Shown here: piece after piece, positions 1-50,057 of the stretch
Numbering within the stretch: the first letter of the stretch is position 1
Layout of the letters: every line of letters starts with the position of its first letter
IMG/VR virus record: IMGVR_UViG_3300046411_000702
Span: 1-50,057 of that record
Origin: a virus
Length of the DNA: 50,057 nucleotides
Reading direction: 5' to 3' (one strand)
Translations under genes and position numbers: made by a program
The notes under the pieces: generated by a model
Told to the model about the DNA's origin: nothing
Database searches by the model: none
What the model saw: only the letters and a program-made list of their open reading frames with translations

Positions 1-29
1 AATTACTTCAATTAGTAATACATCAAGAA
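1..29. repeat. Left copy of 29-bp terminal direct repeat
   Basis: The first 29 bases are identical to the last 29. The MuF reading frame continues in phase from the right end into base 2 here, so the repeat marks closure of a circular (or circularly permuted) genome of about 50,028 bp. A length of 29 looks like an assembler overlap, not a biological terminal repeat. Confidence 0.9.
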
Positions 30-1261
30 ATCAAATTATGAAGATTATTAAAAAAGGGGCAGAGGAAGGTGATAATGCTAGAAAAATAGCTAGAGATGTA
101 CAATTATTTAGCAACAGTCCTATATCACGACAAAGAGCTAATATGATTGCAAGAACTGAAACGCATCAAGCTAGTGTATACGCAAACCATCAAGTTTCAA
201 TTGATCAAGAAGTTCCTGAGATGCAAAAACGTTGGATATCAACGAACGATGATAGAACAAGATCACATCATAGACAGTTGAACGGAAAGACTGTGAATAT
301 GAGTGAAGATTTTATTTTTAATGTTGGTTTAGCAGAGTATCGTATGTCACACCCTGCTGACCCAAGGGGTGGGGCAATCAACAATATAAATTGTAGATGT
401 GTTCTTGCTTACGTTGTTCCTGAAGATAGTATAGTTGAGCCAAATTATAGTCAGCCCAAACCTGTAATAGTTCCCCCTGCAAAAGTTAGTGAGGTTGATA
501 TTACAGACGTAGTCAAAGTAAAATTCAGAGGCAAGGACTTATCAAATGAATATAATGATTACTTCAAAGCAGGTCTAACACCATTACAAGCCATAGTTGT
601 AAGTAAACTTAGGAAACCAAACGCTATAGCAATAAAAGGTAAAGAGGGGTTTCATTCAACCTTAATAGGTCAAACAAGTGTAAACAGTACAATATTTGCA
701 AGAATAGACGAAGTGGGTAATAAGGTATTACACCATGAATATGGTCATCATATTGATTTTGTTTCTTCAACGAGTGGAAAAGAATACTGGTCATCAACTA
801 GTAATAAGTTTCGTAGTGCTTTTGAACAAGATAAGAAATTAAATAAGTTTGACATTGACCCCAATACAAGACGATTTATTCAAGGTGATGATAATGTTAA
901 GAATAAGCTTATAGAAATAAAAGAAAAAATATTTGATGAGGTTGAATATAAAGAACAAATAAAAAGAGGATATTTCAAAGGAAGTCAAAGGCTCAGAAAA
1001 AAATTAAAAGCTAAGATAAAAGGGGCTGAAGGAATATCTGATATTTATGATGCAATGACTAAAGGAGAGATGTATGCTCTTGGTTCTTGGGGGCATGGTA
1101 AATCTTACTATAGAAAAGAAAGAAACATGGATTTAAATGAAGTGTTTGCTAATATGTTTGAAGTCTACAATGAAAAACAAGGTTGGGAATATATATCAAA
1201 GAACTTTCCTAACACAGCTAGAGTCTTTGAAGAAAGGTTAAAAGAACTTGCTAATCTCTAA
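2..1261 (+). CDS. MuF-like minor head protein, 3' part, with C-terminal HExxH metalloprotease-like domain
   Basis: This is the 3' part of a gene that begins at 49673 and crosses the circular junction; the joined product is 538 aa. The stretch with ARTETHQ, KRWISTNDDRTR, HPADPRGGAINNINCRC is typical of the Mu gpF/SPP1 gp7 head-morphogenesis fold, which acts inside the procapsid near the portal. Downstream lies an extra region of about 260 aa containing HEYGH (full-length residues about 364-368), a HExxH zinc-protease signature, followed by a possible third-ligand segment LNEVFANMF. MuF proteins with variable C-terminal toxin or enzyme domains are known in phages; that this domain is an injected effector is inference. 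The gene lies directly after the portal gene and overlaps a 66-aa ORF at its end. The head-fold call is strong, the protease call moderate. Confidence 0.88.
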   Translation: MTSISNTSRNQIMKIIKKGAEEGDNARKIARDVQLFSNSPISRQRANMIARTETHQASVYANHQVSIDQEVPEMQKRWISTNDDRTRSHHRQLNGKTVNMSEDFIFNVGLAEYRMSHPADPRGGAINNINCRCVLAYVVPEDSIVEPNYSQPKPVIVPPAKVSEVDITDVVKVKFRGKDLSNEYNDYFKAGLTPLQAIVVSKLRKPNAIAIKGKEGFHSTLIGQTSVNSTIFARIDEVGNKVLHHEYGHHIDFVSSTSGKEYWSSTSNKFRSAFEQDKKLNKFDIDPNTRRFIQGDDNVKNKLIEIKEKIFDEVEYKEQIKRGYFKGSQRLRKKLKAKIKGAEGISDIYDAMTKGEMYALGSWGHGKSYYRKERNMDLNEVFANMFEVYNEKQGWEYISKNFPNTARVFEERLKELANL

Positions 1262-1448
1262 ACGAAAAGAAAGATTTGATAAATGTGAAACACTTGATGA
1301 TTATACCAAGCTTTATATAGATATATTTAAAGAAGAACCAGCAGTTAATGCCTCTAACTGGGGATTCCCACCTATTGATGATATTATTGATTCAATTATT
1401 ACTGGTAAAAAAATTAAGAAAGAACGTAAAAGAAAAGTAAGGTTATAG
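1248..1448 (+). CDS. Small charged protein overlapping the MuF gene end; possible partner of its C-terminal domain
   Basis: A 66-aa ORF starts at TTG (1248), overlaps the MuF stop by 14 bases and ends in a very basic tail (KKIKKERKRKVRL). The middle is acidic and hydrophobic (DDYTKLYIDIFKEEP). I do not recognise the family. Its tight coupling behind a MuF gene with an enzymatic extension is the arrangement expected of an immunity or chaperone gene, but nothing in the sequence itself proves that. No stronger start is seen; the TTG has only a weak AAAGG upstream. It ends at a hairpin facing the convergent leftward cassette. Confidence 0.55.
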   Translation: MLISKRKERFDKCETLDDYTKLYIDIFKEEPAVNASNWGFPPIDDIIDSIITGKKIKKERKRKVRL

Positions 1449-1467
1449 ACCCACACGATGGTGGGTC
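1448..1467. terminator. Hairpin between convergent genes, possible bidirectional terminator
   Basis: GACCCAC and GTGGGTC form a perfect 7-bp stem with a 6-base loop, placed exactly between the stop of the rightward 66-aa gene and the stop of the leftward 47-aa gene. Neither side has a real T-tract, so intrinsic termination would be weak. Position is the main support. Confidence 0.5.
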
Positions 1468-1473
1468 ATATAA

Positions 1474-1617
1474 TTAGCCACTAAAATTTTGATAGTAGCA
1501 TTGATCATTGAGCAAGCATAATCCCCATATAGAATAATAAAGAATATACATAGTGATTATTGAGGATAAAATATATCCTAATAATTTGAGATAGCCTTTT
1601 ATGTAAGATGGTATCAT
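1474..1617 (-). CDS. Small single-pass membrane protein, last gene of leftward cassette
   Basis: A 47-aa ORF starts with an ATGA overlap on the stop of the preceding leftward gene. It reads MIPSYIKGYLKLLGYIL, then a hydrophobic stretch (about residues 12-36) rich in Ile, Leu and Tyr, then a short tail with Cys. One membrane helix is likely. The 4-base stop/start overlap in an otherwise compact operon and the stop just before the 1448-1467 hairpin support it as a real gene. Function unknown; a small membrane-acting accessory (moron) product is a guess. Confidence 0.55.
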   Translation of the reverse strand: MIPSYIKGYLKLLGYILSSIITMYILYYSIWGLCLLNDQCYYQNFSG

Positions 1618-1838
1618 TTTGGAAACCTTTCATTTATTTCAATTAAAAGTGATCTTCTGGCATTATTACATATCTTAAGTAATTGAAAGGGATTCGTTCT
1701 AGGGGTACAATCAGAGTTTTCAATCCTTTTGAACTCTTTTAAATACCATGGAAGAATATTATAATGCCTCGCTAATGCTACATTGTCCTTAAGAAGTTTA
1801 GTAGCTTGATGTGATACTGAACTATCCATCATAACCAT
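1614..1838 (-). CDS. Unknown small protein of leftward cassette
   Basis: A 74-aa soluble protein, basic and helical by appearance (LKDNVALARHYNILPWYLKEF). The start chosen at 1838 overlaps the previous gene's end by 17 bases; ATG alternatives lie at residues 3 and 4, so the true start could be a few codons later. No family recognised. It is fourth in the five-gene leftward cassette and is coupled by ATGA to the 47-aa membrane ORF. Confidence 0.6.
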   Translation of the reverse strand: MVMMDSSVSHQATKLLKDNVALARHYNILPWYLKEFKRIENSDCTPRTNPFQLLKICNNARRSLLIEINERFPK

Positions 1839-2013
1839 TCATCTTCAAGGCTCTTTTAATTACCCTTGACCTTTCTTTCCATTTAAGATCAGCAATTACA
1901 TTAAGAACTTTTATCGCATAAGTTCTTTCTTGCTCAACAGTGAATGTTTTGACTCTTGGCTTTTTTAAACCTAGCTTTTTCAAAGTTTCTGAGTCTAGCT
2001 CATTTATATTCAT
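1822..2013 (-). CDS. Unknown small basic protein of leftward cassette
   Basis: A 63-aa protein; start at 2013 (MNINELDSETL) is preferred over 2025 because GGAGG sits 5 bases before it. The sequence has an N-terminal LDSETLKKLGLKKPR segment followed by a helix-rich basic region (WKERSRVIKRALKMNG), suggesting a small helical regulator or nucleic-acid binder, without a recognisable family. A strong terminator-like hairpin lies just upstream (2029-2050), so expression would need readthrough from the two genes before it or a promoter I cannot see. Confidence 0.65.
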   Translation of the reverse strand: MNINELDSETLKKLGLKKPRVKTFTVEQERTYAIKVLNVIADLKWKERSRVIKRALKMNGYDG

Positions 2014-2028
2014 ATTTACCTCCATATG

Positions 2029-2050
2029 AAAAAGGGGGCTATGCCCCCCC
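2029..2050 (-). terminator. Rho-independent terminator (leftward)
   Basis: On the minus strand a GGGGGC stem with loop ATA and GCCCCC is followed directly by TTTTT. It lies between the second and third genes of the leftward cassette and probably lowers expression of the distal three genes (attenuation). Confidence 0.8.
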
Positions 2051-2054
2051 TAAA

Positions 2055-2336
2055 TTATATTGAAACACCATTTGCTTTTAAAACTGACAAAAGATGATTT
2101 TTTTCAAAAACGTTAAAAGAATTAGGCACTTTCTTTTTGATAACTTTACCATTCTTAATTTCATTTTTATCAACCATTTTGAAAAGCTTTGCACAAGACT
2201 TCGCACCTTTTAATTCTTTTCCTGTCAATTTAAAATGATTTATGGCTTGGATAAAGGTACAGAACTCTGTACCCAAACCATTTAATTTATCAATATTTGA
2301 ACCTTGATATTCAACACCAGTTACAAAATTTATCAT
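2055..2336 (-). CDS. Conserved-looking small phage protein, function unknown
   Basis: A 93-aa protein starting at 2336 (MINFVTGVEYQGSN), chosen because AGGAGG lies 7 bases upstream; a longer frame to 2366 would overlap the upstream gene. The pattern NGLGTEFCTFIQAINHFKLTGKELKGAKSC is well ordered and looks like a compact folded domain, with a basic KVIKKKVPNSFNVFEKNHL segment near the end. I do not recognise a function. It is second in the leftward cassette, immediately behind the first gene with one base between, so the two are surely co-transcribed. Confidence 0.7.
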   Translation of the reverse strand: MINFVTGVEYQGSNIDKLNGLGTEFCTFIQAINHFKLTGKELKGAKSCAKLFKMVDKNEIKNGKVIKKKVPNSFNVFEKNHLLSVLKANGVSI

Positions 2337-2337
2337 T

Positions 2338-2664
2338 TTAAGCCTCCTTTCCAAAATGTGGGTCATAACCTAGACCAGTAAAACCCATAGGCGATACTAA
2401 ATGACAACGTTGATTATCAGGGTCAACTATAATATCACCACAAGAAATAGAATAAAACTTACCAACCTTTTCAATTTGATCAGGCTCAGTATTACCTATT
2501 CTAAAAACTTCATTTAAATCTTCAGCAGTGATGAAACCTGTAACTTTGTAGTCGCCATCAATATTAGCTCTGAAGCAAGTATTAATATCTGCTCTACCAA
2601 TTTTAAAAGCTTTCTCATCGTTGATTTGATAATGATTAGGTTGTTTAATTATGTATTTTTTCAT
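2338..2664 (-). CDS. Small protein with SISCGDII-type motif, first gene of leftward cassette
   Basis: A 108-aa protein with AGGAG correctly spaced before its ATG and the shared early-type promoter upstream. The C-terminal half (FYSISCGDIIVDPDNQRCHLV) resembles the SxSVGDII segment of small proteins found on phages and conjugative elements, whose function is unsettled; this resemblance is from memory and modest. The product is soluble and mildly acidic. As leader of a cassette inserted against the direction of the head operon, it is likely an accessory early product, not a virion part. Confidence 0.7.
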   Translation of the reverse strand: MKKYIIKQPNHYQINDEKAFKIGRADINTCFRANIDGDYKVTGFITAEDLNEVFRIGNTEPDQIEKVGKFYSISCGDIIVDPDNQRCHLVSPMGFTGLGYDPHFGKEA

Positions 2665-2681
2665 TTATTTACTCCTTAAAA

Positions 2682-2727
2682 AATATATTTACACTTTCAG
2701 CATATATCATTGAAGCAAGGAAGTAAA
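2682..2727 (-). promoter_or_regulatory. Early-type promoter-leader cassette (leftward copy)
   Basis: Read on the minus strand: TTTACT (2727-2722), 17-bp spacer, TATGCT (2704-2699), 6 bases, then GTAAATATATT (2692-2682), followed by an AGGAG ribosome site and ATG at 2664. Spacing and the GTAAATATATT block match the copies at 31342, 32302 and 34230, which makes this a real repeated promoter. The rest of the 185-base gap (2665-2849) is A/T homopolymer runs with no clear promoter for the rightward protease gene. Confidence 0.85.
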
Positions 2728-2849
2728 CCCTAAAAAAGCGTTTTATTATAAAAAAAGTCTTTTTTTTTAATTTTTTTTATGTTCTAAGTATACATACACG
2801 TGTAAAAATGATGTAAATAGTTGAATTATACTTATTTATAGGATAAGAT

Positions 2850-3866
2850 ATGCCCATACCCAAAGTAAACAGGGGTGAAAAAGAAAAGGACTATATGTCC
2901 AGATGTATGTCTGACACCACTATGGTTTCAGAATATGATACAGACCAGAGGGTCGCTATTTGCTTAACACAGTTTAGAAACAAGAAGGAGCATAGCGTGA
3001 GCCTAAAATCAGAAATAAGAAAAGATGTATTCACAAGTGACTCTGAAGCCCAAGCAAGGGCTGATGAAATAGGTTGTACAGGAACGCATACGCATGATGC
3101 AGACGGCACTACTGTTTATATGCCTTGTGCAAGTCATGCAGATTATAGAAGATTAACAGGACAAGACCTAAAGGAAATCAATGATGAACTTGAGGCACAA
3201 TCTGATATAAATGAAAATGAAGGCACGCTAAATTGTGAAGCTGAATTAAAAGCATATGAAGATGACGATACTGAAAAAGGCGAGTTTACTGGATATGCTT
3301 CAATATTTGGTAATGTAGATTTAGGCAACGATGTAGTTGAACGTGGTGCATTTACTAAATCGCTTAGAAGAAAAGGATATAGAAAAGTTAAAATGCTTTA
3401 TCAGCATGACACCAAGCAACCCATAGGTGTTTTTGACATGATTAAAGAAGATGAAAATGGCTTGTTTGTAAAAGGCAGGTTAGCTATGCAGACTCAAAAA
3501 GGTAAAGAAGTATTTGAGTTAATGAAGATGGGTGCCATTGACGGATTATCAGTAGGTTATAGAGTTGATCAAAAGGGATACTCTTATGATGACAAAAAAG
3601 GCAAAAGAAGATTAAAAGAAGTAGATTTAATGGAGATTAGTGCTGTTACTTTTCCTATGAACCCCAAAGCTATGATTCAAGGGGTGAAAAGTGATAGTTC
3701 TATAAGAGAATGGGAAACACACATGCGAGAGGTTTGTGGTTTATCTCGTTCAGAAGCGAAGATGACTGCAAAAGCAGTTGTAAATGTCTTGAGTCAACGA
3801 GATGTTGATGATAGCGAGGCAGTTGTAACTGCAATAACAAACTTAACTCAACTTTTAAAGAGGTAA
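2850..3866 (+). CDS. Prohead maturation protease (HK97 U35 type) with N-terminal accessory domains
   Basis: 338 aa. The central region (about 143-275) has the fold signature of phage prohead proteases: GYASIFGNVDLGNDVVERGAF, H186 in MLYQHD, and S234 in GLSVGYRV as likely catalytic His and Ser. It should cut the capsid delta domain and itself during head maturation. The N-terminus is unusually long: residues 1-45 (IPKVNRGEKEKDYMSRCM) and 57-105 (EAQARADEIGCTGTHTHDADG) look like two small add-on modules also seen on other phage head proteins. The helical C-terminal tail (residues 280-338) is typical of the family. It sits directly before the capsid gene with a 2-base gap. Confidence in the protease is high; the role of the add-ons is unknown. 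Confidence 0.93.
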   Translation: MPIPKVNRGEKEKDYMSRCMSDTTMVSEYDTDQRVAICLTQFRNKKEHSVSLKSEIRKDVFTSDSEAQARADEIGCTGTHTHDADGTTVYMPCASHADYRRLTGQDLKEINDELEAQSDINENEGTLNCEAELKAYEDDDTEKGEFTGYASIFGNVDLGNDVVERGAFTKSLRRKGYRKVKMLYQHDTKQPIGVFDMIKEDENGLFVKGRLAMQTQKGKEVFELMKMGAIDGLSVGYRVDQKGYSYDDKKGKRRLKEVDLMEISAVTFPMNPKAMIQGVKSDSSIREWETHMREVCGLSRSEAKMTAKAVVNVLSQRDVDDSEAVVTAITNLTQLLKR

Positions 3867-3868
3867 CT

Positions 3869-5089
3869 ATGGAAAGCACGGAAGTGAAGTCTGCAGTAGA
3901 GGGATTGGGAAAAGCTTTTGAAGAATTTAAAGCTACAAACGATGCTAAACTAGCAGAACTAGAAAAAAAAGGTAGTGTTGACCCTGTAACAGAGGAAAAA
4001 CTATCTAAGATTGAAACTGAGCTTGATAGGTTAGAAGATATTAACCAACAACTCGTTCAACAAAAGAAAAGCCAAGAAACATTTGGAGAGAAGATTGAAA
4101 GATTAGAAAAAATCTCAAGTCGCCCATCTGTTGATGGTTCATCAGACCAAGTATCAGAGCAAAAGTCTGCATTCAATTCTTTTTTGAGAAAAGGAAAAGA
4201 GCAGATGGACGATATGGAAGTAAAAGCTTTATCAGTAGCTGATAATACTCAAGGTGGTTTTTTAGCCCCTGTTGAGTATGTCAACGAGCTTATAAAGACA
4301 GTTACTGAAATATCTCCTTTGAGAACAATAGCTAGAGTAAGGCAAACTACTTTGAAGTCAATTCAAATGCCTAGCAGAACAGCTACATTCTCAGCTCAAT
4401 GGGTATCAGCGACTGGCACAAGGTCAGAAACTACTGGTTACACAACTCAAATGGAAGAAATTCCAACTCATGAATATTATGCACAAGTTGATATAAATGA
4501 GCAATTACTTGAGGATAGTGTTTTCAATTTAGAAGCAGAGATGAATGAAGAATTTTCAACTCAGTTTGCTAAAGCAGAGGGAACAGCTTTTATTTCAGGT
4601 ACAAGCGTTGGTCAGCCAGAGGGTATCTTAACTAATGGTGATATTGGCACAACAAACTCAGGTTCAGGCACAGCATTAACTGCTGACGGATTATTAACAT
4701 TAATTCATAGCTTAAAAACTGAGTATGGCAGAAACGGAACTTTTATTTTCAATAGAACTACTTTAGGTGCTATTAGAAAACTTAAGGACTCTGCAGGTCA
4801 ATATGTGTTTCAAGCAGGAATGATGCTTACAAGTGGTGTTCCAAACACTATCTTGGGCTATCCTTACATTGAAATGCCAGATATGCCAGACGTTGCAGGA
4901 TCAGCAAAACCAGTTGCCTTTGGAGACTTTTCAAGAGGTTACATGGTTGTTGATAGAGTAGCTTTAAGTATATTAAGAGACCCTTTCACCCAAGCCACTT
5001 CAGGTAATGTAAGATATATTGCTAGAAGAAGGACTGGTGGTCAGGTAATCTTAGCTGAAGCTATCGTAACTCAAACAGTATCAGCTTAA
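3869..5089 (+). CDS. Major capsid protein, HK97 fold
   Basis: 406 aa, the usual length for an HK97-type capsid with built-in scaffold. Residues 1 to about 115 form a charged coiled-coil delta domain (LSKIETELDRLEDINQQL). The mature shell probably begins near ALSVADNTQGGFLAPVEY (about residue 119). Typical family motifs follow: ISPLRTIARV, TQMEEIPTHEYYAQVDI, GTSVGQPEGIL and a C-terminal FGDFSRGYMVVDR. The protease gene immediately upstream supplies the cut. No separate scaffold gene is seen or needed. Confidence 0.95.
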   Translation: MESTEVKSAVEGLGKAFEEFKATNDAKLAELEKKGSVDPVTEEKLSKIETELDRLEDINQQLVQQKKSQETFGEKIERLEKISSRPSVDGSSDQVSEQKSAFNSFLRKGKEQMDDMEVKALSVADNTQGGFLAPVEYVNELIKTVTEISPLRTIARVRQTTLKSIQMPSRTATFSAQWVSATGTRSETTGYTTQMEEIPTHEYYAQVDINEQLLEDSVFNLEAEMNEEFSTQFAKAEGTAFISGTSVGQPEGILTNGDIGTTNSGSGTALTADGLLTLIHSLKTEYGRNGTFIFNRTTLGAIRKLKDSAGQYVFQAGMMLTSGVPNTILGYPYIEMPDMPDVAGSAKPVAFGDFSRGYMVVDRVALSILRDPFTQATSGNVRYIARRRTGGQVILAEAIVTQTVSA

Positions 5090-5101
5090 GAGGAGATTGC
5101 T

Positions 5102-5566
5102 ATGAAAGATATGAGTAACACTATCGCAACTGCAGTTTCTATAAAGAACGCAGTCAAAACGTCAGCAGAAAATGGTACAGGGGTTGACCTTCAAGGTTAC
5201 GAAAGTGCCACAATAATCGCAGACGTTGGAGCAGAAGGGGATACACTTTCTTCATCTGTACACTTTGAATTATCACTTGAGCATTCTGATGACAACAGTT
5301 CGTTTTCAGATGTGGCTCAAGCAGATATTACTGATGGAACTATTTCATCTGGTGGTATTTGGTTGAAGCTTGATGGTACTGCAGGAGGTAATCCTGATAC
5401 CGCAGGTGAGATATTCAGAGTTGGATATGTAGGTGGAAAAAGATATGTTAGAGCAGTGCTTGCAAAAACAGGCTCACACTCTAATGGTACACCTATAGGA
5501 GTAATGGTTGTCAAAGGAAATGCTAGACATTCTGCTGATAACGCATTTACTGCTCACGCATCTTAA
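5102..5566 (+). CDS. Probable head decoration-type structural protein
   Basis: 154 aa with GAGGAG before the ATG. The sequence is beta-rich and Ser/Gly/Thr-rich (VHFELSLEHSDDNSSFSDV), with a pattern often seen in small virion proteins encoded just after the capsid gene. Location between the capsid gene and a strong terminator suggests high-level expression together with the capsid. Exact role (decoration, stabilisation) is inferred from place and composition only. Confidence 0.7.
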   Translation: MKDMSNTIATAVSIKNAVKTSAENGTGVDLQGYESATIIADVGAEGDTLSSSVHFELSLEHSDDNSSFSDVAQADITDGTISSGGIWLKLDGTAGGNPDTAGEIFRVGYVGGKRYVRAVLAKTGSHSNGTPIGVMVVKGNARHSADNAFTAHAS

Positions 5567-5570
5567 TGAT

Positions 5571-5595
5571 AAGGGGGTTAACACCCCCTTTTTTT
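5571..5595 (+). terminator. Rho-independent terminator after the capsid operon
   Basis: AAGGGGG, loop TTAACA, CCCCCTT, followed by a run of T. The stem is 7 bp and GC-rich, so this is a strong terminator separating head genes from the fiber and tail genes. Confidence 0.93.
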
Positions 5596-5608
5596 AAATG
5601 AGGTTTTA

Positions 5609-5917
5609 ATGACTATAAAAATGTTACATGACGCAAAAGGAGCAACAGACGCTTCAGGTGCACATGTCAGACTTTATAAAGCAGGTGAAGAACTGCCAGA
5701 TAATGCTTTTGGTAAATCACTTGGGCAATCTTTTATAAACGCAGGTCTTGCGGAAGAAGTTAAAGTTGTTTCAGTTATGGAAACTAAAGATACAAACGTA
5801 ACTAAAACTACGCTGACTGGTAAAAGAGCTAGAAATAAAAAAGGTCAATTAGTTGCTGATGACCCTAATACCCAAGATTACAATGAAGCTTGGGAGGGTG
5901 GTGTAGCACCAAAATGA
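5609..5917 (+). CDS. Unknown small protein after capsid terminator
   Basis: 102 aa, beginning MTIKMLHDAKGATDASGAHVRLYKAGEELP, with a basic stretch TLTGKRARNKKGQLV and a Gly/Trp end. No family recognised; the N-terminal half could be a small beta-barrel head or connector accessory. ATGA-type coupling to the next gene (5914) places it in the virion gene series. The strong terminator before it means it needs readthrough or a promoter I cannot see. Confidence 0.65.
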   Translation: MTIKMLHDAKGATDASGAHVRLYKAGEELPDNAFGKSLGQSFINAGLAEEVKVVSVMETKDTNVTKTTLTGKRARNKKGQLVADDPNTQDYNEAWEGGVAPK

Positions 5918-6267
5918 CAGCAGGACGTTATCATGTTAAAATTGAAAAAGGTGCAGACTTGCTTTTAACTATAGACGTAAAAGATAGTACATCTTCAGCA
6001 GTAAATTTTAGTGGGTATCCAACTGTAAGATCAAAGTTTAAAAATACTGTAAACGACACATCATCAGTTCTTGAGGCAAATAATGCTAATAGCAGACTTA
6101 CTTTTAGTAGCACAACTGGTCGCATAGATTTTAATGTTCCTGCAAGTGTTACTGGTGGATTAAGTGAGGGCGAGGGTGTATATGATATTGAGGTTGTTTC
6201 AAACTCAGGTCAGGTTTATAGAATTTTAGAGGGAACATACGAAATTAGCCCAGAGGTTACGGATTAA
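5914..6267 (+). CDS. Beta-sandwich virion protein, possible fiber adaptor
   Basis: 117 aa; start chosen at 5914 (MTAGRYHVKIEKG), which overlaps the previous stop as ATGA, in preference to an upstream ATG at 5890. The sequence alternates beta-strand segments (DLLLTIDVKDSTSSAVNFSG, GVYDIEVVSNSGQVYRILEG) and resembles the small Ig-like/BppU-N-like domains at the base of receptor-binding proteins. The resemblance is weak and from memory. It is followed by collagen-like and fiber genes, which fits an adaptor role. Confidence 0.65.
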   Translation: MTAGRYHVKIEKGADLLLTIDVKDSTSSAVNFSGYPTVRSKFKNTVNDTSSVLEANNANSRLTFSSTTGRIDFNVPASVTGGLSEGEGVYDIEVVSNSGQVYRILEGTYEISPEVTD

Positions 6268-6488
6268 TGAGTACAGATATAAGCGTCATACAAATAACAC
6301 CTAATAGCTTAACAGCTACTACAGTTGGTGTTCAAGGACCAGAGGGACCAAATGCTATTCTTGGTAAAAATATAGCAAGTGGTAGTGTTAGCAACGATGG
6401 TTCAATTTTATTATATTCAGGAAGTCTTGATAAATGGGAAGCTACATTGCAACCTAGAAACCTTACGATTGATTGTGGGAATTTCTAA
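6267..6488 (+). CDS. Short collagen-like fiber segment protein
   Basis: 73 aa with a GVQGPEGPNA collagen-like turn followed by a Gly/Ser-rich region ending in LDKWEATLQPRNL. Such sequences link trimeric fibers. It starts one base into the previous stop (TAATG) and its own stop overlaps the next start by one base, so it is an integral member of the fiber operon and not a fragment by frame error that I can see. It may represent the N-terminal part of a once longer fiber. Confidence 0.6.
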   Translation: MSTDISVIQITPNSLTATTVGVQGPEGPNAILGKNIASGSVSNDGSILLYSGSLDKWEATLQPRNLTIDCGNF

Positions 6489-6757
6489 TGGGAGTTACAC
6501 ATTTAAAACAAAACGAAGAAAATTTACTAATTGATGGAAATATGGATAGAAAAGTGATATTAAATCAGTTAGTTAAACAATATGAGTTTAAGGATAAAAA
6601 AAAGAATCAAGAATATGTATATGAGGTTTTTTATTTAGTCAATACGACTTTACCCAGAGTTGGTACAATTTTAACAGAAGATGAGGTCTTGGAAACCTTA
6701 GTGAAAAATAAAATCCAATATGAAATTAAATCAAATAAAGCAACAGTGGTGAGGTAA
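6488..6757 (+). CDS. Unknown small soluble protein in fiber block
   Basis: 89 aa from ATG 6488 (MGVTHLKQNEENLLIDG), overlapping the previous stop by one base; a longer frame from 6473 would run into the upstream gene. Charged and Lys/Glu-rich, unlike the Ser/Thr-rich fibers around it (VKQYEFKDKKKNQEYVYEVF). It could be a fiber-assembly helper, but no family is recognised. Confidence 0.6.
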   Translation: MGVTHLKQNEENLLIDGNMDRKVILNQLVKQYEFKDKKKNQEYVYEVFYLVNTTLPRVGTILTEDEVLETLVKNKIQYEIKSNKATVVR

Positions 6758-6760
6758 AAA

Positions 6761-8191
6761 ATGTCAAATACCATTCAAATAAAAAGGTCAACTGGCACCA
6801 ACACTCCTAGCAGTTTATCAGCAGGAGAGTTAGGGTATTCTGAAGCTTCAGACAAACTATTCATAGGATTAGCAGGTGGTTCTGTTCAACCCATAGCAGG
6901 TCAAGGGGCTTTTCTAAGATCAGATACAAATGATACCTTTTCTGGTAACTTAATTGTAACAGGAAACTTAACTGTAAATGGTTCTACAACAACAGTTTCT
7001 TCAAATACAGTAAGCGTTGGCGATAATATCATAGTTTTAAATTCAGATGAAACTGGTACACCATCACAGAATGCAGGAATAGAAGTTGAAAGAGGAACAG
7101 CAGATAATGCTATATTTCAATTTAACGAGAGTGATGACGGATTTGAAGCCCTTATAGGCTCTGCATCAGCACCTTTAAAAGCTTCTAACCTTACTCTTAC
7201 AGGGAATGCTACTGTAACAGGCACAACTGATTTAAATGGTAACACTACTATTGACGCAGGAAGCATATCATTAGACGCAACCACATCATTGAATATAGAT
7301 AATTCCAACACCTCCAATGGAATTACTATAGGTACTGCAACATCAGGAGTGCCAATATCTATTGGACATTCAACTTCAGAAACCACTATTAATGATAATG
7401 CCACAGTAACTGGCAATCTTGGTGTTACAGGCTCTATTACTGGTTCATCTACAGTTCAAGGTACGACGATAACAGCAACAACTGCTTTCGTTCCAGATGC
7501 TAACGATGGTGCGGTGCTAGGTACTTCAAGTCTTGGTTTCAGCGATGCTTTCTTTGCAGATGGGGCAATAATCAAGTTTGGTAATGACCAAGACGTATTA
7601 TTAACCCATGTACACAATACTGGATTGTTATTAGGCACTAATAGACAACTTCAATTCAGAGATAGTGCTTTAAAAATATTATCAAGTGCTGATGGTCAGT
7701 TAGATATAGACGCTGACGCAGAAGTTGAAATAACTACACCTCTAGTAGAAATATCAGCAGACGCAACAGTAGGAGATGATTTAACATTAAAATCAGACGC
7801 TTCTGTTCTTGGTTTTGGAGCTGATACTGAAGTAACACTTACTCATGTTCATAATACTGGATTAATACTTAACTCTACAAATCAATTACAGTTTGGTGAT
7901 AGTGCTACATATATTCATCAATCAGCAGATGGTGTTCTTGATTTAGTATCTGATAGTGAAATAGAGATAAATGCTACTACAGTAGATATAAATGGTAACG
8001 CAGATGTATCAGGAACATTTACAGTAGCAGGTGCTTTTACTTCGCTTGGAATTGATGACAACTGTACTGCTGAAAGATTGCAATTAGCTGATTCAACTAT
8101 TGAGATTATGGCATCAGGTGTTACACTATCAGGATATGCAAGTGGTACATCTACATTAGATAAATTTGTTATTGATGGTGGAACATTCTAA
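6761..8191 (+). CDS. Tail fiber/adhesin protein with repeat-rich shaft
   Basis: 476 aa. It begins with the short attachment module IQIKRSTGTNTPSSLSAGELGYSE, common at the N-terminus of phage adhesins, then a long Thr/Ser/Asn/Gly-rich beta repeat shaft (GNLTVNGSTTTVSS, NATVTGTTDLNGN). Two internal repeats carry TEVTLTHVHNTGL and QDVLLTHVHNTGL. A module GAFTSLGIDDN near residue 425 recurs in three other fiber genes here. No chaperone domain at the C-terminus. Role: host recognition or virion surface fiber. Confidence 0.8.
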   Translation: MSNTIQIKRSTGTNTPSSLSAGELGYSEASDKLFIGLAGGSVQPIAGQGAFLRSDTNDTFSGNLIVTGNLTVNGSTTTVSSNTVSVGDNIIVLNSDETGTPSQNAGIEVERGTADNAIFQFNESDDGFEALIGSASAPLKASNLTLTGNATVTGTTDLNGNTTIDAGSISLDATTSLNIDNSNTSNGITIGTATSGVPISIGHSTSETTINDNATVTGNLGVTGSITGSSTVQGTTITATTAFVPDANDGAVLGTSSLGFSDAFFADGAIIKFGNDQDVLLTHVHNTGLLLGTNRQLQFRDSALKILSSADGQLDIDADAEVEITTPLVEISADATVGDDLTLKSDASVLGFGADTEVTLTHVHNTGLILNSTNQLQFGDSATYIHQSADGVLDLVSDSEIEINATTVDINGNADVSGTFTVAGAFTSLGIDDNCTAERLQLADSTIEIMASGVTLSGYASGTSTLDKFVIDGGTF

Positions 8192-8403
8192 TGGCTAATA
8201 CTCTTAAAATAAAAAGATCATCTAATGCAGGTTCAGCACCTTCAGCAAGTGATTTAGCCCACGGAGAAATAGCAGTCAATGTTGCTGATGGTAAATTATT
8301 TTTAAAAAAAAGCGATAATTCAATAGTTACAATTAACAACGATACAAACAATCCACCAGCAACGACAGGAACAGTAATAGCTTTAGCAATCGCATTGGGG
8401 TAG
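8191..8403 (+). CDS. Free-standing fiber attachment module
   Basis: 70 aa, consisting almost only of the module LKIKRSSNAGSAPSASDLAHGEIAVNVADGKLFLK, homologous to the first 50 residues of the 476-aa fiber just upstream, followed by a short hydrophobic end. It overlaps the upstream stop by one base. It is either a small structural protein in its own right or the remains of a fiber whose shaft was lost or exchanged. Confidence 0.7.
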   Translation: MANTLKIKRSSNAGSAPSASDLAHGEIAVNVADGKLFLKKSDNSIVTINNDTNNPPATTGTVIALAIALG

Positions 8404-8406
8404 CAA

Positions 8407-8739
8407 ATGGCAGAAACTTTTAAGACCAAGACCAAAGCAGGGGTTACGACAGAAGCAACTGTTTATACTTGCCCTAGTAGTACATCAACAATTATGATTG
8501 GTGGGACGATAGCAAATAAAACCACGTCAGGGATAACTTGCTCAGTTATATTACAATCAGATACAAGCGATACTGAAACAAATGCTAATGTTTCTATTGC
8601 TCATAACACACCTATTCCTGCAGGTTCATCAATAAAACCTTTTGCAGATAATAAACAAGTATTACAAGCAACTGATGTATTAAGAGTATCAGCATCAGGA
8701 AGTGCAGATGTTTCTTTTAGTATATTGGAGATAACATAA
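8407..8739 (+). CDS. Small beta-rich fiber-associated protein
   Basis: 110 aa, Thr/Ser-rich with strand-like segments (STIMIGGTIANKTTSGITCSVILQS) and a C-terminal ADVSFSILEIT. This type of small protein often accompanies marine phage fibers. Its stop overlaps the next start by one base. Function unknown beyond probable virion association. Confidence 0.65.
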   Translation: MAETFKTKTKAGVTTEATVYTCPSSTSTIMIGGTIANKTTSGITCSVILQSDTSDTETNANVSIAHNTPIPAGSSIKPFADNKQVLQATDVLRVSASGSADVSFSILEIT

Positions 8740-9641
8740 TGCCTTTAAGTAGGATAAATGCACAATCACTAACAGATGCTTCAGTAGTAACTGCTGAGAT
8801 TGCTGATAATGCAGTAACGAGTGCAAAATTAACTTATCCTTTAACTGGATTTTCATCTACTGGTATTGATGACAATGCTGATGCTACAGCTATTACTATC
8901 ACAAGTGCTGAAAATGTTTTAATTGGTAAAACAAGTGCTGATAACACAACAGTAGGAGTAAGAATACAACCAGAAGGATTTGCCTCTTTTGCAAGAGATG
9001 GTAATTTTCCTTTATTATTAAATAGGAAATCTGATAATGGAACTATTCTTGATGTTCGTAAAGATGGTACTACTATAGGTCATATAGGTGTCCATGATGA
9101 TGATGGATTCTTTTTTACAAGAGGAGCAACCCAACAAGGAATAGTATTAAAAAACTCTTCTTTGATGCCTTGTCAATCAGATGGAAGTAATTCTGATGCT
9201 GACCAAGACTTAGGAATATCATCAGTAAGATGGAAAGACCTCTACCTATCAGGTGGTGCATTTATAGGTGGTACTGGTTCAGCTAATAAGCTAGACGATT
9301 ATGAAGAAGGAACTTGGACACCAAATTTTACTAATAAGAATAGTAGTGCAACTCAAGGGTCTTATACAAAAGTAGGAAATTTTGTTACTTGTACTTTTGA
9401 TCTTCAAGCTAATGGAACAAATACTGATGTAAATATAACTGGAGTGCCTTTTGCTATGTTAGTTGGTGCTGGTCAACGAGGTGGTGGACTTGCAACTTAT
9501 CAAAATAGAAATAGCACAGAAGTATGGACAGTAATTCCAGTTAGTTCATCTGCTATCAATCTTTATCATGGTGCAGCTTCAAGAACTCTTACTGCATCAG
9601 AAACTGCGATTGGTACTTTTTCTTTTTTTACAACGGCATAA
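8739..9641 (+). CDS. Tail fiber protein, first copy of duplicated fiber module
   Basis: 300 aa. It begins with an LTDASVVTAEIADNAVTSAKL coiled repeat, then STGIDDNADATAITI, a receptor-type region with KDLYLSGGAFIGGTGSANKLDDYEEGTWTP, and a C-terminal beta domain that differs from its paralogue. The following gene at 9946 has the same order and shares long DNA identities, so the pair arose by duplication with divergence of the tip. The C-terminal 110 residues after the EEGTWTP hinge are the likely variable receptor-binding part. Confidence 0.82.
   Translation: MPLSRINAQSLTDASVVTAEIADNAVTSAKLTYPLTGFSSTGIDDNADATAITITSAENVLIGKTSADNTTVGVRIQPEGFASFARDGNFPLLLNRKSDNGTILDVRKDGTTIGHIGVHDDDGFFFTRGATQQGIVLKNSSLMPCQSDGSNSDADQDLGISSVRWKDLYLSGGAFIGGTGSANKLDDYEEGTWTPNFTNKNSSATQGSYTKVGNFVTCTFDLQANGTNTDVNITGVPFAMLVGAGQRGGGLATYQNRNSTEVWTVIPVSSSAINLYHGAASRTLTASETAIGTFSFFTTA
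9234..9312 (+). repeat. Fiber-module direct repeat, copy 1
   Basis: The stretch encoding KDLYLSGGAFIGGTGSANKLDDYEEG shares long exact runs (AAAGACCTCTACCTATCA, GGTGGTACTGGTTCAGC, GACGATTATGAAGAAGG) with 10494-10572, 1,260 bases downstream. It marks a duplication and a possible site of tip exchange. Confidence 0.85.
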
Positions 9642-9654
9642 TTAGGAGCAAACA

Positions 9655-9945
9655 ATGGCAATAACAAAAGAAGCAGTAATAGAAAAAATAGAAGTGGTAC
9701 AATCTTGGAATGTCCAAGTAGCTACTGATACAGTAATCAAAGAAGATGGTACTGAAATTAGTAGGTCAAGGCATAGGCACGTTTTAGTACCATTCTCATC
9801 ATCAAAAGATACAGATGACAAGTGGACTCATACTGATACTGATATTTCAGGTGAATCATCAGAGGTTCAGGCAGTTGCTAACGCAGTTTGGACAGATACA
9901 GTAAAAGCTAATTATAAAACATTTGTAGAAAGCCAAGAGGTATAA
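9655..9945 (+). CDS. Small conserved-type protein between fiber genes
   Basis: 96 aa, MAITKEAVIEKIEVVQSWNV, ending VKANYKTFVESQEV. It is of the sort of short soluble proteins found beside fibers in marine phages; function unknown, possibly fiber assembly. It has AGGAG 7 bases upstream. A deleted copy of the same gene survives at 10917-10967 behind the next fiber, showing that fiber plus this gene was once duplicated as a unit. Confidence 0.7.
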   Translation: MAITKEAVIEKIEVVQSWNVQVATDTVIKEDGTEISRSRHRHVLVPFSSSKDTDDKWTHTDTDISGESSEVQAVANAVWTDTVKANYKTFVESQEV

Positions 9946-10902
9946 ATGCCATTATCTACCATTGGTACAAATCAAATAGCAGATGGTGCTATAGCAGTAG
10001 CAGATGTAGCAGATGGTTCTATAACAACTGCAAAGATTGCTGACAATGCAGTTACAACTGCTAAAGTAGACCCTGCACAAACTGATATTACTTCTGTAGG
10101 AACGCTTACAAGCTTTAGGTCAACAGGAATTGATGACAATGCTGATGGGTTGGCGATTACCATTGATAGTTCTGAGAATGTTATGGTTGGTAAGACTTCA
10201 ACTAATTTTCAAACTGTGGGAGTAGAAGCTAAGACAAATGGAAGTCTACATGCAACTGCTGACCAAAACAATCCAATAGTTGCTGTTAGGAAAACAAATG
10301 ATGGTAAGATACAAGCATTTTACAAAGATTCTACAGAAATAGGTTATATTGGGAATGCAGGTGCTAGACTATTTATCAACAGTGGAAATGTAGGATTAAA
10401 TTTTGCAGGTGATGGGTCAAATCAAATTTTACCATCTAATGCAGGTGCTAACAGGGATGGTCAAATAGATTTAGGAACAACTAATGTCAGATTTAAAGAC
10501 CTCTACCTATCAAGTGGTGTATTCTTAGGTGGTACTGGTTCAGCAAATCAGCTTGACGATTATGAAGAAGGCACTTTCACTCCTGCATTTACTAATGCTC
10601 CGTCAAGTGGCACTGTAAGTTCTTTATCAGGTAATTATACAAAAATAGGTAGATTAGTATATATACAGATACTTGTGCAAGGTTCTGGTTTTGCCATAGC
10701 ATCTTATGCTAGAATACAAGGGTTACCATTTTCTGCCTCAGATGATTCTAATACTGGGACTTATATAATGGGTTCAATAGCCACAAGAGGACATGGTTGG
10801 ACAAGTCTTGCTTCAGGTACTACTCAATTGTATTTGAGTACCTCTGGCACTGTGTCAAGTAATAATCAAATTAATGTATCAGCATTATATAGAGCTTCAT
10901 AA
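9946..10902 (+). CDS. Tail fiber protein, second copy of duplicated fiber module
   Basis: 318 aa, starting directly after the previous stop. N-terminal IADGAIAVADVADGSITTAKIADNAV repeats, then STGIDDNADGLAITID and SSGVFLGGTGSANQLDDYEEGTFTP in the same order as the 300-aa paralogue upstream. The last roughly 105 residues are a different beta-rich tip (YTKIGRLVYIQILVQGSG). Conserved body and divergent end are what one expects of receptor-binding proteins under diversifying exchange. Confidence 0.82.
   Translation: MPLSTIGTNQIADGAIAVADVADGSITTAKIADNAVTTAKVDPAQTDITSVGTLTSFRSTGIDDNADGLAITIDSSENVMVGKTSTNFQTVGVEAKTNGSLHATADQNNPIVAVRKTNDGKIQAFYKDSTEIGYIGNAGARLFINSGNVGLNFAGDGSNQILPSNAGANRDGQIDLGTTNVRFKDLYLSSGVFLGGTGSANQLDDYEEGTFTPAFTNAPSSGTVSSLSGNYTKIGRLVYIQILVQGSGFAIASYARIQGLPFSASDDSNTGTYIMGSIATRGHGWTSLASGTTQLYLSTSGTVSSNNQINVSALYRAS
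10494..10572 (+). repeat. Fiber-module direct repeat, copy 2
   Basis: Partner of 9234-9312; encodes KDLYLSSGVFLGGTGSANQLDDYEEG. Synonymous and a few replacement differences show the duplication is not brand new. Confidence 0.85.
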
Positions 10903-10916
10903 AAAAGGAGATAAAA

Positions 10917-10967
10917 ATGGCAATAACATTGATTATAACAACTAAGATGAGAAAGCCAAGTAAATGA
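10917..10967 (+). pseudogene. Deletion remnant of the 9655-type gene, now a 16-codon leader
   Basis: The ribosome site and first 12 bases (ATGGCAATAACA) match the start of the 9655 gene, and ATTATAA plus AGAAAGCCAAG match its last codons; about 240 bases between are missing. What remains is an open 16-codon frame (MAITLIITTKMRKPSK) with AAGGAG upstream and a stop overlapping the next fiber's ATG (ATGA). The next gene has no ribosome site of its own, so this fossil probably serves as a coupled leader peptide. Confidence 0.75.
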
Positions 10968-12358
10968 GTAATGCTCGTAATTTAGCTAATTTATTAAATA
11001 CTGACACAACCATAGCTACTGCTGATGTAGCCAATGGTGGTATTACTACTGCTAAACTAGCAGATGACGCAGTAACCTCAGCTAAATTAGATACTAATAT
11101 CGCTATAGGTGGTACTTTAGGTGTAACTGGAGAAACTACTTTAGCTACACATCTTAATCTTGGAGATGATGATAAGATAAAACTTGGTGCAAGTGGTGAT
11201 TTAGAAATTTATCATGATGGTAGTAATTCATATGTAGATGATACTGGAACTGGAGATTTACGGCTTAGAGGAAATGACCAAGTTAGAATACAGAAATATA
11301 CTGGCGAAAATATGATCACTTGTAACGTAGATGATGGGGTACAATTATATCATGACAATGTAGAAAAATTTGTAACGACTTCAGGTGGAGCAAAAGTAAC
11401 TGGTGACCTTGAAGTTACTGATGACATTGATTTAAATTCTGATGGAGCAAAAATAACCTTTGGTGGCTCAAGTGAAACAATAACTCTTGAGCATGTTGCT
11501 GATACTGGTCTTATATTACAAGGAAGTGGAACAAACACACAATTAAGTCTTTTATCATTTCATACATCAAATGGCACAATACCAGATTTAAGACTTGGAA
11601 AATCAAGTAGTAATACAGTAGGAACATTTGCAGAAACAGCAAATGGAGAATCAATAGGTCAAATAAGATTTACTGGTCAAGATTCTAATAATGGCACAAG
11701 AAGTGCTGGGCAAATTTCTGTAATACAATCTGCTAATTCAACAGGTTCTACTGTTCCTGCATTTATGAGATTTGATAATAGTGGTTCAGAACGTATGCGT
11801 ATAGTTGATGAAGGTCTTTTAATAAACACTACTGATACTATGCATACTGGTGTTCCATGTGCTTTAGAGGTCTTTCAACACTCTGGTAGTGGTTTTGTAG
11901 CAAGATTTAAAGGTGGAACTGCTGGTAATGAAGTTATGGCAGTACATAACTTTGCCACAAGTGGTACAAGACTATTAATAGCATTTAAAACTAGTGGTAG
12001 TACTGGTACACTTGTTGGTCGTATTACAAGTGATGGTTCTACAACAAATTATGCAACATCTAGTGACTACAGATTAAAAGAAAATGTAACCTATGATTTT
12101 GATGCCACAACTAGACTTAAACAGCTTAAACCTGCAAGATTTAATTGGATTGCAGATGAAGATAATAAAACAGTAGATGGTTTCATTGCCCACGAAGTAT
12201 CAAGTATAGTGCCTGAAGCAGTCAATGGCGAGAAAGATGCAGTAGATGCAGATGGTAATATTGACCCACAAGGCATTGACCAAAGCAAACTTGTGCCTTT
12301 ACTCGTTAAGACCATACAAGAATTAGAAGCAAGAATAACAGTATTGGAGACTGCATGA
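10964..12358 (+). CDS. Tail fiber with C-terminal S74 self-cleaving chaperone
   Basis: 464 aa. N-terminal TAKLADDAVTSAKL repeat, LGVTGETTLATHL shaft, then NSGSERMRIVDEGLLINT, and from S367 (SDYRLKENV) a peptidase S74 intramolecular chaperone with FIAHEVSSIVPEAV and a C-terminal coiled coil. S74 domains trimerise the fiber and then cut themselves off before the conserved Ser. The same domain is found at the end of the next gene, diverged at synonymous sites, so the duplication is old. Translation is probably coupled to the 16-codon remnant upstream. Confidence 0.9.
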   Translation: MSNARNLANLLNTDTTIATADVANGGITTAKLADDAVTSAKLDTNIAIGGTLGVTGETTLATHLNLGDDDKIKLGASGDLEIYHDGSNSYVDDTGTGDLRLRGNDQVRIQKYTGENMITCNVDDGVQLYHDNVEKFVTTSGGAKVTGDLEVTDDIDLNSDGAKITFGGSSETITLEHVADTGLILQGSGTNTQLSLLSFHTSNGTIPDLRLGKSSSNTVGTFAETANGESIGQIRFTGQDSNNGTRSAGQISVIQSANSTGSTVPAFMRFDNSGSERMRIVDEGLLINTTDTMHTGVPCALEVFQHSGSGFVARFKGGTAGNEVMAVHNFATSGTRLLIAFKTSGSTGTLVGRITSDGSTTNYATSSDYRLKENVTYDFDATTRLKQLKPARFNWIADEDNKTVDGFIAHEVSSIVPEAVNGEKDAVDADGNIDPQGIDQSKLVPLLVKTIQELEARITVLETA

Positions 12359-13808
12359 GTTATTTAGGCAATAATCCAAATAAAGGCTCATTCTTCCAAC
12401 AAAAGTTGGCAGGAGATGGCTCTACAACATCTTTTACTTTATTACAATCTGTTACTGATGGTTCACAATTATTAGTAACTATAGGTAATGTTATTCAAGA
12501 AGAAGGTAATGGAAAAGCTTATACTGCATCAGGTGCTACTCTTACATTTGATTCTGCCCCTACTAATGGTGATGTAATAGTTGTTAGATACTTAGGTAGA
12601 TCACTAGATACACCAACAACTTATGCTACACAGATAACTTTTAAATATGTTGCTACTAATGGGCAAACTGCTTTTACTGGTTCAGATGCGAATGGAATTA
12701 CACTTTCTTATACGATTGGTAGTGTAGATGTATATTTAAATGGTGTACACTTAGATACTACTGATTTTACAGAAACGAATGAAAGCACGATTACATTAGC
12801 ATCAGGAGCAACAACTAGTGATGAGGTGGTAATAGTAGCCAAGAGGACTATAACCCTAGCTGACGTCGTTCCTAAGAGTGCAGGAGGTACTTTTGCAGGT
12901 AATGTTATAGCAGGTGGCAATCTTACAGTTAATGGTGCTTTTACTTCTCAAGGGATTGACGATAATGCTAATGCTATAGCTATAACTATAGATAGTGATG
13001 AAGATATTACAATCACTAAACAAGGCACTAATACAACTGATTTAAGATTTGCTAATAGTACTAACGATTTTGGTGGTAATATTAAATACGACCACAATAG
13101 TGGTATAATGAAATTTGATGTTCATAATTCTGAACGTATGCGTATTGATGCTTCAGGAAATTTAGGTATTGGTACTACTCCAACTGCTAAGTTATCGTTA
13201 CCTGCACAAGCATCAGGAGATAGTGGTGTTGCTCGTTTTGCTATAGAAAGTGCTGTTGATTCAAATGATTTTACTATTGCTCAATATGAAGATAGCAATG
13301 GAACGTATACACAAATTGGTCAAAATGTTTCTCTTAATAGTGGAGGAAGCACTACTGTTTTAGATAGTGGTCATAAAACTGCATCTATGTTTTTTGATGG
13401 TAGGGGTAATGGTGCATTAATGTTTCATACTGGTGGAACTAATGCTAATTCTGAACGTATGCGTATTGATTCGTCAGGCAATGTCATTATTGGGGAAACC
13501 TCACAAATAAATGGTGGTAATCTAAACCTTGCGACATCTGCTTCAGATGCAGTGCTATCTTTTTTGTGTAGGTCAACAACAGACTCACATCACCCTAAAA
13601 TAATAATGCAAAAATCATCAACTAATAGTGGTAACTTTGCATCAACAGCAGATGGAGAATTATTAGGAAGTATAATATTTAGAGGTGTAAACACTTCTTC
13701 TGTTTCAGATATTGGTGCTCAGATAATTGCTGTGCAAAATGGAACATCAAGTTCAACAGTGCCTACTGATTTAGTTTTTAATACAACTGAAAATGAACGT
13801 ATGCGTAT
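11789..13808 (+). repeat. Four dispersed exact 14-mers (GAACGTATGCGTAT) in fiber genes
   Basis: Copies at 11789-11802, 13132-13145, 13453-13466 and 13795-13808, all encoding ERMRI in the same frame. The Arg codons are CGT although neighbouring genes mostly use AGA, so the DNA itself seems conserved beyond the protein motif. Confidence 0.85.
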
Positions 13809-14445
13809 TACTGACGGTGGCAATGTAATAGTACATAGCGATCTTTGTGTAGGTACATCTACTGCTGATGGGAAGATAACTGTTTCAGGTAGTACTAATC
13901 CACTTGTAAGATTTACACATACACAAAATGCTAATGAAAAGTTATTAATACTAACACACACCTATGCTAGTGGCAGTCAAGAAGCAACAATGATTGAATT
14001 TCGTGATTCAGGTGGAACTATAAGAGGTTCTATTAAAACAAGTAGTTTTGGAACAAGTTATGCTACATCTTCAGACTACAGATTAAAAGAATCAATTACA
14101 TACGACTTTGATGCTACTACAAGATTAAAGCAATTAAAGCCATGTAGATTTAACTTTATAGGAGTTGCAGATAATACTGTTGATGGCTTCTTAGCACATG
14201 AGGTGTCAAGCATTGTACCAGAAGCTATAATTGGTGATAAAGATGCTATGACAGAAGAAGTCCTTTATGTTGATGGTGATGAAATACCTGATGGTAAAAA
14301 GATTGGTGATGTAAAAGAAGCGTCAGTGATTGACCCACAAGGAATAGATCAATCTAAAATTGTGCCTTTACTCACAAAGGCATTTCAAGAAGCATTAGCA
14401 AGAATAGATACACTTGAAGCAGAAGTAAAAGCACTTAAAGGATAG
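12355..14445 (+). CDS. Large tail fiber with C-terminal S74 self-cleaving chaperone
   Basis: 696 aa, overlapping the previous stop by 4 bases (ATGA). N-terminal YLGNNPNKGSFFQQKLAGDGSTTSF is a common fiber-attachment module also present, in variant form, in the next gene. Two TFKYVATNGQTAFTG-type beta repeats follow, then GAFTSQGIDDNANAIAITID, three ERMRI units (residues about 260-485), and the S74 domain from S573 (SDYRLKESI) to the end. It probably forms a trimeric host-binding fiber whose chaperone is removed after folding. Confidence 0.9.
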   Translation: MSYLGNNPNKGSFFQQKLAGDGSTTSFTLLQSVTDGSQLLVTIGNVIQEEGNGKAYTASGATLTFDSAPTNGDVIVVRYLGRSLDTPTTYATQITFKYVATNGQTAFTGSDANGITLSYTIGSVDVYLNGVHLDTTDFTETNESTITLASGATTSDEVVIVAKRTITLADVVPKSAGGTFAGNVIAGGNLTVNGAFTSQGIDDNANAIAITIDSDEDITITKQGTNTTDLRFANSTNDFGGNIKYDHNSGIMKFDVHNSERMRIDASGNLGIGTTPTAKLSLPAQASGDSGVARFAIESAVDSNDFTIAQYEDSNGTYTQIGQNVSLNSGGSTTVLDSGHKTASMFFDGRGNGALMFHTGGTNANSERMRIDSSGNVIIGETSQINGGNLNLATSASDAVLSFLCRSTTDSHHPKIIMQKSSTNSGNFASTADGELLGSIIFRGVNTSSVSDIGAQIIAVQNGTSSSTVPTDLVFNTTENERMRITDGGNVIVHSDLCVGTSTADGKITVSGSTNPLVRFTHTQNANEKLLILTHTYASGSQEATMIEFRDSGGTIRGSIKTSSFGTSYATSSDYRLKESITYDFDATTRLKQLKPCRFNFIGVADNTVDGFLAHEVSSIVPEAIIGDKDAMTEEVLYVDGDEIPDGKKIGDVKEASVIDPQGIDQSKIVPLLTKAFQEALARIDTLEAEVKALKG

Positions 14446-14448
14446 TTA

Positions 14449-16410
14449 ATGGCATATTTAGGAAATACACCATCTGAAACATTTCATCAGGCAACTAGCC
14501 AAGTATTCAATGGCGATGGTAGTACAACTGCTTTTACTTTAGAAAAAAGAGTTAACAGAGCAGAGGAAATAGAAGTATTTGTAAATAATATTCAGCAACA
14601 ACCAACAGTTGCATACTCTGCCAATAATACTACTTTAACATTTACAGAAGCACCTGATAGTGCAACTGGTAATATCTATGTAGTTTATAGAATGTTTGCA
14701 CAACAAAACACATTCAATGCCTTACATGATTTTACAGATGCAGTAACTATGGCTAGTACGTTAGCCGTTACTGGCAATACTACAATGGCAGGTACTTTGG
14801 GGGTTACTGGAAATACAACAGTAACTGGCTCTGTAATCACATCAACTGGTTTTTCAGTTGGAAATACTGCTGTATTAGGTCAGGAAATAGATGTTTCAAG
14901 TGGAGATTTTACACTTGACGTAGCAGGGGATATAATCCTTGATGCTGATGGTGGAGATGTAAAAATTAATGATGGTGGTTCAGCAAGATTTCATATTCTT
15001 ACAAGTGCTACAGAAACACAGCTTTTCAATCAAGTACAAGATGCAGATATTGTTTTCAAAGGAGATGATGGTGGTTCAGCCATAACTGCACTTACTCTTG
15101 ATATGTCAGATGCAGGTTCTGCTTATTTTAATGGTAATATATATTTTGCTGAATATTTAACTCATGCAGGTGATACTGATACATATTTACAGTATACTAC
15201 AAATCAAATTGACCTTTTTGCAGGAAATAAAAGGGGAATAACTCTTACAGCTAATGAAGTTATTATTAATCAAAATGGTGTAGATTTAGACTTTAATGTT
15301 GAAACAGATAATGACACTAGTACACTTTTTGTTCAAGGTAGCTCAGATCGCGTGGGCATTGGGACTCCATCTCCTGATGATAGATTTCATGTAAAATTAT
15401 CTAGTGGTCAAAGAGTAGCTAGATTTGAAAGCAATGATAATACTTCAGCACACATAGCATTTAAAGCACCAAACACATCTTTGATGCCAACTGTAGGTGT
15501 AAAAGATGAGGTTTTATATTTCAGTACTGGAGATAGTTATGAAAGAGCAAGAATTTTAGGACCTAGTACTTCTCATAGTGGATTTTTCAAGATATCAGAT
15601 TCAGGAAGTTATCAGGGTAGTACTGGGGCTTTTCATGAGATTCGTTCTTCTAGTAGTAACCAATCAGGAGTTGTTATTGGTGCGTCACACGCAAGTTTTT
15701 CAGCTAATGTTATTTCAATAATTACTCAGAGAGCAAATAGTAGTAGTTTTCGTTATATTCAAGGCTTATCAAGCAATACTGGAGATACAGACTACAGCGT
15801 AAGAGGAGATGGCGAAGTCTTTGCTGATGGTTCTTTTAACTCAGGTGGTGCTGACTATGCTGAAATGTTTGAATGGAAAGATGGCAACACAAGTTCAGAA
15901 GATAGAGTAGGCAAGACAGTCGTTCTTGATGGAAATCAAATAAGGCTATCTACAAGTGATGATGCACAAGCAACTATTATAGGTGTTGTTTCTGCAAGAC
16001 CAGTAGTTCTTGGAGATGCACAAAGCGACAAATGGAAAGATAAATATGAAACAGACAGCTATGGCAGATATGTTTTTGAGGAATACACACAAACAGAATG
16101 GACAATAGAAACTGATGATGGTGCTAAAGAATTAAAGTCATATCAAACAGATATGATACCAAGTGACGTTACTGTTCCTGATGATGCAATAGTTACATCT
16201 AAAGATCAAAATGGTGATAATCTCAAAAGAAGAAAACTTAATTCATCATTTGATGCAAGTAAAACCTATATTCCTAGAGAAGATAGAAAAGAGTTTAGTG
16301 CCATAGGACTAGTTGGAAAACTTAGAGTCGCTGTTGGTCAAACTATAGGCGATAGATGGATTAAGATGAGAGAAATATCTGATACAGTACATGAATATTT
16401 AGTAAGATAA
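14449..16410 (+). CDS. Tail fiber with C-terminal G2-type self-cleaving chaperone
   Basis: 653 aa. N-terminal MAYLGNTPSETFHQATSQVFNGD attachment module related to the preceding fiber, a beta shaft (TLAVTGNTTMAG), QGSSDRVGIGTPSPDDRF, and from about residue 464 (GGADYAEMFEWKDGN) a domain matching the peptidase G2 intramolecular chaperone of phage appendages, with GVVSARPVVLGDA and a C-terminal GLVGKLRVAVGQTIGDRW. Its chaperone class is different from the two S74 fibers before it, so the three fibers were assembled from unrelated modules. Confidence 0.88.
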   Translation: MAYLGNTPSETFHQATSQVFNGDGSTTAFTLEKRVNRAEEIEVFVNNIQQQPTVAYSANNTTLTFTEAPDSATGNIYVVYRMFAQQNTFNALHDFTDAVTMASTLAVTGNTTMAGTLGVTGNTTVTGSVITSTGFSVGNTAVLGQEIDVSSGDFTLDVAGDIILDADGGDVKINDGGSARFHILTSATETQLFNQVQDADIVFKGDDGGSAITALTLDMSDAGSAYFNGNIYFAEYLTHAGDTDTYLQYTTNQIDLFAGNKRGITLTANEVIINQNGVDLDFNVETDNDTSTLFVQGSSDRVGIGTPSPDDRFHVKLSSGQRVARFESNDNTSAHIAFKAPNTSLMPTVGVKDEVLYFSTGDSYERARILGPSTSHSGFFKISDSGSYQGSTGAFHEIRSSSSNQSGVVIGASHASFSANVISIITQRANSSSFRYIQGLSSNTGDTDYSVRGDGEVFADGSFNSGGADYAEMFEWKDGNTSSEDRVGKTVVLDGNQIRLSTSDDAQATIIGVVSARPVVLGDAQSDKWKDKYETDSYGRYVFEEYTQTEWTIETDDGAKELKSYQTDMIPSDVTVPDDAIVTSKDQNGDNLKRRKLNSSFDASKTYIPREDRKEFSAIGLVGKLRVAVGQTIGDRWIKMREISDTVHEYLVR

Positions 16411-16431
16411 CAACCTTAGAAGGAAAATAAA

Positions 16432-16635
16432 ATGGAAACTATAGACATAGTAATACACAAGGCATTAACATCAGCTTTGCAAGAGCAAAGAGACAGAGCC
16501 ATGAATGAAGCTTGTAATGCAAAAGCAGAAATGCTTATACTAAGAGAAGAAAAGACTGAATTAGAAAAAAAGGTTGAAGAACTTAACAATCAATTAGGTA
16601 ATGTAGTATCTATGGATAAAAAAGAGAAAAAATAA
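16432..16635 (+). CDS. Short coiled-coil protein before connector genes
   Basis: 67 aa, IDIVIHKALTSALQEQRDRAMNEACNAKAEM then LILREEKTELEKKVEELNNQLGN, a clear heptad coiled coil in the C-terminal half. AGGAAA precedes the start and the stop overlaps the connector gene's ATG. It could aid fiber trimerisation or head-neck assembly; no family recognised. Confidence 0.6.
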   Translation: METIDIVIHKALTSALQEQRDRAMNEACNAKAEMLILREEKTELEKKVEELNNQLGNVVSMDKKEKK

Positions 16636-17297
16636 TGGCAGGACTTACTACTGTTTCACAAGCACAACAACATGCTATAACTTATAGTGAGGCATCAGAG
16701 TATTTAAGACTAGATGAGCAACAAGACGTTGACCTTATTCGTTCTCTGATAAGAAGTGCAACTAATTATGTTGAGACCTATACAGGTAGATCATTAATAA
16801 ATAGAACATTGAAATACTCTATTGATCATTTAAACGAGGTTGACCTTCCTTTGCATGAGGGCATGAGGACAGGTGCAGATATTAGTATAAGACAAAGACA
16901 CCTTGAATTACCTAAACCACCAGTTTCCTCTGTAACAAGTATAATTACATTTGATGACAGTGATAATGCTACAACTTTTGCTTCGTCAAAATATTATGTT
17001 GATAATCAGAGAGAGCCTGCAAGAATAATCCTAAGAACTGGAGAGGTATTCCCTACAGCTCTAAGGGTAGGTAATGCTGTTGAGGTCACATATGTATCTG
17101 GTTATGGCTCTGCAGGTTCAAGTGTTCCAGAGGCTATGAGATTAGCTATGCTTCAATTCGTAACGTTTAATTATGAACACAGAGGTGATACTGAGGGAAA
17201 AACACCTATGTTGCCACAAAATATAAGATCATTTTTAGACCCATTTAAAGTATTAAACTTTTCAAGAAACCCTTTTGGTGGTTATGGTGGGTATTAG
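16635..17297 (+). CDS. Head-tail connector (adaptor, gp6/phiE125 gp8-like)
   Basis: 220 aa. The N-terminal EASEYLRLDEQQDVDLIRSLI and ATNYVETYTGRSLI are hallmarks of the gp6-like adaptor family that forms a dodecamer below the portal. The middle carries LELPKPPVSSVTSI and the later VEVTYVSGYG and VPEAMRLAMLQFV segments also fit. Order adaptor, stopper, HK97 gp10-like, terminator is the standard one. Confidence 0.9.
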   Translation: MAGLTTVSQAQQHAITYSEASEYLRLDEQQDVDLIRSLIRSATNYVETYTGRSLINRTLKYSIDHLNEVDLPLHEGMRTGADISIRQRHLELPKPPVSSVTSIITFDDSDNATTFASSKYYVDNQREPARIILRTGEVFPTALRVGNAVEVTYVSGYGSAGSSVPEAMRLAMLQFVTFNYEHRGDTEGKTPMLPQNIRSFLDPFKVLNFSRNPFGGYGGY

Positions 17298-17635
17298 TGT
17301 CAGTAGGTTCATTAAACAGAAGATTACACTTTCAAACACAAACTAGAACTTCAGATGGTGGTGGAAGTCAAGCAGTAGCTTTTTCTGATAGCTTTTCTAC
17401 GTTTGGTAAAATCACCCCAAAGACAGGACAAGAAACTCAGTTTGGAGATCAGTTAGAGGAAAGAATAACCCATATCATAACTATAAGGCATAGGATTGAC
17501 GTCAATCACAGATTAAGAATCCAATACAGACCTACTAATAGTACAACAAGAATATTTAACATAAAAAGAGTTTTATCAAGAGATGATAAAAAAAAATACC
17601 TAGATATTCAATGTGTTGAGGGTGTTGCAACTTAA
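17297..17635 (+). CDS. Head-tail stopper (SPP1 gp16 / head-tail joining family)
   Basis: 112 aa, GTG start at 17297 overlapping the previous TAG. GSLNRRLHFQTQTRTSDGGG at the N-terminus and the RITHIITIRHRIDVNHRLRI strand pattern match the small beta-barrel stopper family that closes the head and joins the tail. Length is typical. Confidence 0.88.
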   Translation: MSVGSLNRRLHFQTQTRTSDGGGSQAVAFSDSFSTFGKITPKTGQETQFGDQLEERITHIITIRHRIDVNHRLRIQYRPTNSTTRIFNIKRVLSRDDKKKYLDIQCVEGVAT

Positions 17636-18045
17636 TGGCTAATGTAACAGTAAAAATTAAAAGTATTAAACCTAAATATGATGCTTCATTTAAAGGTTAT
17701 GATAAAGAATTAAAAAAACTAGTAAAATTTGCAGTCAATGATGTAAGAAACTTTGCTGTTCAAAATATTGCACAAGGTGTTAAATCAGGAAAAATTAGAC
17801 GAGATGGTAGTAGGGCTTCTGCATCTGGTGAGTTTCCTGCCACGGATCAAGGTACATTAATACAAAATATTACAGGTATTATAGCTCCTTTAGGTCTTTC
17901 AGGCACAGTTGAAAGTAAGGCTAACTATTCATCTTTTTTAGAGTTTGGGACTTCAAGTATGGGGGCAAGACCTTTTTTACAGCCCTCGTTGGAGCAAGTA
18001 AGACCTAAAATAAAAAGATTAATAGCTAGAATTAAAGGTATATAA
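17635..18045 (+). CDS. HK97 gp10-like neck/tail completion protein
   Basis: 136 aa. The pattern GEFPATDQGTLIQNI, YSSFLEFGTSSMGARPFLQPSLEQ is diagnostic of the HK97 gp10 family, which sits at the head-tail junction or helps tail completion. Adjacent genes overlap by one base on both sides. Confidence 0.92.
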   Translation: MANVTVKIKSIKPKYDASFKGYDKELKKLVKFAVNDVRNFAVQNIAQGVKSGKIRRDGSRASASGEFPATDQGTLIQNITGIIAPLGLSGTVESKANYSSFLEFGTSSMGARPFLQPSLEQVRPKIKRLIARIKGI

Positions 18046-18458
18046 TGGCATTACATAGTTTCGCACTTCAACAAGGTATATTCACAAAGCTTTCATCTGG
18101 AACATTGACTGACGTTGACGGCACAAGCATTACAAGTAAAGTGTTTGATGATGTTCCTGAGGGAACAGGATACCCATATGTTGTAATTGGAGAGGAAACT
18201 GCAACTAATCAAGGCACGAAAGATAAAGATGCAAATGAACATACTTTGACTATGCACGTTTGGTCTCAATATAGGGGAAGAAAAGAGATTAAGAATATTA
18301 TGAGTCAAATATATACAAGTCTACATAATAGTGCTATAAATTTAAGTGGAGCGACTTTAGTAAATATCAGACATGAGTTTGAGCAAACTTTATTAGAGTC
18401 TGATGGTTTAACACGACATGGAGTCATGCGATTTCGTGCTGTAGTATTTGATAACTAA
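18045..18458 (+). CDS. Tail terminator (DUF3168-like)
   Basis: 137 aa: ALQQGIFTKLSSGTLTDV, VFDDVPEGTGYPYVVIGEET, HVWSQYRGRKEIKNIMSQIY. This is the DUF3168/tail-terminator pattern; the protein caps the tail tube. It lies directly before the major tail protein, as expected. Confidence 0.9.
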   Translation: MALHSFALQQGIFTKLSSGTLTDVDGTSITSKVFDDVPEGTGYPYVVIGEETATNQGTKDKDANEHTLTMHVWSQYRGRKEIKNIMSQIYTSLHNSAINLSGATLVNIRHEFEQTLLESDGLTRHGVMRFRAVVFDN

Positions 18459-18473
18459 TAAAAGGAGAAAAAG

Positions 18474-18878
18474 ATGAGTGCACAAAGAGGTGGGGCTTTA
18501 CTTTTAAAAATGGATATTAGTGGAACGATGACTACAATAGGAGGTCTGCGTTCAACTTCTATCACAATAAATGACGAAGCAGTTGACATAACTAATAAAG
18601 ATAGTGGTTCTTCAAGAACTTTACTGCCCTCTGGAGGGGTTTTAAGTATGTCTATATCAGCTTCAGGTGTTTTTACTGATGCGACTTCAGAAACAACTTT
18701 GAGGTCAAAAGTACACCAATCAACATTTGAATCTTATAATGTCGTTATTCCAGATTTAGGTACATACGCAGGCACATTCATGATTGCAAGTCTTGAATAT
18801 GCAGGAGAATTTAATGGCGAAGTCACATATTCTATTACATTAGAGTCAAGTGGTGCTATTACGTTCACATCTGCATAA
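18474..18878 (+). CDS. Major tail tube protein
   Basis: 134 aa with AAAGGAG before the ATG. SAQRGGALLLKMDISGTMTTIGGL, ITINDEAVDITNKDSG and a C-terminal GEVTYSITLESSGAITF match the TP901-1/GTA-type major tail protein family. Size and place fit the tube protein. Confidence 0.9.
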   Translation: MSAQRGGALLLKMDISGTMTTIGGLRSTSITINDEAVDITNKDSGSSRTLLPSGGVLSMSISASGVFTDATSETTLRSKVHQSTFESYNVVIPDLGTYAGTFMIASLEYAGEFNGEVTYSITLESSGAITFTSA

Positions 18879-18888
18879 GGAGTAAGAT

Positions 18889-19143
18889 ATGGCTTGGACA
18901 GAGGGAGTAATCAAACATCAAGGGGCAGACGTAATTATATCAAAAAATAATTCGTCAGATACGTTTCAAATGCCTATTGAAGTAAGTTTGAAAGTTGGTG
19001 ATTCGTTTGATTTTGAAAAAAAGAATTATGTAATTAATTCAATAACAAACTCAAGAGATGAATTTTATACAGTGTTAGCAGACGCTAACAATCAACCTAA
19101 ACCAGAAGGGAAAAAGGAAGATGACAAATCCAAAGAGGGGTGA
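18889..19143 (+). CDS. Small protein between tail tube and tail chaperone
   Basis: 84 aa with AAGGAG spaced before the ATG. Beta-rich (VIKHQGADVIISKNNSSDTF, NYVINSITNSRDEFYTVL) with a charged Lys/Asp/Glu C-terminal tail. Probably a small head-tail or tail accessory fold; no family recognised. It overlaps the chaperone gene by 23 bases. Confidence 0.65.
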   Translation: MAWTEGVIKHQGADVIISKNNSSDTFQMPIEVSLKVGDSFDFEKKNYVINSITNSRDEFYTVLADANNQPKPEGKKEDDKSKEG

Positions 19144-19465
19144 AGTAGAGCTACAGTTTGGCGATAAAAAATATCAAGGAAAAATTAATCTTGATACTAT
19201 TATGCGAATTGAAACTATGTTGGGGTGCAGTATTTTTAAGTTAACCCAACAACTCTCAGAGGGTTTATTATCAACTACTGAAATCATTGCGATTATTCAG
19301 CCAGTCCTTAGGAGCAGTTCTGAAAAACTTGAGGAAAAACAAGTAAAAGAACTAGTTTGGAGTTATGGTATAGCGAATGCTATGAGAGAATGTGGCAAGG
19401 TTTTAACTTTAGGTCTTTCATCTGGAGATGAGGGAAAGGAAGAACTGGAGGAGCAGACGACCTAA
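19121..19465 (+). CDS. Tail assembly chaperone, short form (GTA gp10-like)
   Basis: 114 aa. GEVELQFGDKKYQGKINLDTIMRIE, CSIFKLTQQLSEG and VKELVWSYGIANAMRECGK match the gp10-type chaperone of gene transfer agents (Phage_TAC_11 family), which coats the tape measure during tail assembly. A GGGAAAG site in phase near the 3' end allows a -1 shift into the next frame, giving a longer second form, in the manner of lambda gpG and gpGT. Confidence 0.9.
   Translation: MTNPKRGEVELQFGDKKYQGKINLDTIMRIETMLGCSIFKLTQQLSEGLLSTTEIIAIIQPVLRSSSEKLEEKQVKELVWSYGIANAMRECGKVLTLGLSSGDEGKEELEEQTT
19432..19438 (+). promoter_or_regulatory. Programmed -1 frameshift slippery site GGGAAAG
   Basis: The zero-frame codons here are GAG GGA AAG, so the heptamer reads G GGA AAG, the exact X XXY YYZ phase and the same heptamer used in the lambda G-T frameshift. 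Slipping back one base enters the 72-codon frame that ends at 19656. Confidence 0.9.
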
Positions 19466-19656
19466 CTATTCCATGGAATGAGTTTATTAAGCTTGGTTTA
19501 GGTAAAATGATGCTTTCTCCTAATGAATTTTGGGATATGAGTTATTATGAATTTTATCAAGCTTGTGAAGGTTTTGCAGAATTCAACTCAGGGGGTAAGC
19601 CACAACCTCTTACACGAGATGAACTTAACGATTTAATGGAGCAATACCCAGACTAA
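19438..19656 (+). CDS. Tail assembly chaperone, frameshifted C-terminal domain
   Basis: 72 codons in the -1 frame, read only after the GGGAAAG slip: about 106 aa from the zero frame plus this part give a 178-aa fusion. TIPWNEFIKLGLGKMMLSPN, EFWDMSYYEFYQACEGF is the pattern of the small GTA chaperone (Phage_TAC_6 family), normally a separate gene in gene transfer agents. The frame has no start codon before its conserved Trp, which argues for frameshift expression over independent start. The stop overlaps the tape-measure ATG. Confidence 0.88.
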   Translation, partial: GRTGGADDLTIPWNEFIKLGLGKMMLSPNEFWDMSYYEFYQACEGFAEFNSGGKPQPLTRDELNDLMEQYPD

Positions 19657-21677
19657 TGGCAACTGTAGATACATTACTAGTAGAAATTAAAGCTGATATG
19701 TCTGATTTGCGGAAGCAATTAAATCAAGCACGTAGAACAGTACAAGAGTCAACAGATAAACAGAAAAAAAGTTTTATTAGTCTAGGAACAGCTGTAAAAG
19801 GTGTTCTTGGTGGTGCTGTTGCTATAGCTGTCGCAAGATTTGGCATGAATATGGTCAATATGGCTTCAGCAGTTGAGGAAATGCAGGCTAAATCAGAAGT
19901 TGTATTTGGACAATTTGTAGGAAACGTTAGAAAAGAACTAGAAGAGTTTGGCGATGCAGTAGGAAGGTCAAGATTTGAGCTTGAAGGCATGGCATCAAGT
20001 GTACAGGATACGTTTGTCCCTCTTGGTTTTGCTAGAGGCGAGGCATCTCAATTATCAACGCAACTTACAAAATTAGCAGTAGACGTAGCATCTTTTAATA
20101 ATGTGCAAGACGCAGACGCTATGAGATCATTTCAATCTGCTTTGGTTGGTAACCATGAAGCAGTAAGAAGATTTGGTATTGTTATTACTGAGGCAGAGTT
20201 AAAGCAAGAACTCTTTAGGATGGGCATAACTAAAAATATTAATCAAGTTACTGCACAAGAAAAGGTACAAGCAAGGTTAAATTTAATTATTGCTGGTACT
20301 GCAGATGCACAAGGAGATGCAGAAAGAACTTCTGGTAGTTTTGCGAACTCAAGTAGGGCTTTAAGAGCACAGTTAGAAACACTTGGAACAGAGATTGGTC
20401 AAGAATTTTTACCAGCAATGACAAGATTAGTACAAATTACTACGAGTGCAGTAATAAGCATTAGAGATTTTTTGAGAGAAATGAATATTATTGGACAGAT
20501 AGATACTGCTACACGAATAGAAAAGTTGAATGAAGAATTAAAAGAACTTGAAGACAATATACAAAAAAATGAAAAACACTTAGAAGGTCTTTCAGATAGT
20601 GCGAAAAAATATGGTAGTAATGCTCTTGAGAAAATGATTGAAAAAGATAAACAAGAAGTCTCAAAATTAAAACAAGAGATTGCAGACCTGACTGAAGCAC
20701 AGAAAAAATTAAATAAAGCGACGGCTAAAACAGAAGATACGACAAAAATAACAGTAACTGCAAATCAAACATATATGAATACAGTAAAAAAATTAAAAGA
20801 AGAGCATAAATTGTTAAATTTAGAAATATCAGGGGCAACTGAACTTCAGATATTACAAGAAAAGGCAGTATTAAAAAGTAATGCGACAGGTGCAGAGCAA
20901 ATAATGACGATTGAGAATTTGATTTCAGCGAATGCAAGTCTAAGCGATTCTCTCAAAGAAATAAATGATGCAACAACGAGTTCAAAAAGTTTTTTAGAAA
21001 GCCTTAAAACAGAAGAAGAAAAACTAAAAAAACAACAAGAAGATTTAAATATTGCTTTTCTTGAAGGTAAAATAACACTTGATGAATTTAATAAAGGGAC
21101 AAAAGAATTAAATGAACAGTTATTTTTAACTTCAGACGAAGGTAAACTTGCACTTCAGGCGATAGATGGTCTTTCTTCAGGTTTAGCTGACACATTAGTG
21201 AACGCTTTAGAAACTGGTAAATTATCACTTAGAGATTTAGGTAACGTTGTGAAAGATGTTATGGCAGAAATGGCTAGGGACTTCATAAAAGCACAGATAA
21301 GAGCTATGATTTTAAAGGCAGTGTTAGCAAGTATGGGTGGTGGTCCTACTGCAGGTGGTGGAGGAATGGATATTGGAGGAACTTTTGCAGGTGGTGGTAC
21401 TGTTCAACCTAAAAAACCTATTTTAGTTGGTGAACGTGGTCCTGAGATATTTGTTCCTAATACTGGGGGTACGATTAAAAATAATATGGATAGTAAGAAT
21501 ATGGGTGGGAATACTGTAGTAGTAAATCAAAATGTTAACTTTACTACAGGAGTTGTGCCTACAGTAAGAGCAGAAGTAATAAATATGTTACCTATAATTA
21601 AACGAGAAACAATGAATGCCGTAGCAGACGCTAAACAAAGAGGTGGTTCATTTGCACAAGCTTTAGGGAGTAATTGA
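19656..21677 (+). CDS. Tail tape measure protein
   Basis: 673 aa. N-terminal VEIKADMSDLRKQLNQARR coil, a hydrophobic segment about residues 45-68, the conserved ELEEFGDAVGRSRFELEGMASSVQDTF and TQLTKLAVDVASF tape-measure motifs, long Lys/Glu coiled coils (280-350, 435-475), and a C-terminal GGGTVQPKKPILVGERGPEIFVPNTGG hinge. At about 0.15 nm per residue the tail would be near 100 nm. Gene position after the chaperones is diagnostic. Confidence 0.93.
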   Translation: MATVDTLLVEIKADMSDLRKQLNQARRTVQESTDKQKKSFISLGTAVKGVLGGAVAIAVARFGMNMVNMASAVEEMQAKSEVVFGQFVGNVRKELEEFGDAVGRSRFELEGMASSVQDTFVPLGFARGEASQLSTQLTKLAVDVASFNNVQDADAMRSFQSALVGNHEAVRRFGIVITEAELKQELFRMGITKNINQVTAQEKVQARLNLIIAGTADAQGDAERTSGSFANSSRALRAQLETLGTEIGQEFLPAMTRLVQITTSAVISIRDFLREMNIIGQIDTATRIEKLNEELKELEDNIQKNEKHLEGLSDSAKKYGSNALEKMIEKDKQEVSKLKQEIADLTEAQKKLNKATAKTEDTTKITVTANQTYMNTVKKLKEEHKLLNLEISGATELQILQEKAVLKSNATGAEQIMTIENLISANASLSDSLKEINDATTSSKSFLESLKTEEEKLKKQQEDLNIAFLEGKITLDEFNKGTKELNEQLFLTSDEGKLALQAIDGLSSGLADTLVNALETGKLSLRDLGNVVKDVMAEMARDFIKAQIRAMILKAVLASMGGGPTAGGGGMDIGGTFAGGGTVQPKKPILVGERGPEIFVPNTGGTIKNNMDSKNMGGNTVVVNQNVNFTTGVVPTVRAEVINMLPIIKRETMNAVADAKQRGGSFAQALGSN

Positions 21678-22294
21678 TGTCAACACCAAGCTATCCTTTA
21701 TCATTACCTACCCCAAACTTTTCTTCAAGTATATTTGAAATAGCAAGAAAGACAGGATACACAGAAAGTACTTTTACTGGTAAACAACAAGTTCATGAAT
21801 ACCCTTACGCATTATGGAAAGCCACTTTAACTTTACCCCCTTTGAGAAGAGCAGATTGGAATAATTGGTCTGTATTTATTCTGCAATTAAGAGGACGTAG
21901 AGGTACATTTTTACTAGGTGACCCAGATAATACTGTTACCCAAGGTACAGCGACTGGGACAATCTTAACTAACGGAGCAACGAATGCAGGTGCTACACAA
22001 GTCAGTTTGAATGGTTTTAGTAATACAGGAACAATAAAAAAGGGTGATTACATTCAACTTGGTGCTAATGGCTCTAATACATTACATTTAGTAACTGCTG
22101 ACGCAACTGCCTCAGGTGGTGCTATGACAGTACATTTTGAACCAGCAACAAGAAGTGCTATAGCCAACGATACATCTGTTGTTTTTGGAAACACAGCTAA
22201 AGGTATATTTAGAATGGACGGTGATTTATATGGTTGGGAAGCTAACGCAGTTTCAACCTATGGGTTTTCATTTTCATGTACACAGGCTTTTTAG
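21677..22294 (+). CDS. Distal tail-type protein after the tape measure
   Basis: 205 aa from ATG 21677, which overlaps the tape-measure stop by one base; a TTG one codon earlier is less likely. PSYPLSLPTPNFSSSIFEI, ADWNNWSVFILQLRGRRGTFLLGDPDN then an inserted beta domain (NGATNAGATQVSLNGFSNTG). It occupies the slot of the distal tail protein in GTA-like tails (g12 position) and precedes the DUF2163-like gene. Function by position; fold not certain. Confidence 0.75.
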   Translation: MSTPSYPLSLPTPNFSSSIFEIARKTGYTESTFTGKQQVHEYPYALWKATLTLPPLRRADWNNWSVFILQLRGRRGTFLLGDPDNTVTQGTATGTILTNGATNAGATQVSLNGFSNTGTIKKGDYIQLGANGSNTLHLVTADATASGGAMTVHFEPATRSAIANDTSVVFGNTAKGIFRMDGDLYGWEANAVSTYGFSFSCTQAF

Positions 22295-22867
22295 ATGACA
22301 AGAACATTAACTAATAGTGTAATTACAGAACTTACTGAAGATACAGTAAAACCTTTCTTTGCAGTCAAAGTTGCTTTTCCTTCAGGCACTTTAAGATTGT
22401 GGACTGGTTTAGGGGATATAAGCATCAGCTCTGAAACTTATAGTGGTACAGGCAATTTTTTAGGTGTATCAAATTTAAGTGAAACTGAGGAGTTTAAAGC
22501 TAGTGGTCTTGAATTAACATTATCAGGCATACCATCATCATTATTAGGCACTATGTTGACTGATAATTATCAAGGTTCTTTAGTCACAGTTCATTTTGGA
22601 TTTTTATCTGAGGCATCAACAGGTTTAAGCGTAGTAGCTGACCCTTTTGTAATTTTCCAAGGTTTATCTGATACATTAGAGCTTTCTGAAGGTGCTGAAA
22701 CCTTAACTGCTAAAATGAAAGTAGAAAGTAGGTTGATAGCCATGGAGGAAAGCAGGGCTAGAAGATACACTAATGAGGATCAACAAATTACTCATTCTGA
22801 TGATACTAGTCTAAGGTTTGTAGCAGGTCTTCAGGATAAAGAAATAGTATGGGGTAAGGGTTCGTGA
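22295..22867 (+). CDS. Tail tip protein, DUF2163-like
   Basis: 190 aa: AVKVAFPSGTLRLWTGLGDISI, GVSNLSETEEFKASGLELTLSG, RRYTNEDQQITHSDDTSLRFV. This is the pattern of the DUF2163/BR0599 tail family that corresponds to gene g13 of the Rhodobacter GTA. It follows the distal tail gene and is coupled to the Cys-peptidase gene by a 4-base overlap. Likely part of the baseplate hub. Confidence 0.85.
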   Translation: MTRTLTNSVITELTEDTVKPFFAVKVAFPSGTLRLWTGLGDISISSETYSGTGNFLGVSNLSETEEFKASGLELTLSGIPSSLLGTMLTDNYQGSLVTVHFGFLSEASTGLSVVADPFVIFQGLSDTLELSEGAETLTAKMKVESRLIAMEESRARRYTNEDQQITHSDDTSLRFVAGLQDKEIVWGKGS

Positions 22868-23328
22868 TTTGGTTTAAAAATAAAACAAGAGTTAATGATT
22901 GGCAAAAACGACTTAATGATGTTTTTGAGAAGTATGAATACAGCGAGTTTAAATGGGGATACACAGATTGTTTCTGTTTTGCTAGTGATTGTATCAAAGC
23001 AATGACAAACTATGGTCCTATGGACGGATTTAAGGGAATATACAGTACTGAAAACGAGGCACACGCACTTTTGACTAATGGTGGAAAGGGCATGGATAAC
23101 AAATACTATAGATATAATGGCACGATAGGTTTCTGGTCTTCATTTTTAGGAGAGCCAAAAAATATAGGTGGAGCTATGATTGGCGATATAGTTCTTACAC
23201 ATATTCCAAAACATGACCTTGTAACTGGTGTCGTTAATGATACTGGTAGATTTGTATATCTTAAGTCAATAGGTAAAGACCTTATAGAAGTTCCCATACA
23301 AAGAACAAAATATATCTGGGGAGTATAA
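22864..23328 (+). CDS. Tail-associated Cys peptidase-like protein (DUF6950/NlpC-P60 type)
   Basis: 154 aa, GTG start overlapping the previous stop. WGYTDCFCFASDCIKAM, with C36 as likely nucleophile, and a later GDIVLTHIPKHDLVTGVV match the DUF6950 class of NlpC/P60-like proteins at the tail tip (GTA g14 position). It probably opens the cell wall during DNA entry. The usual catalytic His cannot be assigned with certainty from sequence alone. Confidence 0.82.
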   Translation: MIWFKNKTRVNDWQKRLNDVFEKYEYSEFKWGYTDCFCFASDCIKAMTNYGPMDGFKGIYSTENEAHALLTNGGKGMDNKYYRYNGTIGFWSSFLGEPKNIGGAMIGDIVLTHIPKHDLVTGVVNDTGRFVYLKSIGKDLIEVPIQRTKYIWGV

Positions 23329-26079
23329 ATGCCACCAGTCGTAGTTACAGCAGTAATAAGTGCAACCATAACAGCAGGGGCTTACGCTATCACTATAGGG
23401 GCGATAACATCTGCTGTTGTTACTATGTTTGTCGCTACGTTCGTTCTTTCTTTAGCTTCATCTATGTTAATGCCTAAACCTAAAATGCCAACTATAGGGG
23501 GGATTCAATCGTCTATGGACGAAAGAAAGCAGATGATTAAACAGCCTGCACACCCCAGAAGGACAATTTATGGTTATTCCAAAGTCAGTGGTGTTATATT
23601 ATTTATTGAAACAGCAAGTAATAATCAAGATTTATATATGGTTTTAGCTCTTGCCTCTCATGAAATTGATGGTGTTGCAAGAGTATATATTGGAGAAACA
23701 CCTGTTACATTTGATGGTGACATTACTTCAGGCTTTAGAACTTCAACAAACCCTACAGAGTTCTCAGGAAAAGTTCACGCTCAATTATTAACAGGAACTA
23801 CAACACAAACGTTACCTACTGATTTTACTTCAAATACTGAGTTAGCAACTACAGATAAATTTAAAGGAATAGCTTGTTTATGTATTAAAATGAATTATGA
23901 CAGAGACAGTTTCCCTAACGGAATACCAGCAGTTTTTGCTTTAGTAAGAGGTAAAAAAATACATGATTTGAATAGATCAGGCACACATTATAGTAATAAT
24001 CCTGCATTTATATTTAGGGATTACATGCTTGATACAAGTTTTGGAGTAGGTGCAGGCACAAGTGAAGTTGATGACACCCAACTCGCTTCAGCAGGGTCTA
24101 CTTGTCATTCATGGTTTGCTCATAGAGATAATACAGATAATAGGACAGATGATTATACAATATTTACATTAAGTGGCACTAATCACTTTTTAAATGATGG
24201 TACTGTAGTTACACTTCATGATGGTGATGAACTTACTATAAGTGGCACTGCTTACTATGTAATCCTTACTGACGCTTTAATACAACACCATGTAGGAACT
24301 GATAGTGCAACTTCAACTAAACATCAGTCATTTAGATTAGCCACTAGTCAATCAAACTGGCGAAGTAGAAACGCTACATTACCAACTAATACGACTACTG
24401 TAACTGCAAAAAGAACTAAAGAAATAAGATATGGTTGTGATGGCACTATATTATCAGAATCAACTCACGAAACCAATCTGACACAAATCCTTTCGTCATG
24501 TGGTGGTGCTGTTACTTATACAGGTGGAGTCTTTAGAATGGCTCCCTCTATTTTTCAATCGCCAAGTATAAGCTTTACTGATGATGATATAATTGGTCCT
24601 ATTGAGCTATCAACCAAAATACAAAGACGAGAAAGGTTTAATGGAGTAAAAGGAAAATTTATTGGTCCAGAAAATAATTGGCAAGAGTCTGATTTTCCTG
24701 CTTTTAATCAAACAAGCTTTATTACTGAAGATGGTCAAACTATATTTAGGGATATACAGATGCCTATGACTATTAGTGGTTCTCAAGCACAAAGAGTTGC
24801 AAAAACATTATTATTTCAATCAAGAAACGAAATACAATGCTCACTTCATGTAAATTTAAAAGGTTTAAGATTAATTCCTAATGATAGAGTGCAAGTTACT
24901 TCAACTAGATTAGGTTTTACTAATCAAATATTTCGTGTAGTAAGCGTAAGTTTTGGTTCTATGGGAGATGCTTTAGGAACTGTACTTACACTAAAAGAAG
25001 ATACATCAAACGCATATGATTTTGACCCTGCTAATGATGCAGTTATAGTTGACCCTACACCTGATACAACCTTACCTAATTTTAGAACAGTCAGCACTCC
25101 CACTATTAATAGTTTTACTAATACTGGTGATTTAAATAATGATGGTAATATTCTTTCAAGTGCCATTTTAAATTTTACTGAAAGTACTAGTGGGTTTATA
25201 AAACATACTGAAGTTGTTATTGAGGCTCAACTTAGTGGGTCATTCGTTCCTGTTGATACACAAATACTTCCTCAAGGCTCAACACAAACAAGGTTTGGTG
25301 GTTTAATAGTTGGTAGGGTATATAGGGCAAAAGTTACTTGTGTTTCAGTTCTTGATGTAAGTTCTTCTACAGCCACATCAAGTAATCTTACGATAACAGC
25401 AGATACAACTGCTCCAAGTGCATATACAGGTCTTACTGCTTCTGCTATAGCAGAGGGTGTTTTATTAGAATTTACTAATCCATCTGATTCAGATTTTAGA
25501 GGTGCAGAGTTTGTTATGAGAACTGGTACAGGAAATCCAAATAGTGGTGGAGATGCTACAATAAACTTCTCAATATCTGCAAACCCATCAAGGGTAATGA
25601 AAGTGCCAAGAACAAATCTTACTTCAGGAACTCAACAAAGATTTTGGGTCAGGTCTATTGATCAAACTGGCAATTCTAGTGCTTTTTTTCCAGATAATGC
25701 AGACGGAATTACTGCTACACCTGCAATAGGTGGTATAGACGTCAAGGTAGGTGGTTCATCAATAGTAAGTAATGGTGTAGCAACTTTAGGAAGTTTCGCA
25801 CAGATTGATCAGATTAGTGGTGCTAATCATGCGACTTTAATTGCAAGTGGGGCTATAGGCAGTACAGTTATTGCTGACGGAGCAATCACAACTGATAAGA
25901 TAAACGCAGGTGCAGTAAATGCAGGTAAAATTAGTGTAAGCAGTTTGAGTTCATTAACTGCTACTATTGGAACATTACAAAGTGCTAGTTCAGGAGCAAG
26001 ATTAGTAATTGAAACTGATAAATTAAGGGTTTTTGATAGCAACAATAATGAAAGAGTAAGAATTGGTAATTTATCATGA
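23329..26079 (+). CDS. Large tail tip / central host-specificity protein
   Basis: 916 aa. A hydrophobic N-terminus (residues 5-48) is typical of tip attachment proteins. SSMDERKQMIKQPAHPRRTIYGYSKVSG and NDRVQVTSTRLGFTNQIFRVVSV are conserved in phage tip and GTA g15-like proteins. Around 580-790 lie fibronectin-III-like repeats, then ADGAITTDKINAGAVNAGKI, and a DUF1983-like end. It should form the tail tip and contact the host surface. Confidence 0.85.
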   Translation: MPPVVVTAVISATITAGAYAITIGAITSAVVTMFVATFVLSLASSMLMPKPKMPTIGGIQSSMDERKQMIKQPAHPRRTIYGYSKVSGVILFIETASNNQDLYMVLALASHEIDGVARVYIGETPVTFDGDITSGFRTSTNPTEFSGKVHAQLLTGTTTQTLPTDFTSNTELATTDKFKGIACLCIKMNYDRDSFPNGIPAVFALVRGKKIHDLNRSGTHYSNNPAFIFRDYMLDTSFGVGAGTSEVDDTQLASAGSTCHSWFAHRDNTDNRTDDYTIFTLSGTNHFLNDGTVVTLHDGDELTISGTAYYVILTDALIQHHVGTDSATSTKHQSFRLATSQSNWRSRNATLPTNTTTVTAKRTKEIRYGCDGTILSESTHETNLTQILSSCGGAVTYTGGVFRMAPSIFQSPSISFTDDDIIGPIELSTKIQRRERFNGVKGKFIGPENNWQESDFPAFNQTSFITEDGQTIFRDIQMPMTISGSQAQRVAKTLLFQSRNEIQCSLHVNLKGLRLIPNDRVQVTSTRLGFTNQIFRVVSVSFGSMGDALGTVLTLKEDTSNAYDFDPANDAVIVDPTPDTTLPNFRTVSTPTINSFTNTGDLNNDGNILSSAILNFTESTSGFIKHTEVVIEAQLSGSFVPVDTQILPQGSTQTRFGGLIVGRVYRAKVTCVSVLDVSSSTATSSNLTITADTTAPSAYTGLTASAIAEGVLLEFTNPSDSDFRGAEFVMRTGTGNPNSGGDATINFSISANPSRVMKVPRTNLTSGTQQRFWVRSIDQTGNSSAFFPDNADGITATPAIGGIDVKVGGSSIVSNGVATLGSFAQIDQISGANHATLIASGAIGSTVIADGAITTDKINAGAVNAGKISVSSLSSLTATIGTLQSASSGARLVIETDKLRVFDSNNNERVRIGNLS

Positions 26080-26402
26080 GTTTTGGTTTACAAATCAAAG
26101 AACCTGCAGGTACAGTTTTTGATCTTGATGATACAACACTTTTACAAGTTGATTTCTTCGCTGTGCAACAAGGACAATCAATTACAAAAAATTTTAGCTT
26201 TTTGCCGTCAGGTGCAACTCTCTCAACTGCAATAGTCTTTCTTAATCAACCCCCTCAAGATGAGCAATTCGTCTTGCCAACGATAAGTATATCAGGAACG
26301 TCAATGACAGTAACTGGTATAAATAGCTCAAGTTCAACTAATGTTTCTGGTTCATTCACAGTTCAATCAGGGACAGTTTTTGTTTTGGTGTTTGCAAAAT
26401 GA
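26076..26402 (+). CDS. Small tip-associated protein, MSFGL family
   Basis: 108 aa starting with an ATGA overlap. MSFGLQIKEPAGTVFDLDDTTL is shared in outline with the next gene (MSFGLSIKNNSNEFLISSD), so the two are paralogous at the N-terminus. All-beta composition. Probably a tail-tip accessory; such proteins follow tip genes in marine siphophages. Confidence 0.65.
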   Translation: MSFGLQIKEPAGTVFDLDDTTLLQVDFFAVQQGQSITKNFSFLPSGATLSTAIVFLNQPPQDEQFVLPTISISGTSMTVTGINSSSSTNVSGSFTVQSGTVFVLVFAK

Positions 26403-27871
26403 GTTTTGGTCTTTCTATAAAAAATAATAGCAATGAGTTTCTTATAAGTTCTGATATGAGAAACTTGCATCATTTGACCACAATAACTAACCCAAGTATA
26501 AGTGTGCCAAACGTAAATTATGGTGGCATAACTAGATTTACTTATACATTCACCCTTAATTCAAACTTTGTTCCTGTACCTTTTTTTACAACACCATTTA
26601 CAGATAGATATTATGCAATAGAAAAAATAAGTAATTCAGGCAATACTTGGACTGTGCAACTTATAAGTAGTAGTGGATTTCCAACTACAACAGATACTGG
26701 TTCCAATCCTAGTGGTTCACAGATAACAACAAGTTTATCAAGTGTTCAGTATAATGCACAATCAGCCCAAATACAAAGTGGATTACTTACTGGTAATTTC
26801 TTCGTTGAATTGATTGCAGTTGGCAGTCAACCACTTAGTGCAGGAACTAGCTTCAACGGACAGGTTGGGTTAAGAATAAGATGGGATGGGTCAACTGTAC
26901 CATTACAAGGTGCAGATAGTAATGGCAGAGTAACTCTTAATGTAACAAATGGTGTTTATGCTACTGGTTATACAGCAGATGGTAATGCAGGTTTCGTTTC
27001 AACAGATGGTAATGCTTACTTTCCATTTGAAACTAACGGAACAGATCAACCCTCTCATGTTGCAGATAATCCACACGATACGGCAGGTGATTTTAATAAC
27101 TCTACTTTCGTTCACACATCAGTAGCTTTATTCAAGGTAGCAAGACAAACCTATACAACAACTGGTGGCTCAAGTGGAAATTCAGCATCAGGAAGTTATG
27201 GCTCAACACAAATCCCAAAACTTATAGTCTTTGCTGATGCTAGAGCAGTTTCATCAAGTGATACATACGGAATGAAAGTATTTAAAGACGATGGTACACC
27301 TGCATTTGATAATAGAAAAAAACCTTTAGTAATAAAACAAGTGACATCAGTTTCACACCCAACCAATGCTACGAATAATTTTTCAGGAAGTGGATTAAGT
27401 GCAAGAAACGCTAGTGGACCAACTTCAACTTGGTCAACACAAGCTACACCAAATCAATTCAATGAAATATCTGTAAATTCTATGCCAAATAATACAATGT
27501 TTTATTATGCAACAGTTACACAAGTTCATCAGCAATCATCAAAAACTGAATTAGAAGAAGAATGTGATGGAGTTGAGGTAAAGGGTAACTGCTTGGGTTC
27601 AAGAAGAACCTATACTTGGCGTTCAACGTATTGGAATTTTTATAGAGGTGGGGTACAAAGGCACGCTGACGATGAAATATACGCAGGATATATTAATGTT
27701 GAGTTTGGTTCTTACCATTCAAGAACTACAAGTGGTGGTTTCTTTGGGTTTGATACTGGTAATTCATCAGGAAGTTCTGTAGGAAAATGGCCATGGGATA
27801 GTGGGCAAATAAACACATCAGGCACAGGTGTAAATACAATTTTAATTGCAGATGCTACAAATTACATATAG
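26399..27871 (+). CDS. Tip fiber protein, MSFGL family
   Basis: 490 aa. The N-terminal 120 residues resemble the whole preceding gene; the rest is Ser/Thr/Gly-rich beta structure with GVYATGYTADGNAGFVSTDGNAYF and a disulfide-capable ECDGVEVKGNCLGSRRTYTW near residue 390. Likely a receptor-contact fiber at the tail tip. No autochaperone domain. Overlap of 4 bases with the upstream gene. Confidence 0.75.
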   Translation: MSFGLSIKNNSNEFLISSDMRNLHHLTTITNPSISVPNVNYGGITRFTYTFTLNSNFVPVPFFTTPFTDRYYAIEKISNSGNTWTVQLISSSGFPTTTDTGSNPSGSQITTSLSSVQYNAQSAQIQSGLLTGNFFVELIAVGSQPLSAGTSFNGQVGLRIRWDGSTVPLQGADSNGRVTLNVTNGVYATGYTADGNAGFVSTDGNAYFPFETNGTDQPSHVADNPHDTAGDFNNSTFVHTSVALFKVARQTYTTTGGSSGNSASGSYGSTQIPKLIVFADARAVSSSDTYGMKVFKDDGTPAFDNRKKPLVIKQVTSVSHPTNATNNFSGSGLSARNASGPTSTWSTQATPNQFNEISVNSMPNNTMFYYATVTQVHQQSSKTELEEECDGVEVKGNCLGSRRTYTWRSTYWNFYRGGVQRHADDEIYAGYINVEFGSYHSRTTSGGFFGFDTGNSSGSSVGKWPWDSGQINTSGTGVNTILIADATNYI

Positions 27872-27880
27872 TTATATAAT

Positions 27881-28549
27881 ATGGCAGAGATAATAACATT
27901 AAATGATAATACAATAATAAAGAATTATCCTAGTTTTCATGATAATTGGCAGACTAACTTTGATATTTTAAAAAATAAATTTGAATGGGTTACTGGAGAA
28001 GATACTTTAATGGTTCAAGAACCATTTAAACATGAATATTTTGATGAACTAAGCGTAAGGACATGTTTGCCAAGAAGAGTATGTAGTAAATACAACAATG
28101 ATAACTTTGCTACTTGTCATAGAGTTCATTTATTAGAAAGCCAAAAGTCAAGAATTTTACTATCAACTGGTTACTGGGTTGCACAAGAAGATTACCCTAA
28201 CTGGGCTGAAAATGGAATTTATATTATTGCAAAGTCAATATGGGTTACTGAAGATGGAAAAGACACAAAAAGTGAGTTTGATGATTTTGAAGAATATTAT
28301 TTTAGATGCACAAGTACGATAGCTAAAAACTCATACGGACACACTGTAAGTGATGATAATGATACAATATTATTGTCTGCCCTTGTTAAAACTGATGGAA
28401 ATGTGATAGCGTATAGAAAACACGAAACTAATTCAGAAATAGAAGATAATGAATTTTTGGATAATTGGGTAGGTGTTTATGTTGCAACAGCCAAGCAACA
28501 AAACAAAAAAGAGTTTGCAAAAAGTTTATTTCAGAGTGGTTTAGTGTAA
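27881..28549 (+). CDS. Unknown protein between tail tip and lysis genes
   Basis: 222 aa, acidic, MAEIITLNDNTIIKNYPSFHDNWQTNFDILKNK, with paired Cys (RTCLPRRVCSKY) and EDYPNWAENGIYIIAKSIW. No family recognised. The ATG has no good ribosome site in the 10-base gap, so translation may be coupled to the upstream gene. The stop overlaps the next start by one base. Confidence 0.65.
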   Translation: MAEIITLNDNTIIKNYPSFHDNWQTNFDILKNKFEWVTGEDTLMVQEPFKHEYFDELSVRTCLPRRVCSKYNNDNFATCHRVHLLESQKSRILLSTGYWVAQEDYPNWAENGIYIIAKSIWVTEDGKDTKSEFDDFEEYYFRCTSTIAKNSYGHTVSDDNDTILLSALVKTDGNVIAYRKHETNSEIEDNEFLDNWVGVYVATAKQQNKKEFAKSLFQSGLV

Positions 28550-28755
28550 TGGATTTAATATATCTTATTGATGGTCTTATGGGAGTGGTAATAATGGGAG
28601 GTGGTTGGTTTTTAAATTCTCAAGCAAGAGAATTGAAAAGAGTTGAAATATTACTGAATAAAACTAGAGAAGATTATGCAAAAAGAGATGATGTGGTCAA
28701 TACGATTAACAGACTTGAAGAAAAAGTAGATAGAATATTGGAGAGATTAAAATGA
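28549..28755 (+). CDS. Small membrane-anchored coiled-coil protein of lysis region
   Basis: 68 aa from ATG 28549 (TAATG overlap), chosen over a longer frame that would run 84 bases into the upstream gene. One membrane helix (LIYLIDGLMGVVIMGGGWFL, residues 3-22) followed by a charged coiled coil (INRLEEKVDRILERL). The topology fits an inner-membrane spanin-like or holin-regulator protein; this is position-based. It overlaps the lysozyme gene by 4 bases. Confidence 0.65.
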   Translation: MDLIYLIDGLMGVVIMGGGWFLNSQARELKRVEILLNKTREDYAKRDDVVNTINRLEEKVDRILERLK

Positions 28756-29180
28756 AATTAGAAAGACTTACAGAACAGTTAAGATTCCATGAAGGTGTAG
28801 AACATAAGGTTTACAAAGACCATCTTGGCATAGAAACAATAGGTGTAGGCAGAAATCTTGTTGATAGAGGCTTATCAGATCATGAGATAAACGTTTTACT
28901 AGCAAATGATATTAATATTTGTGAAGAAGAACTTAATAAAAAAATGCCATGGTGGAAAGAATTAGACGAGGTTAGGCAGAGATGTTTAATAGATTTAGTT
29001 TTTAATCTTGGAATGCCTAGATTTTCTCAATTCGTGAAAACTATAAAGCACTTAAAAAATAATGAGTTTGAACAAGCTTCAAGTGAGTTACTTGACTCAA
29101 ACTATGCAAGACAAGTAGGGGCTAGGGCTAATCGTATAGCTGAAATGATAAGAACAGGGCAAGACAGCGAGGACTTTTAA
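28752..29180 (+). CDS. T4-type lysozyme endolysin (GH24)
   Basis: 142 aa. E14 in RFHEGVE, D23 in YKDHLG and T29 in ETIGVG form the E-x8-D-x5-T catalytic triad of T4 lysozyme-like muramidases. RCLIDLVFNLGM and YARQVGARANRIAEMIRTG match the helical lobe. It has no signal peptide, so it needs a holin; the 3-TM holin candidate is at 29830. Confidence 0.95.
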   Translation: MKLERLTEQLRFHEGVEHKVYKDHLGIETIGVGRNLVDRGLSDHEINVLLANDINICEEELNKKMPWWKELDEVRQRCLIDLVFNLGMPRFSQFVKTIKHLKNNEFEQASSELLDSNYARQVGARANRIAEMIRTGQDSEDF

Positions 29181-29497
29181 TGTCAAAAAAACTTCAAGTA
29201 GACTCAATGTACGAAAACTACGATAGAGATGGAGATGGTATAGTTTCAGACGAAGAATTATCACATATGAGTGAGATAAAAAAACTAGAACATGACCTAC
29301 GAAAACAAAGAGCACAAAGAAGAATGGCAACTGCCAGTTTGGTTGCAATGGGTGCTTTTACTTTTGCAATGTTCTTGGTTGATGTTGAGAGGGTCAAGGC
29401 ATTATCTGATATTTCAAATTTATTTTATATTAGTGGTGCTGGTATCGTGGGTGCATATATGGGTGCGTCTGCTTTTATGACTAAGAATGGTAAGTGA
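29180..29497 (+). CDS. Two-TM protein with EF-hand loop
   Basis: 105 aa. Residues 15-26, DRDGDGIVSDEE, form a perfect 12-residue EF-hand calcium loop in the cytoplasmic-looking N-terminus; a basic coil follows (KKLEHDLRKQRAQRR), then two membrane helices (49-67 and 81-100). It lies between the endolysin and the holin. It may be a second holin, or a calcium-sensing lysis regulator; only its topology and motif are certain. The ATG overlaps the lysozyme stop by one base. Confidence 0.75.
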   Translation: MSKKLQVDSMYENYDRDGDGIVSDEELSHMSEIKKLEHDLRKQRAQRRMATASLVAMGAFTFAMFLVDVERVKALSDISNLFYISGAGIVGAYMGASAFMTKNGK

Positions 29498-29699
29498 TGT
29501 GACTGCTTTTATGTTAGCATGTTATTTAAACGGAGTATTAGAAGGAGCTATATATTTTAAATCAGTAAGCGATTGTTCATATTATAGTAAATTTTTAAGC
29601 GAACAAGAATTTGATAGTGCGACAGGAAATACTATGATTTATAAATGTATATGTAAATTAGTTCCTAAAGTTGATCAAAATAAAGTGAGGGTATATTGA
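29487..29699 (+). CDS. Small Cys-containing protein of lysis region
   Basis: 70 aa. Hydrophobic start (TAFMLACYLNGVLEGAIYF) and four Cys, ending YKCICKLVPKVDQNKVRVY. This resembles small proteins commonly found near lysis genes of marine phages; function unknown. It overlaps its neighbours by 11 bases upstream and 3 bases downstream. Confidence 0.6.
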   Translation: MVSDVTAFMLACYLNGVLEGAIYFKSVSDCSYYSKFLSEQEFDSATGNTMIYKCICKLVPKVDQNKVRVY

Positions 29700-29845
29700 T
29701 GGAAAACATGGTTTTAGACGCATGGAATGATTTATCGTATCTTGAGGGAATATTATTCACATTTTGGTTATTTATACTGTATTACGGAAAAGTTTGGATT
29801 GATGCACGATTCAAAGGAAAGGAATGTAAATGCTCCAAGCGTTAA
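29699..29845 (+). CDS. 48-aa single-TM protein
   Basis: MENMVLDAWNDLSYLEGIL then FTFWLFILYYGKVWI (one membrane helix), with a basic CKCSKR end. Starts in the upstream stop (TGATG-type overlap) and runs 16 bases into the holin gene. Compact coupling supports it as real. Possible holin partner. Confidence 0.6.
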   Translation: MENMVLDAWNDLSYLEGILFTFWLFILYYGKVWIDARFKGKECKCSKR

Positions 29846-30228
29846 TAAGCCCTATTGGTAGTTTAGTAGGAACTTGGCTACAAGGTAGAGTAGATAAAAG
29901 CAAGGCAGAATCAGAAGTCAAGGTTGCCAGAGCTAAAGCAGAAGCCAAGGTATTTGAAACTGAGGCTACTTCTCAAATGTTAAATGAAAAAAAACTAACA
30001 GATCAAATGGGTGACTCTATTAAGGACGAGATATGGACGATATGGTTTGTGTTAGTTTTAACAGGTTGTTTTTTGCCATGGACACAAGAATATGTTAAAA
30101 ATGGTTTCATATTTTTAGATCAACATACACCAAGTTGGTTTCATAATTTATTATATGTAGTTATAGGTTCATCATTTGGATATAGATTTGGAAAGCAGGG
30201 GTTACAATTAATAAACAAGAAAAAATAG
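29830..30228 (+). CDS. 3-TM-type holin (GTA holin family)
   Basis: 132 aa. N-terminal amphipathic ALISPIGSLVGTWLQGRVDK, a charged helix (KVARAKAEAKVFETEA), DEIWTIWFVLVLTGCFLPW (membrane helix about 67-85), and LLYVVIGSSFGYRFGKQG near the end. This closely fits the GTA 3-TM holin family that releases particles from alphaproteobacteria. It would let the 28752 lysozyme reach the wall. Confidence 0.85.
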   Translation: MLQALISPIGSLVGTWLQGRVDKSKAESEVKVARAKAEAKVFETEATSQMLNEKKLTDQMGDSIKDEIWTIWFVLVLTGCFLPWTQEYVKNGFIFLDQHTPSWFHNLLYVVIGSSFGYRFGKQGLQLINKKK

Positions 30229-30254
30229 AAATATGCTATATACATAAGATAGCA

Positions 30255-30359
30255 ATGACTAAGAAAGTAGAGGAAGAACCTATTCCATTTTTAGGTATAA
30301 AAAAATGGGTAACATATGAATGTCCTATGTGTGGCAATGTGATAGAATATGATGAATAG
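30255..30359 (+). CDS. 34-aa half zinc-finger peptide
   Basis: MTKKVEEEPIPFLGIKKW then YECPMCGNVIEYDE. One CPxCG knuckle. The stop overlaps the next ORF (ATGATGAATAG), a common coupling pattern here. Too short for a firm call. Confidence 0.4.
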   Translation: MTKKVEEEPIPFLGIKKWVTYECPMCGNVIEYDE

Positions 30360-30588
30360 GAAAAAAAACAGAACAGGATTAAGTAACACTCAAAATGTAA
30401 GACTAGGTGGCTTGATAGCTGTAATAGACAGCAGGGAACCATACCCAAAGATTATGGAAGATTTAGAAACCAGAGGGTTCGCATTACGTCAACAAGGTAA
30501 TGTAATTATCACAGATAAAGGGAGGAAAGAAACTGTCAGGCTTGCTACTTTAGCAGGTCTTATGACATCTATAGACAAGGGAGGCTGA
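30349..30588 (+). CDS. Unknown small basic protein
   Basis: 79 aa, NVRLGGLIAVIDSREPYP, KIMEDLETRGFALRQQGNVIITDKG, possibly a small winged-helix-like fold. ATG at 30349 or 30352. Its last codons contain the AAGGGAGG ribosome site of the next gene, with the stop two bases before that gene's proposed ATA start. Function unknown. Confidence 0.6.
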   Translation: MMNRKKNRTGLSNTQNVRLGGLIAVIDSREPYPKIMEDLETRGFALRQQGNVIITDKGRKETVRLATLAGLMTSIDKGG

Positions 30589-30589
30589 A

Positions 30590-31327
30590 ATAGTTGTAGC
30601 AGAAATTCTTACAGGAATAGCCCTTGTTAAACAAAGTGTAGACTTCATAAAGAGTAATATAAATACAGTTTCAGATATTAAAGACATAGCTAAACAGATT
30701 GATGGTTTTTTTGAAGGCGAATCTCAAATGAACAAAAAATCTGGTAAAGGGCTAGGAATAGCAGAACAGTTTGGAATAGAATCAACTGCTTCTGACTTTA
30801 TTGATAGAAAACTTTTAGAAGAAAAAAGACAAGAATTAAAAAATATGATTAACCTAAGATTTGGACCAACTGCTTGGGATCAAATTATAGCTGAAAGAGC
30901 AAATAGAATTTCAGAGGCAAAAGAAGCAGTCAGACTTCAAAAGGTTGAAAAAAGACAACAACAAAAAGAAATTATAGATACATTACAAACTATGGGTATT
31001 ATATTTTGTGTAATAGCTGTAATAGGTATAGTGATAATGCTTACATTTAAAGCTTATGCTTATGAATATAAACCTAGAAATTACACAAAAAAACAACTTG
31101 AAAATCAAGGTGTGATTCAAAAACCAAAATACACTACATGTCGTTTACAAAAACGAATAAAATCAAAAAGTGGTATGATGGCTTGTATTTATATAGGTAA
31201 TAATCAAACTTATGAAATGATGATAGAAAGTTGGTGTCCCAAACAATATAAATGTATTTATAACCCTTGGGGCAAAGAGCCAAATATAGATGATGTCATT
31301 AACTCTCTTAATAGTGCTGTAAAATAA
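30590..31327 (+). CDS. Single-TM protein, probably starting at a non-AUG (ATA) codon
   Basis: From the first ATG (30728) the protein has 199 aa, but the frame is open for 46 codons more, encoding a well-ordered helix (VVAEILTGIALVKQSVDFI, NTVSDIKDIAKQIDGFF). AAGGGAGG at 30577-30584 is placed 5 bases before ATA at 30590, while 30728 has no ribosome site. I therefore choose a 245-aa form; a +1 slip from the upstream gene is the alternative. One membrane helix lies near residues 134-156, followed by a Cys-containing outer domain (six Cys). Function unknown, perhaps envelope-acting. Confidence 0.6.
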   Translation: MVVAEILTGIALVKQSVDFIKSNINTVSDIKDIAKQIDGFFEGESQMNKKSGKGLGIAEQFGIESTASDFIDRKLLEEKRQELKNMINLRFGPTAWDQIIAERANRISEAKEAVRLQKVEKRQQQKEIIDTLQTMGIIFCVIAVIGIVIMLTFKAYAYEYKPRNYTKKQLENQGVIQKPKYTTCRLQKRIKSKSGMMACIYIGNNQTYEMMIESWCPKQYKCIYNPWGKEPNIDDVINSLNSAVK

Positions 31328-31341
31328 ACTCTATAAAAGGG

Positions 31342-31388
31342 TTTACTTCTTTAAATTTTATATATATCATGAAATATGTAAATATATT
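31342..31388 (+). promoter_or_regulatory. Early promoter-leader cassette, copy 1
   Basis: TTTACT (31342-31347), 17-bp spacer, TATCAT (31365-31370), 7 bases, GTAAATATATT (31378-31388), then AGGAG and ATG at 31403. GGG precedes the -35 as in the other copies. Confidence 0.88.
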
Positions 31389-31402
31389 AAAAGGAGATTT
31401 AA

Positions 31403-31594
31403 ATGAACGATATTTTACACGACATCAAAAAACTAGAAGACATACAGGCTTCTGTGGGTCAATTTTCAGCATCAACAGTTAAATCTTTCATACAGGATAT
31501 GATTAACGAAAAACAAAATATTATCCTAGAGTTTGAAAGTAATGTTCCTGCTCACATTAAAGAATTAAACAATAAAATCAAAGGAGATATATAA
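31403..31594 (+). CDS. Early small helical protein
   Basis: 63 aa, MNDILHDIKKLEDIQASVGQF, helical and acidic, with AGGAG before the ATG and its own promoter 15-60 bases upstream. First of a four-gene early unit. Family unknown; such first early genes often encode host-takeover peptides, but that is inference. Confidence 0.65.
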   Translation: MNDILHDIKKLEDIQASVGQFSASTVKSFIQDMINEKQNIILEFESNVPAHIKELNNKIKGDI

Positions 31595-31818
31595 TGGGTG
31601 GTCAAGCATTTAAAAATCATCTTGAAGATAGTTTTGATGATAAATTGATAACAATCATTAGCGATAGTCAGCATATTGAAGAAGCATTAAAAAAAGGTGA
31701 AGAACTTTTTGGTCAAATGTTTTCAGGTCAATGTACTGACGGCATACCAACTGATATGTTGAGTGAACATATAACAGATGTATGGAACGAATATTGGTCA
31801 AAATATTATGTCAGGTAG
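31594..31818 (+). CDS. Early small acidic protein
   Basis: 74 aa, MGGQAFKNHLEDSFDDKLI, EEALKKGEELFGQMF, soluble and helical, no family recognised. The ATG overlaps the previous stop by one base; GGAG lies 8 bases before it. Early-unit member. Confidence 0.65.
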   Translation: MGGQAFKNHLEDSFDDKLITIISDSQHIEEALKKGEELFGQMFSGQCTDGIPTDMLSEHITDVWNEYWSKYYVR

Positions 31819-32020
31819 TTTTAATGAGGATATAATTATCAAGATATCCTTAAAAGAATTAAATAAAATGAAACTTACTAGCAGTGAATTAACCACTGTT
31901 AGTAAGATAATTGAATGGGTAGAACCTCTGCAAGATGATGCGAGTTTAAAAGAAGATTTTGAAAAAATTAATAAACTTAATAAAAAAATAAAAAGGTTAT
32001 TAGGAAATGCTGAATATTGA
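31808..32020 (+). CDS. Early small protein
   Basis: 70 aa if it starts at ATG 31808 (MSGSFNEDIIIKISLKELN), overlapping the previous stop by 11 bases; an ATG at 31778 would add ten residues inside the upstream gene. Helical with a basic C-terminus (KLNKKIKRLLGNAEY). Function unknown. Confidence 0.6.
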   Translation: MSGSFNEDIIIKISLKELNKMKLTSSELTTVSKIIEWVEPLQDDASLKEDFEKINKLNKKIKRLLGNAEY

Positions 32021-32267
32021 AGTAAAGAAAATATGGGCAGGTAAATATGCCTCAATTAGAGAGCCTCAATTAAAAAAGGCTATATCAAGTGGTGGTCTTA
32101 TTATTAAATTTGATAATAAACACATGATACTTAATAAAAATGAATTGATGAATTTAAAATCAAACACACGAGAATTTAAAAGTAAATTTGGTAACAAACC
32201 ATATAGACTTATTGATATTGTGTGGAAACCTTCTGAAATCCCTATAAACCAACTAAATTTAATATAA
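32007..32267 (+). CDS. Early small basic protein
   Basis: 86 aa, MLNIEVKKIWAGKYASIREP, basic with strand-like GGLIIKFDNKHMILNKNEL. The arrangement could suit a small nucleic-acid or protein binder, but no family is recognised. Last gene of the first early unit; an A/T-rich gap with promoter copy 2 follows. Confidence 0.6.
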   Translation: MLNIEVKKIWAGKYASIREPQLKKAISSGGLIIKFDNKHMILNKNELMNLKSNTREFKSKFGNKPYRLIDIVWKPSEIPINQLNLI

Positions 32268-32301
32268 TTACGTTTTTTTTAATAAAAACTCTTTTTTAGG
32301 G

Positions 32302-32348
32302 TTTACTTCTGTAAAGAATGGGTTTATGCTGAAAAGTGTAAATACATT
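32302..32348 (+). promoter_or_regulatory. Early promoter-leader cassette, copy 2
   Basis: TTTACT (32302-32307), 17-bp spacer, TATGCT (32325-32330), 7 bases, GTAAATACATT (32338-32348), then CAGGAG and ATG at 32365. One base differs from the consensus leader block. Confidence 0.9.
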
Positions 32349-32364
32349 TTAACAGGAGAAAAAA

Positions 32365-32943
32365 ATGAAAATAGTTATTCACGTTCAAGACTTAGAAGCT
32401 AGAGGCGATAGATGGAAATATACTTTTGGTGAGTGTTATGTCATTAGAAATATATCTGAAGTAGATTTAGCTAAATATGATAATGTTTACTTTAAGGAGT
32501 TCTTAGAGAACCATTTTAACTCATCATATACTGGGTTAGCACCTACTCAAGAATATGAGAGGCAATCTTATATTCATTCAATTGATATTAAGGAAGATAA
32601 TGAAGAAGAAACTGATCCTTGGATAGTCCCTTACGAACTTAAGGTTATTGAGCATCATGTTGATGCTGACCTTGCCAGAGGGGTAGCAGTAAACTCTTGC
32701 TCATTATTTGCTTCAAGATTCTGCCCTAGAGAAGACCATTGGTCAACAGCCCCTAAGTATCAAGATATAATAGGTTATGTTGAGCAGTGTGTTATCACCC
32801 CTACTTGTGATCATCAAAATTATAAAAAAGAGTATGTGTCAAAAGATACTCAAGAGATAGTAATTGATGGTTTTACTCATAATGATTTCTCAAGAAAGCC
32901 TTATGATATGAACGCTAATTATGATGAACAGGAAGCCTCTTAA
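32365..32943 (+). CDS. Unknown early protein
   Basis: 192 aa, MKIVIHVQDLEARGDRWKYTFGE, acidic, with SCSLFASRFCPREDHW and four Cys in the C-terminal half that could bind metal (SRFCPRED, EQCVITPTCDH). First gene of the second early unit. No family recognised. Confidence 0.65.
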   Translation: MKIVIHVQDLEARGDRWKYTFGECYVIRNISEVDLAKYDNVYFKEFLENHFNSSYTGLAPTQEYERQSYIHSIDIKEDNEEETDPWIVPYELKVIEHHVDADLARGVAVNSCSLFASRFCPREDHWSTAPKYQDIIGYVEQCVITPTCDHQNYKKEYVSKDTQEIVIDGFTHNDFSRKPYDMNANYDEQEAS

Positions 32944-32953
32944 TGAGGCTTCC
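32931..32953 (+). terminator. Perfect 9-bp hairpin across a gene end
   Basis: GGAAGCCTC, loop TTAAT, GAGGCTTCC, spanning the stop codon of the 192-aa gene. No T-tract follows, so it is more likely an RNA-stability or translation-spacing element than an intrinsic terminator. Confidence 0.5.
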
Positions 32954-32969
32954 CATGGGGAGATATAAT

Positions 32970-33248
32970 ATGAAAAAAACAATCTGCTTATTATTTATTG
33001 TCCTTGCATCATGCTCTAGTCAAGAAAGATATATCATTGACCCAAGAGCGAGTAAATACCCTAAAGAATTATTTAGGGATAAATTAGAGTGTAAGGAAAT
33101 CGCTAAAACCCTTATAGAGGCAAAGAACGAGACTATCTTTGGCTTTATACCTTTTTGTACGTCAAGTGAATGTATGAGATTTGCAGACGTTAATTACGAC
33201 CCAATCAAAAAATGCCTAGTAAATCGTGGGCATTCTGTTTTAAATTAA
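32970..33248 (+). CDS. Small lipoprotein
   Basis: 92 aa from ATG 32970, preferred because GGGGAG is correctly spaced and MKKTICLLFIVLASCSS is a perfect lipoprotein signal (lipobox LASC, Cys at residue 15); an upstream in-frame ATG at 32943 would spoil it. The mature part has four further Cys (CKEIAK, FCTSSEC, CLVNRG). Export to the cell envelope in an early operon suggests superinfection exclusion or envelope modification; inference only. Confidence 0.75.
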   Translation: MKKTICLLFIVLASCSSQERYIIDPRASKYPKELFRDKLECKEIAKTLIEAKNETIFGFIPFCTSSECMRFADVNYDPIKKCLVNRGHSVLN

Positions 33249-33258
33249 GGAGAAAAAT

Positions 33259-34161
33259 ATGTTAAATACTGAAATAAGACACGCTTTAAATGAAATCAAT
33301 TTTCCAATAGCTGTTCAAGAAATCCCTACTATCCCTAATGATCAATTTAGAAAAATCGTTAGAACTGATAGTGATACTTTTTTAGGTATGTGTAAAACTA
33401 GATATAAGCCTATAAATCATATGGATGCGTTTGGTGGTGCTATTGAAAACATTATAAATGCAGGTCTAAAAGTAAATCCAGAAGATATAAAGGTTGAAAG
33501 CTACGAACATGGTGCTATGGCTAAAATGGAATTCACTATTCCTCAACAAAAAGTTATTGTTGGTAAACATGAACTCACATTGAAATATATAGCTAGAAAT
33601 TCATATAATGGTCGTTGGAAGTTTCAATCATTTTTTGGGTGGTTAAATGCAGTTTGTTTTAATACATTAGTATCAGGTCGTCAACTTGCCTATACAGCAA
33701 ACAGACACACAAAGCTTTTTGACATTGAGGCATCAAATGCAAAAATATACAATGCAGTTGAAGCAGTTACTGACGAAACTAAAAATTATACTGACTGGTG
33801 GTATAAAAGAATTGATGATGATCAAGTAGCAGATATGTTTAAAAAGACTATCTGCAAAAAAGACACCAACATTCAAAAATATGTTTCTGAAGATCAAGAA
33901 ACTAATAAAAAGCGTTTATCACAATTAATGGATTTATATGACGCTGAGAGACGTCAAATACATGGCAAGGGTGATTACACCAATGGATATGTAAAAGGCT
34001 CTCTATGGTGTGCTTTTCAATCAGCAACGTACTGGTCAACGCATATTGATTCTACTATGGCTAAAGATAATTATAAAAAACATATTATCCAACAAAAGAG
34101 GGAAACTTCAGTTAGAAATATGATTAATTCAAATACATGGAAAGAATTAGAAAAAGTTTAA
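33259..34161 (+). CDS. DUF932-like phage/plasmid protein
   Basis: 300 aa. TFLGMCKTRYKPINHMDAFGGAIENI, AKMEFTIPQQKVIV and LKYIARNSYNGRWKFQSFFGW follow the DUF932 (TIGR03299-type) pattern, a family widespread on phages and plasmids with unclear role, thought to be linked to DNA metabolism. AAGGAG precedes the ATG. The gene is followed by a strong terminator. Confidence 0.8.
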   Translation: MLNTEIRHALNEINFPIAVQEIPTIPNDQFRKIVRTDSDTFLGMCKTRYKPINHMDAFGGAIENIINAGLKVNPEDIKVESYEHGAMAKMEFTIPQQKVIVGKHELTLKYIARNSYNGRWKFQSFFGWLNAVCFNTLVSGRQLAYTANRHTKLFDIEASNAKIYNAVEAVTDETKNYTDWWYKRIDDDQVADMFKKTICKKDTNIQKYVSEDQETNKKRLSQLMDLYDAERRQIHGKGDYTNGYVKGSLWCAFQSATYWSTHIDSTMAKDNYKKHIIQQKRETSVRNMINSNTWKELEKV

Positions 34162-34180
34162 AAATTAATAAAAATTTAAA

Positions 34181-34207
34181 AGGAGGGTTAATAGCCCTCT
34201 TTTTTTT
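34181..34207 (+). terminator. Rho-independent terminator
   Basis: A GGAGGG/CCCTCT stem (one G-U) with a seven-base loop is followed by eight Ts. It closes the second early unit just before promoter copy 3. Confidence 0.88.
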
Positions 34208-34229
34208 ATAAAAAAACCCTATTTAAGGG

Positions 34230-34275
34230 TTTACTTTAAAGTAAAAGTGTAGTACTCTAATAATGTAAATATATT
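34230..34275 (+). promoter_or_regulatory. Early promoter-leader cassette, copy 3
   Basis: TTTACT (34230-34235), 17-bp spacer, TACTCT (34253-34258), 6 bases, GTAAATATATT (34265-34275), AGGAG and ATG at 34291. An inverted repeat AAACCCT/AGGGTTT (34214-34232) overlaps its -35. Confidence 0.87.
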
Positions 34276-34290
34276 TTAAGGAGTAATTAA

Positions 34291-34530
34291 ATGAACGATA
34301 TAAATAATTCAAATGAATATGATGCTTATCTAGTAAGGCATTCAGTAGGTTATATGGTGACTCAATTTCTAGGTCGTGGTCAATATAATAAAACTGAATT
34401 TGATACTATTGATCAAGCTAATCAGTTTGTAAGTAAAGTAAAAGAATCAAATCCTAATGCTAGAGTAATGGTTTATGGTTTATCAATGCCACCTCATGCT
34501 ACTAAGCCTATTTCAATAGCTATAAATTAA
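34291..34530 (+). CDS. Early small protein
   Basis: 79 aa, MNDINNSNEYDAYLVRHSVGYMVTQFLGRGQYN, TIDQANQFVSKVKESNPNARVMVYGLSMPP. Looks like a small alpha/beta fold, first gene of the third early unit. No family recognised. Confidence 0.65.
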   Translation: MNDINNSNEYDAYLVRHSVGYMVTQFLGRGQYNKTEFDTIDQANQFVSKVKESNPNARVMVYGLSMPPHATKPISIAIN

Positions 34531-34541
34531 GGAGGATTATT

Positions 34542-35771
34542 ATGAAAGCTTTATTATGCAGTGAAGTCATTAGTGCTTTGGGTAATCCTAAAAAGAGTAT
34601 TTTAGGTTATTGTGGGGGCAAGATAGCTGATGCTAAAATTAATCAATTAAGAAGTGAATTAGTTTTATCAAATAAGTTTAGTTTTTCAAATGAATTTTTG
34701 AAAAAGGTAACTCATGCAAGTTTTGAAAAACCTTCAGTTCTTTTAGATATGTGTGACTCAGCCATACCTCCATTTAATAATATTTGGATAGAGTGGGACG
34801 AAGATTTACGTCAAGAAATTCATGAGGAGTTCCATGGTTCAAAAATTTATAATATGAAAAGTTATAAAGATATTGGTGGTTTAGGTTATCACATTAAAAG
34901 TTTTGAAGATGACTTGGGTGATAGATACTTCTTATATCAAGCTTATTTTAAACACGATAAGTGGAAACAGATAGCCTCACAGCCTATGTGCTTTACTTTA
35001 AATAATGCAACTAATGACATGACTTATGACGATTATCGTGCCAAGCAAGAATTATTAGCTGAAATACCATCTTATATGCAGGCTAAAGATGAAAAGCAGT
35101 GGAATAATACAGTTTTTGAAGTTGGCTCAAAACTTATGGCACACTGGTATACTATGCAGTATGTTCCAAAGAAAGTGTTGAATAAACATGCAGAGATTAA
35201 TTCTGATGGTAATGGTTCTTTCATGGTTGATGCTAAAGTTGCTCACGAGTTAAAAAAATATAATAAATCATATGAGTGGAACTGCCTTTATGAATTATTT
35301 GAAAGATTAGGTTCAGTACAAGGAGCACCTATGCATTGGTCAATACCTGCACATAAATTTGAGCAGGGATATACCCTTGAAGAAATGAGGCAATTTAATA
35401 ATGCTTTTTTAGATTCATGTGAGGGTGATGCACGATTTATCATTTCAGCACTTGGGTTAATGAATATGGGTATACATGAGTCAACAGTTGTACAACCTGA
35501 TAATAAAATAATTCATACTTATAATAGTCAAAGAGTTCCAAGAAATGAGTATAAAGTTTTGAATATTAACCTTACTGAAAGGCAAGTAAGAAAGCTTTAT
35601 AAAAGTAAATTTACAGGTCAAGGGTCAGCCAAGCGTGAACATGAAAGGAGGGGTCATTGGAGGCATTATAGAGACGCTACTGGAACTATAATAAGAAAGG
35701 TATGGGTCAAATCTTGTACAGCAGGTAATAAAAATCTAGGCTCAATAGATAAAGATTATAATATTAAATAG
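34542..35771 (+). CDS. Large early protein of unknown function
   Basis: 409 aa with GGAGG before the ATG. The C-terminal REHERRGHWRHYRDATGTI segment (His/Arg-rich) is a motif I recall from proteins of marine phages with unknown role, and the 90-150 region (GGLGYHIKSFEDDLGDRYF) is well ordered. No catalytic motif is evident. The size and early placement suggest a major early function, possibly host takeover or DNA binding. Confidence 0.7.
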   Translation: MKALLCSEVISALGNPKKSILGYCGGKIADAKINQLRSELVLSNKFSFSNEFLKKVTHASFEKPSVLLDMCDSAIPPFNNIWIEWDEDLRQEIHEEFHGSKIYNMKSYKDIGGLGYHIKSFEDDLGDRYFLYQAYFKHDKWKQIASQPMCFTLNNATNDMTYDDYRAKQELLAEIPSYMQAKDEKQWNNTVFEVGSKLMAHWYTMQYVPKKVLNKHAEINSDGNGSFMVDAKVAHELKKYNKSYEWNCLYELFERLGSVQGAPMHWSIPAHKFEQGYTLEEMRQFNNAFLDSCEGDARFIISALGLMNMGIHESTVVQPDNKIIHTYNSQRVPRNEYKVLNINLTERQVRKLYKSKFTGQGSAKREHERRGHWRHYRDATGTIIRKVWVKSCTAGNKNLGSIDKDYNIK

Positions 35772-35780
35772 GAGGATAAT

Positions 35781-35999
35781 ATGAAAAATGTATGTATATT
35801 TGATGATTTATTTGAAGCAATTAAAAATAATAATCGTCATGAAACACTAAAGCTCTTTAAGTTATGTGTCAGGGCAAATACAAACCTTGATAAACTAGCA
35901 CAAAGATTGCAAAATAAATTTGATAAAGAGTTAATCTTTATTGATGACATTAGAAATTATCTTGCGAATTTTATTTGTCGTGCTAGGATGTATAAATGA
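35781..35999 (+). CDS. Early small helical protein
   Basis: 72 aa, MKNVCIFDDLFEAIKNNNRHETLKLFKLC, all helical, GGAGG before the ATG. Last rightward early gene before a structured non-coding stretch. No family recognised. Confidence 0.6.
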   Translation: MKNVCIFDDLFEAIKNNNRHETLKLFKLCVRANTNLDKLAQRLQNKFDKELIFIDDIRNYLANFICRARMYK

Positions 36000-36041
36000 T
36001 TGGTTATGGTCTGATGAAATATATTTACACATTTTCTTCTT

Positions 36042-36173
36042 AGCACCATTTAGCGACATAAAGCATCAGATAATATGTCGCAATGATTTAGTTTTGGTGT
36101 CCTTTCAATTCATTTACCAAAACTTAAGGGTGAACTTGATGGTTATGGTTGAACATTAGGTTCACCCATTTTT
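36042..36173 (+). ncRNA. Gene-free stretch with three consecutive hairpins, possible structured RNA ending in a terminator
   Basis: Stem 1: GCGACATA/TATGTCGC (36053-36060, 36074-36081). Stem 2: AGTTTTGGT/ACCAAAACT (36090-36098, 36116-36124). Stem 3: GGGTGAAC/GTTCACCC (36128-36135, 36160-36167), followed by ATTTTTA. CACCA (36044-36048) can alternatively pair with TGGTG (36095-36099), excluding stem 2. It lies between convergent gene ends; stem 3 is the likely terminator, stems 1-2 are unexplained. The RNA call is tentative. Confidence 0.5.
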
Positions 36174-36570
36174 AAATACCTAAACTTCTATGATTTGAGC
36201 TTTTAGTTTGCCAAGCACTTATTTTTATTTCTGCTGATTTCCATAAAAAAAGTAATCTTTCATGCTGATATATAGCAGTTTGTAAAGCTTTTATGTGGTC
36301 TTGATAATCTTGGTGTGCATAAGCTTCTCTTTCTTGTGCTGATATAGGTGATTCAATAAACTTTTTCATTAAAAGAGACTTAAGGGACTTTCTATATTCT
36401 TCCATATATTTTCTTTTAGCAGATGCTTCAGCTAAATTATCAGCATTATCTCTCATAAAATTAATTGCTTTTTCAATATCTAAATCGTTAAGTGTAGATA
36501 CACTAGGTCTTTCATCAAGTTTTTTTTCAGACATAGCTTTAATTACTTCCCTTTTAGTTTTAATCTTCAT
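36172..36570 (-). CDS. Unknown helical protein of recombination operon
   Basis: 132 aa, starting at 36570 with an ATGA overlap on the upstream gene. All-helical with EASAKRKYMEEYRKSLKSLLMKKF and QERLLFLWKSAEIKI-like segments (actual: YQHERLLFLW). Last gene of the leftward operon. I recall similar small proteins beside annealing genes in marine phages, function unknown. An ATG 11 codons downstream is an alternative start. Confidence 0.7.
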   Translation of the reverse strand: MKIKTKREVIKAMSEKKLDERPSVSTLNDLDIEKAINFMRDNADNLAEASAKRKYMEEYRKSLKSLLMKKFIESPISAQEREAYAHQDYQDHIKALQTAIYQHERLLFLWKSAEIKISAWQTKSSNHRSLGI

Positions 36571-36707
36571 TTAAATCTTTTTCTTCTACTCAGTTCTTTT
36601 TTAGTACATAAGCAGTTGCTCAAAATATTTGCTGACCAGTCAATTGGTAATATTACGGCATTACAAATCTGACAATGTAAAGACTTACCTATTGTGTAAG
36701 GTCTCAT
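36567..36707 (-). CDS. 46-aa Cys-containing peptide
   Basis: MRPYTIGKSLHCQICNAVILPIDW, then SNCLCTKKELSRRKRF. Four Cys in CxxC and CxC arrangement suggest a single zinc site. The stop overlaps the next start as ATGA. It fills the gap between the HNH gene and the 132-aa gene. Confidence 0.55.
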   Translation of the reverse strand: MRPYTIGKSLHCQICNAVILPIDWSANILSNCLCTKKELSRRKRFK

Positions 36708-36721
36708 ATCTAAAAAATAAT

Positions 36722-37042
36722 TTATTTTTTTGGTCTTGTTTCCCATAATTGTTTTGCTAATAGCCTTCCGTAATCATTTTGTAAATTAAAGTGTTTCCAG
36801 AACTTATCTTCGTCACCAAAAACGTCATGTAGTAAATGATGATGATATTGGCATAAAGGTATTACATTATTATCAGATGATTTCATTCCCATGCCTCTGA
36901 AGCCTTCATAGGGCTTTAAAAGATGATGGGCTTGTACATTATGAGTGCAACTAAAATAATCAATATCAGCTATACAACACCTCATTTTTGAAACATATAT
37001 TAAATGTTTTTTATCCTTAATTCTTGGTGTCTTTGCATACAT
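36722..37042 (-). CDS. HNH-type nuclease (DUF968-like)
   Basis: 106 aa. MRCCIADIDYFSC, VQAHHLLKPYEGFRGMGMKSSDNNVIPLC and YHHHLLHDVFGDEDKFW give the Cys/His framework of the HNH or DUF968 family (AHH ... C-x2-HHxxLH). Such small nucleases in recombination operons process branched DNA or assist packaging. The start is uncertain: no ribosome site at 37042, and residue 20 (MRCC) is an alternative. Confidence 0.8.
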   Translation of the reverse strand: MYAKTPRIKDKKHLIYVSKMRCCIADIDYFSCTHNVQAHHLLKPYEGFRGMGMKSSDNNVIPLCQYHHHLLHDVFGDEDKFWKHFNLQNDYGRLLAKQLWETRPKK

Positions 37043-37179
37043 TTATTTAAACGTTGTTTCTCATAATTATCATTATGTTTTGACGTAATTCCTAAACACT
37101 TTATACATATAAATTTGCTATGCAAGAAGAGCAATAAATATTGTCCACCTACATAGCATTTACTGCAAACTCTGGACAC
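37000..37179 (-). CDS. 59-aa zinc-ribbon-like peptide
   Basis: GTG start with AGGGGG five bases before it. VCSKCYVGGQYLL and FICIKCLGITS provide two CxxC pairs, followed by a basic tail. It overlaps the HNH gene start by 43 bases, which is unusual and lowers confidence. Confidence 0.45.
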   Translation of the reverse strand: MSRVCSKCYVGGQYLLLFLHSKFICIKCLGITSKHNDNYEKQRLNKCMQRHQELRIKNI

Positions 37180-37196
37180 TATAACCCCCTTTTTAA

Positions 37197-37595
37197 TTAG
37201 AATGGGTTATTTGTCTCCTTATCGTCAACATTTTTTTTAACATTTGATCCGTCATCAAAATCCTTTAATGATAAGCTTATATAATTATTTCCTTTATCAT
37301 TTGATTTTTTCCAAGCAGATATCACCATAGATTTAACGTTATTTAAAACATTTATCACTCCTTTTGCATCAGGGTGATCATCTTTCTGCTTATCTTCATT
37401 TTTCTTAAGAGTCCCCATAGCTTTGTATAACTCAAGTATAGGAACACCATCTTTGTTATTTCTTTGAACAGCTATTACTCTTTCATCGCCATTCCCAATA
37501 TTAATTTTACCTTGTTGAGTGATAATCCAATCATCAGAGTTTGAAAATAAAATCCCAGAATTAGTATTATCATATGATTTAGTATTATAATTCAT
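37197..37595 (-). CDS. DUF736-like protein with SSB-type acidic tail
   Basis: 132 aa with GGAGG before the ATG. HPDAKGVINVL, SMVISAWKKSNDKGNNYISLSLKDF match the DUF736-like OB-type pattern. The last residues, VDDKETNNPF, form an acidic tip ending in Pro-Phe, like bacterial SSB, which recruits replication proteins. Position after the annealing protein supports a single-strand DNA-binding role; that is inference from motif and context. Confidence 0.75.
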   Translation of the reverse strand: MNYNTKSYDNTNSGILFSNSDDWIITQQGKINIGNGDERVIAVQRNNKDGVPILELYKAMGTLKKNEDKQKDDHPDAKGVINVLNNVKSMVISAWKKSNDKGNNYISLSLKDFDDGSNVKKNVDDKETNNPF

Positions 37596-37605
37596 TTAAA
37601 CCTCC

Positions 37606-38148
37606 TTATAAAACGTCGTTATTATTTGATTCATATTTTTGTTTAGGCTCAGTTTCAGGTACAGGGTGTACATAAGAACCATCATATAAATCAAAACCAA
37701 GCCCAAAAAGAGCTATAGTTTTTACTAAACATCTCATTTTAGTATCATTTATATCTTTTGAAGTAGGGTTTGCTATAGATTTATTTTTAAAATCCATAAC
37801 AGGAAGCCACATTTTCTTTGTAATTCCTTGAATAGTTACTTTACAAAAAACTGAAGCAGTATCATTAGGATAAAATAAACAATCATAAACATGACCATCT
37901 TTTTCAAATGTTTCAAAATCAAACTCTGCATCAGGATATTTAGCAATCAAATCCCTCCAACAAGCACTCCATTTATAGTAAGGCAAAGAGTAACTTTCTT
38001 CATGCCATTGATTATTTTTACCTTTAACATTCCTTGTATGGGTTCTGATTTCAATTTTATCAGGGTCTGTTTTATTATTTCCCTCAGTAAAAGATTCCCA
38101 TATATTTTTAAAAGCCTCTGCTTTTGATATTGTTACAACTTCTGTCAT
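37606..38148 (-). CDS. Single-strand annealing protein (DUF1071-like)
   Basis: 180 aa from 38148 (MTEVVTISKAEAFKN), chosen for the GGAGG 5 bases upstream. YYKWSACWRDLIAKYPDAEF, VTIQGITKKMWLPVMDFKNKSI and MRCLVKTIALFGLGFDLYDG are the DUF1071 signature, a family of phage annealing recombinases. It partners with the upstream RecB/Cas4-like nuclease (4-base overlap) in a SynExo-type system that joins or circularises phage DNA. Confidence 0.88.
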   Translation of the reverse strand: MTEVVTISKAEAFKNIWESFTEGNNKTDPDKIEIRTHTRNVKGKNNQWHEESYSLPYYKWSACWRDLIAKYPDAEFDFETFEKDGHVYDCLFYPNDTASVFCKVTIQGITKKMWLPVMDFKNKSIANPTSKDINDTKMRCLVKTIALFGLGFDLYDGSYVHPVPETEPKQKYESNNNDVL

Positions 38149-38891
38149 AATGACCTCCATATTTTTGTTGCTTCGTTCTTCATTTCTGCTGACCACTTCC
38201 AATCATCAAAATTTGGTGTATAAAAGGAAGCTAATTCATATCTATCACTTGAAATAGAAAGGAATTTCATTAAGCCCAATATCGTATAATATATTTGACT
38301 TTGATAATATTTTGTATCTACAACTTTAAACTGAGCAGTTTTCGTTTGAGAAACATAAAATAGTTCTAAAGATTTATTAGGGTGAGCCATACCATAAATT
38401 GTTAATTGACGATTATTTGCCTCTGATTGTATGCTTGGCATTCTAGTAGTTGTTTTAAGATCAACTATTTTGTCTTTAAAAACGAAATCAATATAACCCA
38501 TAATTGGTATAGGACAGTCCTCAAAGAATACTTCAATCTTTTCCTGATATGATAAAGGGTCTTTATCTTCAAACCCTGACGCTAAATTATTTAACATTCT
38601 TATAAGATTTGATTGTTCTTTAACACCTTCAGAAAGATCAATATGATTTTCTACTAGAAGCTGATCAAACTGATTCTTTAGTTCGCTGTCTTTCATGTAT
38701 TTGATTTTCTTAGTCAAAAAGTCAGCATAATATTTTTCAAGTGCTATACCTCTCAAAGCACTAACGTTGGTTTTACTTCTTTTATTAAAAAGATAAGTAA
38801 GTATCCAATAGCATGGGTCTTGTATCCAAGTATTAATACTTGAGGGAGACAAGTGTTCAATACCATGCACCTTAAAGGGATTGTTTTCCAT
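38145..38891 (-). CDS. PD-(D/E)XK exonuclease (RecB/Cas4-like)
   Basis: 248 aa. HLSPSSINTWIQDPCYW at the N-terminus, GYIDFVFKDKIVDLKTT (Asp and the DLK catalytic motif), and RQLTIYGMAH (QhxxY motif) identify a RecB-type exonuclease domain. It should resect DNA ends for the annealing protein encoded next. GAGGAAAAA precedes the ATG, and a -10 TATAAT promoter lies upstream at 38924-38951. Confidence 0.88.
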   Translation of the reverse strand: MENNPFKVHGIEHLSPSSINTWIQDPCYWILTYLFNKRSKTNVSALRGIALEKYYADFLTKKIKYMKDSELKNQFDQLLVENHIDLSEGVKEQSNLIRMLNNLASGFEDKDPLSYQEKIEVFFEDCPIPIMGYIDFVFKDKIVDLKTTTRMPSIQSEANNRQLTIYGMAHPNKSLELFYVSQTKTAQFKVVDTKYYQSQIYYTILGLMKFLSISSDRYELASFYTPNFDDWKWSAEMKNEATKIWRSL

Positions 38892-38923
38892 TTTTTCCTC
38901 ATTCTTTGTTCTTTGTTGATTTC

Positions 38924-38951
38924 ATTATATTGATTTGATATAAGAAGTAAA
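38924..38951 (-). promoter_or_regulatory. Leftward promoter of the recombination operon
   Basis: On the minus strand: TTTACT (38951-38946), 16-bp spacer, TATAAT (38929-38924). The -35 is the same hexamer as in the early promoters, but the GTAAATATATT block is absent. It is back-to-back with the rightward promoter at 38964; arms AAGTAAAC/GTTTACTT (38945-38952, 38963-38970) form an inverted repeat between them. Confidence 0.8.
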
Positions 38952-38963
38952 CCTTTTTTAGAG

Positions 38964-38992
38964 TTTACTTATGTGTTAAAATAAATTATTAC
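38964..38992 (+). promoter_or_regulatory. Rightward promoter of the replication/modification operon
   Basis: TTTACT (38964-38969), 17-bp spacer, TATTAC (38987-38992), then a degenerate TTAAATACT leader and AAGGAG before the TTG start at 39014. Only 12 bp separate its -35 from that of the leftward promoter, so polymerases should exclude each other. Confidence 0.72.
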
Positions 38993-39013
38993 TTAAATAC
39001 TAAGGAGAATAAA

Positions 39014-39229
39014 TTGAGATTAATCAGCTACATAAAGCAAAATGGATTTAATATTAAAAGCTTTGCAAGAGAAATAGGGACGTCACATAGAAATATGGAA
39101 ATGTGGGCTAGAGGTGAACGTATGCCTAGATGGAAGGAAGCAGAAAAGATATTTATTTACACTAATAATGCAGTTACAGGGCATGATTTATATGAGGAAC
39201 AAATACAACGCAAAAAAGCAAATATATAA
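39014..39229 (+). CDS. HTH regulator, Cro/CI-like
   Basis: 71 aa, TTG start with AAGGAG spaced correctly. SFAREIGTSHRNMEMWARGERMPRWKEAEKIF is a helix-turn-helix of the Cro/CI type (similar to YdaS-like antitoxin and phage regulators). It lies directly behind the divergent promoters and is the obvious candidate to act on the palindrome between them. The TTG start suggests low expression. Confidence 0.8.
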   Translation: MRLISYIKQNGFNIKSFAREIGTSHRNMEMWARGERMPRWKEAEKIFIYTNNAVTGHDLYEEQIQRKKANI

Positions 39230-39515
39230 AGGTATCAAATTTGATTCAAAGAAAGAGTTAGAAAGATATTTAGTATTAGAAAAGCTTTTAAAGTTCAAAC
39301 AAATAACAGAATTAGAAATACATCCAGTATATCCTTTGATTGTTAATAATATAAAGATTGGTAAATATACTGCAGATTTTAGATATAAAAATAAAAATGG
39401 AGAGGTTATAGTTGAAGACGTTAAAAGTAAAATTACAAAAACCAGAGATTACATATTAAGAAAAAAAATACTGGCTACATATCAGCCACCTATTTTAATT
39501 AAGGAGATACTATGA
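39192..39515 (+). CDS. DUF1064-like nuclease (Holliday-junction-type)
   Basis: 107 aa from ATG 39192 (MRNKYNAKKQIYKGIKFDSKKELERY). IGKYTADFRYKNKNGEVIVEDVKSKITKT is the DUF1064 PD-(D/E)XK pattern: GIKFDSKKE, ADF and EDVK. Family members are thought to be phage resolvase-like nucleases. It overlaps the regulator by 38 bases. Confidence 0.82.
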   Translation: MRNKYNAKKQIYKGIKFDSKKELERYLVLEKLLKFKQITELEIHPVYPLIVNNIKIGKYTADFRYKNKNGEVIVEDVKSKITKTRDYILRKKILATYQPPILIKEIL

Positions 39516-40156
39516 GTTGGGAAGCACAAGGTTGGGCAATCAAACAGACCACAAGGTCAGCCACAAATAAATGGGTTTTAATGTGTTTAGCAAGTTATGC
39601 TGATGATAATAATGAATGTTTTCCAAGTATAAAAACGTTAATAAAGAGGACAGAACTAAGTAAATCAACTATTTTAAGATCAATTAAAGACCTTACAAGA
39701 AATGGCTTTATATCAGTTAATGAAAGATACGTTGAGTTTGGTGATGCCTCAAGACAAACAAGCAATCTATATAAATTACTCATTAATGATGATGGGTATC
39801 AAAATGAAACTATGGGGTATCAAAATGAAACCCACCCCAGTACCTCTGTGAAACCCCATATAATCAATCATAATAAATCAAAATATACTGATGCCTTTGA
39901 AACGTTTTGGAAACTATATCCAAGAAACGATGGTTCAAAGAAAAAGGCTTATGAATTATATTTAAAAGCTATAACCAAAGATATCAAAGAAAGTGATTTA
40001 CTTTCAATTGTAGAAAAATATAAACTGATAATGAAAGGCAAAGACGTTCAATACATTCCTCATTGTACAACTTGGCTTAATCAAAAAAGATGGGAAACTA
40101 TAAATGAGGAATACAAAAATAAATCAAAATTAAACCTTAATCAATTAGTAGGATAA
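39512..40156 (+). CDS. Replication initiator-like protein (lambda O/DnaD-type winged helix)
   Basis: 214 aa. WAIKQTTRSATNKWVLMCLASYADDNNECFPSIKTLIKRTELSKSTILRSIKDL is the winged-helix start typical of phage replication proteins; the C-terminal YTDAFETFWKLYPR and YIPHCTTWLNQKRWE segments recur in the same families. It precedes the primase-helicase, so it likely marks or opens the origin, though no iteron cluster is visible inside it. Confidence 0.82.
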   Translation: MSWEAQGWAIKQTTRSATNKWVLMCLASYADDNNECFPSIKTLIKRTELSKSTILRSIKDLTRNGFISVNERYVEFGDASRQTSNLYKLLINDDGYQNETMGYQNETHPSTSVKPHIINHNKSKYTDAFETFWKLYPRNDGSKKKAYELYLKAITKDIKESDLLSIVEKYKLIMKGKDVQYIPHCTTWLNQKRWETINEEYKNKSKLNLNQLVG

Positions 40157-40160
40157 AAAA

Positions 40161-41849
40161 ATGAATTTGAAAGAAAAACTTTTAGAGGAAGGGATAAGGG
40201 TCAACTCAAATTATGGTCAACAAAAGACTGTATGCCCTAAATGTTCACACACTAGAAAAAATAAAAAAGAGCCGTGTTTATCAGTTAATGTTGAGAATGA
40301 TATAGCCTTATGGCATTGTCATCATTGTGATTGGAAAGGTTCAGTATATGAAAATGTTGTAAAACCAACGTTTTATAAAGAAAAAAAGAATAATGTAGTT
40401 ACATTTTCAAAAGATAATGTTTTAGAAGATAATGCTTGTAGATGGTTAGCCTCAAGGGGCATATCAGAAAACACAGCAAATGAATTAAAAATATACAGCC
40501 ATAATGATAAAATATCGTTTCCTTATTTACTTGATGATAAAATAGTCAATGTAAAATATAGGGGCATAAGTGAAAAAACATTTCATCAACATAAAAATGC
40601 AGTCAAATGTTTATATAATATAGATAGTGTAAAAAAATTATGGTTCAGCGAAGAAAACAAACCTGATAAAAAACAAATCATATTTGTTGAGGGTGAGATT
40701 GATGTACTTACATTATATGAGTGTGGTCTAAAAAATGTAGTTAGTTTACCTGATGGTGCACCTAAAGAAGCTAAGTATGACGAAAATGATAAGAGGTTTA
40801 CTGCATTTGAGAATAGTGAGTGGATATTTGATGCAGATGAAGTGATAATAGCAACTGACCAAGATCAAGCAGGAAATGCATTAAAATTAGAACTGATTGA
40901 TAGGTTTGGTAAAGATATATGTAAAGTAGTTAACTTTCCTTTAAAAGATGCAAATGAAGTTTTAGTTAGTTACGATAAGAACACAGTTTTAAAATATATG
41001 TGTGAAGCTAAAGAGTTCCCTATTGAAGGCTTACATTCAGCATTTGATTATAAGCAAATATTACAAGATATGTATGATGGAAATACTCAAAAAGCTATAT
41101 CAACAGGATTTGAAAAGCTTGATGAAATATATAAAGTTATGCCATCAACATTTAATTTAGTAACAGGAATACCAAACCATGGGAAAAGTAATTTCCTTGA
41201 TCAAATTTTAATGAACCTTGCAGAAAATGAACATTGGAAATTTGCAGTTTATTCACCAGAACATTCAACAGCCAATCATATAAGAAGATTACTTGAAAAA
41301 AGATGTCGCAAACCATTTGACATAGGTGTTTATGAAAGAATTACAGATGAAGAAAAAAATGCAGGTATAGATTTTATTGATAATCATTTTAAATTTATTG
41401 AAAATACTCAAGAAATACCAACTATTGATTACATTTTAAGTAAGACAAAAATAGCAAAACTAAGGTACGGAATTGATGGGCTTATAATTGACCCATTCAA
41501 CCAAGTAAGTGCTGATAGAGAAAATAATAAGCGTGAAGATGAGCATATAAGGGATATAATAGCTAAATGTCAACAGTTTGCTAGAAATTATAATATAGTA
41601 GTATGGATGGTTGCACACCCTCATAAATTACATAGAAATGATAGTGGGGTAATACCTCCTCCAGATTTATATCAAGTTAGTGGCTCTGCACATTGGGCTA
41701 ATATGGCAGACGTAGGTCTTGTTGTGCATAGGGATTTTGAAGAAAACTCAACGAAAATTATTACAAGAAAGATAAGAGAGCAAGGTGTTTACGGACAGAT
41801 AGGACAAGCAGAATTTATTTTTAACTTTAGAACGAGGTGTTACCAATGA
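40161..41849 (+). CDS. Primase-helicase (T7 gp4-like)
   Basis: 562 aa. Zinc site VCPKC ... WHCHHCDWKG (about 22-59), TOPRIM residues IIFVEGEIDVL and IATDQDQAGNAL, RecA-type helicase with Walker A GIPNHGKSNF and Walker B DGLIIDPFNQV. It unwinds DNA and primes lagging strands. No DNA polymerase is present, so the host replisome is presumably recruited. Overlaps the ParB-like gene by 4 bases. Confidence 0.93.
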   Translation: MNLKEKLLEEGIRVNSNYGQQKTVCPKCSHTRKNKKEPCLSVNVENDIALWHCHHCDWKGSVYENVVKPTFYKEKKNNVVTFSKDNVLEDNACRWLASRGISENTANELKIYSHNDKISFPYLLDDKIVNVKYRGISEKTFHQHKNAVKCLYNIDSVKKLWFSEENKPDKKQIIFVEGEIDVLTLYECGLKNVVSLPDGAPKEAKYDENDKRFTAFENSEWIFDADEVIIATDQDQAGNALKLELIDRFGKDICKVVNFPLKDANEVLVSYDKNTVLKYMCEAKEFPIEGLHSAFDYKQILQDMYDGNTQKAISTGFEKLDEIYKVMPSTFNLVTGIPNHGKSNFLDQILMNLAENEHWKFAVYSPEHSTANHIRRLLEKRCRKPFDIGVYERITDEEKNAGIDFIDNHFKFIENTQEIPTIDYILSKTKIAKLRYGIDGLIIDPFNQVSADRENNKREDEHIRDIIAKCQQFARNYNIVVWMVAHPHKLHRNDSGVIPPPDLYQVSGSAHWANMADVGLVVHRDFEENSTKIITRKIREQGVYGQIGQAEFIFNFRTRCYQ

Positions 41850-42463
41850 TAGTAGAAATGTTAAATATTGATGATATTAAGCCATATCCATCAAACCCAA
41901 GGAAAATATCTAAAAAAGCTATAGAAATGGTAGGTAAGAGCATTCAAGAGTACGGATTTAGACAACCTATAGTCGTTGATAAAGATAATGTAATTATAAT
42001 AGGGCATACAAGATTTCAAGCCTCAAGACAACTTGGTCTTAAAGAAGTCCCATGTAATATAGCTGATTTACCTATTGAAAAAGCAAAAGCGTTAAGAATA
42101 GCTGATAACAGAATAAATGAGGAAACAGCATGGGACGATGCAAAACTAATTGAAGAATTAAATAGTTTACTTGAAGTAGATTACTTAATTGATAAATTAG
42201 GTTTCACACAAGAAGAACTTGATAGTTTATTCACAAAAGAAGACATATCTTTAGATGATGATAACGAAGACGATATTAATTATATTGATAATGATATGAA
42301 TGATGTTAAAATGGTACAACTATTCTATAACCCTGATGATGATAAGGTTTTTAGAGAAGGCTTAAATAATGTGATGGATAAATACAATATAACGAATATA
42401 TCTGATGCAGTTCTTAGGTGTGTAAAAAATGAAAACGATAAAATTAAATCCAGTAATAAATGA
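41846..42463 (+). CDS. ParB/Srx-like DNA-binding or nuclease-domain protein
   Basis: 205 aa from ATG 41846 (ATGA overlap with the primase-helicase). IDDIKPYPSNPRKISKKAIEMVGKSI, GFRQPIVVDKDNVIIIGHTRFQASRQLG is the ParB N-terminal domain; ADNRINEETAWD follows. The acidic C-terminal part (DISLDDDNEDDIN) is unusual. In phages this domain is frequently encoded next to DNA methyltransferases and modification genes; here it leads the modification cluster and overlaps the TET/JBP gene by 35 bases. Confidence 0.85.
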   Translation: MIVEMLNIDDIKPYPSNPRKISKKAIEMVGKSIQEYGFRQPIVVDKDNVIIIGHTRFQASRQLGLKEVPCNIADLPIEKAKALRIADNRINEETAWDDAKLIEELNSLLEVDYLIDKLGFTQEELDSLFTKEDISLDDDNEDDINYIDNDMNDVKMVQLFYNPDDDKVFREGLNNVMDKYNITNISDAVLRCVKNENDKIKSSNK

Positions 42464-43409
42464 TGAAGAAGCTAATAAACTTCAAGGTCAATTTATAGAT
42501 GAAAGTCTTGTTAAAATTGAAGTTAACGAAGATTTATGTGTTTTAAAAGAAGATGGTAGTTTATTAGCAGTTTTGAAAAAAAACGTTGTTCCAAAAGATA
42601 TTTTAGAAAAAGCTAGAGTCCCTTTTAGAAAAGCTTGTAAACAATCAAATAATAGAGGAATAGCATCAGGTGATATGTCTCAATTTTACAAAGTTGGTGA
42701 TAAGATTCAAGGGAGAACTATAGCTAAAATAGAAGGAGGAAGATATACAGCCCTTTTAAAAAATGGTAAACTTTCAACAACATCTTATGCTATGCCAGTT
42801 CATAGTTCAGTAATAGGTTATTCAGATAGATATCCAAGAATACCTTACTGTAGAACAACAGCTTATACTCAAAAATATTTTAAAGAATATGCAGAATGCT
42901 TGCCTTACATACATTGTGTAAATACATTTTTTAGCAAACATGCCCCAACTAAATATCATATTCAGAAGCAGTTAGCAGAGAATACTTCACCTGACTTTGT
43001 CATAAAAGATACTGCATTCACTACTGTAACAGTAAATAAAAACTTTAGAACAGCAGGGCATAAGGATAAAGGTGATTTAAAAGAAGGTTTTGGAAATTTA
43101 GGTGTTATTTCAAGAGGTCAGTATAACGGATGTATGACTGTTTTGCCTAAATATGGTGTAGGATTAAATATTAGGGACGGTGATATTGCTTTATTTGACG
43201 TACACGAAGTTCATGGAAATACAAAAGTAGAGGCAAAAAGCTATTATGAACGTATTTCAGTTGTATGTTATTATCGTGAAAAAATGATTTACTGTGGTAC
43301 TAAAGAATATGAATTGAATCGTGCCAAGACTGACACAAAGAAAGTTGCCTTAGACGAGGAAATACAAAAAGCAGATGAAATTAAATCAAAAATATTACAA
43401 GACAGCTAA
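42429..43409 (+). CDS. TET/JBP-type 2-oxoglutarate/Fe(II) DNA base dioxygenase
   Basis: 326 aa. FRTAGHKDKGDLKEGFGNLG carries the iron motif HxD (H211, D213); the distal ligand is probably H262 (EVHGN; H259 is an alternative), and R275 (YERISVVCYY) fits the 2-oxoglutarate-binding Arg. NGCMTVLPKYGVGLNIRDGDIALFDVHE is the double-stranded beta-helix core typical of the JBP/TET family, which oxidises the methyl group of 5-methylcytosine or thymine in DNA. Neighbours suggest the hydroxymethyl group is further modified. The N-terminal 90 residues are not part of the core. Substrate (5mC or T) cannot be told from sequence. Confidence 0.87.
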   Translation: MKTIKLNPVINDEEANKLQGQFIDESLVKIEVNEDLCVLKEDGSLLAVLKKNVVPKDILEKARVPFRKACKQSNNRGIASGDMSQFYKVGDKIQGRTIAKIEGGRYTALLKNGKLSTTSYAMPVHSSVIGYSDRYPRIPYCRTTAYTQKYFKEYAECLPYIHCVNTFFSKHAPTKYHIQKQLAENTSPDFVIKDTAFTTVTVNKNFRTAGHKDKGDLKEGFGNLGVISRGQYNGCMTVLPKYGVGLNIRDGDIALFDVHEVHGNTKVEAKSYYERISVVCYYREKMIYCGTKEYELNRAKTDTKKVALDEEIQKADEIKSKILQDS

Positions 43410-44133
43410 ATTATGTAAAAAATATAATTACATATTTTATAATAATTTTTCGTCAGAAGAAAATGTAAGCAAACATAAACAAAGTTATATACATTTTGTA
43501 AAAAACGAACAACAGCTTGTTTCAGCGAAATGTTTAGCTACTGAGTGGCTTATCAAAGATATAAAAGATAATAACTTAACTTTATTTGAATATTTTGCTG
43601 GGGCAGGGGTATCATCAATTATATTTAATAAAACTATGAATATAAACTATCATGAAGCAACTGACTTTAATCAAGATTGTGTGAATCAATTAAAAAAGAT
43701 GAAAATTATCCATAAAGCATATAAATCTGATTTCAGAAAAATTATTCTAAAAGAAAATAAATTTGATATAAAAGTTTTAGATTTTCCATACTCAAGTATT
43801 TTACAAACTACTAGAGGTGATTGGAATATGTTTGGATACGCTTTTAGCTCTGAACCAAAATATTTGATATGGACTGATACAGCTAGAACTTATCCTTTAT
43901 CAATTCATAAAAAAAAATATGAAAAGATTTTAAATGATTCACTTAATGATTATGAAGATTATTTTGAAAAATACTCAAATCTTTTGTTTCAAAATTATAG
44001 ATACAGAATAAATAAGGTTGCATGGAGAGGTAAAAACGCAAATTATATTTTGGCATCAAAACAAAATACAAATATAAGTCATAAAATGTTTGAACTTAAT
44101 GAAAAAAATGAGGGCTTTCAATGGATAACATAG
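43375..44133 (+). CDS. Methyltransferase-fold protein with atypical DFPYS motif
   Basis: 252 aa. LFEYFAGAGVSSIIF (residues 70-84) is a SAM-binding FxGxG-type motif; residue D97 or E94 (YHEATDFN) is at the acidic position; DFPYS (136-140) occupies the place of the NPPY/DPPY motif of amino-MTases. It could methylate DNA (feeding the dioxygenase) or have shifted to another group transfer. The Pro-Cys of 5mC methyltransferases is absent, so 5mC formation is not supported. It overlaps the dioxygenase by 35 bases and the next gene by 13. Confidence 0.65.
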   Translation: MKLNQKYYKTAKLCKKYNYIFYNNFSSEENVSKHKQSYIHFVKNEQQLVSAKCLATEWLIKDIKDNNLTLFEYFAGAGVSSIIFNKTMNINYHEATDFNQDCVNQLKKMKIIHKAYKSDFRKIILKENKFDIKVLDFPYSSILQTTRGDWNMFGYAFSSEPKYLIWTDTARTYPLSIHKKKYEKILNDSLNDYEDYFEKYSNLLFQNYRYRINKVAWRGKNANYILASKQNTNISHKMFELNEKNEGFQWIT

Positions 44134-45242
44134 GAAGATATTGTGCTATTCATGATATATATGAAGATTCAAATTTAAAAAAAGGATATGACTTTCGTTT
44201 ACCACAGTACAGAAGAGAAGTATTTCTACGTTTATATGAATTTAATTTAAAGTATAATGCTCATGCAGGGTTTGTATATGGTGCTTTACCTTATTTGAAC
44301 AATAAATTTAATCTAGATAATGAGCAAAAACTTTGGTTAGGTTTTATTAATGGATGTACGCAAAATATTGTAACATCATGGATAGTCTTTGAACTGTTTC
44401 CTAATATTAAAGAATTTAATGTAGATACATTTAATAAATGGTGGAATATAAATTATAAAAAATTTATGGTTGGCAAAGGTTGGGATTTAGATAGAAGATA
44501 TTTTAAAATAGGGAAAACTGGTTTCCCACAGTGTATTGATTCTTATATAAAACAAGTTGTCAAGTTTGGTAATCAAACAAATATGTTTAATGCTATATGC
44601 AATAAAAATGATAAATATCAAAACTTTGAGAATTTATGGACATTTATAAGAGAGAACTTTTTGAGTTTTGGAAGATTATCAACCTTTTCGTATACAGAGT
44701 TTTTGAGGATTCAAGGTTTAAATATTGATTGTAACAATTTATTCTTAGAAGACATATCAGGAAGTAAGTCACATAGGAACGGATTATGTAAGGTTCTTGG
44801 TCGTGATGACTTAGATTGGTGGAAAGATAAAGTTAAATATTCACCAGAGATAATATCTTGGTTGAAAGACGAAGCAAATATGCTTTTTAATGAAATGAAA
44901 GCACGCAACAACCATGAACATTTAAGCTTTTACACCTTTGAAACAGCTTTATGTAACTACAAATCAATGCATAGACCCAAACGAAGATACCCTAATGTAT
45001 ATAATGACATGTTTTTTAATCGTATTAAATACGCAGAATCAGTATGGGAAAAGCCATTTGATATATTTTGGCAGATGAGGAAAGAATTATTACCAAGCGA
45101 ATTAAGGCTTGAAAATAATAAAAAAGATGTTGGCTTACATCACTTAAAACAAAATCATTATCTTAACACTGGAGAAGTTATAATGATGGATAAGGAGTGG
45201 GAGTGCTTTCAAAACTCTTATAATGATTATGTTAATGGCTAA
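44121..45242 (+). CDS. Putative base-hypermodification protein (aGPT-Pplase/5-hmdU kinase helical-domain-like)
   Basis: 373 aa. The pattern REVFLRLYEFNLKYNAHAGFVY, LWLGFINGCTQNIVTSWIVFELFP is what I recall of the all-helical family named alpha-glutamyl/putrescinyl-thymine pyrophosphorylase (also annotated as the 5-hmdU DNA kinase helical domain), seen in phages SP10, PhiW-14 and ViI. It acts with a P-loop kinase in thymine hypermodification. The kinase gene directly follows with an 8-base overlap. I cannot confirm family membership by search; the combination with a TET/JBP gene strengthens it. Several lysine/aromatic-rich segments lie in the C-terminal half. Confidence 0.72.
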   Translation: MDNIGRYCAIHDIYEDSNLKKGYDFRLPQYRREVFLRLYEFNLKYNAHAGFVYGALPYLNNKFNLDNEQKLWLGFINGCTQNIVTSWIVFELFPNIKEFNVDTFNKWWNINYKKFMVGKGWDLDRRYFKIGKTGFPQCIDSYIKQVVKFGNQTNMFNAICNKNDKYQNFENLWTFIRENFLSFGRLSTFSYTEFLRIQGLNIDCNNLFLEDISGSKSHRNGLCKVLGRDDLDWWKDKVKYSPEIISWLKDEANMLFNEMKARNNHEHLSFYTFETALCNYKSMHRPKRRYPNVYNDMFFNRIKYAESVWEKPFDIFWQMRKELLPSELRLENNKKDVGLHHLKQNHYLNTGEVIMMDKEWECFQNSYNDYVNG

Positions 45243-45777
45243 AATAGTAGCTATAGGTGGCATACCTGCATCAGGAAAAACAACTATTATAAAAAAGTTC
45301 TTTTTTAAATACCCAAAGTTTAAAACATTTAAATGGAGACTTATATCAGGGCATTTCATAAAAGAATTAAATTTATTTATATTAGGAAGATATGATGGGA
45401 ACGATACATTCTTAGGCACAGATAAGCTATCAATGTCAGTACAACCAGATTACAAACGTTTTATAAATAAATATAAAGATGTAAATATTCTATTTGAGGG
45501 AGATAGACTATTTAATATAAAATCATTAGATGAATCAAAGCTTACACATAACCTAAAAGTATATATTATTGAGTCATACGATACTGATAAAAGACATAAA
45601 GATAGGAATGATAACCAATCAGAAAAGTTTATCAAAGGTAGATACACTAAAATAAAAAATATCAAAACTTATCTAAATAATGAATTTACTATATTAAACA
45701 ACGACTTATATGAAGATATACAGACTAATTTTGATACTTTATTAAGTGAATTTGATAATACTTTGATAAATAAATGA
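45235..45777 (+). CDS. P-loop kinase, candidate hydroxymethyl-pyrimidine DNA kinase
   Basis: 180 aa from ATG 45235 (MAKIVAIGGIPASGKTT), Walker A GGIPASGKTT at residues 8-17. NILFEGDRLFNIKSL is a Walker-B-like strand and the C-terminal half (ESYDTDKRHKDRNDNQSEKFIKGR) holds a lid-like basic region. Small kinases of this type phosphorylate 5-hydroxymethyl bases in phage DNA. Context (aGPT-Pplase-like protein, dioxygenase) makes this the likely role; a polynucleotide or nucleotide kinase is the alternative. Closes the modification operon. Confidence 0.75.
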   Translation: MAKIVAIGGIPASGKTTIIKKFFFKYPKFKTFKWRLISGHFIKELNLFILGRYDGNDTFLGTDKLSMSVQPDYKRFINKYKDVNILFEGDRLFNIKSLDESKLTHNLKVYIIESYDTDKRHKDRNDNQSEKFIKGRYTKIKNIKTYLNNEFTILNNDLYEDIQTNFDTLLSEFDNTLINK

Positions 45778-45787
45778 TTAAAATTTA

Positions 45788-45817
45788 TTGACTATTAATA
45801 TTTTTTTTTGATAGTTA
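45788..45817 (+). promoter_or_regulatory. Weak candidate late promoter
   Basis: TTGACT (45788-45793), 18-bp spacer, TAGTTA (45812-45817) just before the small-terminase ATG at 45825. The gap of 47 bases is short and the leader is nearly absent, so this is only a possibility. Confidence 0.35.
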
Positions 45818-45824
45818 TAAAAAT

Positions 45825-46367
45825 ATGGCTAAGATTCAAAGAGAAACTATTGATAAAATTAGAGTTGCTTTTGTTCAAGGTAACAAAGATGAACAAGGCA
45901 ATAGAGTTAATCCTACGATAGAACAATTATCAAAAGAATTTAATATTCCTGCAATTACACTTTACAGAAAATCAAAGTCAGAAAACTGGAAGCAACAAAA
46001 ATTATCCTTTAATGAAAACCTTGCAATTAAAGTAGATGAAGAAAAACAAAAGACTATGGCTTCCCAACATAAAGACTTTGATAGTAATAACCTAAGGATT
46101 GCTAAAGCCATTCAAGGTGAGATTATATCTATATTATCAGAAAATAATAGACAAAGAAGACAGGGTGAAAATAGCAAATTATATCCATCATCTTTAAACG
46201 CTTTAAGTCAAGCATTACAAACATGTCAAAAGGTTGGTAAACTAGCATTAGGAGAGGCAACAGAGCATACTCATGTTACAACAAAACAATCAACAGTTAC
46301 AGAAGCTTTCGCACTTATTGATGAAGTCATCAGAACCAGAGGAAAAAGCGAACCTCAGTTACATTGA
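45825..46367 (+). CDS. Small terminase-like DNA-packaging protein
   Basis: 180 aa: IEQLSKEFNIPAITLYRKSKSENW is a helix-turn-helix near the N-terminus, followed by a helical middle (LRIAKAIQGEIISILSENNR). Position immediately before TerL, with 47 bases overlap, and the HTH plus long helix are characteristic of phage small terminases. It recognises the packaging site. Called mainly by position. Confidence 0.8.
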   Translation: MAKIQRETIDKIRVAFVQGNKDEQGNRVNPTIEQLSKEFNIPAITLYRKSKSENWKQQKLSFNENLAIKVDEEKQKTMASQHKDFDSNNLRIAKAIQGEIISILSENNRQRRQGENSKLYPSSLNALSQALQTCQKVGKLALGEATEHTHVTTKQSTVTEAFALIDEVIRTRGKSEPQLH

Positions 46368-47574
46368 CTATTATAAAACGTCAAGAGCGAAACAAAGAAC
46401 CCCAGACGGAGATTGGAATGTATGGCTAATTCTTGCAGGACGTGGCTGGGGTAAAACTAGAACAGGTGCTTACGACATTATTAATTACGCTATGAGATAT
46501 CCTAAAACTATAAGTGCTGTTATAGCCCCTACTACAGGCGATTTAAGACGAGTTTGTTTTGAAGGGGTTTCAGGAATAAATCAACTTATACCAGATGCTT
46601 GTATGAAACAAGGTGGAATAAAATCATATAATAGGTCACTTTCTGAAATAACTTTATGGAATGACAGTAAAATAGTAGGGTTTTCAGCAGAGCAACCTGA
46701 TAGATTAAGAGGCAGTCAATATCATAGAGCATGGTGTGATGAGTTAGCATCTTGGCGATATCCTGACGCTTTTGACCAATTAATGTTTGGTTTACGTTTA
46801 GGGGACAAGCCAAGGGTAGTAGTAACCACTACACCAAGACCCACTAAACTCGTTAAAGATTTGATTAAAAGAAATGCAAAAGATGTATTTATTACAAGAG
46901 GAAGTACATTTGAAAACGAAGATAATTTAGCTGAGAGTGCATTAAATCAATATCGTGAAATGTATGAGGGTACAAGATTAGGAAGACAAGAGCTATATGC
47001 TGAGGTTCTTGAAGATGTTGAAGGTGCTTTGTGGAATCATAGAATGTTTGAGTCACAGAGGATAAAGAAAGAAGAATTACCAGAGTTTAAAAGAATAGTT
47101 ATAGCTGTTGACCCTGCTGTTACTCACGGAGAGAGTAGTGATGAAACTGGTATTATAGTTGTTGGTAAAGGCATAGATGAAAGATTTTATGTCCTTGAAG
47201 ACGCCTCAATGAAGGCTAGTCCTGATAAATGGATGCGAACAGCTATTGACTTGTTCTATACTTACAAAGCTGATAGGATAGTAGCAGAAGTAAATAATGG
47301 TGGCGATTTAGTTGAAAAACTGCTAAGAACTATTGATAGGAATATAGCTTATAAGAAAGTCCAAGCGTCAAGGGGAAAACTTGTTAGGGCAGAGCCAGTG
47401 GTAGCACTTTATGAACAACAAAAGGTCAGTCATGTAGGCTCTTTATCTTCATTAGAAGATCAGTTATGCACATATGCAGGTGGGAATAACTCACCTGATA
47501 GATTAGATGCCTTAGTTTGGGGCATTAGCGAATTAATGACTGGGTCAGGAAATGTATTTTGGAGAGTTAACTAA
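46321..47574 (+). CDS. terL: Terminase large subunit (TerL)
   Basis: 417 aa from ATG 46321 (MKSSEPEEKANLSYIDYY); an in-frame start 16 codons earlier is possible. Walker A LAGRGWGKTRTG (about residues 35-46), Walker B AWCDELASWRYPDAFDQ, coupling motif VVTTTPRPTKLV and nuclease residues AVDPAVTHGESSDETG and DRLDALVWG identify ATPase plus RNase H-type nuclease. It powers DNA packaging and cuts the concatemer. Complete and typical. Confidence 0.96.
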   Translation: MKSSEPEEKANLSYIDYYKTSRAKQRTPDGDWNVWLILAGRGWGKTRTGAYDIINYAMRYPKTISAVIAPTTGDLRRVCFEGVSGINQLIPDACMKQGGIKSYNRSLSEITLWNDSKIVGFSAEQPDRLRGSQYHRAWCDELASWRYPDAFDQLMFGLRLGDKPRVVVTTTPRPTKLVKDLIKRNAKDVFITRGSTFENEDNLAESALNQYREMYEGTRLGRQELYAEVLEDVEGALWNHRMFESQRIKKEELPEFKRIVIAVDPAVTHGESSDETGIIVVGKGIDERFYVLEDASMKASPDKWMRTAIDLFYTYKADRIVAEVNNGGDLVEKLLRTIDRNIAYKKVQASRGKLVRAEPVVALYEQQKVSHVGSLSSLEDQLCTYAGGNNSPDRLDALVWGISELMTGSGNVFWRVN

Positions 47575-49610
47575 TGGGTATTTTTGATAACATAAAAAAT
47601 GTATTTACATCTACAACCTACGAAACAAAGCAATCACCAATGGTAATGATGCAAAACGTAGGATATGGATATTCTAGGAAAGATAAATATGAAGATTATT
47701 CAAAAGAAGGTTATCAAGAAAACGCTATAGTTTATAGGTGTATAAACGAAATATCAAATGGTGCTTCTTCTATACCATTTAAAATATTTGATGGTGATAT
47801 TGAACTTGATGAACACCCATTAAAAGACTTGTTGATGCGACCTAACCCTATGATGGCAGGAGTAGAATACTTTCAAGCATTATACTCCCACCTTTTATTA
47901 AGTGGTAATTCATACGCTACAAAAACAGAAATAAACAATCAGCCAACAGAACTTCATCTTTTAAGACCAGATAGAATGAGAATAGTTGCAAGTAAAACTA
48001 ATATTCCTAGAGCATATGAATATGTATTGAATGGTAAAGTCGTTCAAAGCTATGATATAGATGAGGAAACAGGTAGAAGCGATGTCAAGCATTTTAAAAT
48101 GTGGGCACCCATGGACGATTATTATGGTTGTTCTCCTATGATGCCTGCTTCAGTAAACATTGACCAACATAACGCTAGTGCAAAACATAATTATAATCTT
48201 TTAAATAATGGAGCAAGACCAAGTGGTGCTATAGTATTTAAGCCCAAAGATGAGTCAGGAATGAGTATTCAATTAAGTGAAAGTCAAAGACAACAACTTA
48301 TGTCAGACTTAGAAATGAGGTTTACAGGCAATCATAATGCAGGTAGAGCCATGTTACTTGAAGGCGATTTTGATTGGAAAGAGATGGGTTTAGCCCCAAA
48401 AGATATGGATTTTATTGAATTAAAAAATATGGCTTCAAGAGAAATAGCATTATGTTTTGGTGTTCCTAGTCAATTAGTGGGTGTTCCAGATAATCAAACA
48501 TATAACAATGTAGCTGAGGCTAGACTTGCATTATATGAGGAAACTATAATTCCATTAGCGAAAAGACTTGAAAGCGATTTAAATGAATGGTTAGCACCCT
48601 CATTCAATGAAAATGTAAGAATTCAATATGATATAGACTCAATACCTGCGATGGCAGAAAGACGTAAAAGAATATACGAAAACGTAGTGCAAGCTGTAAG
48701 AGAAGGCATTATAAGTAGAAACGAAGCAAGAGATAGACTAGGATATGAGCCAGTAGATGGTGGAGATGAAGTCTATATAAGTGCTAATTTATTTCCTCTT
48801 GGCTCTCCAAGTATAAGTGATGAAGAACAACCATCAGAAAAACAAGCAAGGGAGCTTTATCAAGAGGAAGAAGATACATGGGAGATAGATGATGAAAGCA
48901 AAGCAGAATCAGACATTGATACTCAACCTACTGAAGCTATGGCAAACGAAGCTAAAAGAGGTCTTGACTGGCGTAAAGAATACAATCGTGGAGGCACGGA
49001 AGTGGGTGTCGCAAGGGCTGTTCAGTTGGTTAATAGGGAGAACCTATCTCATAGAACGATTAAGAGAATGCACTCTTTTTTCTCAAGACACGAAGTTGAC
49101 AAGCAAGCTGAAGGTTTTGGAAAGGGAGAGGAAGGCTATCCGTCAGCAGGAAGAATTGCGTGGGCACTCTGGGGAGGTGACTCAGGGCAATCGTGGGCGA
49201 AAAGGAAAACAAGCGAAATCAATCGTGAAGAAGAAGAAAAAAGGGAAATAGAGCCATTAGCTACTGTAGATACATTAATTGATGACATTAAAGTATCAAT
49301 TAGTGCAAAAGTAAAAGAAGGGCTAAAAAATAAAGTTAAAGAACATAATGATAAACACGGAGATAAAAAAGGAAAACGTGTTACCCAAAGAATGTTAGAG
49401 GCAGTATTCAGAAGAGGGGTTGGTGCTTATAATACTAATCCACAATCAGTTAGACCAAGCGTGAGAGCAAGTGGTGGAAGTGATAGATGGGCTTATGCTC
49501 GTGTAAATGCTTTTTTATACGCTGTAAGGTCAGGTAAATACAGAGGAGGAAAGTTTGACAGAGACTTATTACCATCAGGGCATCCTCTCAAATCTTCAAA
49601 AAAAGACTAG
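47574..49610 (+). CDS. Portal protein with long C-terminal extension (DUF5824-like end)
   Basis: 678 aa, about 250 longer than a normal HK97 portal. Residues 1-430 are the portal: GYQENAIVYRCINEISNGASS, MRPNPMMAGVEYFQALYSHLLLSGNSY, YNNVAEARLALYEETIIPL, GIISRNEARDRLGYEPV. An acidic linker (430-455) leads to a module with KRGLDWRKEYNRGGTEVGVARA and HEVDKQAEGF (about 458-545) and an end that fits DUF5824 (RVTQRMLEAVFRRGVGAY, SDRWAYARVNAFLYAVRSGKYRGG, about 585-678). Both modules are known as add-ons to head proteins; their role is unknown. The stop of TerL overlaps the ATG. Confidence 0.93.
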   Translation: MGIFDNIKNVFTSTTYETKQSPMVMMQNVGYGYSRKDKYEDYSKEGYQENAIVYRCINEISNGASSIPFKIFDGDIELDEHPLKDLLMRPNPMMAGVEYFQALYSHLLLSGNSYATKTEINNQPTELHLLRPDRMRIVASKTNIPRAYEYVLNGKVVQSYDIDEETGRSDVKHFKMWAPMDDYYGCSPMMPASVNIDQHNASAKHNYNLLNNGARPSGAIVFKPKDESGMSIQLSESQRQQLMSDLEMRFTGNHNAGRAMLLEGDFDWKEMGLAPKDMDFIELKNMASREIALCFGVPSQLVGVPDNQTYNNVAEARLALYEETIIPLAKRLESDLNEWLAPSFNENVRIQYDIDSIPAMAERRKRIYENVVQAVREGIISRNEARDRLGYEPVDGGDEVYISANLFPLGSPSISDEEQPSEKQARELYQEEEDTWEIDDESKAESDIDTQPTEAMANEAKRGLDWRKEYNRGGTEVGVARAVQLVNRENLSHRTIKRMHSFFSRHEVDKQAEGFGKGEEGYPSAGRIAWALWGGDSGQSWAKRKTSEINREEEEKREIEPLATVDTLIDDIKVSISAKVKEGLKNKVKEHNDKHGDKKGKRVTQRMLEAVFRRGVGAYNTNPQSVRPSVRASGGSDRWAYARVNAFLYAVRSGKYRGGKFDRDLLPSGHPLKSSKKD

Positions 49611-49672
49611 GTTGAATCATACCTGAACTGTTTGTTTCGTTTCTCTGAGGGCTTCTGAGGAGGTTTTATTTC

Positions 49673-50057
49673 ATGGAATTATTGATAATACAGCGAAAAG
49701 CGAATGGAAGACTTGTTTCGCCAAGAAAAGAGCTTATTGAACAAACAAGAATAAGATCAAGACTTGAAAGTAAATTTTATACTAAATTATTGAAAATATT
49801 TATTCTTATAGGAGACAAAGTATCTGATGATATTTTACAAGGTCAGATAAATCCTAAATCATTAGAAAGAATAGAGCCTCTTATAGGTGATGAGCTAATT
49901 AAACATTACAGAGAAGTAATGCAAATATTTACTGAAAGAAGCTTATCACTTTTTACAAACCTTAAAAGAAGACAAAGAACATTTGAGGAATATGTTCAAA
50001 GCTACATAAGAGAAGTTGGTGGAATGAAAATTACTTCAATTAGTAATACATCAAGAA
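49673..50057 (+). CDS. MuF-like minor head protein, 5' part
   Basis: Start ATG 49673 with GAGGAGG nine bases upstream; reads MELLIIQRKANGRLVSPRKELIEQTRI and remains open to the end, joining the frame at base 2 of the window (residues 1-128 here, 538 in total). The helical segment (FYTKLLKIFILIGDKVSDDIL) is the usual N-terminal arm of this family that contacts the portal, whose gene is 62 bases upstream. Those 62 bases hold no ORF or clear promoter. Confidence 0.9.
   Translation, partial: MELLIIQRKANGRLVSPRKELIEQTRIRSRLESKFYTKLLKIFILIGDKVSDDILQGQINPKSLERIEPLIGDELIKHYREVMQIFTERSLSLFTNLKRRQRTFEEYVQSYIREVGGMKITSISNTSR
50029..50057. repeat. Right copy of 29-bp terminal direct repeat
   Basis: Exact duplicate of bases 1-29; see that entry for the closure argument. 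Confidence 0.9.

Follow-up and report, generated by a model that had tools for sequence, protein, structure and literature searches.

In the tail gene cluster of this phage, two apparent chaperone reading frames overlap and the second appears to lack a start of its own. The question is whether both are made from a single start through a programmed −1 frameshift, as for lambda G/GT, or whether they are separate genes, as in some gene transfer agents (GTAs). The window, by which we mean the whole stretch of 50,057 nucleotides analysed (IMG/VR record IMGVR_UViG_3300046411_000702), derives from a marine phage and has 33% GC over its 50 kb. Positions 1-29 and 50029-50057 are identical, and these 29-base ends suggest a circular or terminally redundant assembly. 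Genes for the head-tail connector, head closure, tail terminator and tail tube lie 5' of the chaperone ORFs, and genes for the tape measure, distal tail, DUF6950 and Phage-tail_3 proteins lie 3' of them (Table 1). An 84-aa ORF without a Pfam match (18889-19143) occupies the interval between the tail tube and chaperone genes. Relatives also have a gap of about 220-250 bases here, and the Paracoccus GTA has none. Further upstream (10964-16410), the capsid and connector genes are separated by three long ORFs that resemble tail fibres and carry Peptidase_S74 or Peptidase_G2 domains, an unusual location for them.

Table 1. Features of the chaperone locus and its flanking tail genes (positions in the window)
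Feature	Coordinates	Strand	Basis or remark
Major tail tube protein	18474..18878	+	PF06199, E 9.6e-36; presumed partner of the T-like domain
Zero-frame ORF, 114 aa, G-like short tail assembly chaperone	19121..19465	+	PF11836 Phage_TAC_11, GTA gp10-type; ATG at 19121
TGA closing the −1 frame, directly 5' of the heptamer	19429..19431	+	Sequence, −1 translation
Slippery heptamer G GGA AAG, in phase	19432..19438	+	Sequence; in-phase equivalent in every scorable relative
−1 extension, 72 codons + TAA, T-like part of predicted fusion	19438..19656	+	PF09550 Phage_TAC_6
Zero-frame stop TAA, terminates short form	19463..19465	+	Sequence
Tail tape-measure protein, 673 aa	19656..21677	+	PF09718 and several tape-measure PHROGs; presumed chaperone client

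The product of the zero-frame ORF scores above the curated Pfam cut-off for PF11836 (E 8.6e-10; 39 bits, cut-off 27.8). Its AlphaFold2 model (pLDDT 83) consists of a beta hairpin and five helices; in BFVD it hits predicted phage tail assembly chaperones with E-values down to 5e-4. Searches by sequence and by fold against solved structures found nothing convincing, the 114-aa model included. Pfam gives this family the title "Phage tail tube protein, GTA-gp10"; despite that title, its position, the frameshift and the predicted fold suggest that it is a chaperone of tail assembly.

The preliminary description placed the heptamer GGGAAAG in G GGA AAG phase, 27 bases before the zero-frame stop, and this is correct to the base, counting from the final base of the heptamer to the final base of the stop. 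Both strands of the 50 kb window taken together contain only this copy of the heptamer. Since the TGA directly upstream shuts the −1 frame, that frame opens exactly at the heptamer. Its TAA (19654-19656) overlaps the tape-measure ATG at 19656 (TAATG). We confirmed the coordinates of the 72-codon extension and of the proposed fusion: a −1 slip after AAG would join 106 and 72 residues into a protein of 178 aa, with the predicted junction ...SGDEGK-GRTGGADDLTIPWNEF... The PF09550 domain is seen only in the −1 frame and not in the zero frame, again above the curated cut-off (E 4.2e-12; 46.7 bits, cut-off 23.4). In an alignment of 32 second domains, F33, W34, G47, P73 and D74 are invariant, and the AlphaFold2 model is a small helical domain (pLDDT 81). 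We looked for an independent start for this domain and found none in the window: the −1 frame has no ATG, GTG or TTG 5' of the domain, and its first ATG (~19508) falls within it.

Conservation was assessed in 80 viral relatives collected using the tail tube protein as query; the 114-aa protein, used directly as a query against viral contigs, returned zero matches. The second domain could be scored in the window itself and in 74 relatives, 75 sequences in all; the chaperone proteins of these relatives are ~25-50% identical to those of the window. In all 75, the second ORF is in the −1 frame relative to the first, and an in-phase heptamer lies in the short stretch bounded 5' by the last −1 stop and 3' by the zero-frame stop. 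The heptamer is thus kept throughout while its letters vary (AAAAAAG in 27, GGGAAAC in 24, GGGAAAG in 20 and AAAAAAA in 6, with a few loci carrying two). A start codon before the second domain is missing in all but a few relatives. Among nonredundant loci, 40 of 40 have the in-phase heptamer; 2.5 would be expected at the frequency with which such heptamers occur in phase farther 5' in these genes (26 in 4011 positions). Judged from this sequence comparison, the arrangement in the window is not chance, because the in-phase heptamer is conserved both in the full set and in the nonredundant loci. Together with the missing second start, this conservation strongly supports the earlier proposal of a lambda-type fusion of two GTA-type chaperone domains.

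The alternative that survives best treats the second domain as a protein of its own, produced by reinitiation or from a non-canonical start such as the ATT at 19468. A Shine-Dalgarno-like GGAGGA run (19448-19453) inside the ORF overlap could conceivably allow rare non-ATG initiation, but the ATT sits 14 bases past it, and no ATG, GTG or TTG precedes the domain in the window or in nearly all relatives. The related GTA genes are indeed separate in Rhodobacterales, with an ATGA joining them; however, separate synthesis gives no reason for all relatives to carry an in-phase heptamer, and we regard it as very unlikely here. Slippage by RNA polymerase rather than by the ribosome is more improbable still: the polymerase could slip on the A runs of 7-9 bases found in some relatives, but the window and many relatives have GGGAAAG or GGGAAAC, with runs of only three A, and the phase G GGA AAZ is a requirement of tandem tRNA slippage. 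That a sequencing error, mutation or assembly artefact split one gene or created a pseudogene, as indels in a single metagenomic contig can do, has next to no probability and is already refuted by conservation, since the identical −1 offset recurs in all scorable relatives and in isolated phages.

We therefore favour, with high confidence, the reading that a single start probably gives rise to two tail assembly chaperones in this phage, via a lambda-type −1 frameshift. Most ribosomes would terminate at 19465 and release the 114-aa gp10-type chaperone, and a minority would slip −1 on G GGA AAG to give the 178-aa protein with an added TAC_6 domain. Both the occurrence of slippage in the window phage and its rate are inferred from the sequence; G_GGA_AAG is highly shift-prone in E. 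coli (PMC5009743). No conserved downstream stimulatory RNA structure was found (mean z −0.62, compared with −1.21 for upstream controls), which would leave the heptamer by itself to set how often ribosomes slip. An upstream Shine-Dalgarno stimulator at dnaX-like spacing was considered and rejected as not consistent. In lambda, gpG and gpGT bind the tape measure and the T part binds the tail subunit (PMC5009743). By analogy, the short form may cover the tape measure, to which the fusion may bring tail tube subunits.

The programmed −1 frameshift of lambda G/GT has been described previously (Levin 1993; Xu, Hendrix and Duda 2004; reviewed in PMC5009743), and the window shares with it the gene order between the tail tube and tape genes, the −1 direction and the heptamer GGGAAAG itself. 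As in lambda, the ORFs overlap, the second ORF is in the −1 frame and without a start, an in-phase X XXY YYZ heptamer is conserved, and the products are a short form and a fusion, which for the window are predicted. The difference lies in the chaperone domains, which in the window are PF11836 and PF09550, the GTA gp10/gp10.1 families. The heptamers GGGAAAC, AAAAAAC and GGGAAAG have also been listed for haloviruses (PMC5009743). The finding in the window phage is real and was correctly read, and it is ordinary in kind, the lambda mechanism being already known; it extends a classic recoding event to chaperone families common to phages and gene transfer agents.

The same junction is present in sequenced phages. 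It reads GGGAAAC in Rhizobium phage RHph_Y3_1, Desulfofustis phage LS06-2018-MD02 and ctuI7215, and GGGAAAA in ctUhy936. Streptomyces phage OnionKnight resembles the window in that its genes 15/16 are annotated as a two-piece joined chaperone product with a TAC_6-like end, and differs in host, in its distant sequence and in its heptamer, GGGAAAC. It is implied by PMC8601537 that most Rhodobacter phages described show the usual chaperone frameshift. In Dinoroseobacter phage R4C, GGGAAAC lies where the annotated tail assembly chaperone ends. An unannotated −1 ORF follows GGGAAACTGA in this phage (MK882925, vB_DshS-R4C; L170:8843-9009) and reaches the tape-measure gene; the extension has no match to PF09550. 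Records annotate such chaperone pairs as two separate ORFs or miss the second, as in R4C.

We used the tail tube gene to fetch ~80 Rhodobacterales GTA clusters for comparison. The RcGTA g10/g10.1 pair belongs to the same two families, has the same order between the tail tube and tape genes, and its second ORF is usually in the −1 frame too. Unlike that of the window, which has no start of its own, this second ORF starts independently, usually at an ATGA or GTGA that overlaps the first stop, and there is no heptamer. In the Paracoccus GTA cluster the two chaperone genes are separate, with an ATGA overlap. A slippery heptamer in the chaperone overlap was found in 0 of the ~80 Rhodobacterales clusters, which mostly have xTGA overlaps that keep the −1 offset; nearly all others have their own start.

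We then considered GTA-like loci outside Rhodobacterales. PF09550 was searched in 337 genomes sampled from Alphaproteobacteria and afterwards in one family and several orders, and loci were called GTA-like if their tail tube, tape or gp12 proteins resembled those of the Paracoccus GTA. This gave 49 loci. Of these 49, 26 have a start codon 5' of the second domain's conserved W, 16 have an in-phase heptamer with no start before the second domain, four have both and three have neither. The preliminary description held that these chaperones are separate genes in GTAs; this is borne out in Rhodobacterales but, given the 16 heptamer-only clusters, not for GTAs as a whole, and is only partly correct. 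Their heptamer is mostly CCCTTTC, and GGGAAAG occurs once (L213). One order has CCCTTTC in 5/5 loci, always 15 bases from the zero-frame stop, and one bacterial family includes both the frameshift and the stop-start type. On a quick FastTree phylogeny of tail tube and gp12 sequences, whose topology is approximate, the two types need ~7 changes compared with a mean of 21 when labels are shuffled.

Several features temper the reading of these loci. CCCTTTC specifies the PF with which the conserved PFPW motif begins, so this signal could partly reflect protein constraint. The Phe codon is TTT in 14/14 CCCTTTC loci and in 13/20 stop-start relatives, a weak test as the loci are related. Furthermore, wherever the stop is TGA, the −1 frame necessarily has an xTG codon there, so in GTA clusters of the heptamer type reinitiation may yield a slightly truncated second domain. 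Tape length was rejected as the cause of the difference between frameshifted and separate genes: short-tape GTA-like clusters carry heptamers too. Tapes in frameshift-type clusters are mostly as short (about 200-236 aa) as in stop-start ones, so short tapes alone do not explain the difference.

In the open-access literature, the RcGTA papers PMC9765227 and PMC11409702 do not mention frameshifting for the chaperone genes, which is no proof of novelty. On balance, we lean towards the view that several alphaproteobacterial GTA lineages still frameshift gp10-gp10.1 (at CCCTTTC or GGGAAAG), whereas the RcGTA lineage of Rhodobacterales is stop-start, with several switches between the two, even within a family. 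This patchy presence of the heptamer among GTA lineages is the most interesting part of the analysis, if modestly so, and raises the question of whether some lineages can do without the frameshifted fusion. Loci with a heptamer and no start between the gp10 and gp10.1 homologues include L207, L210, L213, L219, L222, L229 and L264-L271.

Follow-up and report, generated by a model that had tools for sequence, protein, structure and literature searches.

Why does one short block, GTAAATA(T/C)ATT, recur in this phage just where several messages are predicted to begin? In the window (the whole stretch of DNA analyzed, 50,057 nucleotides), the sequence-only reading had reported a promoter-leader cassette with an exact 17 bp spacer at 31342, 32302, 34230 and, on the minus strand, 2727, and all four copies were recovered (Table 1). 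The combination TTTACT-17-TANNNT-6/7-GTAAATA(T/C)ATT-SD, where SD is the Shine-Dalgarno sequence, has four occurrences in the window and occurred in 0 of 200 dinucleotide shuffles; the leader block alone, with at most one mismatch, has 17 matches in the window against 7.3 expected. AGGAG and then ATG follow in each cassette. The earlier description of the -10 as TATGCT-like holds literally for two copies (32302 and 2727) and not for the others, which read TATCAT (31342) and TACTCT (34230). One copy does lie inside the head genes: the minus-strand cassette sits between a head-morphogenesis ORF (38-1261) and a protease ORF (2850-3866) and reads into small minus-strand ORFs. We propose, with a probability of about 0.7, that a structured trans-acting antisense RNA, predicted from the sequence, shuts off translation of the early operons, and that the leader block is its target.

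Table 1. Positions of the promoter-leader cassettes, the putative antisense element and neighboring features in the window.
Feature	Positions	Strand	Details
Cassette 1	31326..31402	+	Inverted repeat 31326-31344; -35 TTTACT 31342-31347; -10 TATCAT 31365-31370; 7-base gap; block GTAAATATATT 31378-31388; SD; ATG 31403
Cassette 2	32286..32364	+	Inverted repeat 32286-32304; -35 TTTACT 32302-32307; -10 TATGCT 32325-32330; 7-base gap; block GTAAATACATT 32338-32348; ATG 32365
Cassette 3	34214..34290	+	Inverted repeat 34214-34232; -35 TTTACT 34230-34235; -10 TACTCT 34253-34258; 6-base gap; block GTAAATATATT 34265-34275; ATG 34291
Cassette 4	2665..2743	-	Inverted repeat 2743-2725; -35 TTTACT 2727-2722; -10 TATGCT 2704-2699; 6-base gap; block GTAAATATATT 2692-2682; ATG 2664
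Operon behind cassette 3	34291..35999	+	Genes of 79, 409 and 72 aa
Proposed 5' pseudoknot strand	36010..36016	+	TCTGATG; identical in L005
Anti-leader	36017..36030	+	AAATATATTTACAC; complement of leader block
Hairpin	36053..36081	+	GCGACATA-AAGCATCAGATAA-TATGTCGC; loop CATCAGA 36064-36070 complements 36010-36016
Further hairpin	36090..36124	+	AGTTTTGGT...ACCAAAACT; same predicted RNA, window only
Long hairpin, then ATTTTT	36128..36173	+	GGGTGAAC...GTTCACCC; probable terminator between convergent operons, predicted RNA 3' end
Divergent promoter region, HTH gene (39014+) / recombination operon (38891-)	38943..38977		Inverted repeat AAGTAAAC...GTTTACTT, without leader block

The block is seldom found outside operon-first genes that have a promoter, which supports the earlier suggestion that early genes share an initial-transcript element and form a regulon. 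In the window and contigs L005 and L062, promoters were called for 10 of 13 block-bearing genes and for 12 of 88 others. Association of the block with operon-first genes gave Fisher p values of 6.5e-6 in lineage A, 4.3e-8 in B and 1.6e-14 in C; the promoter association is absent for the leaders of lineage E (p = 1). Single promoter calls mean little, because the sigma-70 promoter scan makes calls at the level found in shuffled sequence.

On the transcribed strand, the exact complement of the block is found at one intergenic site (36018-36028), which the sequence-only reading had not noted and which alters the interpretation, in the tail of the operon that starts with cassette 3; in that orientation, GTAAATATATT is matched exactly at only one further place, the minus-strand cassette. 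Cassettes 4, 3 and 1 are complementary to the anti-leader at this site over 14, 13 and 12 bases, respectively, while cassette 2 has one mismatch, a C of its block opposite an A of the anti-leader. The 72-aa ORF, which has relatives in several lineages, ends 10 bases 5' of the proposed pseudoknot strand. Folded on the transcribed strand, the window element beats 200 of 200 shuffles (z -4.9). No counterpart of its two additional 3' hairpins was seen in relatives, and no plus-strand gene follows closely downstream.

In each lineage with pairing, the first genes of operons carry a leader block particular to that lineage, and an intergenic element carries the anti-leader that matches it. The leader is GUAAAUAYAUUU in lineage A, GCACAGGAG in lineage B and CAUAGGAG in lineage E, and lineage C has three states (GGGAGAAAACA, GGGAGAAAAUU, and GGGAGAAAGA). 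Within lineage A, both partners are found in only two contigs. The closest relative, L005 (61% identity in a 300-aa protein), keeps GTAAATACATT in six cassettes, while the -35 and -10 become TTGACA/TATAAT-like. Its element is placed alike, behind the 409-aa gene and a small gene, and is identical to the window at 22 of 23 bases around the anti-leader; the sole change, A to G, matches a leader change of T to C in all six L005 cassettes. Between lineages the block differs completely, the intergenic element changes alongside, and complementarity is kept, which fits RNA pairing. The sequence-only reading had counted free variation of the block in relatives against itself, and here the outcome is mixed: the block is fixed within a lineage and replaced between lineages, with the replacement matched by the anti-leader.

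Complementarity to the leader that exceeds chance and covaries was found in lineages A, B, and C, and in lineage E with chosen leaders; it was not found in lineages D and G or in L056. In lineage D (L034, L037, L039, L040, L047), both the hairpin and the pseudoknot are present without a matching leader, and the L039 and L047 leaders pair with its element at background level only. Leaders recur in lineage G (L063-L070) too, and the two contigs inspected contain no element; L056 has recurrent leaders for which an anti-leader was not found.

An untargeted screen sought recurrent leader 9-mers with a complement on the same strand, without being given the location of the element. The element was among the matches in the window and in L005, L006, L007, L015, L010, L011, L012, L013, L014, L016, L017, L018, L042, L045, and L050. 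When whole contigs were scanned by duplex energy against promoter leaders, the element ranked first in L006, L007, L015, L012, L013, and L017, and in L008 and L009 the top window, with no preset target, was a new anti-leader matching their own variant GGGAGAAAGA. The element of the window, whose pairing is A/T-rich, ranked only 47 of 12,506 windows, and that of L052 (lineage E) ranked 883 of 3425, where the promoter finder chose one unrelated gene; the leaders of lineage E were chosen by hand. In a matrix of leaders against anti-leaders from seven states, the true assignment was the best of all permutations, and 21 of 100,000 random permutations reached its score, with about 1/5040 expected from drawing the identity itself. 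With two lineage D elements added, the true score was reached by 0 of 100,000.

The fold covaries as well. Stem pairs were counted by script, the MAFFT alignments of the hairpins being misregistered, and among 13 distinct hairpin stems 86 of 91 pairs are formed; 0 of 100,000 permutations were as good, and all five missing pairs belong to the L042 stem, which was taken out of register. The pseudoknot was tested in 11 representatives with hand-chosen anchors: scored on run length, it was equaled in 2 of 200,000 permutations, and scored on energy in none of 200,000; without anchors the result is weaker (1188 of 200,000). No convincing pseudoknot was seen in lineage B. For the L005 element, a folding program that is blind to pseudoknots gave no advantage over shuffles (z 0.14). 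A descriptor scan combining anchor, pseudoknot and hairpin gave 29 matches against 13.3 in shuffles and missed the window element.

The computations show that the leader recurs, that a conserved intergenic element contains its complement, that the two change together from lineage to lineage, and that the hairpin and, except in lineage B, the pseudoknot covary. From these we infer that the RNA exists, where its ends lie, that it pairs with the leaders, that pairing represses, and when it acts. The target would be the block at the extreme 5' end of early messages. The antisense RNA (about 36005-36173) would be made at the 3' end of the 34230-cassette operon, probably by transcription from the operon's own promoter followed by excision as a 3'-end-derived RNA. 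It would present a single-stranded anti-leader between its 5' strand and the downstream hairpin, these two forming the pseudoknot. After enough early transcription, it would act in trans on the early operons, including the one that encodes it, by annealing to each leader over or beside the ribosome-binding site, so that translation is blocked or the messages are marked for decay. The early genes would in effect time their own shut-off.

In lineages B, C, and E the Shine-Dalgarno sequence lies within the paired region, which favors repression, with the caveat that any anti-SD would share this part of the complement. Pairing in lineage A contains no SD and lies just upstream of it, which would suit an element that acts in cis, or one that protects or activates its own or other messages (by opening the leader or blocking 5' decay), or leaders that titrate the RNA and free a downstream gene. 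The lineage B element is directly 5' of an oxygenase-like gene, and its anti-leader could close on the GCAUAGGAG SD of that gene. We consider such roles unlikely, given the covered Shine-Dalgarno sequences of B, C, and E and the lack of a plus-strand gene closely after the element in the window.

The sequence-only reading had also offered the block as a repressor or activator site. The block would then be a DNA site for a phage protein at the start of transcription, and the copy at 36018-36028, in reverse orientation, an extra site or decoy. The cassettes do carry an operator-like inverted repeat, AAACYCT-N5-AGGGTTT, overlapping the -35 in 4 of 4 (in 18 loci together, such a repeat overlies the -35 in 46 of 71 promoters, where shuffling gives 11.8 on average), and a small HTH protein is encoded at 39014 on the plus strand. 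This separate repeat fits the DNA-operator idea better than the leader block does, and the divergent promoter beside the HTH gene has the repeat without the block. The extra copy, moreover, is part of a fold that looks like RNA and whose stems covary, has the same orientation and a similar location in every lineage possessing it, and follows the leader in six other states, which include Shine-Dalgarno sequences. An operator would keep its sequence independently of an RNA partner; here the block is replaced together with the anti-leader between lineages. The leader block is therefore probably not a protein-binding site, and we give this reading a still smaller chance than a protective or cis-acting element. 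Least probable is that the leaders are lineage-specific promoter or ribosome-site cassettes spread by duplication and the element a chance or anti-Shine-Dalgarno coincidence, as the recurrent leaders without a detectable anti-leader in D, G, and L056 might suggest, since the matches extend past the SD and tell GGGAGAAAACA, GGGAGAAAAUU, and GGGAGAAAGA apart within one clade, lineage A pairing is free of SD, and the permutation results speak for specific partners.

Similar DNA was found in phage records neither for window positions 1-25000 (near search) nor for 32365-34161 (distant search). The 300-aa protein had no tblastn match, matches to the primase-helicase were below 60% identity only, and no relative was confirmed with the 409-aa gene as query. 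A prophage search of bacterial and archaeal genomes with an alignment-derived pattern gave 53 matches, none a relative. The lineage A element pattern found the L005 contig only; among the 122 matches listed for the lineage B loop pattern, full context was present only in L006, L007, and L015; and a looser lineage C hairpin pattern returned known contigs and nothing further. A hammerhead ribozyme, considered for the CUGAUGA of lineage A, was dropped, as no following core was seen and there was no Rfam match. The adjacent small ORF was rejected as a necessary partner because another ORF takes its place in L012 and L017, and lineage G has the ORF but lacks the element.

One small predicted RNA matches the leaders of several operons, and within one phage group seven different sequence states all preserve that match. 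If the antisense reading is true, early genes in these viruses, which have no isolate, would be under a compact post-transcriptional switch that can be re-coded, recognized from sequence alone. We tentatively suggest, as a possibility that we rate below even odds, that pseudoknotted phage guide RNAs of this kind form a new family, each switching off a whole early regulon through a shared leader "password". With a constant fold, and guide and leaders changing together, each phage lineage would then have a private code, and a resident phage could shut down an incoming relative whose password equals its own and not one with another, a simple RNA-level exclusion rule between co-infecting phages. 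The putative regulator and target RNA pairs would be a ready set for testing in laboratory bacteria, and the search itself is general: take the recurrent leader of a phage and seek its complement on the same strand.

Among known systems, the C4 RNA of phages P1 and P7, which is processed from a longer transcript by RNase P, appears nearest in kind, although the architecture differs. No Rfam family reached the gathering score in the window or seven relatives, and for three elements the matches up to E = 10 did not include the C4 covariance model. C4 is described as a structured RNA released from a longer phage transcript, with three stem-loops, a role in P1/P7 immunity, and two unpaired target-binding loops that pair with phage mRNA, one partly over the ribosome-binding site and the other giving target specificity (PMC5320573). 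The candidate RNA is likewise predicted to be structured and to pair with phage mRNA, and is proposed to be excised from a longer transcript. As far as C4 is described there, the candidate differs in having one linear anti-leader, one conserved hairpin and a proposed pseudoknot; several targets share one leader, the element is at an operon 3' end, and no prophage relative was found. P22 sar and sas and lambda OOP and aQ are phage RNAs that lower phage genes by pairing (PMC12197685; PMC5415839). Each has one target gene as described in these sources, whereas the predicted RNA would address a leader common to several operons, most of them away from its own locus. The CI RNA of satellite phage P4 is reportedly processed, pairs with leader sequences of its own operon and shuts off early expression, and is said to confer immunity through transcription termination on one operon. 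Pairing with leaders and early shut-off are predicted here too, with a target common to several operons. The phage antisense RNAs compared here act on one gene or leader each, and the literature searches made here brought up no description of such a shared-leader antisense RNA. Host sRNAs pair at the Shine-Dalgarno sequence of many mRNAs, using a short seed on several targets and occluding the ribosome-binding site. The same features are predicted for the candidate RNA, with the difference that its targets, all of them phage genes, have leaders that are nearly identical.

All four cassettes of the window, each a promoter with its leader, read TTTACT, 17 bases, TANNNT, 6-7 bases, the leader block GTAAATA(T/C)ATT, AGGAG and ATG. 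Three lie on the plus strand, at 31342, 32302, and 34230, and one on the minus strand, at 2727. The complete pattern occurred four times in the window and in 0 of 200 dinucleotide shuffles, which confirms the four cassettes of the sequence-only reading. That reading had also suggested that the block, at the predicted 5' end of early messages, may be a protein-binding site or an initial-transcript element defining a regulon. The regulon and the initial-transcript element were supported, and the protein site is replaced here by a putative antisense RNA, predicted from an intergenic element, that may regulate the leader-bearing operons.

The window (50,057 bases, 33.5% G+C) is an entire IMG/VR virus record and a tailed phage by gene content (terminase, portal, head protease, tape measure, primase-helicase, and recombination genes). 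It also carries genes, including one for a queuine tRNA-ribosyltransferase-like protein (phrog_6059, E 6.6e-07), that possibly serve 7-deazaguanine DNA modification. No tRNA or Rfam RNA was found in the window, Rfam gave no gathering-level match in the relatives examined, and searches of phage records and of bacterial and archaeal genomes turned up no related prophage or isolate. Alignment of nine homologues yielded 45 contigs; several of the listed loci are overlapping stretches of the same contig. The closest relative obtained with a 300-aa protein was L005, and lineage G (L063-L070) was obtained with a 192-aa protein. The phrog_1221 homologue of L007 is interrupted by a single in-frame stop codon.

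An exact complement of the leader block has one further copy in the window, between the end (35999) of a 72-aa ORF and a terminator-like hairpin where two operons converge. The element lies at the 3' end of an operon whose start carries the target leader. Its plus strand folds better than 200/200 shuffles (z -4.9); the opposite strand has z -3.3. L005 has the same element behind the same kind of genes. Its six cassettes all have leader GTAAATACATT vs GTAAATATATT in three of the four window cassettes, the surroundings of the anti-leader (the part complementary to the leader) are TGGTCTGATGAAATGTATTTACA vs TGGTCTGATGAAATATATTTACA in the window, and the L005 anti-leader has a G matching the change in its leaders. 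Cassette 2 of the window has a single mismatch to the anti-leader. L005 promoter hexamers are TTGACA-like and TATAAT-like, so the block was retained while the hexamers changed. L062 has four similar leaders (AGTAAATATATTT or TATAAATATATTT), and its contig stops short of the element's place. In several lineages the element is immediately preceded by a small conserved ORF of about 70-90 aa with a basic C-terminal end; this ORF occurs without the element in lineage G and is missing before it in L012 and L017.

Relatives were screened for leader 9-mers that recur in two or more genes and have a complement elsewhere on the same strand. The intergenic element was among the matches in many contigs, the others being minus-strand gene starts and coding places. 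By the author's tally, 25 of the 45 fetched contigs have the element, and some of the remaining 20 end before its place. The anti-leader matches its lineage's leaders in 20 of these 25, and the window is one more.

Own leaders against own element gave mean longest complementary runs of 8 to 12 bases in seven states (window, L005, L007, L052, L010, L017, and L009). The true assignment was the maximum over permutations, equaled by 21 of 100,000 random ones, roughly as often as the identity itself would be drawn from 5040; adding two lineage D elements brought the count to 0/100,000. Energy scans of entire contigs placed the element first in L006, L007, L015, L012, L013, and L017, and likewise, with no target given, the anti-leader of L008 and L009. 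A minus-strand gene-start window came first in L010, L011, L014, L042, and L050, where element windows ranked 4 to 7. Other ranks were 4 of 3700 (L045), 4 of 4216 (L005), 10 of 4174 (L025), and 47 of 12,506 (window). Lineage E rests on three leaders picked by the author, with a block not tied to promoter calls. Lineage D elements (L034, L037, L039, L040, and L047) have the hairpin and pseudoknot; a leader match was absent in L039 and L047 (runs 5.0 and 5.5; ranks 294 of 2860 and 263 of 1403). Recurrent leaders occur in L056, with no anti-leader (the tested place ranked 309 of 3412), and in lineage G, with no recurring complementary place; at the element's expected position, L065 and L068 have the following gene directly. 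Overall, the predicted leader/anti-leader pairing is well supported by these sequence comparisons.

From 5' to 3', the element begins with an anchor resembling UUGG and a strand of 5-7 bases. The anti-leader follows, then a spacer (C-rich in lineage C) and a hairpin whose loop includes the complement of the 5-7 base strand, a proposed pseudoknot. Lineage B had no convincing partner strand for the loop. Among 11 representatives, anchored permutation equaled the pseudoknot in 2/200,000 cases by run length and 0/200,000 by energy (1188/200,000 without anchors). Stems of 13 distinct sequences formed 86 of 91 pairs (permutation mean 49, 0/100,000), a figure that overstates independence because they had been selected as stems; position relative to other element parts was the component not built in.

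Features of the window and its relatives
Feature	Contig	Position	Sequence
Inverted repeat at cassettes	window	31326-31344, 32286-32304, 34214-34232 (+); 2743-2725 (-)	AAACYCT-N5-AGGGTTT
Similar repeat without leader block, divergent HTH (39014)/minus-strand recombination operon promoter region	window	38943-38970	AAGTAAACTCTAAAAAAGGTTTACTT
Promoter motif, lineage G	L066; L067; L068	7180-7260; 5955-6027; 515-587	AAACCTA...TAGGTTTA
300-aa protein	window	33259-34161	
Small conserved ORF before element's place	window; L006; L010; L068	35781-35999; 4073-4285; 9932-10195; 6036-6251	
Leader block complement	window	36018-36028 (+)	
Terminator-like hairpin	window	36128-36173	
Possible DNA modification genes	window	42429-45242	
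phrog_1221 homologue	L007	1506-2414	
Element and ribosome site of following gene, lineage B	L006; L007; L015	4356-4430; 5035-5108; 4104-4178	
Leader/anti-leader, lineage B	L006, L007, L015		GCACAGGAG/CTCCTGTGC (TCCTGTGC in L007)
Leader/anti-leader, lineage C	L010, L011, L012, L013, L014, L016, L018, L042, L045, L050		GGGAGAAAACA/TGTTTTCTCCC
Leader/anti-leader	L017		GGGAGAAAATT/AATTTTCTCCC
Leader (read in L025)/anti-leader	L024, L025		GTGGGAGAAAATT/TTTTTTTCTCCCAC
Leader/anti-leader	L008, L009		GGGAGAAAGA/TCTTTCTCCC
Leader/anti-leader, lineage E	L052		CATAGGAG/CTCCTATG
Pseudoknot strand/loop	window, L005		UCUGAUG/CAUCAGA
Pseudoknot strand/loop	L017		UCUUCAU/AUGAAGA
Pseudoknot strand/loop	L025		UCUCUAU/AUAGAGA
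Pseudoknot strand/loop	L010, L011, L042		UCGCC/GGCGA
Pseudoknot strand/loop	L012		CUCCG/CGGAG
Pseudoknot strand/loop	L052		CCAGUA/UACUGG
Pseudoknot strand/loop	L039		UUCAG/CUGAA
Pseudoknot strand/loop	L047		UCAGC/GCUGA
Pseudoknot strand/loop (includes a G-U pair)	L009		CUUCGC/GCGAGG

A protein site is likely to exist elsewhere in the cassettes, as an inverted repeat overlapping the -35 in 4/4 (the minus-strand copy reads AAACGCT) is likely an operator, perhaps bound by the 39014 HTH protein. A similar repeat is present and the block absent in the divergent HTH/recombination region, so repeat and block are two separate things. The AAC/AAAC half-site stands at the right spacing upstream of GTT(T/G)AC in 46/71 promoters from 18 loci vs a mean of 11.8 (maximum 21) in shuffles. 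Lineage-specific forms of the inverted repeat, AACACAATATGTGTTGACA among them, are kept in relatives; the lineage G motif lies around the -10, not over the -35.

Pairing would cover the Shine-Dalgarno sequence in lineages B, C, and E; in lineage A it would fall on the very 5' end predicted for the message, a few bases before that sequence. The pairing rule is computed, and from it we infer delayed negative feedback as the simplest circuit: as early transcription continues, antisense RNA would build up and lower translation of every operon bearing the leader. A second possible partner of the lineage B anti-leader CUCCUGUGC is GCAUAGGAG, the ribosome site belonging to the gene directly after the element; this pairing may tie that gene to the supply of free leaders.

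The element is a candidate variant of phage antisense RNA, with pairing computed and regulation proposed. Rfam searches of three elements gave only sub-threshold, chance-like matches. The P4 CI RNA is a further phage RNA for comparison. Reviews name phage small RNAs including P22 sar and sas and lambda OOP and aQ (PMC5415839, PMC12197685), and a leader shared across several operons with a co-varying guide is undescribed in the portions of this literature examined. Nearest in mode of working among described RNAs is the P1/P7 C4 RNA, a structured, processed phage RNA in which one loop lies partly over a ribosome-binding site and another confers specificity (PMC5320573).

Follow-up and report, generated by a model that had tools for sequence, protein, structure and literature searches.

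Five consecutive genes of a phage encode a ParB-like protein, a TET/JBP dioxygenase, a protein with a methyltransferase fold (called MT252 here), a protein of 373 amino acids and a P-loop kinase. The locus raises the question of whether these proteins together modify a base of the finished phage DNA and, if so, which base. They probably constitute a post-replicative pathway for thymine hypermodification, in which an amino acid would be placed on oxidised, phosphorylated thymine, the chemistry being what we infer from the relatives of the enzymes.

Genome and gene organisation

The stretch of DNA analysed, referred to as the window, is the 50,057-nucleotide virus record IMGVR_UViG_3300046411_000702. 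Its ends share a 29-bp overlap and one open reading frame reads across the junction, so it is a complete circular phage genome. The five genes are located on one strand, in the following order:

41846–42463, + strand: ParB-like protein, 205 amino acids from ATG 41846 (Pfam ParB_N, 3.1e-11; phrog_620, 6.1e-47)
42429–43409, + strand: TET/JBP 2-oxoglutarate/Fe(II) dioxygenase (Pfam Tet_JBP, 4.9e-25, 88.1 bits)
43375–44133, + strand: MT252, predicted class I SAM-dependent methyltransferase fold (predicted fold, motifs)
44121–45242, + strand: 373-residue protein, by profile and predicted fold a divergent amino acid:DNA transferase (ADDT) (phrog_3271, 1.5e-64; hhalign)
45223–45777, + strand: P-loop kinase, 184 amino acids, or 180 from the inner ATG 45235 (Walker A motif; hhalign)

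The reading frames lie where the initial annotation of this DNA had placed them, on one strand and overlapping. Counting the primase-helicase gene, the overlaps are 4, 35, 35, 13 and 20 bases; the first four agree with that annotation, while the last had been given as 8 bases, a value that follows if the kinase starts at ATG 45235. An alternative start of the ParB-like protein is possible at GTG 41837, upstream of ATG 41846. The same five-gene order is kept in dozens of viral contigs. Dereplication left 61 cassettes that combine TET, ADDT and kinase genes, 38 of them containing MT252, and their order is almost always identical, which shows that the gene set is not a product of chance.

The ParB-like protein and the dioxygenase

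In most marine loci, ParB is located ahead of TET. The protein probably binds DNA, or brings the set of enzymes to it. A weak resemblance of the ParB-like protein to an L-serine kinase family (E 0.0048) was also observed.

The dioxygenase belongs to the Tet_JBP family (PF12851), its 88.1 bits comparing with a cut-off of 34.9. The HxD...H iron triad and the 2-oxoglutarate arginine are present at the positions noted earlier and are near-invariant among the 153 TET proteins collected: His211 is found in 152 of them, and Asp213, His262 and Arg275 in all 153. A sequence search of the PDB with the TET protein gave no meaningful match.

The putative transferase and the kinase

The 373-residue protein contains the motifs REVFLRLYEFNLKYN (at residue 32) and NGCTQNIVTSW (at residue 77), and the kinase a Walker A motif, GIPASGKT, at residue 13, as had been described. 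With the Pfam ADDT family (PF18724), the 373-residue protein gives no match at E ≤ 1, and it is therefore termed a divergent relative rather than a member of that family. When its profile was aligned using hhalign with that of the ADDT-scoring clade, the members of which reach 65–179 bits with PF18724, full-length homology was found (probability 100, E 1.7e-41, 315 columns). In a comparison of its predicted fold (pLDDT 90.4) with the PDB, entries 8z2m and 8z2n were alone in reaching a probability of 1.00, with all others at 0.03 or less. These are structures of gp46 of phage PaMx11, the 5-phosphomethyl-deoxyuridine (5-PmdU) glycinyltransferase PUGT, which matches the 373-residue protein with a TM-score of about 0.5 and a sequence identity of 12–13%. 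The protein in 8z2m is homologous to a PAC7 protein that scores as an ADDT, and PF18724 takes in its close relatives. A PDB sequence search with the ADDT profile found no related structure, the link being made by the fold. Aligning the ADDT profile with a single Yuavirus ADDT sequence also gave no link (probability 0.9), so the connection to PUGT runs through intermediates and the fold. These profiles and the predicted fold make the 373-residue protein a divergent ADDT (aGPT-Pplase2 in the earlier nomenclature), in line with the aGPT-Pplase likeness proposed initially. Its putative activity would be the replacement by an amino acid of the phosphate on 5-phosphomethyluracil in DNA. An open reading frame of phage Melnitz (L002:6269), also considered as a candidate ADDT, proved not to be one.

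The kinase scores 17.1 bits with PF18751, below the cut-off of 27, and is for this reason likewise termed divergent. Using hhalign, it aligns with the kinase of phage Tonitrus (which itself matches PF18751 at 3.6e-50) with a probability of 98.6 and E 1.1e-15, and with the 5hmdU kinase (PF18748) of the ViI-like phage Marshall with a probability of 91.5 and E 8.6e-7; an unrelated P-loop kinase, used as a control, gave a probability of 1.0. These alignments identify it as a divergent relative of the 5hmdU DNA kinases (PF18748, PF18751), the proposed target of which is a 5-hydroxymethyl group in DNA. With both proteins below their Pfam cut-offs, family membership rests on the profiles and the fold. 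The initial annotation was to be abandoned if either protein proved to belong to an unrelated family; both are related to the families expected.

The MTase-fold protein MT252

MT252 has no match in Pfam, PHROG or NCBIfam. Comparison of its AlphaFold model (pLDDT 88.6, pTM 0.87) using Foldseek retrieved class I methyltransferases at E 1e-7, with Trm1 among the closest. Relatives were found by an alignment-based scan, a single-sequence scan having given none, and in the alignment 17 relatives share motif I (EYFAGxG) and motif IV (D[FL]P). With a Rossmann methyltransferase fold and both motifs, MT252 has the features of a class I SAM-dependent methyltransferase, while motif IV reads D[FL]P where PCQ would be expected in a C5-cytosine methyltransferase. 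Among 84,980 genomes of bacteria and archaea, tblastn confirmed no relative. Searched against PDB sequences, the MT252 profile returned only protein kinases, at E 0.015 or worse, which were taken as chance matches.

Thymine or cytosine

In the initial annotation, the dioxygenase was thought to stand in for a hydroxymethyl-dUMP synthase, of which no gene had been seen. Indeed, the complete window genome has no match to the thymidylate synthase (TS) family (PF00303), and thus does not contain the TS-family dUMP hydroxymethylase of the classical M6/ViI pathway; it also has no C5-methyltransferase gene (PF00145). No TS-family gene was found in 24 TET-bearing records, comprising the window, cassettes with and without ADDT, and contigs of up to 173 kb. 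The ten complete ADDT-encoding phage genomes examined (the ADDT of Montesquieu being scored by tblastn) contain either TET (three) or a divergent TS-family hydroxymethylase (seven), never both and never neither, counts that are not independent, as several of the ten phages are Ackermannviridae. The three with TET are Tonitrus, Zemanar and Cr30, none of which has a divergent TS, the TS of Cr30 being full-length and canonical. This swap supports the replacement of the synthase by the dioxygenase. The complementary case is a 91-kb phage without TET (G001), which carries MT252 within a canonical 5hmdU DNA pathway. Its gene content also includes ADDT, kinases and HMUDK_hel, and its TS-family gene encodes the uracil-type Asn. 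Because of the swap, the content of this phage and the fact that a C5-methyltransferase is missing from 31 related contigs and from all named ADDT phages tested, the substrate of the window TET is likely to be thymine rather than 5-methylcytosine.

Alternatively, TET might oxidise 5-methylcytosine that comes from the host or from MT252, which would then be an unusual C5-methyltransferase, with the kinase and transferase decorating the resulting 5-hydroxymethylcytosine. Phage TETs that occur with C5-methyltransferases and TET-associated glycosyltransferases are said, in work by Burke et al. from 2021, to act on cytosine. In Melnitz, a C5-methyltransferase, a TET and a relative of the kinase are found side by side, and TETs 66–67% identical to that of the window adjoin TAGT glycosyltransferases in other loci. 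In those systems (PF20691), TET also follows ParB, whereas a glycosyltransferase takes the place of kinase, ADDT and MT252. We consider the cytosine route unlikely: the complete window and the 31 related contigs lack a C5-methyltransferase, the other named ADDT phages go by uracil, and the ADDT shares its fold with an enzyme acting on 5-phosphomethyl-deoxyuridine. MT252 is rejected as the C5-methyltransferase supplying TET, given its motif IV and its occurrence in a phage that has a uracil-type hydroxymethylase and no TET. If TET does act on thymine, any DNA could be modified after replication, with the nucleotide pool kept free of 5hmdUTP. The TET/dUMP hydroxymethylase swap offers a simple genomic rule for predicting the base used by a phage TET.

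Proposed pathway

In the thymine pathway, TET/JBP would act on thymine in finished DNA and convert it to 5-hydroxymethyluracil (5hmU) by hydroxylating its methyl group. The kinase, judging by its kinship to the 5hmdU DNA kinases, would phosphorylate the hydroxyl to 5-phosphomethyl-dU, after which the divergent ADDT, as suggested by fold and profile, would exchange the phosphate for an amino acid in the manner of PUGT. Finally, MT252 would alter the attached amino acid in a SAM-dependent reaction, most simply by N-methylation; this is the weakest step, because MT252 is placed there by its fold, SAM motifs and operon position. ParB probably carries the enzymes to the DNA, and the end product would shield the phage genome from host nucleases. 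Such a compact set from a small complete genome makes the whole route accessible to mass spectrometry through expression in E. coli.

Phospho-5hmU or plain 5hmU might instead be the main product, with the transferase and MT252 acting rarely or elsewhere. Phosphorylated 5hmdU alone stops several restriction enzymes (PMC7653180), and three loci (L013, L032 and L033) contain only ParB, TET and kinase. However, the transferase is strongly kept in the lineage of the window, at 62–73% identity, and adjoins the kinase throughout, making this improbable. That RNA or protein is the target, as the likeness of MT252 to the tRNA methyltransferase Trm1 might suggest, is very hard to credit, given that the relatives of TET, kinase and ADDT are all in DNA-modifying families and that MT252 is found inside the 5hmdU DNA pathway of G001.

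Relation to known systems

Hydroxymethyl pyrimidines made by TET/JBP enzymes were reportedly predicted by Iyer et al. in 2013 to be the start of complex DNA modifications, which is the general idea of the thymine pathway proposed here. Lee et al. are said to have described thymidine hypermodification in phages M6, ViI and PhiW-14 in 2018. In the pathway of these phages (PMC6449724), 5hmU in DNA is also phosphorylated and then receives amino groups, with a kinase and ADDT that are homologous to, or have the same fold as, those of the window; however, a thymidylate-synthase-family enzyme supplies their 5hmdU at the nucleotide level, the role taken by TET in the window. In mycobacteriophage Zemanar (L088), gp1 to gp3 are ParB, TET and ADDT in consecutive order, but the row lacks kinase and MT252, and the TET is below the Pfam cut-off.

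The closest parallel in gene content is Rhodococcus phage Tonitrus (L086), for which a five-gene thymidine hypermodification set with a hybrid route was reported in 2025 (PMC11955845). Like the window, it has ParB, a TET-like protein, ADDT (aGPT-Pplase2) and a Ploopntkinase3 kinase; in Tonitrus these lie in a single operon at the genome start. Unlike the window, it has no MT252, contains small proteins between TET and ADDT, and encodes a 293-residue hypothetical protein without significant Pfam match after the kinase. A hybrid of the two known routes, as initially proposed, is thus supported as a reading of the window but is not a novelty; the general recipe of a TET-made base that is then decorated had already been predicted and reported.

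New here is the MT252 family, absent from Pfam, PHROG and NCBIfam, and a concrete candidate for new tailoring chemistry on DNA. Its proposed role is to tailor the amino acid attached by the ADDT. Tentatively, it may be a new DNA-base tailoring family that transfers a methyl or aminocarboxypropyl group from SAM onto an amino acid already on thymine, yielding an undescribed hypermodified base for which ordinary thymine would be the starting point and every step would follow replication. In the slot of MT252, other cassettes have either a PLP enzyme, which in some of them is fused to the ADDT, or an amidotransferase/GNAT set, in some cases accompanied by an amidoligase-like protein. The slot is not strictly exclusive, since in the lineage L135/L137, which has MT252, L135 carries a PLP enzyme as well.

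Organisation of the locus

The window bears an exact 29-bp direct terminal repeat (1–29 and 50029–50057), and an ORF beginning at 49673 crosses the end junction in frame to 1261, giving a joined product of 538 amino acids. It is therefore treated as complete and circularly assembled, the genome measuring 50,028 bp with a G+C content of 33.5%, so that the absence of a gene from it is informative. The five-gene set described in the initial annotation is confirmed, and is located between the primase-helicase gene and the terminase genes:

40161–41849, primase-helicase
41846–45777, + strand, five ORFs: ParB-like protein (41846–42463), TET/JBP dioxygenase (TET), methyltransferase-fold protein MT252 (43375–44133), 373-residue protein and P-loop kinase

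Recomputing the overlaps between consecutive genes gave the same 4, 35, 35 and 13 bases as claimed before; the last, claimed as 8 bases, holds if the kinase starts at its inner ATG and is otherwise 20 bases. All the motifs quoted previously are found at the residues stated. Elsewhere in the genome (8856–14176), several diverged direct repeats of 70–79% identity lie within and around genes, two of which match tail fibre families.

The core enzymes

The TET protein scores 88.1 bits against Pfam Tet_JBP, and its iron and 2-oxoglutarate residues are kept in 152–153 of 153 relatives. Relatives are encoded by HTVC112P, Nonlabens phage P12024L, Stenotrophomonas phage DLP_6, Caulobacter phage Cr30 and Methylophilales phage Melnitz, among others, and by at least 80 IMG/VR contigs. 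Downstream of related TETs outside the set lies a TAGT glycosyltransferase gene, a gene for an FkbM methyltransferase, or just the kinase gene. Zemanar gp2 (L088 785–1759), annotated as "queuine tRNA-ribosyltransferase", is a TET/JBP-type protein with the HxD...H...R motif and an ADDT (amino acid:DNA transferase) gene downstream of it; its match to the TET profile, at 26 bits, is below the cut-off.

The 373-residue protein has no meaningful match of its own in Pfam. It belongs to phrog_3271 and shares 35–38% identity with mycobacteriophage Zemanar gp3 and with a protein of a Glutamicibacter phage whose deposited name is "alpha-glutamyl/putrescinyl thymine pyrophosphorylase clade 2". Zemanar gp3, Cr30 gp123, Tonitrus gp6 and a second marine clade pass the PF18724 ("ADDT, amino acid:DNA transferase") cut-off, and profile comparison joins the clade of the window protein to this second clade with a probability of 100 (E 1.7e-41). 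When its AlphaFold model (pLDDT 90.4, pTM 0.91) was compared with 350,542 PDB chains, a single fold matched with probability 1.00, that of the 5-phosphomethyl-2'-deoxyuridine glycinyltransferase of phage PaMx11 (8z2m/8z2n), relatives of which fall within PF18724; all other matches had probabilities of 0.03 or less. Two tandem ADDT-family genes precede the kinase in L148, L171, L178 and L184.

The kinase contains a Walker A motif. A profile of twelve of its relatives matches the Tonitrus kinase (E 1.1e-15), which itself matches PF18751 (3.6e-50), and, in phage Marshall, the 5hmdU kinase of ViI-like type (E 8.6e-7), which matches PF18748, 5hmdU DNA kinase (9.9e-116); an unrelated P-loop kinase, used as a control, gave a probability of 1.0 on a scale of 100. 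As the window kinase itself scores below the Pfam cut-off, it is described, from these profiles, as a divergent relative of the 5hmdU DNA kinases. The phrog_800 kinases of Cr30 (L005 21758–22303) and Marshall (L125 609–1280) are annotated as "terminase small subunit", likely a propagated misannotation.

Thymine or cytosine

In the 91-kb phage contig G001, which has no TET match, MT252, ADDT (4.2e-16), HMUDK_hel (4.5e-43) and kinases are accompanied by an adjoining thymidylate synthase (TS)-family gene. The region concerned (L119 4896–10050) places MT252 inside a canonical 5hmdU pathway, in which the kinases are two P-loop kinases and the TS-family gene is a candidate hydroxymethylase gene. The TS-family gene is closest to Abidjanvirus (38.5%) and Yuavirus (32%) phage genes. 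Its product retains Asn at the column of an Asp in the T4 dCMP hydroxymethylase, in an alignment read by eye with T4 offset by one column; Asn at this position marks uracil substrates.

In ten complete named ADDT genomes, TET (Tonitrus, Zemanar, Cr30) and a divergent TS-family gene (Montesquieu, in which ADDT was detected by tblastn, ViI, Marshall, PAC7, Cygsa01, K469, Bue1) are mutually exclusive. So clean a split has a chance of 1 in 120 for ten independent genomes, which these are not, several being Ackermannviridae. Cr30 additionally has a full-length canonical TS (373 bits). A TS-family gene is present in 0 of 24 TET-bearing records, which include the window as well as contigs as long as 173 and 169 kb. 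Neither the window nor 31 related contigs yielded a C5-methyltransferase gene; of sixteen named phages, Melnitz alone has one, and Melnitz is without ADDT. As evidence from gene content, G001, the mutual exclusion and these absences together point to a TET that acts on thymine, with 5hmU passed on to the kinase and ADDT.

The Melnitz-3 locus (L002 4010–8090) contains an HhaI-type C5-methyltransferase, TET, an uncharacterised 427-residue protein and a kinase related to that of the window, possibly a route phosphorylating 5hmC in DNA.

MT252 and the proposed tailoring genes

MT252 has no meaningful family match in Pfam, PHROGs or NCBIfam. Its predicted structure (pLDDT 88.6, pTM 0.87) is that of a class I SAM methyltransferase, and one of the nearer experimental structures is that of the tRNA N2,N2-guanine methyltransferase Trm1 (TM up to 0.57). 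Comparison with a library of viral models gave just two full-length matches (TM 0.73–0.82), both to proteins from uncultured phages, the remaining matches having TM values of 0.52 or less. In seventeen relatives, motif I retains EYFAGxG and motif IV retains D[FL]P; PCQ is absent. MT252 was located in 35 viral loci, and a scan of species genomes gave no confirmed case.

Fetched loci were typed with profiles built in this analysis, leaving 61 TET + ADDT + kinase cassettes after dereplication.

Proposed tailoring genes in the 61 cassettes
MT252: 38/61
Class II amidotransferase: 14/61, mostly with GNAT, half also with an amidoligase-like protein (so labelled from a weak Pfam match)
PLP-type protein: 5/61, fused N-terminally to ADDT in three
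No tailoring gene: 3/61
TAGT-like protein: 1/61 (Cr30)

The PLP-type assignment is based on a sequence resemblance (FKREDKFxxxG...NGSKLR) judged by eye and on the name under which the neighbouring gene of phage Montesquieu was deposited. In fusions of 711–712 residues (L146 4978–7116, L158 2063–4198), this ACC-deaminase-like domain precedes ADDT; elsewhere the gene is separate and occupies the place of MT252. L026, L034, L050 and L064 have a longer tailoring branch, in which ParB and TET are followed by class II amidotransferase, amidoligase-like protein, GNAT, ADDT and kinase. One lineage (L135/L137) breaks the exclusivity, L135 containing both MT252 and a PLP-type gene. The natural reading is a constant core that hydroxylates, phosphorylates and adds an amino acid, with a swappable tailoring step.

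Proposed pathway

TET would convert T in DNA to 5hmU, the kinase would form 5-phosphomethyl-U from this, and the 373-residue protein, as a divergent ADDT, would yield 5-(amino acid)-methyl-U. Homology and the exchange of TET for a TS-family hydroxymethylase make these three steps, taken jointly, probable. MT252 may then alter the attached amino acid in a SAM-dependent manner, as its fold, motif and position suggest; N-methylation is a tentative candidate for this reaction. The pathway interpretation of the initial annotation finds support at the gene level.

TET-made hydroxymethyl pyrimidines were reportedly predicted as starting points by Iyer et al. in 2013. The hybrid route of TET, ADDT and kinase has already been reported: the Tonitrus announcement presents a set for thymidine hypermodification made up of ParB, a TET-like J-binding protein, aGPT-Pplase2 and a 5hmU DNA kinase (PMC11955845). 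Pelagiphages carrying TS and aG/PT-PPlase1 are also known (PMC9599517), and the kinase step has been described, along with how it affects restriction (PMC6449724, PMC7653180). The new part is MT252; its family and the evidence from the exchange are what is added to the reported route.

The ParB-like protein weakly matches a family of ADP-dependent L-serine kinases (E 0.0048). Since ParB-fold kinases acting on free serine exist, it might conceivably help to prepare the amino acid. A tandem pair of ParB-like genes precedes TET in L160, L176 and L189, the TET position in L189 being a 260-residue ORF unlabelled by the TET profile.
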